DNA from: Burkholderiaceae bacterium
GTDB lineage: Bacteria; Pseudomonadota; Gammaproteobacteria; Burkholderiales; Burkholderiaceae_C
Direction of reading: 5' to 3'
DNA: 50,020 nt
Assembly (NCBI GenBank): GCA_016790175.1
Contig: JAEUPI010000024.1
Coordinates: 1 to 50,020, forward strand
The notes under the pieces are model-generated. The model did no database searches, was not told the DNA's origin, and worked only from the letters and a program-made list of their open reading frames with translations. The translations under genes and the position numbers were made by a program. This document shows, in pieces, positions 1 through 50,020 of this stretch (its first letter is position 1; every line of letters starts with the position of its first letter).

Positions 1-76
1 GGCATTGCGGGATTTCCTGATCCAAGTGCCGACCGGCGGATGGCGAGGCGGGCGGCCCTGCCGGACAATGTGCGCC

Positions 77-2860
77 ATGAAACATCCGCTGATGCGCCAA
101 GCGTTCATTTGCTGCGCCTTCGCCATGCTGACGGCCTGCGCAGGCTTGACGTCGATCAACGACCCAAACCGGCCGCCTGCTGCGGCGGCGGACCCTGCTT
201 CGGCCACGGCGGCGTCGGCCGCGAGGCCAGGCGCGGCCGCGTCGGCCGTCCCGCCGGCGCCCGGCCAGCCCCCGGCCTTCGCCAGCGTGATCAAGGACGC
301 AAAGAAGATCGACGGCTTTCTCACGACCTGGCAGAAGGAAGAGAAGGTCTGGATCGAGCTGACACCGGAAGATTTCGGCAGGCCGATGCTGTTCGCGCCG
401 AAGATCGCCCGCGGCATCGGCGAGGCCGGCCTGTTCGGCGGCTCGATGATCGGCAGCTGGGGTCGCTACGGGCGGCAGCAACTGGTGGAGTTCCGGCGCC
501 AACACAACTGGGTGCAGCTGATCGCACGCAACACCGGCTTCGTGGCGACCGCCGGCACGCCGGAAGGTCGCGCCGTGGAGGCAGCCTTCTCGCCGAGCTT
601 GATAGCCTCGACCGCGGTGGCGAGCCAGCCGCATCCGGATCGCAAGTCGGTGCTGGTCGAGGCGAACGCGCTGTTCGTGAGCGACCTGCTAGGCGTGGGC
701 ATGACGTTGCAGCGGACCTACCGCCAGGGCTATGCCTTCGACGGACGCAACTCGGCGATCGCGGCCGTGCGCGGCAAGACCGACCAGGTGGTGTTCGACG
801 TGCAGGCCCACTACGCAACGGCAAGCATCGCGCAGCCGCAGCCGGGTGCGGCGCCCGGGCCGGCGCCATCGGTCCCCGCGGCGATGCCCGACGCGCGCAG
901 CCTGTTCATCGGCTTCCACTACTCGCTCGCCAGGCTGCCCGAGCTGCCGATGCGACCTCGCCGCGGCGACCCGCGCGTGGGTTACTTCGACACGGTGTAC
1001 CAGGACTTCAGCAACGACCTGGCGCGCTCGCCGAGCGTGCGGGTGATCAACCGCTGGCGGCTGGAGAAGAAGGACCCGTCGGCGGCGCTGTCGGAGCCGG
1101 TGAAGCCGATCACCTTCTGGATCGACCGCACGATTCCGCTGAACTACCGCGACGCCATCAGCCGCGGCATCCTGGCATGGAACGAGGCGTTCGAGCGCAT
1201 CGGCTTCAAGAACGCCATCGTCGTCAAGGTGCAGGCTGACGACGCCGACTTCGACACGCTGGATGTCGGCGTGGCCTCGGTGCGCTGGATGACGAACGCC
1301 CAGGCGCAGTTCGGTGCCATCGGTCCGCGGCAGATCGACCCGCGCACCGGCGAGATCCTCGATGCCGACATCGCCTTCGAGAGCCTGAGTTCGCGAGCCC
1401 TGCGCGCGCTGCGCGCCCAGGTGCTGAGCTCGCGCGTGTCGGTCGACTGGCCGGCCTTGATGCAGTCGGGCAGCGACGAACGCCTCGCCGAGCTGATGGC
1501 GCGGCGTTCGGCCGGCGGCGCCGATGTCGACGAATGCCGCCACGCCGAGTTCGCGGCGGAGCAGCTCGGCTATGCATTCGACGTGCTCGAAGCGCGCGGT
1601 GAGCTCGAGCCCGACAGCGACGAGGCGCGGCAGTTCGTGCTGGACTACCTGGTCGACGTGACGATGCACGAGGTGGGTCATACGCTCGGCCTGCGCCACA
1701 ACTTCCGCAGCTCACGCGTGTACACCGACGCGCAGCTCTCCGATCCCGAATTCACCCGCCGCAACGGCCTGGCCGGCTCGGTGATGGAATACGCGCCGAT
1801 CAACCTCGCGCGGCCGGGAGAACGAACCACGTTCGCATGGCAGACCGCCCTCGGCCCGTACGACTACTGGGCCATCGAGTACGGCTACCGGCCGCTGGCG
1901 CCGGAAAGCGAAGCGGCCGAACTGCAGCGCATCGCCGCGCGCGGCAGCGAGCCGCAGCTCGCCTATGGCACCGACGAGGACAACTTTCTCGGCATCGACC
2001 CCGAGTCGCTGCTTTTCGACCTCGGCGACGACCCGGTGGTCTTCGCCGGCAAGCGCCTGGACATCGCGCGCGACCTGATTCGTCGCCAGGAGGCGCGCGA
2101 GCTGAAGCCGAGCGAGGACTACTCGGTGCTGCGCCGTTCGCTCGGGTTTGCGCTGCGCGATGCGGCCCGTGCCTCCGGCGTGCTGGCGCGCCAGATCGGC
2201 GGCGTGCGCACGCTGCGCGACTTTCCGGGCAGTGGTCGCGATCCGCTGGTGCCGGTGAGCTCCGCACGGCAGCGCGAGGCGCTCGATCTGCTGGCGCGGG
2301 GTGTGCTGGCCGCCGACAGCTTCGCCGTGTCGCCGGGGCTGCAGCGCCGCCTGGCGCCAAGCTTCGCTGACCGGCAGGACGCGATCTTCAGTGGTGACGC
2401 TCCGGTCAGCACCGACTTCTCGCTGGCGACGATGGTGCTCGACATGCAGCGCGCCGTGCTTGGAGCGTTGTTGAACGACGGTGTCACGCAGCGCCTGCTC
2501 GACAGCGAGGGCAAGTCGGATCCGAGCGGTCCGCCGCTGCGCGTGGCGGAGCTCTACCGGCGCGTCGGCGATGCGGTGTGGAGTGAACTGCGCAGCGGTA
2601 GCGACATCGCATCCGGCCGGCGCGAACTGCAGCGCGAGCACGTGAACCGCGTCGCCGGCCAGCTGCTTCGGCCGGGCGCGTTGAGCCGTGCCGATGCCCG
2701 CTCGCTGGTGCGTGCGCAGGCACGGGATCTGCTGGCGCGCATTCAGACGGCGGGCAAGCGCCAACGGGGGCTGAGCGCCGAGGCGCGTGCGCACCTGGAC
2801 GACAGCGCCGATACGCTGCGCCAGGCGCTGGGTGCGCCGCTGCAGCGCAGCGGCACCTGA
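77..2860 (+). CDS. Zinc-dependent metalloprotease lipoprotein (EcxA/DUF5117 type)
   Basis: Likely a secreted, lipid-anchored zinc protease of 927 residues. The start at 77 is chosen because it gives a short hydrophobic signal ending in the lipobox LTAC; an in-frame ATG at 68 and a TTG at 5 would put extra residues before it. An Ala/Pro-rich linker (about residues 30-75) follows. The extended zinc motif HEVGHTLGLRHN falls at about residue 531, with His531 and His535, Glu532 as base, and His541 as third ligand. The large domain before the motif and helical C-terminal part fit the DUF5117/DUF4953 families. The substrate cannot be read from sequence. A hairpin follows the stop, and a two-component pair begins 108 bases downstream. 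Confidence 0.85.
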   Translation: MKHPLMRQAFICCAFAMLTACAGLTSINDPNRPPAAAADPASATAASAARPGAAASAVPPAPGQPPAFASVIKDAKKIDGFLTTWQKEEKVWIELTPEDFGRPMLFAPKIARGIGEAGLFGGSMIGSWGRYGRQQLVEFRRQHNWVQLIARNTGFVATAGTPEGRAVEAAFSPSLIASTAVASQPHPDRKSVLVEANALFVSDLLGVGMTLQRTYRQGYAFDGRNSAIAAVRGKTDQVVFDVQAHYATASIAQPQPGAAPGPAPSVPAAMPDARSLFIGFHYSLARLPELPMRPRRGDPRVGYFDTVYQDFSNDLARSPSVRVINRWRLEKKDPSAALSEPVKPITFWIDRTIPLNYRDAISRGILAWNEAFERIGFKNAIVVKVQADDADFDTLDVGVASVRWMTNAQAQFGAIGPRQIDPRTGEILDADIAFESLSSRALRALRAQVLSSRVSVDWPALMQSGSDERLAELMARRSAGGADVDECRHAEFAAEQLGYAFDVLEARGELEPDSDEARQFVLDYLVDVTMHEVGHTLGLRHNFRSSRVYTDAQLSDPEFTRRNGLAGSVMEYAPINLARPGERTTFAWQTALGPYDYWAIEYGYRPLAPESEAAELQRIAARGSEPQLAYGTDEDNFLGIDPESLLFDLGDDPVVFAGKRLDIARDLIRRQEARELKPSEDYSVLRRSLGFALRDAARASGVLARQIGGVRTLRDFPGSGRDPLVPVSSARQREALDLLARGVLAADSFAVSPGLQRRLAPSFADRQDAIFSGDAPVSTDFSLATMVLDMQRAVLGALLNDGVTQRLLDSEGKSDPSGPPLRVAELYRRVGDAVWSELRSGSDIASGRRELQREHVNRVAGQLLRPGALSRADARSLVRAQARDLLARIQTAGKRQRGLSAEARAHLDDSADTLRQALGAPLQRSGT

Positions 2861-2872
2861 GGGCCCCCAACC

Positions 2873-2893
2873 GGCCGAGCTCGCCGCTCGGCC
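2873..2893 (+). terminator. Hairpin after the metalloprotease gene
   Basis: Perfect 8-bp inverted repeat GGCCGAGC / GCTCGGCC with a 5-base loop, starting 12 bases after the protease stop codon. There is no T-run, so it may be a weak or factor-dependent terminator, or an mRNA-stabilising stem. Confidence 0.35.
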
Positions 2894-2968
2894 CGTGCAT
2901 CTCGTCGTTCGTCGCACGCCTCGGGTCCCGGGCTTCCGACCGCGGGCCGCGGCGCGTATCGTCGCGGG

Positions 2969-4051
2969 ATGGCATCGTCTGCCACCACCGAACCGGGTCC
3001 GCCGTTGTGGCGGCGCTTCGCGCGCGAGCTCAACCACGGCAGCCTCGGCTGGGCCATCGGCCTGGCCGTGATCGTGGCGTCGATGCTGAATCCGATCTTC
3101 ATCACGCCGTTTCCGGCACTGCTCGGTCGCACGCTCTTCGTGGCGCTGGCGGTGGTGCTGGCCTACCACCTGGCCGGGCTGTGGAGCGCCTCGTTCGTAC
3201 CGCGCTGGCTGATGCAGGCGCTGGCGGTGGTGATCGTCGCGCCGGCAGCCACGTTCGCCGCCTACCTGCTCGCCACCAGCGGCGACACCAAGGCGATCCT
3301 CGACAACCCGTACCGCATGCTCGGCTTCCTGTGGATCGCCGGCTGCGCAATGGTGCTTGGTGTGCTGGTGGCGCTGGGCGCGGTGGTGCGCGAGCGCGAC
3401 GCCCGCGCGAAGTCGTTGGCGCTTCAGTTCGAGCTCGAGCGTGGTCGGCTGGAGCGTCGGGCGCTGGATGCCCGACTCGAACTGCTGAGAGCACAGATCG
3501 AACCGCACTTCCTGTTCAACACCTTGGCCAACGTGCAGGCGCTGGTGGAGACCGGCTCGCCGCGTGCGGCGCCGGTGCTCGGCAGTCTGATCGCCTATCT
3601 GCGTGCGACCCTTCCGCGGCTGAAAGACGGCGCGCAGGCCACGCTGGCCGACGAACTCGATCTGGTGCGTGCCTACCTCGAGCTGATGCACCTGCGCATG
3701 CCTGACCGGCTCGACTACAGCGTCGACGTCGATGCGTCGGTGCTGGATCAGCGATTCCCGCCGATGGCTCTGCTCACGCTCGTCGAGAACGCCATCCGCC
3801 ACGGGGTCGATCCGTCCGAAGAAGGTGGCCGCGTGGACGTTGGCGGTATACGCGAGACCGGGGGTGGCGCGGTGCGTCTGTGGGTCGCCGACACCGGCAT
3901 CGGGCTGCGCGGCAATACATCATCGGGCACCGGGCTGGCCAATCTGCGCGAAAGACTGCAGGGAACGTTCGGAGCGTCGGCGACCTTGACGCTGCAGCCG
4001 CGGGAGCCGCGCGGCATGCGCGCGGAGATTCGTTTCGAGGCGTCGGCATGA
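2969..4051 (+). CDS. LytS/AlgZ-type membrane sensor histidine kinase
   Basis: 360-residue sensor kinase. About four hydrophobic segments fill residues 25-150, followed by a short basic/coiled linker and the His_kinase (PF06580) domain. The phosphoacceptor is His180 in the motif EPHFLFNTLANVQ. The ATP-binding region shows an N-box (VENAIRHG) and a G-box (ADTGIGL, later GTGLANL). No separate extracellular sensor domain is visible, so any signal is likely sensed in or at the membrane. The stop overlaps the response-regulator start by ATGA, showing that the two are one coupled two-component system. Confidence 0.9.
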   Translation: MASSATTEPGPPLWRRFARELNHGSLGWAIGLAVIVASMLNPIFITPFPALLGRTLFVALAVVLAYHLAGLWSASFVPRWLMQALAVVIVAPAATFAAYLLATSGDTKAILDNPYRMLGFLWIAGCAMVLGVLVALGAVVRERDARAKSLALQFELERGRLERRALDARLELLRAQIEPHFLFNTLANVQALVETGSPRAAPVLGSLIAYLRATLPRLKDGAQATLADELDLVRAYLELMHLRMPDRLDYSVDVDASVLDQRFPPMALLTLVENAIRHGVDPSEEGGRVDVGGIRETGGGAVRLWVADTGIGLRGNTSSGTGLANLRERLQGTFGASATLTLQPREPRGMRAEIRFEASA

Positions 4052-4827
4052 CCTCCGTGCGGGCCCTGATCGCCGACGACGAGCCGCTGCTGCGCGAGCA
4101 CCTGGCGACGCATCTGCAGCGGCAATGGCCGGAACTTCAGGTGGTGGCCCAGGCCCGCAATGGCCGGGAGGCGGTGGAGCAGTTCGAGGCGCTGCGGCCC
4201 GACGTCGTGTTTCTCGACGTGCACATGCCCGGCATGAGCGGTGTCGACGCCGCGCGTGCCATCGGCGCGCGCGCGCAGATCGTGTTCGTCACCGCCTTCG
4301 AGCAGTACGCCGTGCAGGCCTTCGAGCATGGCGCGATCGACTATCTCGTCAAACCGCTGGACGAGCGACGTCTCGCCGCCACGGTGGCCAGGGTGCGCGA
4401 ACGCCTGGCGCATCGTGGCACCTTGCCCGCCGGTGATGCGGCGGTCGACGCCCTGCTCGATCAGCTGGCGCACCGCATCCGCGCGGGCAGTTCACCGCCG
4501 GCGCGGCTGCAATGGATCCGTGCATCGGTGGGCACCACGGTGCGCATGATCGCGGTAGAGCAGGTGATCTACCTGCGCAGCGACGAGAAATACACGCTGG
4601 TGGTCTCGGAGAGCGGCGAGGCCCTGATCCGCAAGCCGATCCGCGAGCTGGTGGAGGAACTCGATCCGGAGCAGTTTGCCCAGGTGCATCGTTCGGTGAT
4701 CGTGAACCTGCGCCACGTCGTGCAGGTGAGCCGCGGCGCGAACGAGACGGCCGACATCCATCTTCGCGGGCGCAGCGAGACGCTGCCCGTGAGTCGCAGC
4801 TACCTGCACCTGTTTCGTCAGATGTGA
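4048..4827 (+). CDS. LytTR-family response regulator
   Basis: 259-residue DNA-binding response regulator. The receiver domain (about residues 4-120) has the acidic pair DDE near residue 10, phosphoacceptor Asp57 in VVFLDVHMPG and the conserved Lys in YLVKPLD. The C-terminal LytTR domain (about 155-259) ends in the typical stretch with VHRSVIVNL. It should act as a transcription factor phosphorylated by the kinase just upstream, whose stop codon it overlaps. The target genes are not known. Its 3' end overlaps that of the convergent sugar kinase gene by 10 bases. Confidence 0.93.
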   Translation: MTSVRALIADDEPLLREHLATHLQRQWPELQVVAQARNGREAVEQFEALRPDVVFLDVHMPGMSGVDAARAIGARAQIVFVTAFEQYAVQAFEHGAIDYLVKPLDERRLAATVARVRERLAHRGTLPAGDAAVDALLDQLAHRIRAGSSPPARLQWIRASVGTTVRMIAVEQVIYLRSDEKYTLVVSESGEALIRKPIRELVEELDPEQFAQVHRSVIVNLRHVVQVSRGANETADIHLRGRSETLPVSRSYLHLFRQM

Positions 4828-5780
4828 GCAAGAGGCTGAGAGGCCTCTGTGTCATCGCGCCACAGCCAGGCTGCGCCGCGCACCCCCGACGAGTCGCCGT
4901 GCCGGCTCGGCAGCAGCTGCGTGCGCACCGGGTCGCGCACGCCGCCGGAGAAGACCCACTGCGACCACAGCGCCGGCACGTTGGTGTAGCAGCGCTCGAT
5001 GCGCGACAGACCGCCGCCGAGCACGATGACGTCGGGGTCGAGCAGATTGATCACATGTGCCAGCGCGCGGGCCAGCCGGTGCTCCCAGCGTGCGATCGTG
5101 GCCGCACAGTCGCCCTGGCCGGCACGCGCTCGCCCGGCGATCTCCGCTGCGCCGAGGCGACCGCCGTGGCGCTCGGCATGGTCGCGCGCCAGGCCAGGAC
5201 CCGAGAGTGCTGTCTCAATGCAGCCGGATTGACCACAGTAGCAGCGCCAGTACGGATCGCCCCCCTCGGCCCAAGGCAAGGGGTTGTGGCCCCATTCGCC
5301 CGCCAGCGCATTGGGCCCGGTCAGCAGACGACCGTGCACTACGATGCCGGCACCGACACCGGTGCCGAGGATGGCGGCGAACACCACGCCGGCCCCGGCG
5401 CCCGCACCGTCGGTGGCTTCCGACATGGCGAGGCAGTTCGCATCGTTGGCCAGGCGCACCGGCTGGCCCAGCAGCGCCTCCAGGTCGCGCTGCAGCGCTC
5501 GCCCGTTGATCTGCGTGGAATTGCAGTTCTTCATCAGGCCTTCCGGCGTGGCAGAGCCCGGCGTGCCGAAGCCCAGCGTGTGCGCGGCGCCGCCGATCGT
5601 GGCGCGCGCGCGGGCCACCAGCGAAGCGATGGCCTGCAGCATCGCGCCGTAGTCGGCCTGCGGCGTGGCCACCCGTTCGCGCCAGACCTCGACGCCCGCA
5701 GGATCGAGAACGATCGCCTCGAGCTTGGTGCCGCCGACGTCGACGCCGATCGCGAACGGCCGTCGCGCGGTGTTGGTCAT
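4818..5780 (-). CDS. mak: ROK-family fructokinase (Mak-like)
   Basis: 320-residue sugar kinase of the ROK family, predicted to phosphorylate fructose or a related hexose in the cytoplasm. It has the N-terminal phosphate loop DVGGTK (about residues 14-19), the catalytic-region motif RLANDANCLA, the sugar-binding GEWGHNPLPW and a zinc-site motif CYCGQSGCIE. The close match over these segments and the C-terminal GDSSGVRGAAWLW favours Mak over glucokinase or NagK. The ATG at 5780 was chosen because the open frame upstream looks non-coding and overlaps the aminopeptidase gene. It lies 20 bases downstream of that gene and is probably cotranscribed with it. Confidence 0.87.
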   Translation of the reverse strand: MTNTARRPFAIGVDVGGTKLEAIVLDPAGVEVWRERVATPQADYGAMLQAIASLVARARATIGGAAHTLGFGTPGSATPEGLMKNCNSTQINGRALQRDLEALLGQPVRLANDANCLAMSEATDGAGAGAGVVFAAILGTGVGAGIVVHGRLLTGPNALAGEWGHNPLPWAEGGDPYWRCYCGQSGCIETALSGPGLARDHAERHGGRLGAAEIAGRARAGQGDCAATIARWEHRLARALAHVINLLDPDVIVLGGGLSRIERCYTNVPALWSQWVFSGGVRDPVRTQLLPSRHGDSSGVRGAAWLWRDDTEASQPLAHI

Positions 5781-5800
5781 CGACGCGGGCGCATGATGCG

Positions 5801-7618
5801 TCAGCGCGCCAGCGGCTCGGTGCGCGCGAGCAGCCAGGCCCGGGCGTCGCCCTGCACCCGAGGCGAAAGGCGCTCGCGCACCAAAGCGTGATAGGCGTTC
5901 ACCCAGTCGATCTCGTCGGCACGCAGCAGCGCGGGCTCGATGCAGCGGGTGTCGATCGGGCACAGCGTCAGCGTCTCGAACCCCAGCATCTCGCCGAACG
6001 CGCCATGCTCAGGCGTCTCGACCGGCACGTTCAGCACCAGGTTCTCGATACGAATGCCCCAGCGGCCCGGACGGTAGATGCCGGGCTCGATCGACGTGAT
6101 CATGCCCGGCTGCATGGCCATGGTGGGCTCGGGCAACGCCTGGCTGATCGACTGCGGACCTTCGTGCACGTTGAGAAAGTAACCCACGCCATGGCCGGTG
6201 CCGTGACCGTAGTCGAGCCCGTGCTCCCACAGCGGGGTGCGCGCGATCGCATCCAGACGCGGCGACAGCGTGCCGCGCGGAAAGCGGGTGCGCGAGAGGG
6301 TCATCATCGCCCTGAGCACGAGCGTGAAGTCACGCCGGTGCGCCGCGGTGATCGTGCCCACCGGCCACACCCGCGTGATGTCGGTCGTGCCGCCGAGGTA
6401 CTGCCCGCCCGAATCCACCAGCAGCAGACCATGGCCTTCGATCACCGCGTGCGCCAAGGGTGTCGCCCGGTAGTGCGGCAGCGCGCCGTTGGCGTTGAAG
6501 CCGGCGATGGTGGAGAAGCTCAGCCCCACGAAGCCAGGCCGCCGTGCGCGCTCGGCCGAGAGCTTCTCGTCGATCGTCAGCTCGGTGATGCGCTCGCCAC
6601 GCGCGAGCGCCTGCTCGAGCCAGGCATAGAACGCGCACATCGCCGCGCCGTCCTCGACCATGGTCTCCCGCACGAACGCGGCCTCGGTCTCGCTCTTGCG
6701 GCTCTTGAACAACGTGCTTGGATTGATGGCCTCGACCACGCGTACCCTTGCGGGCACGAGTTCGCGGAACCCGAGAGTCACGCGCTTGGGGTCGAGCAGC
6801 AGCACGGTGCTTTCGGGCAGCGCGCGCAGCGCATCGGCGGCCCGCGGGTAATCGGCCAGCGTCACGCCATCAGCCGCGAGCTGCTGCACGAGCGCGGGCT
6901 CGAACTTGCCGGCATCGACGAAGAGGGTCGCACCCTGGGGCCCGACGAGCAAGTGCGCCAGGAACACCGGGTTGTAGTCGACATCGGCGCCGCGCAGACT
7001 GGTGATCCAGGCGATGTCGTCGACAGTGGAGACGAAGTGGTGCGTCGCACCGTGCGCGGCCATCGCCTCGCGCACACGGGCCACGCGTGTGGTGCGCGGT
7101 GCGTCCGCATGCGGCATCGCGTGCGCATAGACCGGCCGTCCGGGCAGCGCGGGCCGCTCGGGCCACACATCGGCCAGCAGATCGGTATCGGTGCGCAGCG
7201 CGATGCCGGCCTTGTCGAGTGCCGCACGCAACTGCTGCGCCAGCGCGAGACCGAGCACCTGGCCGTCCACGGCAAGGGCCTGGCCGGGCTTGAGCTGGGC
7301 CGCGATCCATTCGATATGGTGCGCTGCCGCCCCGGTGGGGATCTTCACCAGCTCCACACCGCTGCCATCGAGCTCGCGCGCGGCCTGCTCCCAGTAGCGG
7401 CTGTCGGCAAACAGGGCGGCGCGGTCGGCCGTGACCACCAGCGTGCCCATCGAGCCGGTGAAACCCGACAGCCATTCGCGCCCCTGCCAGCGGTCGGGCA
7501 GGTACTCCGACAGGTGCGGATCGGCAGAAGGCACCAGCAAGGCGTGCACCGACCGTCGGGCCAGCGCCTCGCGCAGGCGTTCGATACGTTCGCGATGCAC
7601 ATTGACGCGGCTGTCCAT
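5801..7618 (-). CDS. Xaa-Pro aminopeptidase, three-domain APP type (M24B)
   Basis: 605-residue metallopeptidase that removes N-terminal residues ahead of proline. Two creatinase-like N-terminal domains (about 1-300) precede the pita-bread catalytic domain (about 310-540) and a short C-terminal domain. Dinuclear metal ligands are visible: Asp in LLVDSGG, Asp in TTDITR, His in HGTGHGVG, Glu in SIEPGIY and Glu in RIENLVL. The length matches the eukaryotic-like APP1 group rather than the roughly 440-residue PepP. A -10-like element overlaps the stop codon of the upstream ndh gene, so it probably has its own promoter. Confidence 0.92.
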   Translation of the reverse strand: MDSRVNVHRERIERLREALARRSVHALLVPSADPHLSEYLPDRWQGREWLSGFTGSMGTLVVTADRAALFADSRYWEQAARELDGSGVELVKIPTGAAAHHIEWIAAQLKPGQALAVDGQVLGLALAQQLRAALDKAGIALRTDTDLLADVWPERPALPGRPVYAHAMPHADAPRTTRVARVREAMAAHGATHHFVSTVDDIAWITSLRGADVDYNPVFLAHLLVGPQGATLFVDAGKFEPALVQQLAADGVTLADYPRAADALRALPESTVLLLDPKRVTLGFRELVPARVRVVEAINPSTLFKSRKSETEAAFVRETMVEDGAAMCAFYAWLEQALARGERITELTIDEKLSAERARRPGFVGLSFSTIAGFNANGALPHYRATPLAHAVIEGHGLLLVDSGGQYLGGTTDITRVWPVGTITAAHRRDFTLVLRAMMTLSRTRFPRGTLSPRLDAIARTPLWEHGLDYGHGTGHGVGYFLNVHEGPQSISQALPEPTMAMQPGMITSIEPGIYRPGRWGIRIENLVLNVPVETPEHGAFGEMLGFETLTLCPIDTRCIEPALLRADEIDWVNAYHALVRERLSPRVQGDARAWLLARTEPLAR

Positions 7619-7681
7619 GTTGTGGCTTCCGGTGTGGGCGGCTCCGCCGGGTGGGCAGGCCGCGAAGACGGGGTGGCGGCG

Positions 7682-7687
7682 ATTCTA
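7682..7687 (-). promoter_or_regulatory. Putative -10 element for the Xaa-Pro aminopeptidase gene
   Basis: TAGAAT on the minus strand within the 10-mer CCTAGAATCG. It overlaps the TAG stop codon of ndh (7685-7687) and leaves 63 bases before the aminopeptidase ATG. No convincing -35 box is seen. Confidence 0.45.
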
Positions 7688-9076
7688 GGCACGCGGCCCG
7701 CTGACGGCGGGCGGCGGCGGCGCCGCGGATGTGCGATGCGGCCGCGTCGGCGCAGCACTCTGCGCCACCACCCGGGCATGCCGCGCAAAGGTCCAGTAGT
7801 TCCATGCCCAGTCGATCAGCACGACCAGGCGGTTTCGATAGCCGATCAGGAAGTACACATGCGCAAACAGCCAGAACACCCAGGCGAACCAGCCCGAAAG
7901 CTGCCAGCGCGCGCCGCGTGCCAGTTCGAGCTGAACCACGGCGGCATGCCGGCCGAGTGTGGCCAGGCTGCCGTAGTCGCGATAGACGAAGGCCTCGGTC
8001 GGCCGGCCCTGCAGGCGCCGCAGCAGGTTGCGCCCGGCCAGGCGCCCCATCTGCTTGGCGGCCGGGCTGACGCCCGGCACGGGCCGCGGCGCGGTGGGAC
8101 CGGGCGTGGTGGCGCTCGCCAGGTCGCCGATCACCTGGACCTGCGGCGCGCCGGGGACGCTCAGGTCCGGCGCAACGACCACGCGCCCCGCGCGGTCGAG
8201 CGTCGCACCGAAGCGCTCCGACACCATGCGGCCCAACGGCGACGCCTGCACGCCGGCGGCCCAGACGACGGTGCGCGCGCTCAGCCGGTGCACGCCGTCG
8301 ACATCGGCCTTCTTGTAGTTCAGCCCCTCGCCGTCGATGGCCACCACCTGGCAACCGCAGCGCACGTCGACACCGATCGAGCGCAGCTGCCGCTCGGCGC
8401 TGGCCGAGCCGGCGGGATCGAACGCCGCGAGCACGCGCGGCGAACCTTCGAGCAGCACGACGCGGGCATGGCGCGAATCGAAGCGGCGAAACTCCTGCGG
8501 CAGCGTGCGGCGTGCGATCTCCACCAGCGTGCCGGCCAGCTCGACGCCGGTGGGCCCGGCACCGACGATCGCAAAGCTCAGCCAGGCGTCGCGCTCGCTG
8601 TCGCTGGTGCAGCGCTCGGCCTGCTCGAAGGCGCCGATCAGTCGCTCGCGGATCGTGAATGCATCGGCCAGCGTCTTCAGCCCGGGTGCGACGGCGGCCC
8701 AGTCGTCATGGCCGAAGTAGCTGTGCGTCGCGCCGGTGGCCAGCAGCAGATGGTCGAAACCGATGCGAGTGCCATCGTCGAGGATCACGGCGTCGCGCTC
8801 GAGATCGACCACCTCGGCCCGCAGCACGATCAGCCGTCCGCTCGCGATCTGGCGCCGCAGGATGTGCCGGATCGGCGCCGAGATCGCCGGCGCCGCGAGG
8901 CCTGCCGTGGCCACCTGGTACAGCAGGGGCTGGAAGAGGTGATGGTTGGTGCGATCGATCAAGGTGATGTCGACCGCACCGCTGCCCGCGAGCACGCGCA
9001 CCGCCTCCAGCCCGCCGAAGCCACAGCCGACGATAACCACCTGCGGCCGGCCGTGCGAGGCGGTGCCGGCCATCAT
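7685..9076 (-). CDS. ndh: Type II NADH dehydrogenase
   Basis: 463-residue FAD-dependent NADH:quinone oxidoreductase that does not pump protons. The FAD-binding Rossmann motif VVIVGCGFGG is near residue 16 and the NADH-binding motif FAIVGAGPTGVELAG lies mid-protein. The C-terminal segment GWFAWVFWLFAHVYF is an amphipathic or membrane helix, as expected for a monotopic membrane enzyme. The start ATG at 9076 overlaps the kynU stop by ATGA (a second ATG follows immediately). It therefore appears to be translated as the third gene of a kynurenine operon, an unusual setting. Confidence 0.88.
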   Translation of the reverse strand: MMAGTASHGRPQVVIVGCGFGGLEAVRVLAGSGAVDITLIDRTNHHLFQPLLYQVATAGLAAPAISAPIRHILRRQIASGRLIVLRAEVVDLERDAVILDDGTRIGFDHLLLATGATHSYFGHDDWAAVAPGLKTLADAFTIRERLIGAFEQAERCTSDSERDAWLSFAIVGAGPTGVELAGTLVEIARRTLPQEFRRFDSRHARVVLLEGSPRVLAAFDPAGSASAERQLRSIGVDVRCGCQVVAIDGEGLNYKKADVDGVHRLSARTVVWAAGVQASPLGRMVSERFGATLDRAGRVVVAPDLSVPGAPQVQVIGDLASATTPGPTAPRPVPGVSPAAKQMGRLAGRNLLRRLQGRPTEAFVYRDYGSLATLGRHAAVVQLELARGARWQLSGWFAWVFWLFAHVYFLIGYRNRLVVLIDWAWNYWTFARHARVVAQSAAPTRPHRTSAAPPPPAVSGPRA

Positions 9077-10347
9077 GTCACCGCGGCGCGATGCTGGAAC
9101 CGGGCCTCGCGCCACTCGCCGCGTTCGAGCACCGCGCGCAAATGCTCGACGGCGTCCCACAGGTCCGCAAATCGCAGATACAGCGGCGTGAAGCCGAAGC
9201 GCAGGATGTCGGACACCTGCGGATCGCCGGCGCGGAAGTCACCGACGACGCCGCGAGCGATCAGCGCCTGCACGATCGCATGACCGCCTTCGGCGCGGGT
9301 CAGGCAGACCTGGCTGCCGCGCAGCGCGTCGTCGCGCGGCGACACCAGTTCGAGGCCATGCCCGGCACAACGCGACTCGACCAGCTCGGCGAACACGCGG
9401 GTCATCGCGAGCGACTTGCCGCGCAGCGCCGCCATGCCCCCCAGCGGCTCGGCGGCGAGCACGGTGTCGACGCCGCACTCCAGCGCCAGCATCGCCAGCA
9501 CTGCCGGCGTGCCGCACAGGAAGCGCGTGATGCCCGGGGCCGGCTCGTAGTGCGGCGAGAAGGTGAACGGCGTGGCATGTCCCATCCAGCCGGTCAGCGG
9601 TTGTTCGAGGCGCGCGGCGTGCCGGGCGTGTGCCCACACGAAGGCCGGTGCGCCCGGGCCGCCATTGAGGTATTTGTAGCCGCAGCCGATGGCGAAGTCG
9701 GCCTGCGCGCCGTTCAGATCCACCGACACGGCGCCGGCCGAATGCGCAAGATCCCAGATCGCCAGCGCGCCGGCGTCATGCGCGAGACGGGTGAGGGAGG
9801 CCATGTCGTGCAGGCGACCGGTGCGGTAGTTCACGTGCGTGAGCATCAGCACCGCGGTGTGGGCGTCGATGGCGGCCGGTATGTCCTCGGCGCACAGCGC
9901 CCGCAGCTCGCAGCCGTGTTGCAGCGCGAGCGACTGGGCGATGTACAGGTCGGTCGGGAAGTTGCTGCGCTCGCTCAGGATCACGCGGCGCTCAGAACGC
10001 CCGTTGCGCTGGATCGCGAGCGCCGCCGCGAGCACCTTGTACAGATTGACCGAGGTGGAGTCGGCAGCCACCAGCTCGCCGGGTGCGGCGCCGACGAGCC
10101 GGGCGATCTTGTCGCCCACGCGGCGGGGTAGCTCGATCCAGCCGGCGTGGTTCCAGCTGCCGATCAGGCCACGGCCCCATTCGTCGGTCACGGCCCGGTG
10201 CAGGCGTGCGGCCGTCGCCTTCGGCAGCGCGCCGAGCGAGTTGCCGTCGAGGTAGATGGTGCCGTCGGGCAGTGCGAACTGCTCGCGCAGGCGCTTCAGC
10301 GGATCGGCCGCATCCATGGCGACCAGGTCGTCTCGTGTCAATGACAT
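9073..10347 (-). CDS. kynU: Kynureninase
   Basis: 424-residue PLP enzyme cleaving kynurenine to anthranilate and alanine. The PLP lysine is Lys225 in GCGYKYLNGGPG, close to the position known for Pseudomonas KynU. An N-terminal IYLDGNSLGA and the aspartate in WDLAHSAGA are also typical. It follows kynB by 18 bases and overlaps ndh by ATGA, giving the order kynB-kynU-ndh. Tryptophan 2,3-dioxygenase, which would start the pathway, is not in this window. Confidence 0.96.
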   Translation of the reverse strand: MSLTRDDLVAMDAADPLKRLREQFALPDGTIYLDGNSLGALPKATAARLHRAVTDEWGRGLIGSWNHAGWIELPRRVGDKIARLVGAAPGELVAADSTSVNLYKVLAAALAIQRNGRSERRVILSERSNFPTDLYIAQSLALQHGCELRALCAEDIPAAIDAHTAVLMLTHVNYRTGRLHDMASLTRLAHDAGALAIWDLAHSAGAVSVDLNGAQADFAIGCGYKYLNGGPGAPAFVWAHARHAARLEQPLTGWMGHATPFTFSPHYEPAPGITRFLCGTPAVLAMLALECGVDTVLAAEPLGGMAALRGKSLAMTRVFAELVESRCAGHGLELVSPRDDALRGSQVCLTRAEGGHAIVQALIARGVVGDFRAGDPQVSDILRFGFTPLYLRFADLWDAVEHLRAVLERGEWREARFQHRAAVT

Positions 10348-10365
10348 GGCTTCTCCGTTTCGCCC

Positions 10366-10992
10366 TCAGCGACGCAGCACGGCACGCACCGGCGAGGCGT
10401 CGGCCGTGGTGAGGCGCAGCGGCAATGCGATCAGCTCGTAGTCGCCTTCGGGCACGTCGTCGAGCCAGAGGTTCTCCAGCACGCGCAAGCCGAGACGGCG
10501 GATCGCCTGGTGGCTCGGCAGCACCTTGCTTGCGGCCGGGTCGATGCTCGCGGTGTCGATGCCGACCAGGCACACGCCGCGCGCAGCAAGCTGCTCGATC
10601 GTCTCGACGGCATAGGCACTGAGCGCGGTGTCGAAGCGGTCCAGCGGCGCGTGTGCGTAGGTCCGCACCAGCACGCGCGGCGGCAGGCCGGTCAGTGCAT
10701 GGGCCAGATGGCGCGGCTCGACCAGGGGGCCGCAGCCGATGGCGTGGATCACGCGGCACGCGCCGAGATAGGGTTCCAGTTCGAGGGCGCCGATCGCTGC
10801 GCCAGCCGGGTCGTAGTGCAGCGGTGCATCGGCATGCGCGCCGACATGCGGCGAAAGTTCGAGCGCGCTGACGTTGACCGGACAGCCCGGCGCGATGGTC
10901 GCGGCCCAGCGCTGCCGATAGGGCGTGTCGCCGGGAAACACCGGCGAGCCGGCGTGCACCGGCGGCGAGATGTCCCACAGGCGCTGTGCCAT
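10366..10992 (-). CDS. kynB: Kynurenine formamidase
   Basis: 208-residue cyclase-like metal hydrolase converting N-formylkynurenine to kynurenine and formate. The metal-binding signature HVGAHADAP and following LHY are intact (about residues 47-58). The ATG at 10992 was chosen because it gives the family length (about 210) and is preceded by a GGGGG Shine-Dalgarno-like run six bases upstream; the longer open frame runs through repeat sequence. It is the first gene of kynB-kynU-ndh. The leader carries a C5/G5 dispersed repeat that could fold over the ribosome binding site. Confidence 0.93.
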   Translation of the reverse strand: MAQRLWDISPPVHAGSPVFPGDTPYRQRWAATIAPGCPVNVSALELSPHVGAHADAPLHYDPAGAAIGALELEPYLGACRVIHAIGCGPLVEPRHLAHALTGLPPRVLVRTYAHAPLDRFDTALSAYAVETIEQLAARGVCLVGIDTASIDPAASKVLPSHQAIRRLGLRVLENLWLDDVPEGDYELIALPLRLTTADASPVRAVLRR

Positions 10993-10998
10993 TGTTCG

Positions 10999-11045
10999 CC
11001 CCCTTCGGCGCTGCGCGCCGGTCCCCCCGAGGGGGAGCGAGCGAC
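10999..11045 (-). repeat. Dispersed C5/G5 palindromic repeat, copy A (kynB leader)
   Basis: On the plus strand, CCCCC (10999-11003), a GC-rich spacer, CCCCCC (11023-11028), GA, GGGGG (11031-11035), then AGCGAGCGAC. A related element lies at 13555-13597. On the minus strand this forms the kynB leader: the upstream CCCCC can pair with either the adjacent GGGGGG or the GGGGG next to the ATG. Similar AGCGAGCGA-tailed elements are, from memory, common between genes in Rubrivivax/Leptothrix relatives. Confidence 0.5.
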
Positions 11046-11095
11046 TTCGGAGCGGCCGTGCGTCGCTCATCCCGTCATGATAGGGGAGCGCCATC

Positions 11096-11132
11096 CCCGA
11101 TGCGAACCGGTGCACATTGGTGCACCATCGGG
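11096..11132. promoter_or_regulatory. Nested palindrome between kynB and the 2-aminobenzoate-CoA ligase gene, candidate operator
   Basis: The inner inverted repeat GGTGCAC-ATTG-GTGCACC (11109-11126) is perfect. The outer arms CCCGATG (11096-11102) and CATCGGG (11126-11132) are also perfectly complementary, offset by six bases on the left. It lies 22 bases ahead of the ligase ATG and about 105 bases upstream of kynB. It is well placed to bind a regulator of both divergent units; in other Burkholderiales the Lrp-type KynR controls kyn genes, but no regulator gene is present here. Confidence 0.5.
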
Positions 11133-11154
11133 CCAAAGGGCATCTGCCCGCGAC

Positions 11155-12768
11155 ATGCAGGAGACGCGCTTGATCGCTTCAGGACACGTCGACACCTTCG
11201 CCCGCGACCACCTGCCGCCGCCGCAGCAGTGGCCGGAGTTCCTGTTCGAGCTGCCCGAGTTGAAGTTTCCGGATCGCCTGAACTGCGCCGTCGAACTGCT
11301 CGACCGTGCCGTCGAGCGAGGTTGGGGCGACCGGCCGTGCGTGATCGGCGAAGGCGTGCACTGGAGCTACGCGCAGCTGCTCGCACAGGCTAACCGCATC
11401 GCGCAGGTGCTGGTCGACGACATGGGCCTCGTGCCCGGCAATCGGGTGCTGCTGCGCGGCGCGAATTCGCCGATGCTCGCGGCCTGCTGGTTCGGCGTGG
11501 TCAAGGCCGGCGGCATCGCTGTGGGCAGCATGCCGCTGCTGCGCGCGAAGGAGCTGACGCAGATCGTGCAGACGGCGCGCGTGAGCCATGCGTTGTGCGA
11601 CGCACGACTCGCCGAGGAGCTGCAACGGGCACGCCCCGATTGCCCGACGCTGACGCAGGTGATGCTCTTCCACGACAGCGAACTGGAATCGCGCATGGCA
11701 AACAGGCCCCAAGGCTTCCGCGCTGTGGACACCGCGATCGACGATGTGTGCCTGATCGCGTTTACCTCCGGCACCACCGGACAGCCCAAGGGCACGATGC
11801 ACTTCCATCGCGACGTGATGGCCTCGTGCGTGTGCTGGCCGCCGCATGTGCTGCGCGCGACCGCGGACGATCGGTTCGTCGGCAGCCCGCCGCTGGCATT
11901 CACGTTCGGGCTGGGCGGCCTGTTGCTGTTTCCACTGCACATCGGCGCATCGACGGTGCTGCTGGAGAAGGCTACGCCCGACGTGCTGCTTGGCGCGATC
12001 GCGCGATTCAAGGCGAGCGTGTGCTTCACCGCACCGACCTCCTATCGCGCGATGGCGTCGCAGGCGGGCCAGAGCGACCTGTCCAGTCTGCGCAAATGCG
12101 TGTCGGCCGGCGAGGCGCTGCCCGCGGCGACGCGTGAACTGTGGAAACAGGCGACCGGCATCGAACTCATCGACGGCATCGGCTCGACCGAAATGCTGCA
12201 TATCTTCATCTCCGCGCGCGAGGACCAGGCGCGCGGCGGCGCGACCGGCCTGCCCGTGCCCGGCTATCGCGCCTGCGTGCTCGACGACCAGGGCCGTGAA
12301 CTGCCGCGCGGGCAGGTCGGGCGTCTGGCGGTGAAGGGGCCGACGGGCTGCCGCTACCTGGCCGACGAGCGGCAGGGCACCTACGTGCAGCAGGGCTGGA
12401 ACGTCACCGGCGATGCCTACCTGATCGACACCGATGGCCAGTTCGTCTACCAGGCCCGCACCGACGACATGATCATCAGCGGCGGCTACAACATCGCCGG
12501 ACCCGAGGTGGAAGCGGCTTTGCTGCAGCACCCGGCAGTGGCCGAGTGCGCGGTGGTCGGTGTGGCCGACGACGAGCGCGGGCAGATCGTCAAGGCCTTC
12601 GTCGTGGTCAAGCCCGGGGCGGCCGCCGACGCTGCACTCGTGAAGACGCTGCAGGACTTCGTCAAGCAATCGATCGCGCCGTACAAGTATCCGCGGGCCA
12701 TCGAGTTTCGCGACAGCCTGCCGCGCACCGAAACCGGCAAGCTGCAGCGGTTTCGCTTGCGTCAGTGA
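11155..12768 (+). CDS. 2-Aminobenzoate-CoA ligase (benzoate-CoA ligase family)
   Basis: 537-residue acyl-adenylate ligase, predicted to convert an aromatic acid, most likely anthranilate, to its CoA thioester using ATP. The P-loop AFTSGTTGQPKG is at about residue 202, the A8 hinge motif DDMIISGGYN at about 438, and the catalytic lysine sits in RTETGKLQRF near the C-terminus. The anthranilate assignment rests on divergence from kynB-kynU, which produces that acid; a benzoate or substituted benzoate substrate is possible. The ATG at 11155 matches the family N-terminus. No 2-aminobenzoyl-CoA monooxygenase or reductase gene lies in the window. Confidence 0.82.
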   Translation: MQETRLIASGHVDTFARDHLPPPQQWPEFLFELPELKFPDRLNCAVELLDRAVERGWGDRPCVIGEGVHWSYAQLLAQANRIAQVLVDDMGLVPGNRVLLRGANSPMLAACWFGVVKAGGIAVGSMPLLRAKELTQIVQTARVSHALCDARLAEELQRARPDCPTLTQVMLFHDSELESRMANRPQGFRAVDTAIDDVCLIAFTSGTTGQPKGTMHFHRDVMASCVCWPPHVLRATADDRFVGSPPLAFTFGLGGLLLFPLHIGASTVLLEKATPDVLLGAIARFKASVCFTAPTSYRAMASQAGQSDLSSLRKCVSAGEALPAATRELWKQATGIELIDGIGSTEMLHIFISAREDQARGGATGLPVPGYRACVLDDQGRELPRGQVGRLAVKGPTGCRYLADERQGTYVQQGWNVTGDAYLIDTDGQFVYQARTDDMIISGGYNIAGPEVEAALLQHPAVAECAVVGVADDERGQIVKAFVVVKPGAAADAALVKTLQDFVKQSIAPYKYPRAIEFRDSLPRTETGKLQRFRLRQ

Positions 12769-12787
12769 CCACTCGTCAGTGACCGCT
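12760..12787. repeat. 14-bp tandem duplication carrying both convergent stop codons
   Basis: CGTCAGTGACCACT (12760-12773) is followed directly by CGTCAGTGACCGCT (12774-12787). The plus-strand stop TGA of the ligase is in the first copy and the minus-strand stop (TCA, 12776-12778) of the phosphoesterase is in the second. Confidence 0.7.
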
Positions 12788-13519
12788 CAACAGCCGCGAG
12801 GCCAGGCGCAGCGGCAGGCCAGCTGATCGCACCTTGCCGGCCGCGGCCTCATGGTCGTAAGGCACCCGGAAATAGATGATGCTCGGTACCTCGTCGTCGA
12901 ACAAGGCATAGCAGGCATCGGGATTGCCGTCGCGCGGCTGGCCGGCCGATCCGGGAATGATCAGCCACTGACGGTCCTGCTTCAGCGCGATCGGTGCGCC
13001 GGGTTTGGGCAAGGCCTCGCCGGCGCGGCTGGCGCTGCCGGCGTGAAACAGTCGCGGCTGGTGCATGTGGCCGCAGAAGGTGTAGCGGCAGGGCGTGGCC
13101 AGCATGCTGCGCAGCGCGAACTCGCTGTTGAGCACATAGTCCCAGGCCGCCGGCGCGTATGCGTTCGCGTGCACGAACAGCTTCTCGCCGTAGCGCAGCG
13201 ACAGCGGCAACTCGTCGAGAAAGGCGAGTTGCTCGGCGCTGAGCTTCGAGCGCGTCCAGTCGATCACGGCCTTCGCGTCGTGTCGCATCTCGGGGCTGGG
13301 CCCGAGCACGGTGGCCAAGTCGTGGTTGCCCTGGATCGCCAGCGCGCCGGTGGCAACGAAATCGCGCACGGTGTCGACCACCCAGGCCGGGTCGGCGCCG
13401 TAGCCGACGAAGTCGCCCAGGAAGGCCAGCGCGGTGGCGCCGTTGCCGTGCGCGTGGGCGAGCACAGCCTCGAGCGCCTCGCGATTGGCGTGGATGTCGG
13501 TGATCAGCGCGGTCTTCAC
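12776..13519 (-). CDS. Calcineurin-like metallophosphoesterase
   Basis: 247-residue phosphoesterase of the YfcE/MJ0936-like class. Metal motifs are in order: D-x-H in LITDIHAN, GD in LGDFVGYG, GNHD in IQGNHD and the late CGHMHQPR. The substrate is unknown; relatives act on phosphodiesters or protein phosphates. The start is GTG at 13519, fixed because the D-x-H motif begins only eight residues later. A 9-bp inverted repeat ends exactly at this start codon. It lies downstream of speD. Confidence 0.87.
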   Translation of the reverse strand: MKTALITDIHANREALEAVLAHAHGNGATALAFLGDFVGYGADPAWVVDTVRDFVATGALAIQGNHDLATVLGPSPEMRHDAKAVIDWTRSKLSAEQLAFLDELPLSLRYGEKLFVHANAYAPAAWDYVLNSEFALRSMLATPCRYTFCGHMHQPRLFHAGSASRAGEALPKPGAPIALKQDRQWLIIPGSAGQPRDGNPDACYALFDDEVPSIIYFRVPYDHEAAAGKVRSAGLPLRLASRLLSGH

Positions 13520-13552
13520 GTCAGTGGCGCCCGGCCGCCCGAAGCCACTGAC
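13520..13552 (-). promoter_or_regulatory. Hairpin abutting the metallophosphoesterase start codon
   Basis: Perfect 9-bp inverted repeat GTCAGTGGC (13520-13528) and GCCACTGAC (13544-13552) with a 15-base GC-rich loop. In the minus-strand transcript the 3' arm ends immediately before the GTG, so the only purine-rich ribosome-binding candidate is inside the hairpin. It could act as a translational switch or as a terminator after speD, although no U-run follows. Confidence 0.45.
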
Positions 13553-13554
13553 AC

Positions 13555-13597
13555 GCCCCCTTGGGGGGAAGTGAGCGAAGCGAGCGTTGGGGTCGTC
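13555..13597. repeat. Dispersed C5/G5 palindromic repeat, copy B
   Basis: GCCCCCTTGGGGGG (13555-13568) followed by AAGTGAGCGAAGCGAGCGTT, then GGGG. It shares the C-run/G-run stem and the AGCGA-rich tail with copy A at 10999-11045. It sits between speD and the metallophosphoesterase gene. Confidence 0.55.
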
Positions 13598-13975
13598 TCA
13601 TGCAGTCACTCCGCGTTCGACCTGTTGGCGATGCGCGCGACCCGGCGCAAAGCGGGCCACCAGCGCATCGAGCAGACGGCGGGCACGCGCCGAGTTGTCC
13701 TGCCCCACGTTGCAGACGAAGACATCGAGCGTCACGGCGTGCTGCTCGGGCCATGTGTGCACCGCCAGGTGCGACTCGGCCAGCAACAGCACACCGGTCC
13801 AGCCGACGGTGCCGTGCGGGCCGGGCGGAAAGGCATGGAAATGGCTGCCCACGACCGTCAGGCCGGCTTCGTCGGTCAGGTGCTCGCACAGCTGCTGCAG
13901 CCGGGCGCCATCGCTCAGCAGGCCGGCCGGGTCGGCGCAGTCGAACAGGTCGGCGGTGAGATGCAGGCCGCGCAT
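13598..13975 (-). CDS. speH: S-adenosylmethionine decarboxylase proenzyme (SpeH/SpeD short type)
   Basis: 125-residue proenzyme of the short prokaryotic class. Self-cleavage at the motif ESHLAVHTWPE (Glu67-Ser68) makes the pyruvoyl cofactor from Ser68. His69 and the later Cys89 (FVCN) lie in the conserved proton-donor regions. The product supplies the aminopropyl donor for spermidine. It follows argF by 15 bases on the same strand, linking polyamine and arginine/ornithine metabolism. No ornithine decarboxylase or spermidine synthase is in the window. Confidence 0.9.
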   Translation of the reverse strand: MRGLHLTADLFDCADPAGLLSDGARLQQLCEHLTDEAGLTVVGSHFHAFPPGPHGTVGWTGVLLLAESHLAVHTWPEQHAVTLDVFVCNVGQDNSARARRLLDALVARFAPGRAHRQQVERGVTA

Positions 13976-13990
13976 GGCCGCGCAGCCGGC

Positions 13991-14929
13991 TCAGCCGATG
14001 CGTCCGAGCAGCAGGAACTCCATCAGCGCCTTCTGCACGTGCATGCGGTTTTCGGCCTCGTCCCACACCACCGACTGCGGCCCGTCGATCACTTCGGCGG
14101 CGACCTCCTCGCCGCGGTGCGCAGGCAGGCAATGCATGAAGAGCGCGTCTTTCTGCGCCAGCTGCATCATCTGGGCGTCGACGCACCAGTCGGCGAATGC
14201 CTTCTGGCGCTGCGCGTTCTCGGCCTCGTAGCCCATGCTGGTCCAGACGTCGGTGGTCACCAGATGTGCACCCTCGCAGGCCGCGAACGGGCTCTTGAAG
14301 ACCTTCACGCAGCCGGCGTTCTTCACGCCCACGAGCGCGCGGTCGATCTCGTAACCGCTGGGCGTGCTCACGTGCAGCGTGAAGCCCAGGACGTCGGCTG
14401 CCTGCAGCCAGGTGTTGGCCATGTTGTTGCCGTCGCCGACCCAGGCCACGGTCTTGCCCTGGATGCTGCCGCGGTGTTCGATGAAGGTGAACACGTCGGC
14501 CAGGATCTGGCACGGGTGGTATTCGTTGGTCAGTCCGTTGATGACCGGCACGCGCGAATGCGCCGCGAAGCGCTCGATCTTGGCTTGCTCGAAGGTGCGG
14601 ATCATCACGATGTCGACCATGCGGCTGATCACACGGGCGGCGTCCTCCACCGGTTCGTCGCGGCCGAACTGGCTGTCACCCGAGGTGAGGTTCACGACCG
14701 AGCCGCCCATCTGGTACATGCCGGCCTCGAAGCTCACGCGTGTGCGGGTGCTGGCCTTCTCGAAGATCATCGCCAGCGTGCGGTCCAGCAGAGGCTGGTA
14801 GCGTTCGTAGTTCTTGAAACGCGTCTTGATGATGCGCGCACGCTCGAACAGGTAGACGTACTCCTCGGCCCGCAGGTCCCTGAACTGCAGGTAGTGCTTC
14901 ATCAGCCCCGGGCCAGGCTTCATCGTCAT
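13991..14929 (-). CDS. argF: Ornithine carbamoyltransferase
   Basis: 312-residue enzyme joining carbamoyl phosphate and ornithine to citrulline in arginine biosynthesis. The signature motifs are complete: STRTR (carbamoyl phosphate), HPCQ, and HCLPAHRG near the C-terminus. The ATG at 14929 overlaps the argD stop by ATGA, which supports it; ATGs at 14923 and 14902 are also possible, and the last would give the more usual 303 residues beginning MKHYLQF. It is coupled to argD upstream and followed by speH. Confidence 0.95.
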   Translation of the reverse strand: MTMKPGPGLMKHYLQFRDLRAEEYVYLFERARIIKTRFKNYERYQPLLDRTLAMIFEKASTRTRVSFEAGMYQMGGSVVNLTSGDSQFGRDEPVEDAARVISRMVDIVMIRTFEQAKIERFAAHSRVPVINGLTNEYHPCQILADVFTFIEHRGSIQGKTVAWVGDGNNMANTWLQAADVLGFTLHVSTPSGYEIDRALVGVKNAGCVKVFKSPFAACEGAHLVTTDVWTSMGYEAENAQRQKAFADWCVDAQMMQLAQKDALFMHCLPAHRGEEVAAEVIDGPQSVVWDEAENRMHVQKALMEFLLLGRIG

Positions 14930-16107
14930 GTTGCGAGGAACTCGCGGATCATCGGGGCGAGGATGCGCACGATCTCGTCGACCTCTGCCGGCGTGATGAT
15001 CAGCGGCGGCAGCAGCCGCACCACGGTGTCGGCGGTCACGCTGATCAGCAGACCGGCCTCGGCCGCGCGGCCGAGCAGCTCGCCGCAGGGCCTGGCGAGT
15101 TCGATGCCCACCATCAGGCCCTGGCCGCGGATGTCGACCACGCCCTTCAGTGCACCGAGCTCGCGCCGGAGTGCGCCATGCAGCCGCTCGCCCATGGCGG
15201 CCGCGTTGTCGACGAGCCGGTCCTCGGCCATGATGCGCAGCGTCTCGATACCGGCGCGCATGGCCAGCGGGTTTCCGCCGAACGTGGTGCCATGGTTGCC
15301 GGGACCGAGCACGTCCTTGGCCTTCGGGCCGACCACGATCGCGCCGACCGGCACGCCGCTGCCCAGACCCTTGGCCATCGGCATCACGTCGGGCAGGATG
15401 CCGGCCCACTGGTGGGCGAACCACTTGCCGGTGCGGCCCATGCCGCATTGCACCTCGTCGAGCATCAGCAGCCAGTTCTTCTCGTCGGCGAGCGCGCGCA
15501 GCTCGCGCAGGTAGTCGGCACGCGTGGGGTTGATGCCGCCTTCACCCTGGATGACCTCGAGAAAGACGGCCACGACATTGGGGTTGCCCGCAGCAACCTG
15601 CCGGATGGCGCCGATATCGTTCAGCGGCACACGCACGAAGCCTTCGACCAGCGGCTCGAAGCCCTTCTGCACCTTCGGATTGCCGGTGGCCGAGAGCGTG
15701 GCGATCGAGCGTCCATGAAAGGCCTTCTCGTAGACGATGATCTCCGGCCGCTCGATGCCGCGGTCGTGCCCGTACTTGCGCGCGATCTTGATCGCGCCTT
15801 CGTTGGCCTCGAGACCGGTGGAACAGAAGAAGGCCGACGACAGCCCCGACAGCTCGCACAGCCGGTCGGCCAACTGCTCCTGCAGCGGCATCTGGTAGTA
15901 GTTGGAGCAGTGGATCAGCTTGGCGACCTGGTCCTGCAGCGCCGGCACGAGCTTGGGGTGACCGTGACCGAGCGTGTTCACGGCGATGCCGGCCAGCGCG
16001 TCGAGGTATTCCCGACCCTGTGTGTCCCACACGCGGCAGCCTCGACCGTGCGACAGCGCAAAGGGCAGCCGGCCGTAGGTGTTCATCACGTGCGAAGGGG
16101 CGCTCAT
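14926..16107 (-). CDS. argD: Acetylornithine aminotransferase
   Basis: 393-residue class III PLP aminotransferase, acting on N-acetylglutamate semialdehyde in ornithine synthesis (and possibly on succinyldiaminopimelate). Visible motifs are the aspartate region LMLDEVQCGMGRTG, the PLP lysine in MAKGLGSG and GTTFGGNPLA. Assignment over related omega-aminotransferases rests on these motifs plus coupling to argF. It is the head gene of argD-argF-speH; a -10-like element lies 72 bases upstream. Confidence 0.93.
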   Translation of the reverse strand: MSAPSHVMNTYGRLPFALSHGRGCRVWDTQGREYLDALAGIAVNTLGHGHPKLVPALQDQVAKLIHCSNYYQMPLQEQLADRLCELSGLSSAFFCSTGLEANEGAIKIARKYGHDRGIERPEIIVYEKAFHGRSIATLSATGNPKVQKGFEPLVEGFVRVPLNDIGAIRQVAAGNPNVVAVFLEVIQGEGGINPTRADYLRELRALADEKNWLLMLDEVQCGMGRTGKWFAHQWAGILPDVMPMAKGLGSGVPVGAIVVGPKAKDVLGPGNHGTTFGGNPLAMRAGIETLRIMAEDRLVDNAAAMGERLHGALRRELGALKGVVDIRGQGLMVGIELARPCGELLGRAAEAGLLISVTADTVVRLLPPLIITPAEVDEIVRILAPMIREFLAT

Positions 16108-16179
16108 CGAAGGCTTCTCCAGGCTCCAGAAAAGAAACAGCCGGCTTGTGTCACGACAGTCACGCGCCGGCCGTGAACG

Positions 16180-16185
16180 ATTCTA
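16180..16185 (-). promoter_or_regulatory. Putative -10 element for argD
   Basis: TAGAAT on the minus strand in the context TTTAGAATCG, 72 bases before the argD ATG. It resembles the CCTANAATCG elements ahead of other genes in this window. No ARG-box-like palindrome was recognised nearby. Confidence 0.4.
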
Positions 16186-16351
16186 AAGCGGGGGTCCGTC
16201 AGCGCCGAAGACAGACGGTCCTCCGCCCTCGGGTCGCCACATGTTTGCTGCAACGCAACAACCAGCAGTTACCGTCGCTCCCACCGCACCGCACGGGCAT
16301 CACCCGTCGGCAGGCGTGCGATGGCGCGCTGCATGGCCCAGACCGCATCAC

Positions 16352-16648
16352 GTGACCCGCGAAGTCGTCATCGAGGGCCTGACCCGGGCCGGCAAACCGT
16401 TTCGCCCGAGCGATTGGGCCGAGCGGCTGGCCGGAGCGCTGTCGTCGTTCCGGCCGCCGGGGCTGACCATCGGCGCGCACATCGGCTACTCGCCGTATTG
16501 CGTGCCGCGCGTGGTGGGCGGCGTGAAGTGCGTGATCGTCAGCGAGGCGCTGCGCGAGGTCGAACCGATGGCCTGGGACTTCGTGATGCACTTTGCCCGC
16601 GACAACGAGCTGCGCACGCACGAGCGCGCGCCGGGCGAAGGCGAGTAG
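16352..16648 (+). CDS. DUF3579 family protein
   Basis: 98-residue protein of a family found mainly in betaproteobacteria. Conserved features are an opening EVVIEGLTRAGKPFRPSDWA, the YSPYCVPRVVGGVKCVIV stretch and C-terminal MAWDFVMHFARDN. The GTG at 16352 was preferred because it gives the family length; an ATG at 16241 would add 37 residues with no family resemblance. Function is unknown. No signal or membrane segment is visible. The gene is isolated: argD diverges on one side and rpsT converges on the other. Confidence 0.72.
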   Translation: MTREVVIEGLTRAGKPFRPSDWAERLAGALSSFRPPGLTIGAHIGYSPYCVPRVVGGVKCVIVSEALREVEPMAWDFVMHFARDNELRTHERAPGEGE

Positions 16649-16672
16649 GGCAGCGCGGAGGCCAGAAAGACG

Positions 16673-16762
16673 AAAGGGCCCGCAACCGCAGGCCCTTTGT
16701 CTCGATCGGGCCTGCAACCGCAGGCCCTTTCTGTTGATCGGGCCTGCAACGGCAAGACCCGT
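16673..16762. terminator. Bidirectional terminator made of 32-bp tandem repeats
   Basis: Three units of 32-bp period start at 16676, 16708 and 16740. Unit 2 contains the perfect stem GGGCCTGC-AACC-GCAGGCCC followed by TTT. Unit 1 has one stem mismatch but is flanked by AAA and TTT, so it works on either strand. Unit 3 is decayed in its right arm. The array sits between the convergent DUF3579 gene and rpsT and should terminate both. Confidence 0.75.
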
Positions 16763-16783
16763 GCGGTGAACGCCGCGGAGGTC

Positions 16784-17080
16784 TCAGGCGCTCATTGCCT
16801 TCAGGCGGGCGGCCAGACGGCTCTTGTGTCGCGCGGCCTTGTTCTTGTGGAAGATGCCCTTGTCGGCCACCGAGTCGATGACGCTTTGCGCGCTCTTGAA
16901 CAGCTCGGTCGCCTTCGCCTTGTCGCCCCCGGCCGCGGCCTTTTGCACGTTCTTGATCACGCTGCGGAACTTCGAGCGCAGCGAGGTGTTGTGCGCATTG
17001 AGCGTCACGTCCTGCCGCGCGCGCTTGCGGCCCGAGGCGAGGCGGACGGTCTTCTTCTTGGCTTTGGAGGCGGTGGCCAT
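16784..17080 (-). CDS. rpsT: 30S ribosomal protein S20
   Basis: 98-residue, strongly basic primary 16S rRNA-binding protein. The sequence carries the Burkholderiales-type opening ([18 protein letters not shown]) and the conserved C-terminal [15 protein letters not shown]. The ATG at 17080 is the standard start; the upstream frame reads into the leader. It is monocistronic, with a -10-like element at 17158-17163 and the repeat terminator downstream. Confidence 0.96.
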
Positions 17081-17157
17081 GGTCGTGCTGCAGGGGGACT
17101 GCTGGATGGGGGCGCCGCTGCACCGGATGGGCGCACTGCGACGATGAAAAGCCGCGC

Positions 17158-17163
17158 AGTATA
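17158..17163 (-). promoter_or_regulatory. Putative -10 element for rpsT
   Basis: TATACT on the minus strand, 77 bases before the rpsT ATG, divergent from the murJ element at 17206-17211. The -35 match is weak. Confidence 0.4.
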
Positions 17164-17205
17164 GCACCGGCCCGGGCCATGGCCGGTCGGTGCGGGGGGT
17201 CTACC

Positions 17206-17211
17206 TATAAT
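17206..17211 (+). promoter_or_regulatory. Putative -10 element for murJ
   Basis: TATAAT within CCTATAATCG, ending only 11 bases before the murJ ATG. Transcription from it would give a leader of about five bases, so the message may be nearly leaderless. No clear -35 box or Shine-Dalgarno sequence is seen. Confidence 0.45.
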
Positions 17212-17222
17212 CGGGCTGCGCG

Positions 17223-18779
17223 ATGAACCTGCTGAAGGCCGCCTCCACCGTATCGGTTCTGACGCTGGCGTCACGGGTCACCGGGCTGGTGCGCGAGGCG
17301 TTGATCGCCGGGGCGTTCGGCGCCAGTGCACTGACCGACGCCTTCAACGTGGCTTGGCGCATTCCCAACCTGTTGCGGCGCCTGTTCGCCGAAGGCGCGT
17401 TCGCACAGGCCTTCGTGCCCATTCTGGCCGCCACGCGGGAGCGCGACGGCGGCCCCGCGACCCACGAGCTCGTCGATGCGGTGGGCACGGTGCTGTTGTG
17501 GGCCTTGATCGCCACCGTGGCGCTCGGTGTCGCCGCCGCGCCGGTGGTCGTCTGGCTGGTGGCCTCCGGGTTGCAGCGCTTCGACGACGCGGTCTGGATG
17601 ACTCGCGTGATGTTCCCGTACATCGGTCTCATCTCGATGGTCTCGCTGGCCGCCGGCATTCTCAACACCTGGCGGCGCTTTGCCTTGCCTGCGGCGACGC
17701 CAGTGCTGCTGAACCTGGCCGTCATTGGCGCCACCCTGTGGGGTGCGCCTTGGTTCGGACGGCAGGGCATTCAGCCGATCTACGCGGTGGCCTGCGGCAC
17801 GCTCGTCGGCGGGGTGCTGCAGTTGGTCATCCAGTTTCCCGCTCTGCGCCGGATTGGTTATCTGCCGCGCCTGCGGCTGGCGCCGCATGGCGTGGCTGCG
17901 GCTTGGCACCACCCCGGCGTGCGGCGCGTGCTGGCGCAGATGGCGCCGGCGGTGCTGGGTGTTTCGGTAGCGCAGATCTCGCTGCTGATCAACACGCACA
18001 TCGCATCGCGGCTCGCGGTCGGTTCGGTGTCGTGGTTGAACCTGGCCGATCGGCTGATGGAGTTGCCCACCGCGCTGCTGGGCGTGGCGCTGGGTGTCGT
18101 GCTGCTGCCGCAGTTGTCGGCGGCACAGGCGCGAGGCGACGACGATGCCTACTCGGCGATGCTCGACTGGGGGCTGCGCCTGGTGGCTCTGCTCGCCTTG
18201 CCATGTGCCGTGGCGTTGATCGTGTTCGGCCAGCCGATGCTGGCGGTCTTGTTCCACCATGGGCGCTTCACGGCGAACGATGTCGTGCAGAGCGCTGCGC
18301 CGCTGATGGGCTATGGCGTCGGTCTGCTGGGCATCGTCGCGGTGAAGGTGCTGGCACCGGGCTTCTATGCCCGGCAGGACATCCGCACCCCGGTGCGTAT
18401 TGCGATTGCGGTGCTGGTGCTGACCCAATTGTTCAACCTGGTGCTGGTGCCGTGGCTGGCGCATTCGGCGCTGACCCTGAGCATCGGCATCGGGGCGCTG
18501 ATCAATGCCGGGTGGTTGCTGCGCGGGCTGCGACGCCTGGGGGTCTACCGCCCATCGCCGGGATGGACGGCGCTCGTGTGGCGACTGATGGTGGCCAATG
18601 CCGCCATGGGCGCGCTGCTGCTCTGGCTGGCGCGACGGGTCGACTGGATCGCGTTGCAGTCCGATCTCCCACTGCGCGCGCTGGCGATGGCAGCGGCGCT
18701 GGCGGCAGCCGCAGTGGTGTACTTCGGTGTGCTGATCGCGAGCGGACTGCGCTGGCGCGAGTTCCTGCGCAAAGGCTGA
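17223..18779 (+). CDS. murJ: Lipid II flippase MurJ (MviN)
   Basis: 518-residue polytopic inner-membrane protein of the MOP superfamily that flips lipid II for peptidoglycan synthesis. The sequence opens with the typical NLLKAASTVSVLTLASRVTG and contains about 14 hydrophobic segments. The N-terminal LVREALIAGAFGASALTDAF and RRLFAEGAFAQAFVP are diagnostic. The ATG at 17223 begins exactly at the family N-terminus. Two GC-rich hairpins without T-runs follow the stop. Confidence 0.95.
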   Translation: MNLLKAASTVSVLTLASRVTGLVREALIAGAFGASALTDAFNVAWRIPNLLRRLFAEGAFAQAFVPILAATRERDGGPATHELVDAVGTVLLWALIATVALGVAAAPVVVWLVASGLQRFDDAVWMTRVMFPYIGLISMVSLAAGILNTWRRFALPAATPVLLNLAVIGATLWGAPWFGRQGIQPIYAVACGTLVGGVLQLVIQFPALRRIGYLPRLRLAPHGVAAAWHHPGVRRVLAQMAPAVLGVSVAQISLLINTHIASRLAVGSVSWLNLADRLMELPTALLGVALGVVLLPQLSAAQARGDDDAYSAMLDWGLRLVALLALPCAVALIVFGQPMLAVLFHHGRFTANDVVQSAAPLMGYGVGLLGIVAVKVLAPGFYARQDIRTPVRIAIAVLVLTQLFNLVLVPWLAHSALTLSIGIGALINAGWLLRGLRRLGVYRPSPGWTALVWRLMVANAAMGALLLWLARRVDWIALQSDLPLRALAMAAALAAAAVVYFGVLIASGLRWREFLRKG

Positions 18780-18785
18780 TCGCCG

Positions 18786-18803
18786 GGCGCGGTCGGTCGC
18801 GCC
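18786..18803 (+). terminator. Hairpin after murJ
   Basis: GGCGCG-GTCGGT-CGCGCC stem just after the murJ stop, with a second stem, CTGCGG / CCGCAG, about 30 bases on. Neither has a T-run, so termination strength is uncertain. Confidence 0.3.
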
Positions 18804-18844
18804 ACCCGTGAACCAGGGCCTTTCTGCGGCGGGCCCGCAGCCCC

Positions 18845-18850
18845 TACACT
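18845..18850 (+). promoter_or_regulatory. Putative -10 element for the SirB1-type gene
   Basis: TACACT in CCCCTACACTGG, 28 bases before the ATG at 18879. No clear -35 box. Confidence 0.3.
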
Positions 18851-18878
18851 GGTTTCGCCAGATCGCACGAATGCCGCG

Positions 18879-19748
18879 ATGAGCCACCCGCTGCTGTTCA
18901 AAGCCCCGAGCCCGCTGGAGTATTTCGCCAGTCTGGTGGCCGACGACGACCATTTCGCGTTGCTGGAGGCCGCGGTGTCGATCGCGCAGGATGAGTACCC
19001 GCAACTCGACGTGCAGGTGGTGCTGGCGGAGATCGATGCGCTGGCCGGCCGGCTGAAGAGCCGTGTGCCGGCCGATGCCGCGCCGGTGCAGCGATTGCGA
19101 TTCCTGAACCGTTTCTTCTACCAGGAGCTCGGATTCGCCGGCAACGTCAACGACTACTACGACCGGCGCAACAGCTTTCTGAACGACGTGCTGAGCCAGC
19201 GCCGCGGCATTCCCTTGACGCTGGCGTTGCTGTACATCGAACTGGCGAGTCAGCTCGGGCTGACCGCTCGCGGGGTGTCGTTTCCGGGGCACTTTCTCGT
19301 CAAGCTGCGCATGCCGCAGGGCGAGGTGGTGATCGATCCGTTCGACGGCCGTTCGCTCTCGCGCGAGGATCTCGACGAACGGCTCGCGCCGTATCGGCGA
19401 CGGCAGGGGCTGGTGGGCGAGTTCGAGGCGCCGCTCGGTCTGTTCCTGCAGGCAGCGCCGGCGCGCGACATCCTGGCGCGCATGCTGCGCAACCTGAAGG
19501 AGGTTCACCGCAGCGCACGCGACTGGCCGCGCTGGCTCGCGGTGCAGGAGCGCCTGGTCGTGCTGCTGCCGCAGCAGGCCGAGGAGAGGCGCGACCGTGC
19601 GTTGGTGCGCGCCGAGCTCGGCCAGAGCGAGGCCGCGATCCACGACCTTGAGGTCTATTTGCAGCAGCGTCCGGCTGCGGACGACGCACGGGAGATGGCC
19701 GAGCGTCTGGCCGCGCTGCGCCGGCAGGGTACGCCGCGGCTTCACTGA
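18879..19748 (+). CDS. SirB1-family transglutaminase-like/TPR protein
   Basis: 289-residue cytoplasmic protein of the SirB1 family. The N-terminal two-thirds is a transglutaminase-like fold domain with the conserved blocks LNRFFYQELGFAGN, YYDRRNSFLNDVL, RRGIPLTLALLY and GVSFPGHFLVK. The C-terminal third (about 190-285) looks like tetratricopeptide helices. The family is widespread in proteobacteria but its biochemical role is not established. It is followed by a hairpin and then the permease gene with its own -10-like element. Confidence 0.82.
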   Translation: MSHPLLFKAPSPLEYFASLVADDDHFALLEAAVSIAQDEYPQLDVQVVLAEIDALAGRLKSRVPADAAPVQRLRFLNRFFYQELGFAGNVNDYYDRRNSFLNDVLSQRRGIPLTLALLYIELASQLGLTARGVSFPGHFLVKLRMPQGEVVIDPFDGRSLSREDLDERLAPYRRRQGLVGEFEAPLGLFLQAAPARDILARMLRNLKEVHRSARDWPRWLAVQERLVVLLPQQAEERRDRALVRAELGQSEAAIHDLEVYLQQRPAADDAREMAERLAALRRQGTPRLH

Positions 19749-19756
19749 TTCCGCGC

Positions 19757-19772
19757 GCCGGTGCACACCGGC
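19757..19772 (+). terminator. Hairpin after the SirB1-type gene
   Basis: Perfect inverted repeat GCCGGTG-CA-CACCGGC, nine bases after the stop codon; no T-run. Confidence 0.3.
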
Positions 19773-19793
19773 GGTGGGCGCCGGACCAGCACC

Positions 19794-19799
19794 TACAAT
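19794..19799 (+). promoter_or_regulatory. Putative -10 element for the permease-hda operon
   Basis: TACAAT within CCTACAATCG, 73 bases before the permease ATG. The identical 10-mer precedes the DUF47 gene at the same 73-base distance. Confidence 0.45.
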
Positions 19800-19872
19800 C
19801 GGCCGCCGCCGAATGCCCCGCCGCCTGGCGGTGTGCCCGTTCCGCGCGGCGCCACGCCCCACCTGCCGCCCG

Positions 19873-20934
19873 ATGAATCTGTCTGCTGCGCAACGCCAGG
19901 CCCTGAGCTGGGTCGGCATCGCCGTGCTGGCGGCTGTGCTTCTGTGGCTGCTGGCACCGGTGCTGACGCCGTTCGTCGTCGGCGCCGTGCTGGCCTATGC
20001 GCTGCACCCGTTGGTCGAACGGCTGGTGTCGCTGCGCGTGCCGCGACTCGTTGCCGTGGTCGTCGTCGAGGTGGCCGCGCTGGTGGTCGTGTGTTCGCTC
20101 GCGTTGCTGATCGTGCCGGTGCTCGGCAAGGAGCTTCCGTTGATCAAGGCGCAGGTGCCGGCGTTGCTGGAGCGACTGAACCAAAGCCTGTCGCCGTGGT
20201 TGGCGCAGTTCGGCATCCAGTTCGCGTTCGACGTCGCCAGTCTCAAGGCCTGGTTGAGCCAGTTGCTCGACGCGAATCTGGAGGACTGGCTCGGCGCGGT
20301 GCTCAGTTCGGCGCGCATCGGCGGCAGCGCGCTGCTGTCGTTCGTCGGCAACCTGATCCTGATTCCGGTCGTGTTGTTCTATCTGCTGGCCGACTGGACA
20401 CGTTTCGTCGAGCGCGTGCAGGCGTTGATCCCTCCGCGCATGCGCGGCAGGTCGATCGACTTCCTGGACGAATGCGACGCTGTGCTCGGTCAGTACCTGC
20501 GGGGCCAACTGCTGGTGATGATGGTGCTGGCCGTCTACTACGCCGGCGCGTTGGCACTCGTGGGCTTCGATCTGGCGTTGCCGCTGGGTGTGTTCACCGG
20601 ACTGGCGGTGGCAGTGCCCTACGTCGGTTTCGGGCTCGGCTTGACGCTGTCGCTGCTGGCGGCGCTGCTGCAGTTCGCCAGCCTCAAGGGCGTGTTGCTG
20701 GTGGCGCTGGTCTATGGTGTCGGACAACTGCTCGAAGGCTTCGTGCTGACGCCGCGGCTGGTGGGCGAGCGCATCGGCCTCAATCCGCTGGCCGTGATCT
20801 TCGCGCTGCTGGCGTTCGGCACGCTGTTCGGCTTCGTCGGCGTGCTCGTGGCGCTGCCGGCGAGCGCCGTGATGCTGGTGGGGTTGCGTCGCGCGCGCAC
20901 GGCCTATCTGGGCAGCCGGCTGTACAACGGATGA
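19873..20934 (+). CDS. AI-2E/PerM family membrane transporter
   Basis: 353-residue polytopic membrane protein of the AI-2E family (PerM-like). About eight hydrophobic segments are seen: two near the N-terminus, one at about 65-85, then a soluble amphipathic stretch (90-155) and the conserved C-terminal half with LTPRLVGERIGLNPLAVI. The family exports or exchanges small solutes in some members; the substrate here is unknown. The ATG at 19873 starts directly ahead of the first hydrophobic segment. Its stop overlaps by ATGA the start of a ten-codon ORF leading into hda, so it probably heads the operon. Confidence 0.86.
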   Translation: MNLSAAQRQALSWVGIAVLAAVLLWLLAPVLTPFVVGAVLAYALHPLVERLVSLRVPRLVAVVVVEVAALVVVCSLALLIVPVLGKELPLIKAQVPALLERLNQSLSPWLAQFGIQFAFDVASLKAWLSQLLDANLEDWLGAVLSSARIGGSALLSFVGNLILIPVVLFYLLADWTRFVERVQALIPPRMRGRSIDFLDECDAVLGQYLRGQLLVMMVLAVYYAGALALVGFDLALPLGVFTGLAVAVPYVGFGLGLTLSLLAALLQFASLKGVLLVALVYGVGQLLEGFVLTPRLVGERIGLNPLAVIFALLAFGTLFGFVGVLVALPASAVMLVGLRRARTAYLGSRLYNG

Positions 20935-20963
20935 AACAGCTCACGCTGCCGATCTCGCCATGA
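20931..20963 (+). CDS. Ten-residue upstream ORF with a sliding-clamp-binding motif
   Basis: A short ORF encoding MKQLTLPISP. Its ATG overlaps the permease stop (ATGA 20931-20934) and its TGA overlaps the hda start (ATGA 20960-20963). The first seven codons encode the same residues as the hda N-terminus but differ at three third positions, with no amino-acid change. It contains a complete QLTLPI hexapeptide of the type that binds the beta clamp. Such an ORF could simply pass ribosomes from one gene to the next, or make a real micropeptide. Translation is inferred. Confidence 0.5.
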   Translation: MKQLTLPISP

Positions 20964-21655
20964 AGCAGCTGACGCTGCCCATGGCCGCGCCGGCCGCGGC
21001 CGGATTCGAGACCTTCGTGCCCTGGCCCGATGCGGCCGTGGTGCAGCACCTGCGCCAGCTGCCGGCGCAGGCGACCCCGGTATACCTGTGGGGGCCGGCC
21101 GGCAGCGGCAAGACGCATCTGCTGCGCGCCCTGGCAGGCCATCGCCAGTCGCTGGGCGAACAGATCGGATGGTTCGATGCCGATACGCCGCCGGCCTGGA
21201 CGCTCGAGCGCGCGCACCGCCTGCTGCTGATCGACCGTTGTGACGAACTCGACGACGCCCAGCAACGCAGCGCCTTCGCGCTGCTGGTGGAGGCACAGTC
21301 ACAAGGCGTGCCGTGGGTCGCCGCGGGTCGCTTGCCGCCGGTGGATCTGCCGCTGCGCGAGGATCTGCGCACGCGGCTGGGCTGGGGCCCGGTGTTCGCG
21401 CTGCAGAACCTGCCCGAGACGCAGGCGCGCGCCGTGCTGCGACGCGAATCGGACCGGCGCGGCATCTTCCTGACCGACGAGGTGATGGGTTACCTGCTCA
21501 CGCGCTTCGAGCGCGACCTGGGCCATCTGATGGCGCTGCTGGATCGGCTCGACGAGTTCGCGCTCGCCGAGCATCGCGCGATCAGCGTGCCGCTGCTGAA
21601 GAAGATGCTCGCCGAGCAGGCAGAACCCATGCCCGTGACCCGGGAGGCCGGATGA
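20960..21655 (+). CDS. hda: DnaA regulatory inactivator Hda
   Basis: 231-residue AAA+ protein related to DnaA domain III. With the DNA-loaded beta clamp it promotes hydrolysis of DnaA-bound ATP and limits re-initiation. The N-terminal clamp-binding hexapeptide QLTLPM (residues 3-8), Walker A GPAGSGKT (45-52) and a Walker B-like LLLIDRCDEL are visible. The stop overlaps the HAD gene by ATGA. A 29-bp near-copy of the 5' end lies immediately upstream and forms a ten-codon ORF. Confidence 0.92.
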   Translation: MKQLTLPMAAPAAAGFETFVPWPDAAVVQHLRQLPAQATPVYLWGPAGSGKTHLLRALAGHRQSLGEQIGWFDADTPPAWTLERAHRLLLIDRCDELDDAQQRSAFALLVEAQSQGVPWVAAGRLPPVDLPLREDLRTRLGWGPVFALQNLPETQARAVLRRESDRRGIFLTDEVMGYLLTRFERDLGHLMALLDRLDEFALAEHRAISVPLLKKMLAEQAEPMPVTREAG

Positions 21656-22323
21656 GGCTCGCGCTGTTCGACCTCGACGGCACGCTGATCGCGAAGGACT
21701 CGGACCATGCGTTCGGCGAGTATCTCGTGGCACGCGGTTGGGCCGATGCCCGCGAATTCGCCGCCGCGAACGACCGCTTCTACCAGCAGTACCTGGCCGG
21801 TGCGCTCGACATCGATGCCTATGTCGACTTCGCCACCCGGCCGTGGCGCGACCGCCCGGCCCCCGATCAGGCCGAGGTGGTGCAGGCCTTCATGCGCGAG
21901 GTGATGCAGCCGGAACTGCACGCACGGGCCCTCGCGCTCGTGCAGTCGCACCTGGACGCCGGCGACCGGGTGGCGATCGTGACGGCGACCAACGAGTTCA
22001 TCACGCGGCCGATCGCGCGTGCGTTCGGAGTCGAGACCTTGATCGCCACCGAACTCGAGCGCGACGGCGCCGGCCGCGTGACCGGCCGCATCCGCGGTGT
22101 GCCGTCGTTCCGCGAGGGCAAGATCGCACGCGTGGAGCAGTGGCTGGACACGCTGGGCACGCGGCTGGCCGATTGCCGCGCCAGCGTCTTCTACAGCGAT
22201 TCGACCAACGACCTCGCGCTGCTGCAGGCGGTGTCGGAGCCGGTGGCCACCAATCCCGGCCCGGCGCTGGAGGCGATCGCGCTCCAGCGCGGCTGGCGTA
22301 TCCTGCGTCTGTTCGAACAATGA
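21652..22323 (+). CDS. HAD-superfamily phosphatase, SerB-like subclass IB
   Basis: 223-residue phosphatase of HAD subfamily IB. Motif I is DLDGT (nucleophile Asp7, acid Asp9), motif II lies in VAIVTAT, the motif III lysine is in FREGKIARVEQW, and motif IV is YSDSTNDLALL. Relatives act on phosphoserine, histidinol phosphate or lipid phosphates, and the substrate here is not fixed. It is joined to hda and pcnB by ATGA overlaps at both ends, a conserved arrangement in Burkholderiales. Confidence 0.87.
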   Translation: MRLALFDLDGTLIAKDSDHAFGEYLVARGWADAREFAAANDRFYQQYLAGALDIDAYVDFATRPWRDRPAPDQAEVVQAFMREVMQPELHARALALVQSHLDAGDRVAIVTATNEFITRPIARAFGVETLIATELERDGAGRVTGRIRGVPSFREGKIARVEQWLDTLGTRLADCRASVFYSDSTNDLALLQAVSEPVATNPGPALEAIALQRGWRILRLFEQ

Positions 22324-23843
22324 TCAAGCGACTGATCGACAAGCTGCTGGGCAAGCCCGCGCAGCGCATTCCGTTGGGCAAACGCGTGGAGGTCGGCGTG
22401 GCCGAGCTCGGTATCGACCCGTCGCTGGTGGACGACCGCGCGCTGAAGGTGGTATCCACACTCAAGCAGGCCGGACACGAGGCCTACGTGGTGGGCGGCG
22501 CGGTACGCGACCTGCTGGTGGGGCGCCGGCCCAAGGATTTCGACGTCGCCACCGACGCCACGCCCGAGCAGGTGAAGCAACAGTTCCGCCGCGCGTTCGT
22601 GATCGGGCGCCGCTTCCGCTTGGTGCACGTGGTGTTCGGGCGGGGCCGCGACCACGAGGTGATCGAAGTCTCGACCTTTCGCGCCTATCGCGACGCGAGC
22701 GAGGCCGAGCAGGTCGACGGCAATGAACGCACCAGCAAGTCGGAACTGAGCGGCAAGACCCATGTCGTCGATGCCAGCGGCCGGGTGCTGCGCGACAACG
22801 TGTGGGGTCCGCAGATCGAAGACGCCGCGCGACGCGATTTCACGATCAACGCGATGTACTACGACCCGCAGGCGCGGATCGTGGTCGACTATCACGGCGG
22901 CGTGCAGGACGCCAAGAAGCACCTGCTGCGCATGATCGGTGACCCGGCCACGCGCTACCGAGAGGATCCGGTGCGTGTCGTGCGCGCGGTGCGCTTCGCG
23001 GCCAAGCTGGGCTTTCGCATCGAGGCGAAGACCGCCGCGGCGATGGCCGAGGCCATCCCGCTGTTGGCCAACGTGCCGGCTTCGCGGCTGTTCGACGAGA
23101 TGATCAAGCTGCTGCAGACCGGCCATGCCCGGGCCAGCGTGCAGGCGCTGCGGCAGTACGGATTGCACCGCGGCGTGTTCCCGGTGCTGCAGATGGTGTT
23201 CGACGAGCGCAGCAGCGAGCAACGACAACGCTTCATCGACCTCGCGCTGGCCGACACCGATCGCCGGGTCGAGGAGGGGCGTGCCGTGGCGCCGAGCTTC
23301 CTGCTCGCCTGCCTGCTGTGGCACGACGTGCTGACGCGCTGGGACGAACTCAAGCGTGCCGGCGATGCGCCGATCCCGGCGCTGCAGCAGGCCGTCGATG
23401 CCGTGTTCGATGCCCGCATCGGCGACGTGTCGGGCCGCGGCCGGCTGGCAGCCGACATGCGCGAGATCTGGCTGATGCAACCTCGATTCGAGCGCCGGCA
23501 GACGAATTCCGCGCTCGCGCTGGTGGCGCAGCCGCGCTTTCGTGCCGGCTACGACTTCCTGCGCCTGCGCGCCGACGCGCAAGAGGTCGACGGCGACCTC
23601 GCCGACTGGTGGGAGGACTTCTCCCTCGGCGATACGCTCGAGCGTGAAGCCCTGCTGCAGTTGGCGCGTGACGCCGATCGCACGCGCCGCCAACCCGAAG
23701 CGCCCGCACCGCCACCGGCTGGCGACGACGCGCCTCGCAAGCGGCGTCGGCGTCGGCGCCGCGGAAGCGGGGCCGCGCGCCAGACAACCGACGGTGCGCT
23801 CGACGTCGGCGCAGGCGCTGATCCACCCGTGGCCGGGAGCTGA
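22320..23843 (+). CDS. pcnB: Poly(A) polymerase I
   Basis: 507-residue class II nucleotidyltransferase that adds 3' poly(A) tails that help mRNA decay. The nucleotidyltransferase signature [17 protein letters not shown] carries the catalytic D-x-D pair. RNA-binding regions follow, and the C-terminus is a very basic Arg/Lys-rich tail (about residues 465-490). The ATG at 22320 overlaps the HAD stop. A tRNA CCA-adding enzyme is less likely because of the length, the basic tail and the position before folK. Confidence 0.93.
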
Positions 23844-23850
23844 GTCGCAC

Positions 23851-24351
23851 GTGGCCGGGGTGCAGGCCTTCGTCGGGCTCGGTGCCAACCTCGGGGATCC
23901 ACGCCGCCAGGTGCTGCAGGCGCTGCAGTCGCTCGACCGATTGCCGAACACGCGCCTGGTGGCACGCTCGTCGCTCTATCGAACCGCGCCCGTCGACGCC
24001 ACGGGCCCCGACTACGTCAATGCGGTGGCCGCGCTCGAGACCGCGCTGCCGCCGCTGGCGCTGCTGCGGGCCTTGCAGGCGATCGAGCAGCTGCACGGGC
24101 GCGAGCGCAGCACCGCGAACGCGCCACGCACGCTCGATCTGGATCTGCTGCTCTACGGCGGTCGGCGCATCGACGAGCCGGAGCTTCGCGTTCCGCATCC
24201 GAGGCTTCACCAGCGCGCCTTCGTGCTGCGACCGCTGCTCGAGCTCGCGCCGGATCTCGAGGCGCCCGGGCTGGGCCCGATCGTGAACTGGCTCGACAAG
24301 ACCAAGCACCAGGTGGTGCAGATCATCGACGACCGAGGCGGACTCCCATGA
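23851..24351 (+). CDS. folK: 2-Amino-4-hydroxy-6-hydroxymethyldihydropteridine pyrophosphokinase
   Basis: 166-residue HPPK transferring pyrophosphate to hydroxymethyl-dihydropterin in folate synthesis. Conserved segments are [11 protein letters not shown] at the N-terminus, [15 protein letters not shown], and the PROSITE-type [12 protein letters not shown] with its metal-binding aspartates. GTG at 23851 is the likely start, seven bases after pcnB; a GTG at 23860 is possible. The stop overlaps the DUF486 gene by ATGA. Confidence 0.93.
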
Positions 24352-24701
24352 CCCCTGCATCACCCGTGCTGCTGACTGTGCTCTTGCTGGTGGGCAGCAA
24401 TCTCTTCATGACCTTTGCCTGGTACGGACACCTGAAGCACCTGAACACGTCTCCCTGGTATTGGGCCGCGGCCGCCAGTTGGGGCATCGCGTTGTTCGAA
24501 TACCTGTTACAGGTGCCCGCCAATCGCATCGGGTTCGCGGGCGGGCTGTCGCTGGCGCAACTGAAGATCACGCAAGAAGTGATCACGCTCGCGGTTTTCG
24601 TGCCGTTTGCCGTGCTGTACATGCGCGAGCCTCTGAAATGGGACTATCTGTGGGCGACACTTTGCCTTTGCGGAGCGGTCTACTTCATCTTCAGGTCATG
24701 A
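24348..24701 (+). CDS. DUF486/DMT-family small membrane protein
   Basis: 117-residue protein with four hydrophobic segments, matching the DUF486 branch of drug/metabolite-transporter-like proteins. The conserved [19 protein letters not shown] and [19 protein letters not shown] are visible. No transport activity is established for the family. It overlaps folK by ATGA and is ten bases ahead of the deoxynucleoside kinase, so it is embedded in a folate/nucleotide operon without an obvious link. Confidence 0.82.
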
Positions 24702-24711
24702 CGCGGCAGGC

Positions 24712-25359
24712 ATGAAGCGCTATCGCCACATCGCCATCGACGGGCCGATCGGTGCGGGCAAGACGACGCTGGCCTCGCTGTTGGCCCCGCAGCTCGGCGC
24801 CGAGCTGCTGCTCGAGCGGCCGCACGAGAACCCGTTCCTGAAGGACTTCTACATCGACGGGCCCCGCTACGCCTTCCAGACGCAGCTGTTCTTCCTGTTC
24901 CAGCGCGTCGAGCAGTACCGCGCGCTGACGCAGCCCGGCATGTTCGTGCCGCTCGTGGTCAGCGACTTCATGTTCGACAAGGATCGGTTGTTCGCGCGGC
25001 TCACGCTGTCGGACGAGGAGTTCCGTCTCTACACGCAGATCCATCAGCAGAGCGCGCCGCACGTGCCGTCGCCCGATCTGGTGATCTGGCTGGACGGCCC
25101 GACGGTCGCGCTGCGCGAGCGCATCCAGCGCCGCGGTCGGCCGATGGAGCGACGCATCGACACCGAGTACCTGCACGCACTGGCGGAAGCCTATGGTGCC
25201 TACTTCGACGAGAACCCGGAATTGCCGGTGTTGATGGTCGACATCGATCGATTCGACCCGCTGCGCCGCCCCGGCGACGTCGCGCTGCTGGTCAAGCGTA
25301 TCGCCGAGTTCCGCGGACCGCGGGAGAGCTGGGAGCCGCCGCCTACAATCGCTGGCTGA
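24712..25359 (+). CDS. Deoxynucleoside kinase (deoxyadenosine/deoxyguanosine kinase type)
   Basis: 215-residue dNK-family kinase that phosphorylates deoxynucleosides for salvage. Walker A is GPIGAGKT (residues 11-18). The substrate-site ERPHENPFL, the SDFMFDKDRLFA segment and a lid-like RIQRRGRPMERRI are present. The exact base specificity cannot be read. It is the last gene of the pcnB-folK-DUF486 run. A -10-like element for the next operon lies inside its last codons. Confidence 0.87.
   Translation: MKRYRHIAIDGPIGAGKTTLASLLAPQLGAELLLERPHENPFLKDFYIDGPRYAFQTQLFFLFQRVEQYRALTQPGMFVPLVVSDFMFDKDRLFARLTLSDEEFRLYTQIHQQSAPHVPSPDLVIWLDGPTVALRERIQRRGRPMERRIDTEYLHALAEAYGAYFDENPELPVLMVDIDRFDPLRRPGDVALLVKRIAEFRGPRESWEPPPTIAG
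25344..25349 (+). promoter_or_regulatory. Putative -10 element for the DUF47-PiT operon
   Basis: TACAAT within CCTACAATCG, inside the 3' end of the kinase gene and 73 bases before the DUF47 ATG. No PHO-box was recognised. Confidence 0.4.
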
Positions 25360-25422
25360 TCCGGCGTCCGGGCCGCGTGGCGGCGTGCGAGGCGGGTCCA
25401 CAACCGGCTGGAGGCCCGCACG

Positions 25423-26073
25423 ATGTTGTTCGGCAAGTTGTTGCCACGAGACGGCAACTTCTTCGAGATGTTCAACGAGCATGGCCGGCTGATTGCCGAA
25501 GGCGCGCGTGCGTTCACGGCGCTGATCGACAACTACGCCGATGCGACGCTGCGCGAGAAGTACGCGGCCGAGGTCGATGCCGCCGAGCGCGCGGCCGACA
25601 AGATCACCGCCGAGGTCAGCCGCGCGTTGCACAAGACCTTCATCACGCCGATCGACCGCGAGCAGATCCATGGCCTGATCAACGCGCTCGACGACGTGCT
25701 CGACCTGCTGCAGGACTCGGCGGAAACCCTGTCGCTGTACGACGTGAAACGGCTGACCGAGGACGTGGTGCGCCTGGGCGACCTGTCGCGCAAGTGCTGC
25801 GAGCGTGTGCAGCATGCGGTGAGCCTGCTTTCGCGCATCAACGAGGCCAGCGTGGCCGAGGCCGCGCTGAAGACCTGCGAGGAGATCGATCGACTGGAAT
25901 CCGATGCCGACCGCGTGATGCGCTCGGCCATCTCGGGCCTGTTTCGCGACGAATCGATCGATACGCGCGAGTTGATCAAGCTCAAGGCGGTCTACGAACA
26001 CCTGGAGTCCATCACCGATCGGTGCGAAGACGTGGCGAACCTGATCGAGGGCGTGGTCCTCGAGAATTCCTGA
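25423..26073 (+). CDS. DUF47/PhoU-like phosphate transport accessory protein
   Basis: 216-residue all-helical protein of the DUF47 (PhoU-like) family. It opens with the usual LFGKLLPRDGNFFEMFNEH and has several acidic helical stretches that in PhoU-type proteins carry metal sites. Members are typically paired with PiT transporters and modulate them. The PiT gene follows after 20 bases. Confidence 0.9.
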   Translation: MLFGKLLPRDGNFFEMFNEHGRLIAEGARAFTALIDNYADATLREKYAAEVDAAERAADKITAEVSRALHKTFITPIDREQIHGLINALDDVLDLLQDSAETLSLYDVKRLTEDVVRLGDLSRKCCERVQHAVSLLSRINEASVAEAALKTCEEIDRLESDADRVMRSAISGLFRDESIDTRELIKLKAVYEHLESITDRCEDVANLIEGVVLENS

Positions 26074-26093
26074 GCGGCCGACGCCGGCGCATC

Positions 26094-27104
26094 GTGGCTG
26101 CCGTCCAGATCAGCTTCTGGGTCGTTGTGATGCTCGTGCTGTTGGCGCTGGCGTTCGACTTCATGAACGGCTTCCACGACGCCGCCAACTCGATCGCCAC
26201 CGTCGTTTCCACCGGCGTGCTCAAGCCGCACCAGGCGGTGGCATTCGCGGCGCTGTTCAACTTCATCGCCATCTGGGTGTTCCAGCTCAAGGTGGCGGCC
26301 ACGGTGGGCAAGGGCATCGTCGATGCGGGCGTGGTGGACCACTACGTGGTCTTCGGTGCGCTGGTCGGCGCGATCGTCTGGAACGTGGTCACCTGGTGGT
26401 ACGGCATCCCATCGAGCTCGTCGCATGCGCTGATCGGCGGCATCGTCGGAGCCGTGATCGCCAAGGCCGGCGCCGGCAAGCTCGTGGGCGCGGGGGTATT
26501 CAAGACGGTGGCCTTCATTCTCGTCTCGCCGGTCCTGGGCTTCCTGTTGGCGTCGCTGATGATGGTGCTGGTGGCATGGGCCTTCCGGCGCACGTCGCCG
26601 CTGCGGGTCGACAACTGGTTCAGGCGGCTGCAGCTCGTCTCGGCAGGCATGTACTCGCTCGGCCACGGTGGCAACGATGCACAGAAGACGATCGGCATCA
26701 TCTGGATGCTGCTGGTGGCCGCCGGCTACGTGGCCGCGGGCGACAAGTCGCCGCCCGCATGGGTGATCTGGAGCTGCTATCTCGCGATCGGGCTCGGCAC
26801 GCTGTTCGGCGGCTGGCGCATCGTGAAGACCATGGGCCAGCGCATCACCAAGCTCAAGCCGGTGGGCGGGTTTTGTGCCGAGACGGGTGGTGCACTGACG
26901 CTGTTCCTCGCCTCGGGCCTCGGCATTCCGGTGTCGACCACCCACACGATCACCGGTGCCATCGTCGGTGTCGGCTCGGTACGCAACGCGTCGGCCGTGC
27001 GCTGGGGCGTCGCAGGCAACATCGTGTGGGCCTGGATCTTCACGATCCCGGCGTCGGCCTTCATGGCCGCGGTGGCCTACTGGTTCAGCCTGAAGCTGCT
27101 GTAG
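26094..27104 (+). CDS. PiT-family inorganic phosphate transporter
   Basis: 336-residue inner-membrane low-affinity phosphate (metal phosphate) symporter. The two inverted family repeats are clear: FDFMNGFHDAANSIAT near the N-terminus and SLGHGGNDAQKTIGI plus GIPVSTTHTITGA in the second half. Hydrophobic segments alternate throughout. The GTG at 26094 is the only suitable start after the DUF47 stop. It forms an operon with DUF47. Its 3' end overlaps the convergent TM2 gene by 20 bases. Confidence 0.92.
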   Translation: MAAVQISFWVVVMLVLLALAFDFMNGFHDAANSIATVVSTGVLKPHQAVAFAALFNFIAIWVFQLKVAATVGKGIVDAGVVDHYVVFGALVGAIVWNVVTWWYGIPSSSSHALIGGIVGAVIAKAGAGKLVGAGVFKTVAFILVSPVLGFLLASLMMVLVAWAFRRTSPLRVDNWFRRLQLVSAGMYSLGHGGNDAQKTIGIIWMLLVAAGYVAAGDKSPPAWVIWSCYLAIGLGTLFGGWRIVKTMGQRITKLKPVGGFCAETGGALTLFLASGLGIPVSTTHTITGAIVGVGSVRNASAVRWGVAGNIVWAWIFTIPASAFMAAVAYWFSLKLL

Positions 27105-27543
27105 GCGCCGCAAGGGCACCTTGCTGCTTCGCCCATTCGAAGTAGCGTTGGCCGGCGAAGGCGATCGTGCTCATCAGCACGGCACCTCCGATCATCACCG
27201 CCGCAATCACGCCCAGCACCGGCGCCCAGCGCGTGGCGCGCGGCGGGTGATCCGGGTTGTGGCTGGCGTCCCAGCGATCGTCGGGCGTCAGGCCGATCGC
27301 GATGGCGCTGAGCATGCCGACGGTGATCATCACGCCCAGCGCCAGGACCATCCACACGGCCGGCCCGTCGTCCTGCCCCAGCGAGTGCATGCGCCAAGCC
27401 CCGACCAGGCCGGCCAGCGACGGCAGCGAATGCAGCCAGGCCAGCATGTCACGCGCTCCGTTCAGGTAGAAGCGATGGGCGCCGAACGACCCGCCGACAA
27501 CCGCGAGCCAGGTGGCCCAGGCCTTCGAACGATAGGCCGTCAT
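27085..27543 (-). CDS. TM2-domain membrane protein
   Basis: 152-residue membrane protein. The N-terminal part carries a TM2-type motif (GGSFGAHRFYLNG), and further hydrophobic segments lie at about 70-95 and 105-130. Function is unknown. The ATG overlaps the stop of the upstream acetyltransferase gene by ATGA, so the two are coupled. Its last 20 bases overlap the PiT gene in antisense. Confidence 0.75.
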   Translation of the reverse strand: MTAYRSKAWATWLAVVGGSFGAHRFYLNGARDMLAWLHSLPSLAGLVGAWRMHSLGQDDGPAVWMVLALGVMITVGMLSAIAIGLTPDDRWDASHNPDHPPRATRWAPVLGVIAAVMIGGAVLMSTIAFAGQRYFEWAKQQGALAAPTAASG

Positions 27544-28073
27544 GGCGCTGGCGTGTGGTGTCCGGGCCCGAGGGCGCGCTGCATCATCACCACGTCGAGC
27601 CAGCGTCCGAACTTCCAGCCGACGTTCGCGACGAGACCGCTGCGCACAAAACCTTGCGCCGCATGCAGCGCGATCGATTCGATGTTGGCCGAATCGCCGA
27701 TGACCGCCACCATCTGCCGGGCGCCCGTGGCCTCGCAACGGGCGATCAGCTCGGCCAGCAGGGCGCGGCCCACGCCGCGCCCGCGGCCCGCCTCGGCCAC
27801 GTAGACCGAGTTCTCGACCGCGAAGCGATAGGCCGGGCGAGGCCTGAAGGGCGCTGCGTAGGCATAGCCGAGCACCGTGCCCGCCGACTCGGCCGCCAGC
27901 CAGGGCAGGTTTCTGGCCTGCTGGTCTGCGAAACGGCGCTGCATCTCGACCAGATCGGGCGGCTCCAGCTCGAACGAACCGGTGCCGCGGCGCACGCTGT
28001 CGGCATAGATGGCGGCAACGGCAGGCAGATCGGCGGTTGCGCAAGGGCGGATCAACAGGTTGTTCGCGGGCAT
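27540..28073 (-). CDS. GNAT-family N-acetyltransferase, phosphinothricin acetyltransferase-like
   Basis: 177-residue acetyltransferase. The N-terminal IRPCATADLPAVAAIYADSV, the ENSVYVAEAGRGRGVGRALL acetyl-CoA-binding motif A and the IGDSANIESIALHAAQGF motif resemble the Pat/YncA branch, which acetylates amino-acid-like herbicides or methionine analogues. The natural substrate is unknown. The start at 28073 gives the family N-terminus. It is divergent from the rpsP operon. Confidence 0.87.
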   Translation of the reverse strand: MPANNLLIRPCATADLPAVAAIYADSVRRGTGSFELEPPDLVEMQRRFADQQARNLPWLAAESAGTVLGYAYAAPFRPRPAYRFAVENSVYVAEAGRGRGVGRALLAELIARCEATGARQMVAVIGDSANIESIALHAAQGFVRSGLVANVGWKFGRWLDVVMMQRALGPGHHTPAP

Positions 28074-28103
28074 GGCGGATCGCAGATGTTGGAGCGAGCG
28101 GCA

Positions 28104-28109
28104 TATAAT
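28104..28109 (+). promoter_or_regulatory. Putative -10 element for the rpsP operon
   Basis: Consensus TATAAT 167 bases ahead of the rpsP ATG. The leader holds a CCGGC / GCCGG stem just after the likely start site; otherwise no conserved element was recognised in it. Confidence 0.5.
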
Positions 28110-28276
28110 GCCCGGCTTTGGCGCCGGCCCGGCTCGACCGCAGAACGGTCGATTGGGCACGTATCTACGAGCGCCGACCGCGGCAGCCTGCATGGGTTGC
28201 CACCATCCGATCGACTGAACCGGTGTGTCTCCCGGCCTGTCGATCATGAACGGAAGAACTGGCTGGGTATTCGATC

Positions 28277-28540
28277 ATGGTCGTGATTCGACTGGCTCGC
28301 GGCGGCGCCAACAAGCGGCCCTTCTACAACATCGTGGTGGCCGATTCGCGCTCGCGGCGCGACGGCAGCTTCATCGAACGCCTGGGCTTCTACAACCCGA
28401 TGGCTGCCGGTGGTGAGCAGGGCCTGCGCGTGGCGCTCGACCGCGTGGCCTACTGGGCCGGCGTGGGCGCGCAGCTTTCACCCACCGTCAAGCGCCTCGT
28501 CGGCGAGGCCAAGGTGCAGACGGCTGCGCCCGCGGCCTGA
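28277..28540 (+). CDS. rpsP: 30S ribosomal protein S16
   Basis: 87-residue ribosomal protein. The N-terminal [20 protein letters not shown] and [14 protein letters not shown] are family hallmarks. It heads rpsP-rimM-trmD-rplS, the conserved order in most bacteria. No strong Shine-Dalgarno sequence sits directly before the ATG; GGAAGAA is about 19 bases upstream. Confidence 0.97.
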
Positions 28541-28584
28541 GCCCACGTCCACACCGCGGCGGCGACGGACCGCCCCATGCATCC

Positions 28585-29181
28585 GTGACGTCGACTGCCG
28601 CCGCGCACGAGGCCCAGGCGTCCGATACGACAGTCTGGCCTGCCGATGCGGTGGAGATCGCGCGCGTGGTCGGTGCCTGGGGCGTCAAGGGCTGGATCAA
28701 GGTCCAGCCCTTGGGCCGGGATGCCCAGGCCCTGCTGGCTGCGCGGCCCTGGTATCTGCAGTCGTCTGCGACGACGCCAAGTGGTGACGCGCAACGATCG
28801 GTACTCGACATTCGCCAAGCGCGGGCGCACAGCGGGACCGTGGTCGCCCTGCCGGCCGGTGCGGCTGACCGCACCCGGGCCGAGGCCCTGCGCGGCGCAC
28901 GGGTGTTCATCTCGCGTGCCGGTTTTCCCGCCGCCGGCGATGGCGAGTACTACTGGGTCGACCTGATCGGCGCCGAGGTCATCAACCGCGAAGGCCAGGT
29001 GCTGGGCCGCGTGACCGGTTTGCTCGACACCGGCGCCAACGACGTGCTGTGCGTGGCGTCGGCCGGCGCGGACCCGGAGGATCGCGGGGCCGAGCGCTTG
29101 ATTCCCTTCGTTGCCGCCTATATCGACCAGGTGGACGTTGCCGGTCGGCGCATCGTCGTCGACTGGAGCCCGGAGGACTGA
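28585..29181 (+). CDS. rimM: Ribosome maturation factor RimM
   Basis: 198-residue 16S processing factor that helps assemble the 30S head around S19. The N-terminal RimM domain (about 23-105, [16 protein letters not shown]) and C-terminal PRC-barrel (about 115-195, [11 protein letters not shown]) are both seen. The GTG at 28585 is assumed; the conserved part begins about 20 residues later. It overlaps trmD by one base (TGATG). Confidence 0.93.
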
Positions 29182-29930
29182 TGCGCTTCGACGTCGTGAC
29201 GCTGTTTCCGGAACTGTTCGCGCCGCACCAGGCTGTCGGCGTGACCCGGCGAGCATTCGAATCGCGCCAGATCGAGGTGCGGCTGTGGCAACTGCGTGAG
29301 TTTGCGGTCGATGCCTATCGCCGCATCGACGATCGACCGTTCGGCGGTGGCCCCGGCATGGTGATGCTCGTCGAGCCGCTGGAGCGGGCATTGGCGGCCG
29401 TGCGTGCCGAGCGCGGCGGGCACGGGCCGGTTGTGCACTTCACGCCCGCGGGGCGCCGCATCAACCAGGCCTGCGTGAGCGAGTTCGCCGGCGGCGAGGG
29501 TGCCGTACTGATCTGCGGCCGCTACGAAGGCGTGGACCAGCGTTTCATCGACCGCCACGTCGATATCGAACTCAGCCTCGGCGACTTCGTGCTGTCTGGC
29601 GGCGAACTGCCGGCACTGGCGCTGCTCGATGCCGTGGCCCGGCTGCAGCCGGGCGTGCTGACCGAGGCCTCGCACCAGCAGGACAGCTTCTCCGCCGGGT
29701 TGCTCGAAGGGCCGCAATACAGCCGGCCAGAGACCCTGGCGGGGCCGGTGGAGACGGCGGCCGTGCCACCGGTACTGCTGTCGGGCCACCATGCCGAGAT
29801 CGCGCGCTGGCGGCGCGAACGCGCGCTGGAACTGACGGCGCGTCGCCGCCCCGACCTGATCGATGCGGCCCGGACGCGGCACGAGCTCACGGCCGAGGAC
29901 GAGCGGTATCTGGCGACCACCCGGCTATAA
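29181..29930 (+). CDS. trmD: tRNA (guanine-37-N1)-methyltransferase
   Basis: 249-residue SPOUT enzyme methylating G37 of tRNAs to prevent frameshifting. The trefoil-knot motifs [21 protein letters not shown] and [14 protein letters not shown], which form the S-adenosylmethionine site, are complete. Start at 29181 follows from the TGATG overlap with rimM. A TATAAT for rplS overlaps its TAA stop. Confidence 0.97.
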
Positions 29931-29931
29931 T
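29926..29931 (+). promoter_or_regulatory. Putative internal -10 element for rplS
   Basis: TATAAT overlapping the trmD stop codon TAA (29928-29930), 81 bases ahead of the rplS start. It may give rplS extra transcription. Confidence 0.4.
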
Positions 29932-29999
29932 CCGCAGCTTTTCGATCCTCTGCCGGGCGGCTCGCCGAGCCCACCTGACCAAGCGCCGGCACGATCGCC

Positions 30000-30004
30000 A
30001 GGAG
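30000..30004 (+). promoter_or_regulatory. Ribosome binding site fixing the rplS start
   Basis: AGGAG eight bases before GTG 30013. This spacing favours that GTG over the in-frame GTG at 30004, which overlaps the AGGAG itself. Confidence 0.65.
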
Positions 30005-30012
30005 TGATCCCA

Positions 30013-30366
30013 GTGGACCTGATCCGCACCCTCGAGCAGGAAGAAGTCGCCCGGCTCGGCAAGAAGATCCCCGAATTCGCCGCCGGCGATACCGTGATCG
30101 TCAACGTCAACGTCGTCGAAGGCAACCGCAAGCGCGTGCAAGCCTACGAGGGCGTGGTGATCGCCAAGCGCAACCGGGGCCTGAACTCCAGCTTCATCGT
30201 GCGCAAGATTTCCAGTGGCGAAGGCGTGGAGCGCAGCTTCCAGACCTACAGCCCGTTGATCGCCTCGATCGAGGTCAAGCGCCGCGGCGACGTGCGCCGC
30301 GCCAAGCTGTACTTCCTGCGCGAGCGTTCAGGCAAGTCCGCTCGAATCAAGGAAAAGCTCGCCTGA
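30013..30366 (+). CDS. rplS: 50S ribosomal protein L19
   Basis: 117-residue protein at the 30S/50S interface. [34 protein letters not shown] and the C-terminal [20 protein letters not shown] are characteristic. GTG at 30013 chosen from the AGGAG spacing. It is the last gene of the ribosomal operon; a GC-rich hairpin follows. Confidence 0.96.
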
Positions 30367-30372
30367 AGCAGC

Positions 30373-30407
30373 ACCGGCGGCCCGCGCGCCGGAGTGCGCG
30401 CGCCGGT
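30373..30407 (+). terminator. Hairpin after rplS
   Basis: Outer arms ACCGGCG / CGCCGGT and inner arms GCGCGC / GCGCGC give a long GC-rich stem seven bases after the L19 stop. There is no T-run, and the Nudix gene starts 16 bases later, so read-through is plausible. Confidence 0.4.
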
Positions 30408-30423
30408 GGAACGGGCTGACCCC

Positions 30424-31128
30424 ATGGCCCAGCGGCCACCGCGCATCGTCGATCCCAAGCAGTTCCCGATCGTCGGCGTCGACGACCACCTGCCGCCGTT
30501 GCCGGGTGAGCGCCTGGCCGAAGCGGCGCTACGCGAACGCTTCGCCGCCGAGGCGCACGCGTGGACCCCCGAGTTCCATGGCGACGGCGCGCGGCTGCTG
30601 CCCGATCAGGATCCGACGCCCGCTTCGGTGCTGATTCCGCTGGTGCTGCGCGAGGAGGGGCCTCGCGTGCTGCTCACGCGGCGCACGGCTCACTTGCGTG
30701 ACCACGCCGGCCAGATCAGCTTTCCCGGCGGTCGGGTCGAAGCCGCCGACGAGAGCGCCGTGCACACCGCCTTGCGCGAAACCGAAGAAGAAGTCGGTCT
30801 CGCCCGCGAGCACGTGCAGGTGCTGGGCCAGCTCAACATCTACACCACGGTGACCGGCTATCGGGTCACGCCGGTCGTGGCCTTGGTGAACCCCGGCTTC
30901 TCGTTGGCGCTGGACGCCTTCGAGGTCGAAGAGGCGTTCGAAGTGCCGCTGCAGTTCCTGATGACGCCGGCGCATCACCGACGGCACGAGATGACATGGC
31001 AGGGCCTGCGCCGGCAGTTCCTGTCGATGCCCTGGCACGCGCCCGATGCCGACGGCCTTTCGCGCGAATACTTCATCTGGGGCGCGACGGCGGCGATGCT
31101 GCGCAACCTCTATTGCTATCTGCGTTGA
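30424..31128 (+). CDS. Nudix CoA pyrophosphatase (NudL-like)
   Basis: 234-residue Nudix hydrolase predicted to cleave CoA and its derivatives to 3',5'-ADP and phosphopantetheine. The Nudix box spans GGRVEAADESAV to RETEEEVGL with the catalytic REXXEE core. The preceding LLTRRTAHLRDHAGQISFPG is the UPF0035 signature that marks the CoA-specific branch. ATG 30424 is chosen over GTG 30394, which lies inside the hairpin region. Confidence 0.88.
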   Translation: MAQRPPRIVDPKQFPIVGVDDHLPPLPGERLAEAALRERFAAEAHAWTPEFHGDGARLLPDQDPTPASVLIPLVLREEGPRVLLTRRTAHLRDHAGQISFPGGRVEAADESAVHTALRETEEEVGLAREHVQVLGQLNIYTTVTGYRVTPVVALVNPGFSLALDAFEVEEAFEVPLQFLMTPAHHRRHEMTWQGLRRQFLSMPWHAPDADGLSREYFIWGATAAMLRNLYCYLR

Positions 31129-31183
31129 CGCGGCGGCCCCGGCCGGCGGAGCCGCCGCAGGGGCTGGTTATCATCGACGCGCC

Positions 31184-32173
31184 ATGAGTTTCTTCGCGGT
31201 TCTGTTCGCGTTGATGATCGAGCAGCTGCGGCCGCTGCCCCGAGACAACTGGGTGCACGACAACCTGATCTCGTGGGTCGGCTGGACGGGCCGTCATTTC
31301 GACGCCGGCCGCGATCACCATGCGTGGGTGGTCTGGGGCGTGGCGGTGCTCACGCCGAGCCTCGCCGCGGCGCTCGTCTATCACCTGCTCGTCTGGCAGC
31401 ATGCGGCGCTCGGGCTCGCATTCGACGTCGTGATCCTGTACCTGACCCTCGGGTTTCGCCAGTTCAGCCACTTCTTCACCGACATCCGAAAGTCGATCGA
31501 CGAAGGCGATGAGCCCAACGCTCGGCGCCGACTGGCCGAGTGGTGTCATCTCGACGCGAGCGAGCTGCCGCGCTCGGAATTCCTGCGCCATGTGATCGAG
31601 CATTCGTTGCTGGCCGCGCACCGGCATGTCTTCGGCGTGTTCTTCTGGTTCGTCGTGCTGTCGACCTTCGGCCTCGGCCCGGCGGGCGCGGTGCTGTACC
31701 GGATGGCCGAGTTCGCCAGCCGCTACTGGGCCTTCAAGAGCCGGGTGCTCGGTGCGCCAGCGAACGACCGGCTGATGCAGATCTCGCAGCGCCTCTTCGC
31801 CTGGATCGACCACCTGCCCAGCCGGCTCACCGCATTCGGATTCGCGGTGGTCGGCAACTTCGAGGAAGCCATCAACGGCTGGCGTCGCGACGCCAGCCTG
31901 TGGAAGCACGACAACGAAGGCGTGCTCCTCGCCGCCGCCGCCGGCGCCGTGGGCGTGCAGCTCGGCGGCGCCGCGGCGCCTGGCGTCACGCCGGACCGCT
32001 CGCGAACCTTCGAATCGGCCGCTTCGCCCGACGACACCGGGGCGCTCGGCTCCACGGCTGGCATGGCTCCGCAGACCGGCCATCTCGACAGCGTGGTCGG
32101 CCTGGTGTGGCGCTCGGTAGTGCTGTGGATGCTGCTGCTGGCGCTGCTGACGCTGGCCAACCTTATCGGCTAG
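31184..32173 (+). CDS. CobD/CbiB-family (AmpE-like) membrane protein
   Basis: 329-residue membrane protein with about four to five hydrophobic segments. It has the family opening SFFAVLFALMIEQLRPL and a conserved FTDIRKSIDEGDEPNARR loop. Burkholderiales copies are annotated CobD/CbiB, but no other cobalamin gene is nearby, and similarity to AmpE-type regulators leaves the role open. Its stop TAG shares the palindrome CTAG (32170-32173) with the stop of convergent rsgA. Confidence 0.72.
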   Translation: MSFFAVLFALMIEQLRPLPRDNWVHDNLISWVGWTGRHFDAGRDHHAWVVWGVAVLTPSLAAALVYHLLVWQHAALGLAFDVVILYLTLGFRQFSHFFTDIRKSIDEGDEPNARRRLAEWCHLDASELPRSEFLRHVIEHSLLAAHRHVFGVFFWFVVLSTFGLGPAGAVLYRMAEFASRYWAFKSRVLGAPANDRLMQISQRLFAWIDHLPSRLTAFGFAVVGNFEEAINGWRRDASLWKHDNEGVLLAAAAGAVGVQLGGAAAPGVTPDRSRTFESAASPDDTGALGSTAGMAPQTGHLDSVVGLVWRSVVLWMLLLALLTLANLIG

Positions 32174-33063
32174 TAGCGCGGCGCCGTCAGCTCGGCATAC
32201 AGCTCTTCGTAGATGCGGTGCCGCGAGGCGGCGATCTCGCCGCGCTCGAGGGCGGCGCGCACGCCGCAGTCGGGCTCCTGGCGGTGCGTGCAGTTGGTGA
32301 AACGGCACGATGCGGCATGGGCGCCCAGGTCGGGCATCCAGTGCGGGAGGTCGGTCGCCGCAATCTGTTGCAGTCCGTATTCCTGGAACCCTGGCGAATC
32401 GATCAGGCCCGTGCGATGGGCTGCGTCGAGCCAGTACCAGCTCGTCGTGGTGGTGGTGTGGCGGCCCGTGTTCAGCGCCGCCGAGATCTCGCCCACCTGC
32501 GCTTCGGCGCCGGGCACCATCAGGTTGATCAGCGTGCTCTTGCCCATGCCGCTCGGTCCCAGCAGCAGCGTGGTCTTGTCGGCCAACAGCGGGCTCAGCA
32601 CCCGGCGCGCTGCCTCGCCCTCGCCCTTGAGCGACACCTCATGCACCGCGACGCCCATCCGACGGTACGGCAACAGCCTGTCGCGCGCCTCGGCCGCGCC
32701 CGGCAGGTCGATCTTGTTCAATACGACCTGCGCGTCGATGCCGGCTGCCGCCGCCGCGATCAGCGCCCGCGCGAGCTGGCTCTCCGCGTACATCGGCTGC
32801 ACGGCCACCAGGAAGAGCAGTCGATCGAGATTGGCGGCGAAGGCTTTGGTGCGAAAGCGGTCCTGCCGCAGCAGCAGATTGCGCCGTTCGTGCACGGACT
32901 CGATCACGCCTTCGTCTCCGCTCGGCGACCAGGCCACGCGGTCGCCGACGACACAGTCGACCTTCTTGCCGCGACGGTGACAGCGCAGCCGCGAACCGTT
33001 GTCGACTTCGACGACGAAGTGCCGCCCATGTGCGCCCACCACGAGACCGGCGTGCGAACTCAC
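32170..33063 (-). CDS. rsgA: Ribosome small-subunit-dependent GTPase A
   Basis: 297-residue circularly permuted GTPase for late 30S maturation. An OB-fold domain (about 1-75) precedes the permuted G domain: NKID (G4) in VVLNKIDLPG, then GPSGMGKSTLIN (G1) and DSPGF (G3). The C-terminal zinc finger is C-x4-C-x-H-x5-C in CRFTNCTHRQEPDC. The start is GTG, three bases after the phhB stop. It is the third gene of M48-phhB-rsgA. Confidence 0.95.
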   Translation of the reverse strand: MSSHAGLVVGAHGRHFVVEVDNGSRLRCHRRGKKVDCVVGDRVAWSPSGDEGVIESVHERRNLLLRQDRFRTKAFAANLDRLLFLVAVQPMYAESQLARALIAAAAAGIDAQVVLNKIDLPGAAEARDRLLPYRRMGVAVHEVSLKGEGEAARRVLSPLLADKTTLLLGPSGMGKSTLINLMVPGAEAQVGEISAALNTGRHTTTTTSWYWLDAAHRTGLIDSPGFQEYGLQQIAATDLPHWMPDLGAHAASCRFTNCTHRQEPDCGVRAALERGEIAASRHRIYEELYAELTAPRY

Positions 33064-33066
33064 GCG

Positions 33067-33417
33067 TCAGTGCCCGACGGCCGCGAGGGCGTCGGACTGC
33101 GCAGCGCAGATGAAGTCGTTCAGCGTGATGCCATGGGCCGAATGGGTCGACCAGCGAACCGTGCAGCGTGCATAGCTCACCTGCAGATCCGGATGGTGAT
33201 CCTGCGCGTTGGCCATCCAGGCCAGCGCGTTGACGAAGCCGATCGTTCGGTGAAAGTCCGGGAACTCGAAACGCCGTTGCAGCGCGTCGTCCACCACCGT
33301 CCAGTCCGGCAGCACCGTCAGCTGTGCGGCGAGAGCCGCGCCGTCCAGACGTGCAGACGCATCGAGCGGCCGGCTGCGGCCGCGGCGCAAGTCCTCGAGG
33401 CTCGCCACCGCTGTCAT
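33067..33417 (-). CDS. phhB: Pterin-4a-carbinolamine dehydratase
   Basis: 116-residue PCD/DCoH-type enzyme recycling the pterin cofactor of aromatic amino acid hydroxylases. The active-site motif AQDHHPDLQVSY with later THSAHGITLNDF is complete. No phenylalanine hydroxylase gene is in the window. It overlaps the M48 gene stop by ATGA and sits three bases ahead of rsgA, so it is translated within that operon. Confidence 0.92.
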   Translation of the reverse strand: MTAVASLEDLRRGRSRPLDASARLDGAALAAQLTVLPDWTVVDDALQRRFEFPDFHRTIGFVNALAWMANAQDHHPDLQVSYARCTVRWSTHSAHGITLNDFICAAQSDALAAVGH

Positions 33418-34685
33418 GCCGTGGCCGGTCTCAGCGCGGCCAGCCGCTCTCCGGCCGGCGGGTGCGAGTAGTAGAAGCGCACGTACAGCGGGTCGGGCGT
33501 CAGCGTGGCCGCGTTGTCCTCGTGCAGCTTGATCAGCGCGCTGGCCAGGTCGGCCCCGCTGGCCTGCGCGCAGGCATAGGCGTCGGCCTCGAACTCATGG
33601 CGTCGCGAAAGCAGCGAGCCAAGAGGCGAGACGAAGAAGCCGAACACCGGCAGCGCCGTGGCGAACAGCAGCAGGGCCAGCGCGTCGTTGGGCGCCGCCA
33701 GGTTGGGCTGCACGCCCAGCGCGGTGTAGAACCAGCTGCGCGTGGCCAGCCAGCCCAGCAGCGCGAGCCCGGCCAGGCTGAGCGCGAACATCGTCGCGAT
33801 GCGCTTGAGCACGTGGCGGTGCTTGAAGTGGCCGAGCTCGTGTGCGAGCACGGCCTCCACCTCACCCGCCGTCAGCTTGGCCAGCAGCGTGTCGAAGAAC
33901 ACCACGCGCTTGGCCGCGCCGAGTCCGGTGAAGTAGGCATTGCCGTGCGCCGAGCGGCGGCTGCCGTCCATGACGAACAGGCCCTTGGCCGCGAAGCCGC
34001 AGCGCTGCATCAGCGCCTGCACGCGGGTCTTCAGCGTCTCGTCGGCCAGCGGCTCGAAGGTGTTGAACAACGGTGCGATGACCGTCGGGTAGAGCACCAG
34101 GATCAGCAGGTTGAATCCAGCCCACGCGACCCAGGCCCAGAGCCACCACCAATGACCGGCCGCACCCATGATCCACAGCACCAGGGCGGCCAGCGGGCCG
34201 CCGATCAGCAGGCCCAGCAGCGTGCCCTTGGCCAGATCGAACAGCCAGAGCCGAAGTGTCGTGCGATTGAAACCGAAGCGTTGTTCGAGTCGGAACGTGC
34301 TCCACCATTCGAACGGCAGGTCCACCAGGGCCGCGATCAGCGCAAAGGCGCCCAGCAGCGCCAGCTGGTAGCCCAGGGGCCCCAGGCGCGCCAGCAGGCT
34401 CTCGCGCAGCGCGACGTTCAGTGCGTCGAGGCCTCCGAGCAGCGTCCATCCGAGCACCACGGCCGCCGAGGCCGCCGTGACCAGAAGGCCGAAGCGGCCT
34501 TTGGCGACGGTGTAGTCGGCCGCTCGCCGATGGGCATCGAGCGAGACGCGCGATGCAAACGCCTCCGGTACCGCCGCACGGTGGGCGGTCACGTGGCGAA
34601 GCTGGCGCCAGGCGAGCCAGTACTTCACCGCCACCGACGCAATCAGCGCCGCGGCGAAGAGCAGGGTCAGCAGATGCAGGGCCAT
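33414..34685 (-). CDS. M48-family (Ste24/CAAX-like) membrane metalloprotease
   Basis: 423-residue membrane protease. Several hydrophobic segments surround the zinc motif HELGHFKHRH; the third ligand is the Glu in RRHEFEADAYA. The N-terminal CAAX-prenyl-protease-type domain has FEWWSTFRLEQRFGFNRTT. It probably degrades membrane or misfolded proteins; the bacterial substrate is unknown. The ATG at 34685 begins the first membrane segment. It is divergent from orn with only 43 bases between starts. Confidence 0.92.
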   Translation of the reverse strand: MALHLLTLLFAAALIASVAVKYWLAWRQLRHVTAHRAAVPEAFASRVSLDAHRRAADYTVAKGRFGLLVTAASAAVVLGWTLLGGLDALNVALRESLLARLGPLGYQLALLGAFALIAALVDLPFEWWSTFRLEQRFGFNRTTLRLWLFDLAKGTLLGLLIGGPLAALVLWIMGAAGHWWWLWAWVAWAGFNLLILVLYPTVIAPLFNTFEPLADETLKTRVQALMQRCGFAAKGLFVMDGSRRSAHGNAYFTGLGAAKRVVFFDTLLAKLTAGEVEAVLAHELGHFKHRHVLKRIATMFALSLAGLALLGWLATRSWFYTALGVQPNLAAPNDALALLLFATALPVFGFFVSPLGSLLSRRHEFEADAYACAQASGADLASALIKLHEDNAATLTPDPLYVRFYYSHPPAGERLAALRPATA

Positions 34686-34703
34686 GAGCGTGGATCGTTC
34701 GAG

Positions 34704-34722
34704 AGTGTAGGGCTGCCACAAT
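34704..34722. promoter_or_regulatory. Back-to-back -10-like elements between the M48 gene and orn
   Basis: Minus-strand TACACT (34704-34709) is 18 bases from the M48 ATG. Plus-strand CACAAT (34717-34722, in TGCCACAATCG with an extended-10 TG) ends six bases from the orn ATG. Both messages would have very short leaders. Confidence 0.35.
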
Positions 34723-34728
34723 CGACCC

Positions 34729-35307
34729 ATGAGCATCGACACGCAAACCCCTGCCAGCGATCTGCCCGTGCACGAGCAGAACCTGATCTGGATCGATCTC
34801 GAGATGACAGGGCTTTCGCCCGAACGCGATCGCATCATCGAGTTGGCGGTGGTGGTCACCGACGCACAGCTGGCGCGCCGCGTCGAAGGGCCGGTGCTGG
34901 CGGTCCACCAGAGCGACGCGACGCTCGACGCGATGGACGCGTGGAACAAGAACACCCATGGCAAGAGCGGCCTGATCGGTCGGGTGAAGGCGTCGGCCAT
35001 CGACGAGGCGACTGCCGAGGACCAGGTGATCGCCTGGCTCAGACACTACGTTCCGGCCGGCAAGAGCCCGATGTGCGGCAACAGCATCTGCCAGGACCGG
35101 CGCTTCCTGGCCAACCACATGCCGAAGCTGGAGGCCTTCTTCCACTATCGCAACCTCGATGTCAGCACGCTCAAGGAACTGGCGCGGCGCTGGAAGCCGT
35201 CGGTGCTCGACGGCGTGAAGAAGGCGCAGTCGCACACCGCGTTGGCCGACGTGCACGAGTCAATCGACGAGCTGGTGTACTACCGGGCGAATCTGCTCAG
35301 CCTGTGA
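34729..35307 (+). CDS. orn: Oligoribonuclease
   Basis: 192-residue DEDDh 3'-5' exonuclease degrading 2-5 nt RNA oligomers and pGpG. Catalytic motifs are IWIDLEMTG (Asp, Glu), NSICQDRRF (Asp) and [10 protein letters not shown] (His, Asp). The gene stands alone on the plus strand. Its last 11 bases overlap the convergent DUF2087 gene. Confidence 0.97.
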
Positions 35308-35881
35308 CCGGGCGGCGCCGCACCGGCCAGGCTCCTCCACGTGCACGCCAGGCGGTGAGCAGCGCTCGCACGTCGGCATCGGGTCGTGCCGGCAGCTTGC
35401 GGTATTCGGACCCGTCGGCCTTGCGCGTCAGCAGCCGGTCGTTGATCAGTTCGCGGCGAAGCGTCGCATAGTCGCCGAAGGTGTGCCAGGCGCTGAGCAC
35501 GCGATTCACCTCGCGCTCGCTGTAGACGCGGCGTGGGTCGAACTGCATCCACAGCACCCACATCGCCAGGCGCTGCACCGAGTACTTGTTGGGCCAGCGC
35601 ATGAGCCGGCCCTGGTCGTCGAACTGGGTCAGCGCCTTGCGTGCCGCGGCCGAGAGTGCGAGGGGCGGCGACATGTCCGGGGGTGCAGCGCTCGGCGACG
35701 GCCGCTGCACGCGCAGGGTCTGCAGATTGCGATGCCCGGCGGCGCGGGCAATCTGGTTCAGGAAGGTCTGGTGCGATGGCGGTGCGCCATGGCTGGCCTG
35801 GTGCTCGGCCAGGCTGCGCGCGAGCGCGCGGGCAAATTGCGACAGGTCGGGTACCGTCAACGGTACGGCAGTGCGGGTCAT
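35297..35881 (-). CDS. DUF2087-domain protein
   Basis: 194-residue cytoplasmic protein. The C-terminal part (about 75-165) resembles DUF2087: [33 protein letters not shown] and [14 protein letters not shown], a winged-helix-like layout. The N-terminal [22 protein letters not shown] recalls a short motif seen in some glyoxalase-superfamily proteins; that link is an inference. A DNA-binding role is possible but unproven. It overlaps orn at the 3' end. Its upstream 200 bases, to the FKBP gene, hold no feature I recognise. Confidence 0.65.
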
Positions 35882-36084
35882 CGTCGATCTCCGTCAGCAG
35901 CGCGCATGCGAGAGCCCGGCCAGGGTCGCGGGGGTTGCCGACTTGCCGCGTGCATACGCGCTGTGCGTGGATCCTCGGCGAATCGAAGAAGGATCTCTCG
36001 GGCAGGTTCAGCTCGCGACCTGGGGTCGCGCGGCAACGCCTCGGTGAACTGCCGACCGGGGCGCGAGTGTAGCCTGACGGTGAC

Positions 36085-36441
36085 CTACACCGACAGCAGC
36101 TCGACCTCGAACACCAGCGTCGCGTTCGGCGGGATCACGCCGCCGGCCCCGCGGGCGCCGTATCCGAGCTGGGGCGGGATCTGCAGCACCCGCGTGCCGC
36201 CCACGCGCATGCCCTGCACGCCTTCGTCCCAGCCCTGGATGACCTGTCCGGCTCCGAGGGCGAATCGGAACGGGTCGTTGCGGTCCTTGCTCGAGTCGAA
36301 CTTGCGGCCGCGGCTCTTGGGCTGGCTGGCATCGTGCAGCCAGCCGGTGTAGTGCACGGTCACGTGCTGGCCGGCTTTGGCCTCGGCGCCGGCGCCGGTA
36401 AGCGTGTCTTCGTACTGCAGGCCGCTGGAGGTGGTGGTCAT
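36085..36441 (-). CDS. FKBP-type peptidyl-prolyl cis-trans isomerase
   Basis: 118-residue single-domain FKBP without signal peptide, so cytoplasmic. VTVHYTGWL, FDSSKDRNDPFRF, GQVIQGWDEGVQGMRVG and GVIPPNATLVFEVELL cover the family core. The ATG at 36441 gives the usual compact length; the longer frame upstream looks non-coding. It lies 37 bases downstream of gluQRS. Confidence 0.93.
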   Translation of the reverse strand: MTTTSSGLQYEDTLTGAGAEAKAGQHVTVHYTGWLHDASQPKSRGRKFDSSKDRNDPFRFALGAGQVIQGWDEGVQGMRVGGTRVLQIPPQLGYGARGAGGVIPPNATLVFEVELLSV

Positions 36442-36478
36442 GGGCGTCTCTTGTTGGCGTTGAGTCACGGGGCCGCGA

Positions 36479-37366
36479 TCATGACACCCATCGGGTCGCC
36501 CAGGCGCGGGTGGCGGCTGCCAGCCACTCGGATACCGACAACGCCTCGATGCGCGGCAGCTGCAGCAGGCGCGCCGCCTGTTGCAGCGCTTCCACCGGTG
36601 AGGACATGTCGAGCGCCGTGGCGCCGTTTTGCTTGGAGAGCTTCTGGCCGTCGACACCCATCACCAGCGGCGTGTGCATGTATTCGGGCGTCGGCAGGTC
36701 GAGCAGGCGTTGCAGGTGGACCTGGCGCGGCGTGTTGTCGGCCAGATCCTCGCCGCGAACGATGTGCGTGACACCTTGGTGCGCGTCGTCGACCACGACC
36801 GCGAGCTGATAGGCGAACAGCCCGTCGGCGCGCTTGAGCACGAAGTCGCCCACTTCGCGCGTGAGGTTCTGGCGCTGGCGGCCGAGGCGGCGGTCGTTCC
36901 AGCGGATCGAGATGTCCTCGTCGCCCATGCTGGTGAGCACGCGGATCGATCGCGCCGGCTTGCCGCCGAGGCCGTGACGGCAGGTGCCGGGATACACACG
37001 CTCTTCGTGGCGCTGCTGCAGAAAGCCGAGCGTGATCAGCACCTCCTCGATCTCGCGCCGACTGCAACCACAGGGATAGACGAGCCCGGCCGAGGCCAGG
37101 CGGGCCAGCGCATCCTCGTAGGCCGCGCTGCGGTTCGACTGCACCAGCGGCGTCTCGTCGCTCACCAGGCCGCAGATGGCGAGCTGGCCCAGGATGATCT
37201 CGTCGGCGCCGTACTCGCAGCGCGTGCTGTCGACGTCTTCGATGCGCACGAGCCAGCGCCCGCCGTGGGCGCGCGCGTCGAGCCAGCTGGCGAGCGCGGC
37301 GACGAGCGACCCCTCGTGCAGAGGGCCGGTCGGCGAGGGCGCGAATCGGCCGATGTAGCTGGGCAC
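36479..37366 (-). CDS. gluQRS: Glutamyl-Q tRNA(Asp) synthetase
   Basis: 295-residue truncated glutamyl-tRNA synthetase that loads glutamate onto queuosine of tRNA(Asp). It lacks the anticodon-binding domain, as expected. The HIGH-like motif is LHEGS (most relatives have F or A in place of E), a Cys-x-Cys / Tyr-x3-Cys zinc site is in YPCGCSR and YPGTC, and the KMSKS-like motif is KLSKQ. The start is GTG at 37366 directly before the [11 protein letters not shown] segment. Confidence 0.93.
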
Positions 37367-37387
37367 CTTGGAAAGCCTCTCAGCTGC

Positions 37388-38398
37388 TCAATCGATACTG
37401 CCGGGCAACCCGAGATGGCGTTCGAGCAGCGCACCCCGCGTGGTGGCACTGTCGAGTTGCTTGAGCCACCAGCGCAGCGCCAGCCCTTGGCCGGGGCGGC
37501 GGCCGGCGACGGCGGGCAGGCTGCGCCAGGCATAGCTGAATCGCACGCGATGTGGCTCACGCGTCAGTCGCTTCACGACCAGGCAGCCGCGACGGATCAG
37601 GTCGCGCGCCAGCGGTTCGGGCACGAAGCCGCAGCCCAGGCAGCGCACCTGGGCCTCGAGCTTGGCTTGCACGGTGGGAACAGTCAGCACGTCCTGCCCG
37701 CGCAGCAGGTTGAAGGTGGCCGGCGCCAGGCGCTGTGCCGAATCGGCCACCGCCACCGCGCGGTGGCGCAGCAGCACGTCGTCGCTGATCGGCTCGGGGT
37801 GCGAGGCCAACGGGTGGTGCGGCGCGACCGCGAACACGAACTCGATCTCGCCGAGCGGCCGCGTCTCGATGCCCTTGTGGTTGCCGGTGCTGCCCTGCGT
37901 GAGCCCGATGGCCAGATCGGCCTGACCGCTGAGCAGTGCCTCCCACAGCCCGGCGAGGATCTCGGTGCGGATGCGCAGCCGCGTGCCGGTGGGCGCGTCG
38001 TCGTCGGTACGCACGGCATAGAAACTCTCGACCAGCTCGAACAACGTGACGCGCGAGATCACACCGTCCACCGCCACGGTGAGCTGGGTCTCCCAGCCCG
38101 TGCCCACGCGGTGTACCCGGTTGGCCAGCAGGTCGATCTCGCCGAGCAGATGGCGCCCCTGCTCGAGCAGCTCCTGTCCGGCCGAGGTGAGCTTGGCCTG
38201 TCGCGAGCGGCGGTCGAACAGCAACACGTCGAGCGCATCCTCGAGCTGGCGCACGCTGTAGGTGAGCGCCGAAGGCACCTTGCCCAGCTCGCGGGCCGCA
38301 GCAGCGAAGCTCCCGCTGCGGGCGATGGTGTCCATCATCGCGAGGGCTTCCGGCGTCAGTGCGTTGCGTCGTGCGGCGCTCATCAAGGCTTTCATCAT
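37388..38398 (-). CDS. LysR-family transcriptional regulator
   Basis: 336-residue regulator. The N-terminal winged helix-turn-helix (about 15-75, with SGSFAAAARELGKVPSALTY) is followed by a linker helix and a substrate-binding domain (about 105-310). It is divergent from a pirin gene with 86 bases between, a common arrangement in which the LysR protein controls the pirin gene. The effector is unknown. ATG at 38398 or 38383 could be the start. Confidence 0.9.
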   Translation of the reverse strand: MMKALMSAARRNALTPEALAMMDTIARSGSFAAAARELGKVPSALTYSVRQLEDALDVLLFDRRSRQAKLTSAGQELLEQGRHLLGEIDLLANRVHRVGTGWETQLTVAVDGVISRVTLFELVESFYAVRTDDDAPTGTRLRIRTEILAGLWEALLSGQADLAIGLTQGSTGNHKGIETRPLGEIEFVFAVAPHHPLASHPEPISDDVLLRHRAVAVADSAQRLAPATFNLLRGQDVLTVPTVQAKLEAQVRCLGCGFVPEPLARDLIRRGCLVVKRLTREPHRVRFSYAWRSLPAVAGRRPGQGLALRWWLKQLDSATTRGALLERHLGLPGSID

Positions 38399-38449
38399 AT
38401 TTGAACGTGGGCTTCAACCGCCCGCCGCGCTACGCCCGGTAACCAGATC

Positions 38450-38455
38450 TACAGT
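38450..38455 (+). promoter_or_regulatory. Putative -10 element for the pirin gene
   Basis: TACAGT in CTACAGTCCGG, 29 bases before the pirin ATG, inside the LysR/pirin divergent region. No clear LysR T-N11-A dyad was established by eye. Confidence 0.25.
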
Positions 38456-38484
38456 CCGGCTCATCGTTGACGAGGATCACGCCG

Positions 38485-39182
<698 letters not shown>

Positions 39183-39186
<4 letters not shown>

Positions 39187-40151
39187 CGAACGCCGAGGAA
39201 CTCACGCACCGGAACCAGCGTGGCTGCCGGGTCTTCCTCGTGCGGCACATGGCCGAGCGCATCGAATATCACGAGGCGGCTGCCCGGCAGGTCGTCAGCG
39301 ATCCGTCGCCCGACGCTCAGCGGGATCAGGCGATCGCGGCCGCCCCAGAGGATGAGCGTCGGCACCTGCAGCGCACGCACCCTTGCGCGGTTGTCGTCGT
39401 AACGTTCAGCATCGGCGCGCTGCGCAGCGAATCGCTGCACCAGCGCCCGGCGGTTGCCGTCGCGCAGCGTGAGTTCGAAGTAGCGATCCACCAGCGCTGG
39501 GCTGATCCTGGCCGGGTCGCCATACACGTCGCGTACGCTGGCCTCGACCACGCTGCGCGGCAGCACCCATTCGGTCAGGCGATTGAGCAGCGGCACCCGT
39601 GCCAGCATGAAGCCGATCGGCACCGACTCGGGCTCGAACGGATAACCCGCCGTATCCACCAGGATCAGCCGCTCCACCCGCTGCGGCGCGCGCGAGGCCA
39701 CACGCCAGGCCACCTCGCCGCCGAGCGAGTTGCCGCCGACCACGGCACGTTGCAGCTTCAGCGCGTCGAGCAGATCGATCACGAATGCCGCGTAGGCCTC
39801 GCCGGTGTAGGGACTGTCGACGTACCGTCCGCTGAACGGGCCGGTCAGGCCGAAGGCCGGCAGATCGAAGCTGATCACGCGCCGCTGACCGCGCAAGGCG
39901 GCCGTCCAGCCTTGCCAGGTGTGCAAACTCGCCGAGGTGCCGTGGATCAGCACGATGGGCGTCGGATCCGAGCGGGGGCCCTCGTCGCGCAGGTGCACGA
40001 GCTGACCGTGCAGATCGATGAAGTCCGACGGCGGCGGCGCCCAGCGTGCCACGAGCGTCTGCACCGCACGGTCGGGTGCGCGCGACAACGCCAGGGCCAG
40101 TGCGCTGGCCATCAACAACAGACCGATGGCGCGCAGCAGCCAGCGGGTCAC
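39183..40151 (-). CDS. Alpha/beta hydrolase with N-terminal membrane anchor
   Basis: 322-residue hydrolase. An N-terminal hydrophobic segment (about residues 5-25) suggests a signal anchor. The core has the oxyanion LIHGTSAS, the nucleophile elbow GGNSLGGEVAW, the acid region ILWGGRDRLIP and catalytic His in LGHVPHEED. The substrate is unknown. GTG 40151 is the likely start, with ATG 40112 as alternative; a frame further upstream would overlap the dnaE start. A -10-like element lies at 40190-40195. Confidence 0.86.
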
Positions 40152-40189
40152 GGCGCAGGGGCCGGGGAGGGCGCGCGTCGCATCGGGCG

Positions 40190-40195
40190 ATTGTA
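40190..40195 (-). promoter_or_regulatory. Putative -10 element for the alpha/beta hydrolase gene
   Basis: TACAAT within CCTACAATCG on the minus strand, 38 bases before the GTG. It is the same 10-mer found at 19792-19801 and 25342-25351. Confidence 0.45.
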
Positions 40196-40233
40196 GGCGC
40201 CGCGCCCGTCCGCCCCTCCATAGAATGGCCCGC

Positions 40234-43737
<3,504 letters not shown>

Positions 43738-43857
43738 ACGCCGGTTGTTCCCCGCGCCGGTGTTGTGCAACCAGGCGTTAATGAATGCGCTTCAGCGTCG
43801 ACGGCGGCGGTCGACCGGCCGTTAGGCTCACGGTCCACGCAGTCTGTGAGGTGCCTC

Positions 43858-44310
43858 ATGAAGAACGTCCTGCCCCGCGCCGCCGCCTTGATGGTGGGTT
43901 TGCTCGGCTCCGCCACTTGGGCCACCGATGTCGGTGTGTCGGTGCAGGTCAGCCAGCCCGGGGTCTACGGGCGCATCGATATCGGGCGCTTTCCGCAGCC
44001 GGCGGTGATCGTGTCGCAGCCGGTGATCGTTGCGGCGCCGCCACCGCCAGTCGTGGTCGCGCAACCCCGCGCTGTCGTCGTGCAACCGCAGCCGGTCTAC
44101 ATGTGGGTGCCGCCCGGGCACCGCAAGAACTGGCGCAAGCATTGCCGCGACTATGGCGCCTGCGGCGTACCGGTCTACTTCGTGCGGCACGACTGGTACC
44201 GCCAGCATGTGGTGGTCGCCGATGGACGCCGTGAATACGGTCGCGACGACGACCGTGGTCACGGTCGGGGCAAGGGCCACGGCAAGGGACGCGGCCGCCA
44301 CGACGACTGA
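43858..44310 (+). CDS. Small secreted protein of unknown function, Pro/Val-rich with basic Gly/His tail
   Basis: 150-residue exported protein. A signal peptide probably ends at ATWA (about residue 21). Next come a DVGVSVQVSQPGVYGRIDIG segment, a Val/Pro/Gln-rich stretch (about 40-75), a compact block with VPPGHRKNWRKHC, YGACG and PVYFVRHDWY, and a low-complexity Gly/His/Arg/Lys/Asp tail. The two cysteines in the block could form a disulphide. I recall similar proteins in other betaproteobacteria but no assigned function. Confidence 0.72.
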   Translation: MKNVLPRAAALMVGLLGSATWATDVGVSVQVSQPGVYGRIDIGRFPQPAVIVSQPVIVAAPPPPVVVAQPRAVVVQPQPVYMWVPPGHRKNWRKHCRDYGACGVPVYFVRHDWYRQHVVVADGRREYGRDDDRGHGRGKGHGKGRGRHDD

Positions 44311-44373
44311 AAGCGGGATTCGCGCCGCTTTTCGGCGCGCATGCCGGGCGCCCGGCCACCAGAATCGGCGTCC

Positions 44374-45642
44374 ATGTACGCCACCCCGCTCGCGGGCTTG
44401 ATCCTCACCGGAGGCGGAGCCCGTGCCGCCTACCAGGTGGGCGTGATGCGCGCGCTTGCACGCATCCGACGCGACAGCGGCGCCGACGTGTCGCGCAACC
44501 CGTTCGGCATCATCACCGGCACTTCAGCCGGCGCCATCAACGCCGCAGCCCTGGCCTGCGGTGCTGATGACTTCGACGGAGCGATCGAACAGCTGGCCGA
44601 GGTGTGGCGCAACTTCCAGGCCGAGCAGGTGTATCGCGCCGACTCGCTCGGCGTGATCCGCAGCGGCGCCCAATGGCTCACGATGCTGTCGATCGGCTGG
44701 CTGATCGCACGCTGGCGCAGGGCGCGGCCGCGCTCGCTGCTCGACAACAGCCCGCTGGCCGATCTGCTGAGGCGCCTGGTGCCTCTGGAACGGCTGCCGC
44801 GCATGTTGCGCGAGCGGCACCTGCACGGCCTGGCAGTCAGCGCGTCGAGCTACAGCTCGGGGCTGCACGTCACGTTCTACGACGCGGCCGCGACGATCGA
44901 TCCATGGACCCGTTCGCAGCGCCTCGCGGTGCAAGGGCCGGTGAGCATCGACCACCTGCTGGCCTCGTCGGCCATCCCGTTCGTGTTTCCCGCGGCGTCG
45001 ATCGAGCTCGACGGACTGAAGGAGTGGTTCGGCGACGGCTCGATGCGGCAGACGGCACCCATCTCACCCGCCGTGCACCTGGGCGCGCAGAAGATCCTCG
45101 TCATCGGCGCCGGCCGCATGCACGAGCCGCCGGGCCGACGCGTGCAGGGCAACGGCGGCTATCCGAGCCTGGCGCAGATCGCCGGGCATGCACTGTCGAA
45201 CATCTTCCTCGATGCGCTCGCGGTCGACGTGGAGCGCATGCGCCGCATCAACCACACGCTGTCGCTGCTGCCGGAGCAGGCCCGTACGCACACCGCGCTG
45301 CGACCGATCGACGTGCTGGTGATCGCGCCGACGCAGCGACTCGACGATCTGGCCGCGCTACACCAGAAGTCGCTGCCGGTCGCGGTGCGCACGCTGCTGC
45401 GCGGCATGGGCGTCACCGGCGAGGGGCAGGACGCGCGGGGCGCGGCGCTGGCGAGCTATCTGCTGTTCGAGGCGCCGTATACGCGGGCTTTGATGTCGCT
45501 CGGCGAGGACGATGCGATGGCGCGGCGGGAGGAGGTGTGTGCGTTCTTCGGTTGGACTCGACCCCGCGGGAAGACCGACGGCAATGTCGAACAGATCGCA
45601 GAGAAGGCAGCTGGCCACGATGGAGTCGCGGGCGCCCGATGA
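44374..45642 (+). CDS. Patatin-like phospholipase
   Basis: 422-residue lipid acyl hydrolase. The Gly-rich oxyanion loop LTGGGARAAYQ, the nucleophile elbow GTSAG and the catalytic Asp motif DGS (FGDGSMRQTAP) form the Ser/Asp dyad. No signal peptide is visible; an internal hydrophobic patch lies at about 105-120. The physiological lipid is unknown. It lies 63 bases after the small secreted protein gene. Confidence 0.9.
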   Translation: MYATPLAGLILTGGGARAAYQVGVMRALARIRRDSGADVSRNPFGIITGTSAGAINAAALACGADDFDGAIEQLAEVWRNFQAEQVYRADSLGVIRSGAQWLTMLSIGWLIARWRRARPRSLLDNSPLADLLRRLVPLERLPRMLRERHLHGLAVSASSYSSGLHVTFYDAAATIDPWTRSQRLAVQGPVSIDHLLASSAIPFVFPAASIELDGLKEWFGDGSMRQTAPISPAVHLGAQKILVIGAGRMHEPPGRRVQGNGGYPSLAQIAGHALSNIFLDALAVDVERMRRINHTLSLLPEQARTHTALRPIDVLVIAPTQRLDDLAALHQKSLPVAVRTLLRGMGVTGEGQDARGAALASYLLFEAPYTRALMSLGEDDAMARREEVCAFFGWTRPRGKTDGNVEQIAEKAAGHDGVAGAR

Positions 45643-45679
45643 CTCGACCTGCGACCTCACCGCAAGGTGAAGGCGGCCG

Positions 45680-46303
45680 TCAGCTCGGCGCGATGTCAGC
45701 CGCTCGCTCGCCAGTCGACTTTTTCGCTTGCCACTCCCACACCAGATGACTCAGCTCGCCCCGGCGCGCACGGCGTCGCAGACGGTAGCGGCGCATGAAG
45801 TCGGGAGGATCTGTCGGCTCGTACTCGAACTCACCGCCCTTGACGCGCAGCTGTCGGATCACGCTGAAGTCGCCACGAAATCCGTACATGCGCGCCAGAA
45901 AGTGGGGCCTGGTGAAGTAGTACTGGCTGTCGTCGGTCAGGATGTTGACGTGGGTGGGATCCCTGAAGGCCATCGAGTGCGGGTACGCCGGGGTGTACGC
46001 GTAGAGCAGCCCGTTCGGTCGAAGCACACGCCAGACTTCGTTCATCAGTTCCACGAAGGGAAAGCGAGTGCTGCGGCCGTCTGGTGCGGGAAGGACGCGG
46101 GGCACGTGCTCCAGGAAGTCGTACGCCGACACGGAGTCGAAGTGGTCGTCCGGATAGGGGATCGAGGCGAGGGCAACATTTACGACGCGTAGCTCAGTCC
46201 CCGGGAACGGCACTGCCACGACATCAACACCATGCAGCTCATCGCGTCGGTAAGGGTTTCGCGGGCGCGTGCCGCAGCCCAGATCAAGATGGCGTGTGGT
46301 CAT
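45680..46303 (-). CDS. SAM-dependent methyltransferase in the glycan cluster
   Basis: 207-residue class I methyltransferase. Motif I is HLDLGCGTRPRNPY, followed by GVDVVAVPFPG, the DHFDSVSAYDFLEHVPR motif and EVWRVLRPNGLLYAYTPAY. It is the last gene of a minus-strand cluster of glycosyltransferases and an epimerase, so it may methylate a sugar or precursor; the acceptor is not known. The 84 bases upstream hold nothing recognised. Confidence 0.82.
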   Translation of the reverse strand: MTTRHLDLGCGTRPRNPYRRDELHGVDVVAVPFPGTELRVVNVALASIPYPDDHFDSVSAYDFLEHVPRVLPAPDGRSTRFPFVELMNEVWRVLRPNGLLYAYTPAYPHSMAFRDPTHVNILTDDSQYYFTRPHFLARMYGFRGDFSVIRQLRVKGGEFEYEPTDPPDFMRRYRLRRRARRGELSHLVWEWQAKKSTGERAADIAPS

Positions 46304-46387
46304 GAGTCCGAATTGTCATGCCTTCGGGATCGCCCACGGTGTCGACGACGCCCGGGTTGCCGGCGATGTTCAGCTGAAGGCACCTGC

Positions 46388-47356
46388 TCACGACGAGGGC
46401 AGGTAACGTCGGCGCCAGCTCGGCCGCGCGGCGACCAAGATTCTCGCGGCGGAACGCGGCAGGGCAACGATGGCCCACGCGCCGAGCCGGCCCGCCGATG
46501 AACTGGCCAAAAGCGCTTCTCGGTAGCGCGCAAGAACGTCTGCATCGAGCAGACCGGCCGCTCGCAGCACCAGCAGGTGCTTGACTCCGAGGACACGCGT
46601 GTTATCCGAATGCGATCTCAGGACGCCGGCCATCGCTGCGGGCTCGATTGCCGCTGCGTTTGCCGTAATGACCTTGTGCCAGTCCCCGGCCCAGACGGGA
46701 ATCGCGTCGGCCAACCAATAGCTTTGTCGTTTGAGCGGATTGTTGTGTACCACCCTCTGCGCGACCCAACTGATGCCAAGTTGGACGTGTGTGGCGACGT
46801 AGCCGAGAATCACACTCAGGTGCGGGAAGTTCGGAAAAGGCCGATGCTTGGCTTCGGACTGCCACCAGTCGACGACCCGGCGCGAGTAGATCGTCGCTCC
46901 CGTATAGCTGTAGTCCCAGGCACGCCGTTCGATGAACGATTTCGCCTCGGCGTCGGTCAGTCGGCGCTCCGAGGCGGGCGCCGGGCCGTGTCGGCTGTTG
47001 ACGAAGATGAAGTCCTGGTCCTGCAGAGTGTCGTGCACAACTTGCATGCCAGCATCGTCGACGATACACCCGTCCCCGAGTAGCCAGACAAAGTCGGTTC
47101 GAGGCGTGGTCAGCGCGGCGATCAAATTGGCGTCGTGCCGAAGCGGAGGCTGATTGCGCCTATAGCTGAGTCTCATCCGCGTGGATGCAGCCAATCGCGA
47201 AATGAGCTGGGCGGTTGCGTCGTTGCTGCTGTCGTCGAGCACATACACCCCGATATCCAGCCGCTCCAGGCTGGCTTGCATCGCCAGCAGGTTGTATTCC
47301 AGGATCTCTGGCCGGTTGTAGGTGGGAATGGCTATCGCCAGCGATCTAGCGGCCAT
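46388..47356 (-). CDS. Family 2 glycosyltransferase (abequosyltransferase-like)
   Basis: 322-residue GT-A glycosyltransferase. LAIAIPTYNRPEILEYNLLA and VYVLDDSSNDATAQLI form the nucleotide-sugar site, and WLLGDGCIVDDAG is in the DXD position. Overall layout resembles the WbyL/abequosyltransferase branch of GT2. ATG 47356 was chosen because it starts the fold directly; it overlaps the epimerase gene by 11 bases. Donor and acceptor are unknown. Confidence 0.83.
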   Translation of the reverse strand: MAARSLAIAIPTYNRPEILEYNLLAMQASLERLDIGVYVLDDSSNDATAQLISRLAASTRMRLSYRRNQPPLRHDANLIAALTTPRTDFVWLLGDGCIVDDAGMQVVHDTLQDQDFIFVNSRHGPAPASERRLTDAEAKSFIERRAWDYSYTGATIYSRRVVDWWQSEAKHRPFPNFPHLSVILGYVATHVQLGISWVAQRVVHNNPLKRQSYWLADAIPVWAGDWHKVITANAAAIEPAAMAGVLRSHSDNTRVLGVKHLLVLRAAGLLDADVLARYREALLASSSAGRLGAWAIVALPRSAARILVAARPSWRRRYLPSS

Positions 47357-48254
47357 GGGTCCCGATCCAGCTCCAGAAATCACGGATGCCCGCATCCAGG
47401 GGACGGGGTGCCCAGACGATTCTCTCGCCGAGCGCGGCGGTGTCGAGCACGACCGAGCGCACGTCGATTCCCCTCGCAGGGCGATGGTGAATGTTCAGCG
47501 ATCGACCGGTTGAATGGCGCACCAGGGAAAGCACGTCGTTGATCGAGTGTCCGACGCCGCTTCCGATGTTCAGCGTCGTGTTCGAGACACCGGCTTCGAG
47601 CAGGGCGACCACGCCGGCGCTCCAGTCGCGCACATCGAGGTAATCGCGCACCGCGCTGCCATCCCCCCAGATCTCCAAGGGCTCACCGCTCAAGGTGCGC
47701 TCCAACGCGACCGCGATGATGCCTTGCGCGCCGTGCAACCGCTGGTGGCGACCATACAGGTTCGACGGACGCAATATGAGGTAGTCCAGGCCCAGTGTCC
47801 GGTGAGTGAACTGAACATACTGTTCCAGCATGAGCTTGCTGAAGCCATAGTAGTTCTTCGGCGCCAGGGCATGGTCTTCCCGCACACGCGGCACCGACGT
47901 GTCGCCATACACGGTGCCGCCCGAGGACACCAGTACGAACCGTATGCCCATGCGCGCGCACTCTTCGATGAGCGAGAAGCTGGGCAAGATGACATCCCTT
48001 TGCTCGCGTTCGAACGCTTTGACATCGCTCGAGGGCAGGAGCCCACAGGCGAGATGTACGATCGACTCGATCTCGGCGGTGCGGAGCAATCGCAGGAACG
48101 CGGTCTGATCTGTCAGTGCCAAACAATGCATGCCCGATGCGCTTGCACGACCCGCGCGGTCCACCAGGGTCACATGATGACCAGACGCCAGCAGCGCCTC
48201 GCACAGGTTCTTGCCCAAAAACCCGGCGCCGCCGGTCAGCAGCACGCGAGTCAT
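47346..48254 (-). CDS. NAD-dependent sugar epimerase/dehydratase (extended SDR)
   Basis: 302-residue extended short-chain dehydrogenase. The NAD-binding motif is LTGGAGFLGKN; the catalytic set is SSGG followed by TVYGD and the YYGFSK Tyr-x3-Lys pair. It looks like a UDP-glucose 4-epimerase or dTDP-sugar dehydratase relative, supplying an activated sugar for the neighbouring transferases; the reaction is not fixed. Its ATG overlaps the upstream glycosyltransferase stop by ATGA. Confidence 0.87.
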   Translation of the reverse strand: MTRVLLTGGAGFLGKNLCEALLASGHHVTLVDRAGRASASGMHCLALTDQTAFLRLLRTAEIESIVHLACGLLPSSDVKAFEREQRDVILPSFSLIEECARMGIRFVLVSSGGTVYGDTSVPRVREDHALAPKNYYGFSKLMLEQYVQFTHRTLGLDYLILRPSNLYGRHQRLHGAQGIIAVALERTLSGEPLEIWGDGSAVRDYLDVRDWSAGVVALLEAGVSNTTLNIGSGVGHSINDVLSLVRHSTGRSLNIHHRPARGIDVRSVVLDTAALGERIVWAPRPLDAGIRDFWSWIGTHGR

Positions 48255-50020
48255 GTCCCGTACCCGGTCATCGCGGTGGTTGTTCCCTCTGAACGCACGG
48301 CGCGACTTGCGGGGTCCGCTCCATTTGGCAGTGGAAGACGCGTGAACCAGGCTTTCTTCAGATCCACTCGAGGCCGCGGGTCGAGCTGGAACTCGGCGGC
48401 TTCCAAGTCCAGATTGGGGTTGTATGCAGGGTCATTCTGCAGATGGTGATGCCAACGTTGGCGCAGCGTTACGAGTTCGGCGCTCGGCCAGTGGGTCGTG
48501 ACGGCATCTCGAAGTTGTATTGCCTGGGCGTGTGCCGCCCAAACAGCGCGCAGCCCCTGGTCGCGCAAACGCAGGCAGAAGTCGACGGCTTTGAGATCCG
48601 AAGCGAACTGGGCGTCGAAACCATCGAGTTCCATGAAGAGCGAGCGACGGACCACCATGCAAGCCGAGCTGATTGCCGAAAGGTTCTGATTGAGCACGGC
48701 CCTGCTGCGATAGCCATGTTGTCCGGCTCCGAGTGTTGGATGCGCCGGGGCTGCAACCAGGTCGCCGCCGAGAATGAAGCCTCCATGGGCAAGGCTGCCG
48801 TCAGCCCGCAGCAGCTTGGCGCCGACCACGCCTGTACCCGGAATCGTAGCCAGGGCAACCATCTCGCGCATGCACCCAGGGTTGGTGATTTCGACATCTC
48901 CGTCGATCAAGCAGAGGAAATCGGCTGTTGCCTGAGCGGCAGCTTCGCGCAAACTAGCCGCAGTCCCAGGGCCCTGGCCGCGGACCAGCCTCACTGCGCC
49001 GGACGCCATCAACGGGGAGAGCCACTCATGCGCAATCATGCTGGCCTCCGACCCGACGCAGATCAGCACTTCGCTGCTCAACCCCATGTCGCCGCCGAGA
49101 AGGCCGTCGACACAGCGTCTCATGGCCTTGGCATCGCCGACCGCCGAAACGACGACCGCTACCGACGGCGCTGGATTGGGCAACGCCGGAACGACTCGAT
49201 AGCCACCGCCGGGGCAAGCGGTCACCTCGGCGTGGACCCCGACCCGCTCCAGATGATCTTGAAGCGCGCAACGGCCCGCTTCGGCGATATAGGGCTTGAC
49301 CTCATCGCCGGCTGCGCTGCTTCCGGGATGCTGGCGCCAGTGGTAGAGCACATGGGGAATATGGACGATCTGATCGTCGTCGAGGTGCTCAACACAACGC
49401 AACGCCACGTCGTAGTCCTGGGCGCCTTCGTATCCAGGCCTGAAACCGCCGATCTGCCGCAAAAGCGTGGTGGCGTAGACCCCCAGATGACAGACCAGGT
49501 TTTGCGACCGGAAGAGCTCGGGGTTCCAGTCGGGCTTGAAATTCGGGGACTGGCGCTGTCCGTCGAAGCGCAGCACGTCTTCATCCGAATAAAGCAGCCT
49601 CGTGCGCGGGCAGCGGGCAATGACCTCGGCGTTCAGAAGAAGCGCATGCGCCGGCAGCACATCGTCGTGGTCGAGCAGCGCCACGTATTCGCCGGAAGCC
49701 ATCTCAAGCGCGCTGTTGCTCGCCCGGGAGATGTGGCCGTTCTCAGCGCGCCAGGTCACGCGGATGCGGCGATCACGCGCCACCGCATCCTCCAGCACCC
49801 GGCGTACTGCAGCATCGGTCGAACGATCGTCGGCGACACAAAGTTCCCAATTCGGGTAGATCTGACGCTCGACCGACTCGATGGCCTGCCGCAGCCAGTC
49901 GACGTTCGGATCGAAGACCGGCATCAGAACGGAAATCAATGGCCGCCTGGGCAGTTGCGCCATTCGCAGACGCAGTTCCTGCAGGACGTCGGAGTTCAAC
50001 GTGTCGTGCAGACGAACCCA
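48251..50020 (-). CDS. Two-domain family 2 glycosyltransferase, 5' end beyond the window
   Basis: At least 589 residues; the frame is open to the right edge (WVRLHDTL before the TTG at 49999), so the true start lies outside. The first GT-A domain has PLISVLMPVFDPN, CVADDRSTD and ALLDHDDVLP (DXD-like). A second GT-A domain (about 265-520) has VAVVVSAVGD, LCLIDGDVEITN and GGFILGG. Tandem-GT proteins of this kind build repeating glycans such as O-antigen. It is the most upstream visible gene of the cluster. Confidence 0.87.
   Translation of the reverse strand, partial: WVRLHDTLNSDVLQELRLRMAQLPRRPLISVLMPVFDPNVDWLRQAIESVERQIYPNWELCVADDRSTDAAVRRVLEDAVARDRRIRVTWRAENGHISRASNSALEMASGEYVALLDHDDVLPAHALLLNAEVIARCPRTRLLYSDEDVLRFDGQRQSPNFKPDWNPELFRSQNLVCHLGVYATTLLRQIGGFRPGYEGAQDYDVALRCVEHLDDDQIVHIPHVLYHWRQHPGSSAAGDEVKPYIAEAGRCALQDHLERVGVHAEVTACPGGGYRVVPALPNPAPSVAVVVSAVGDAKAMRRCVDGLLGGDMGLSSEVLICVGSEASMIAHEWLSPLMASGAVRLVRGQGPGTAASLREAAAQATADFLCLIDGDVEITNPGCMREMVALATIPGTGVVGAKLLRADGSLAHGGFILGGDLVAAPAHPTLGAGQHGYRSRAVLNQNLSAISSACMVVRRSLFMELDGFDAQFASDLKAVDFCLRLRDQGLRAVWAAHAQAIQLRDAVTTHWPSAELVTLRQRWHHHLQNDPAYNPNLDLEAAEFQLDPRPRVDLKKAWFTRLPLPNGADPASRAVRSEGTTTAMTGYGT

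Follow-up and report, generated by a model that had tools for sequence, protein, structure and literature searches.

A duplicated hda start as a likely translational relay at the permease-hda junction of a Burkholderiaceae bacterium

In a 50,020-nucleotide stretch of DNA from a Burkholderiaceae bacterium (the whole analysed stretch, here called the window), a ten-codon open reading frame (mini-ORF) is wedged between a permease gene and hda, and its predicted peptide closely resembles the beginning of Hda itself. Is this a gene for a small clamp-binding peptide, as a sequence-only reading of the locus proposed, or does the mini-ORF serve translation of the gene that follows it? The features of the locus are as follows.

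19873 to 20934, + strand: AI-2E family permease gene (PF01594, AI-2E_transport, 180 bits).
20931 to 20963, + strand: mini-ORF of ten codons (MKQLTLPISP), with one -4 overlap at the permease stop and another at the hda start.
20931 to 20959, + strand: first copy of a 29-bp tandem duplication, at the position of the relatives' hda start.
20960 to 20988, + strand: second copy, from which hda (MKQLTLPMA) now starts.
20960 to 21655, + strand: hda, DnaA regulatory inactivator homologue (TIGR03420, 192 bits; PF22688, 68 bits).
21652 to 22323, + strand: HAD-IB phosphatase gene (histidinol-phosphatase type), which also has an ATGA junction with hda.

The start and stop overlaps described in the sequence-only reading were confirmed. 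The ATG at 20931 opens the ATGA at 20931-20934, whose TGA (20932-20934) is the permease stop, and the mini-ORF ends in a TGA at 20961-20963 that overlaps the hda ATG at 20960. Overlapping both neighbours by four bases each, the mini-ORF has the geometry of a relay. The hda product scores slightly below the TIGR03420 cut-off of 194.8 bits and above the Pfam cut-off for the Hda lid domain (Hda_lid, PF22688), and its residues 3-8, QLTLPM, form an N-terminal clamp-binding-type motif. It is an Hda-type AAA+ protein with the lid domain and the N-terminal clamp motif.

The tandem near-duplicate seen earlier is also real, with 22 of 29 bases identical between the copies. Mismatches fall at positions 6, 12, 21, 24, 25, 27 and 28 of the unit. 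Positions 6, 12 and 21 are the third bases of codons 2, 4 and 7, and the differences there are synonymous, so that codons 1-7 differ only at three third positions, as had been observed. The claim that the peptide is conserved between the copies holds for these seven codons and fails for codons 8-10, which read I-S-P in the mini-ORF and M-A-A in hda. An alternative fit of the unit, 32 bp with one 3-base gap, gives 24 matches and leaves the argument about frame unaffected. Under a criterion of 20 of 23 bases matching at an offset of 12-80, the window contains two adjacent near-repeats of such quality, the duplication at hda included. Because 40 order-3 Markov simulations of the window gave a mean of 0.05 (maximum 1), a chance origin of the repeat is unlikely.

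Roughly three tandem 32-bp units lie at 16671-16766 of the window. They are flanked by the ends of two ORFs, one at 16648 and the other, on the minus strand, at 16784; the latter ORF resembles ribosomal protein S20. The first two units are GC-rich hairpins followed by T runs and look terminator-like (16698-16673 on the - strand, 16708-16727 on the + strand); the array is possibly a duplicated bidirectional terminator.

The genus sample comprised six genomes, the window's own included, and hda was found in five of them; G003, which is 68% complete, gave no match. The Hda proteins of the four same-genus relatives are 70-75% identical to that of the window and therefore belong to other species, the sample being without a same-species genome. 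None of the four has the mini-ORF, an absence from close relatives that, at genus level, refutes a functional short ORF by the sequence-only reading's own standard. Three of them (G002, G004 and G005) have a permease whose stop is directly overlapped by the hda ATG, which places the window's mini-ORF at the relatives' hda start position. In G001, by our reading of the sequence, no permease lies between hda and the upstream gene, the end of which resembles a SirB1-type protein; the junction parse likewise gave no permease end there.

We then looked for the motif across the family, where hda was found in 291 of 299 genomes. Eighty short junctions were taken from the listed hda matches, mostly the best-scoring ones, and 78 could be parsed (all except L110 and L113). 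A [KR]Q[LIMV]xL motif was found in none of these 78 in any forward frame over about 200 nt upstream of hda; the window alone has one. A search of 399 family genomes, the window's own included, for two tandem hda-like starts gave two matches, and only that in the window's genome lies at hda. The pattern requires ATG followed by a K/R codon starting with A, and other forms of the start would escape it. The same pattern matched the window's genome alone among 300 genomes of the order, nine of them from the same family (again including its own). The duplication thus looks private to the window's lineage. The second family match is in G286, where the listed ORFs of at least 100 aa are not Hda-like. 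What the pattern caught there (L046, on the minus strand at G286:C10:2076-2121) is an exact direct repeat of 14 bases, ATGAGACAAATCGC, with 32-base spacing, apparently unrelated to hda. A GGDEF-like gene lies nearby.

The copies themselves hold some information on age. Codon 5 is ACG (Thr) in both and CCN (Pro) in all four genus relatives, and Thr occurs at Hda codon 5 in only three of 77 parsed relatives. Since both copies share the Thr that the genus relatives lack, the duplication is probably younger than the Pro-to-Thr change. When polarised by relatives, copy 1 has changed at position 6 (synonymous), at positions 25 and 28 (both non-synonymous), and probably at position 12 (synonymous, with the same base in one relative); copy 2 has changed at position 21 (synonymous) and at position 24 (Ile to Met). 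The mismatch at position 27 can be assigned to neither copy. The synonymous differences had been taken as a sign that the peptide is conserved (the chance of three is about 0.02), an argument that takes no account of copy 2, the real Hda start, which supplies one of the three. Copy 1 has about two synonymous and about two non-synonymous changes in total, a number too small for a selection test.

The explanation we favour, and consider rather probable, is that an accidental duplication was tolerated because the mini-ORF keeps permease and hda translationally coupled, the content of the peptide being irrelevant. Apparently in the window's lineage alone, some 29 bp at the ATGA between permease and hda would have been duplicated in tandem; translation of hda would since have begun 29 bases further downstream, with the former start surviving as the mini-ORF. 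As the unit begins with ATGA and has a length of the form 3k+2, the stop of the mini-ORF automatically falls in the ATGA at which hda now starts. A ribosome that has terminated on the permease could start again on the mini-ORF, translate its ten codons and then start once more on hda, and coupling would be retained even though the permease stop is now 25 nt from the hda start. Most likely, then, the mini-ORF does no more than pass ribosomes to hda and supplies no useful clamp-binding peptide; its peptide would be Hda-like merely as a copy, most likely with no function of its own. We infer both that the relay is translated and that the coupling is important for hda.

Support for the relay comes from junctions elsewhere in the family. 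We collected 126 loci with longer flanks (four from the genus, 26 top matches, 16 from genus g12 and 80 by coordinates) and added the window. The parsed set comprised 122 junctions, the window included; five loci failed because of their pattern or short contigs, of which L131 and L140 were read separately and L035, L038 and L168 were left out. Only two upstream genes, permease and SirB1, were sought (by tblastn): the nearest was the permease in 72 junctions, SirB1 in 39 and neither in 11. With a SirB1-type gene nearest in 39 of 122, the permease may have been lost, relocated or changed beyond detection in many lineages. Permease and hda overlap by -4 in 32 of the 72 pairs, among which the window is counted. 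In a strict relay, as we defined it, the start codon of the mini-ORF overlaps the permease stop (-4 or -1) and its stop codon overlaps the hda start (-4). Eleven of the 37 junctions with gaps of 0-69 nt, the window included, contain one and 26 do not. The ten outside the window carry these peptides.

L022: MSRPS.
L027: MSGR.
L129: MSAVPDPVQAGPR.
L130: MTA.
L138: VRAGR.
L161 and L188: VMPSA or MPSA, with one common gap sequence.
L171: VRVAR.
L025: MLPSISRSRP.
L031: MSEFLSC.

Together with that of the window, these relays span six genera (the window's, g12, g61, g60, g67 and g111). Their peptides are unrelated to one another and have only the geometry in common. A null model with random gap sequences and gap lengths shifted by -1, 0 or +1 gave a mean of 5.2 relays against the 11 observed (p 0.004). 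Without the window and without L188, whose gap sequence equals that of L161, nine of 35 junctions are relays against 4.6 under the null (p 0.018).

The frame of the gap points the same way. Of the ten junctions in which an RTGA permease stop is followed by a gap of 3-69 nt and hda starts with NTGA, nine, the window among them, have the relay frame; a binomial test against one third gives p 0.0004. The frame is found in 11 of the other 24 junctions, and Fisher's test of the two groups gives p 0.019. These frame tests are post hoc, the sample is hand-chosen and weighted to close relatives with genera unevenly sampled, and the relay-frame cases are clustered, five of the nine coming from genus g12 and two (L161 and L188) having the same gap sequence. 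We read the tenth junction, L173, as an in-frame Hda extension rather than a relay, and L227, a later locus with a GTGA stop, a gap of 11 and no relay, likewise. The third, uncoupled frame was not seen among the RTGA/NTGA junctions. Both L173 and L227 have a start codon on the permease stop that shares the reading frame of hda, so that Hda may carry a short N-terminal extension ahead of the clamp motif there. L131 (genus g12), read individually, has a 4-nt gap without a relay. Genus searches around G065, G064, G209 and G071 led mostly to genomes already in the sample; besides L227, the junctions they added include L225, with a four-base overlap, and L228, with a gap of 18 and, by our reading, no relay. 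The pattern GGATGA-gap-ATG-hda occurs in three of 399 genomes (the window's, G016 and G298), always in the relay frame, and none of the three was new to the junction set. Taken together, these counts suggest a moderate enrichment of relays at the permease-hda junction.

As a control we used the next junction of the operon, between hda and the HAD gene. It has a -4 overlap in 33 of 42 cases, and its only three gaps of 3-69 nt, too small a number for a test, are all 1 mod 3. In L019 the hda stop lies in an ATGA, the gap is 7 and the HAD start is ATGA, so that the relay frame is found at this junction too.

The hda start of the window appears to have no strong initiation region of its own: a crude word scan found no Shine-Dalgarno-like stretch at the mini-ORF or hda start; the same scan found one in 16 of 77 relatives. 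The junction folds somewhat better than its shuffles (z -2.30), with six of 200 shuffles equally good. Accessibility of the window's start is ordinary (0.45, against a mean of 0.43 in the 77 relatives), and we rejected mRNA structure as the key to the locus on this ground. Rfam gave no match at the gathering threshold over positions 16000-23000.

How much a relay would matter depends on how strongly reinitiation falls with distance. The accessible part of PMC10666635 reports, for three E. coli gene pairs, a loss of 40-80% at +14 nt that is almost complete at +38 nt. It also reports hardly any reinitiation at 22-23 nt in Haloferax and finds the final 15 nt of the upstream gene to be enough. One study cited in a review (PMC12548453, seen in part) has coupling undiminished from -4 to +25 nt, yet highest at -4. 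If spacing does matter so little, the relay would not be needed. A stronger version of the coupling reading, which we regard as possible but doubtful, would make the permease-hda junction of these Burkholderiales a selected relay: where the hda start has been displaced, mini-cistrons of 3 to 13 codons and arbitrary sequence would tend to stay in the frame that chains two stop-start overlaps, the dose of Hda would be fixed by ribosomes that come from a membrane-protein gene and reinitiate twice in succession, and the relay in the window would release a clamp-binding-type decapeptide at each pass.

The best-surviving alternative is that the duplication is a neutral scar without any effect worth naming, hda being initiated independently and the relay geometry being a coincidence. 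We consider this unlikely, if worth serious attention. For a unit starting with ATGA the probability of relay geometry is about one in three, some five of the relays in the 37 gapped junctions are expected by chance, and that of the window could be such a piece of luck; the ordinary accessibility of its start and the lack of visible purifying selection on copy 1 fit this reading. It accounts less well for the relay frame in nine of ten eligible junctions, the excess of strict relays overall, and two window starts that are both without a Shine-Dalgarno-like stretch.

Considerably less probable is an assembly chimera of two strains, or another sequence error. The assembly is a draft of 283 contigs and is 82.3% complete, and copy 1 reads as an Hda N-terminus with synonymous changes of its own, as the allele of a second strain would. 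Against this, the window is without N, the genome has a single hda match, the Thr5 common to both copies is absent from the four genus relatives, and the join, judged by eye, is without the long shared word that a short-read assembler needs.

The sequence-only reading had put first a free micropeptide competing with Hda for DnaN. QLTLPI does resemble the QL[SP]LPL hexapeptide, and the absence of a same-species genome from the sample leaves room for a young micropeptide function. The accessible text of PMC3836487 cites two in vitro findings: E. coli Hda needs its QLSLPL hexapeptide to bind the clamp, and a 10-aa peptide from E. coli Hda that contains it competed with Hda, the source given being Kurz 2004. 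The same text reports that in Caulobacter a YFP fusion with HdaA residues 1-10 failed to localise with DnaN in vivo, even though it was more abundant than HdaA. A YFP fusion is not a free peptide, and the result weighs against micropeptide competition without excluding it. With a mini-ORF found in no tested relative, peptides without a clamp motif at the same place in other genera, and a copy 1 whose changes are as often non-synonymous as synonymous, we regard a competing micropeptide as very improbable; among the genomes compared, the ORF was found in the window's alone, and for this reason a conserved micropeptide was rejected as the preferred reading. A literature search, with most subscription journals outside its coverage, found no paper on a micropeptide acting on Hda and none on the permease-hda overlap.

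Coupling therefore remains the likely interpretation of the mini-ORF and a peptide function a very unlikely one, as far as sequence comparison can tell. The sequence-only reading had also mentioned stop-start coupling, and this part of it is plausible and indirectly supported by the unrelated mini-ORFs that link both overlaps elsewhere. The new point is modest: relay mini-ORFs seem to recur at the permease-hda junction. A general rule follows the same logic, in that a tandem duplication that starts at an ATGA junction and is 3k+2 long yields a coupled mini-ORF, provided that no stop codon comes earlier. In annotation and in searches for micropeptides, such relays could pass for functional small proteins, above all where a known motif has been copied. 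The recurrent relays also offer a testable case for selection on the coupling of an upstream gene with a replication regulator.

Several known systems resemble the proposed relay in part. Short leader cistrons coupled to a target gene are used in bicistronic designs, which are engineered and, according to the accessible text of PMC5995908, provide a Shine-Dalgarno sequence for the second cistron, unlike the window. A Salmonella small ORF that likewise lies between genes is said to promote translation of a Mg2+ transporter, and the title of the source (PMC8092293, seen in part) calls it translation-aborting. ORFs upstream of a gene that deliver ribosomes to it are described in the part of PMC12548453 available to us. 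A comparable ORF is ORF-11 of the integron attI1 site, 11 codons long, whose translation delivers ribosomes to a gene without an initiation region of its own and in which amino acid changes have only a slight effect (PMC8876359, accessible text). ORF-11 has its own Shine-Dalgarno sequence, whereas the mini-ORF would be fed by the ribosomes of the permease. In mycobacterial interspersed repetitive units (MIRUs), a short ORF inserted at a start codon is coupled to the displaced gene at -4 spacing, probably sparing its expression (PMC12548453, in the part seen), and the arrangement in the window is alike. MIRUs are repetitive and apparently mobile according to the same text, and what we see in the window is a local duplication of hda's own start: no MIRU-like repetition was found across its genome, where the tandem-start pattern has one match and the junction DNA one full match. 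The relay also resembles the termination-reinitiation coupling reported at ATGA gene overlaps (PMC6728339 and PMC10666635, both seen in part). Both junctions in the window are -4 overlaps of the NTGA form; the difference is that here two such overlaps stand in series, with a ten-codon ORF between them.
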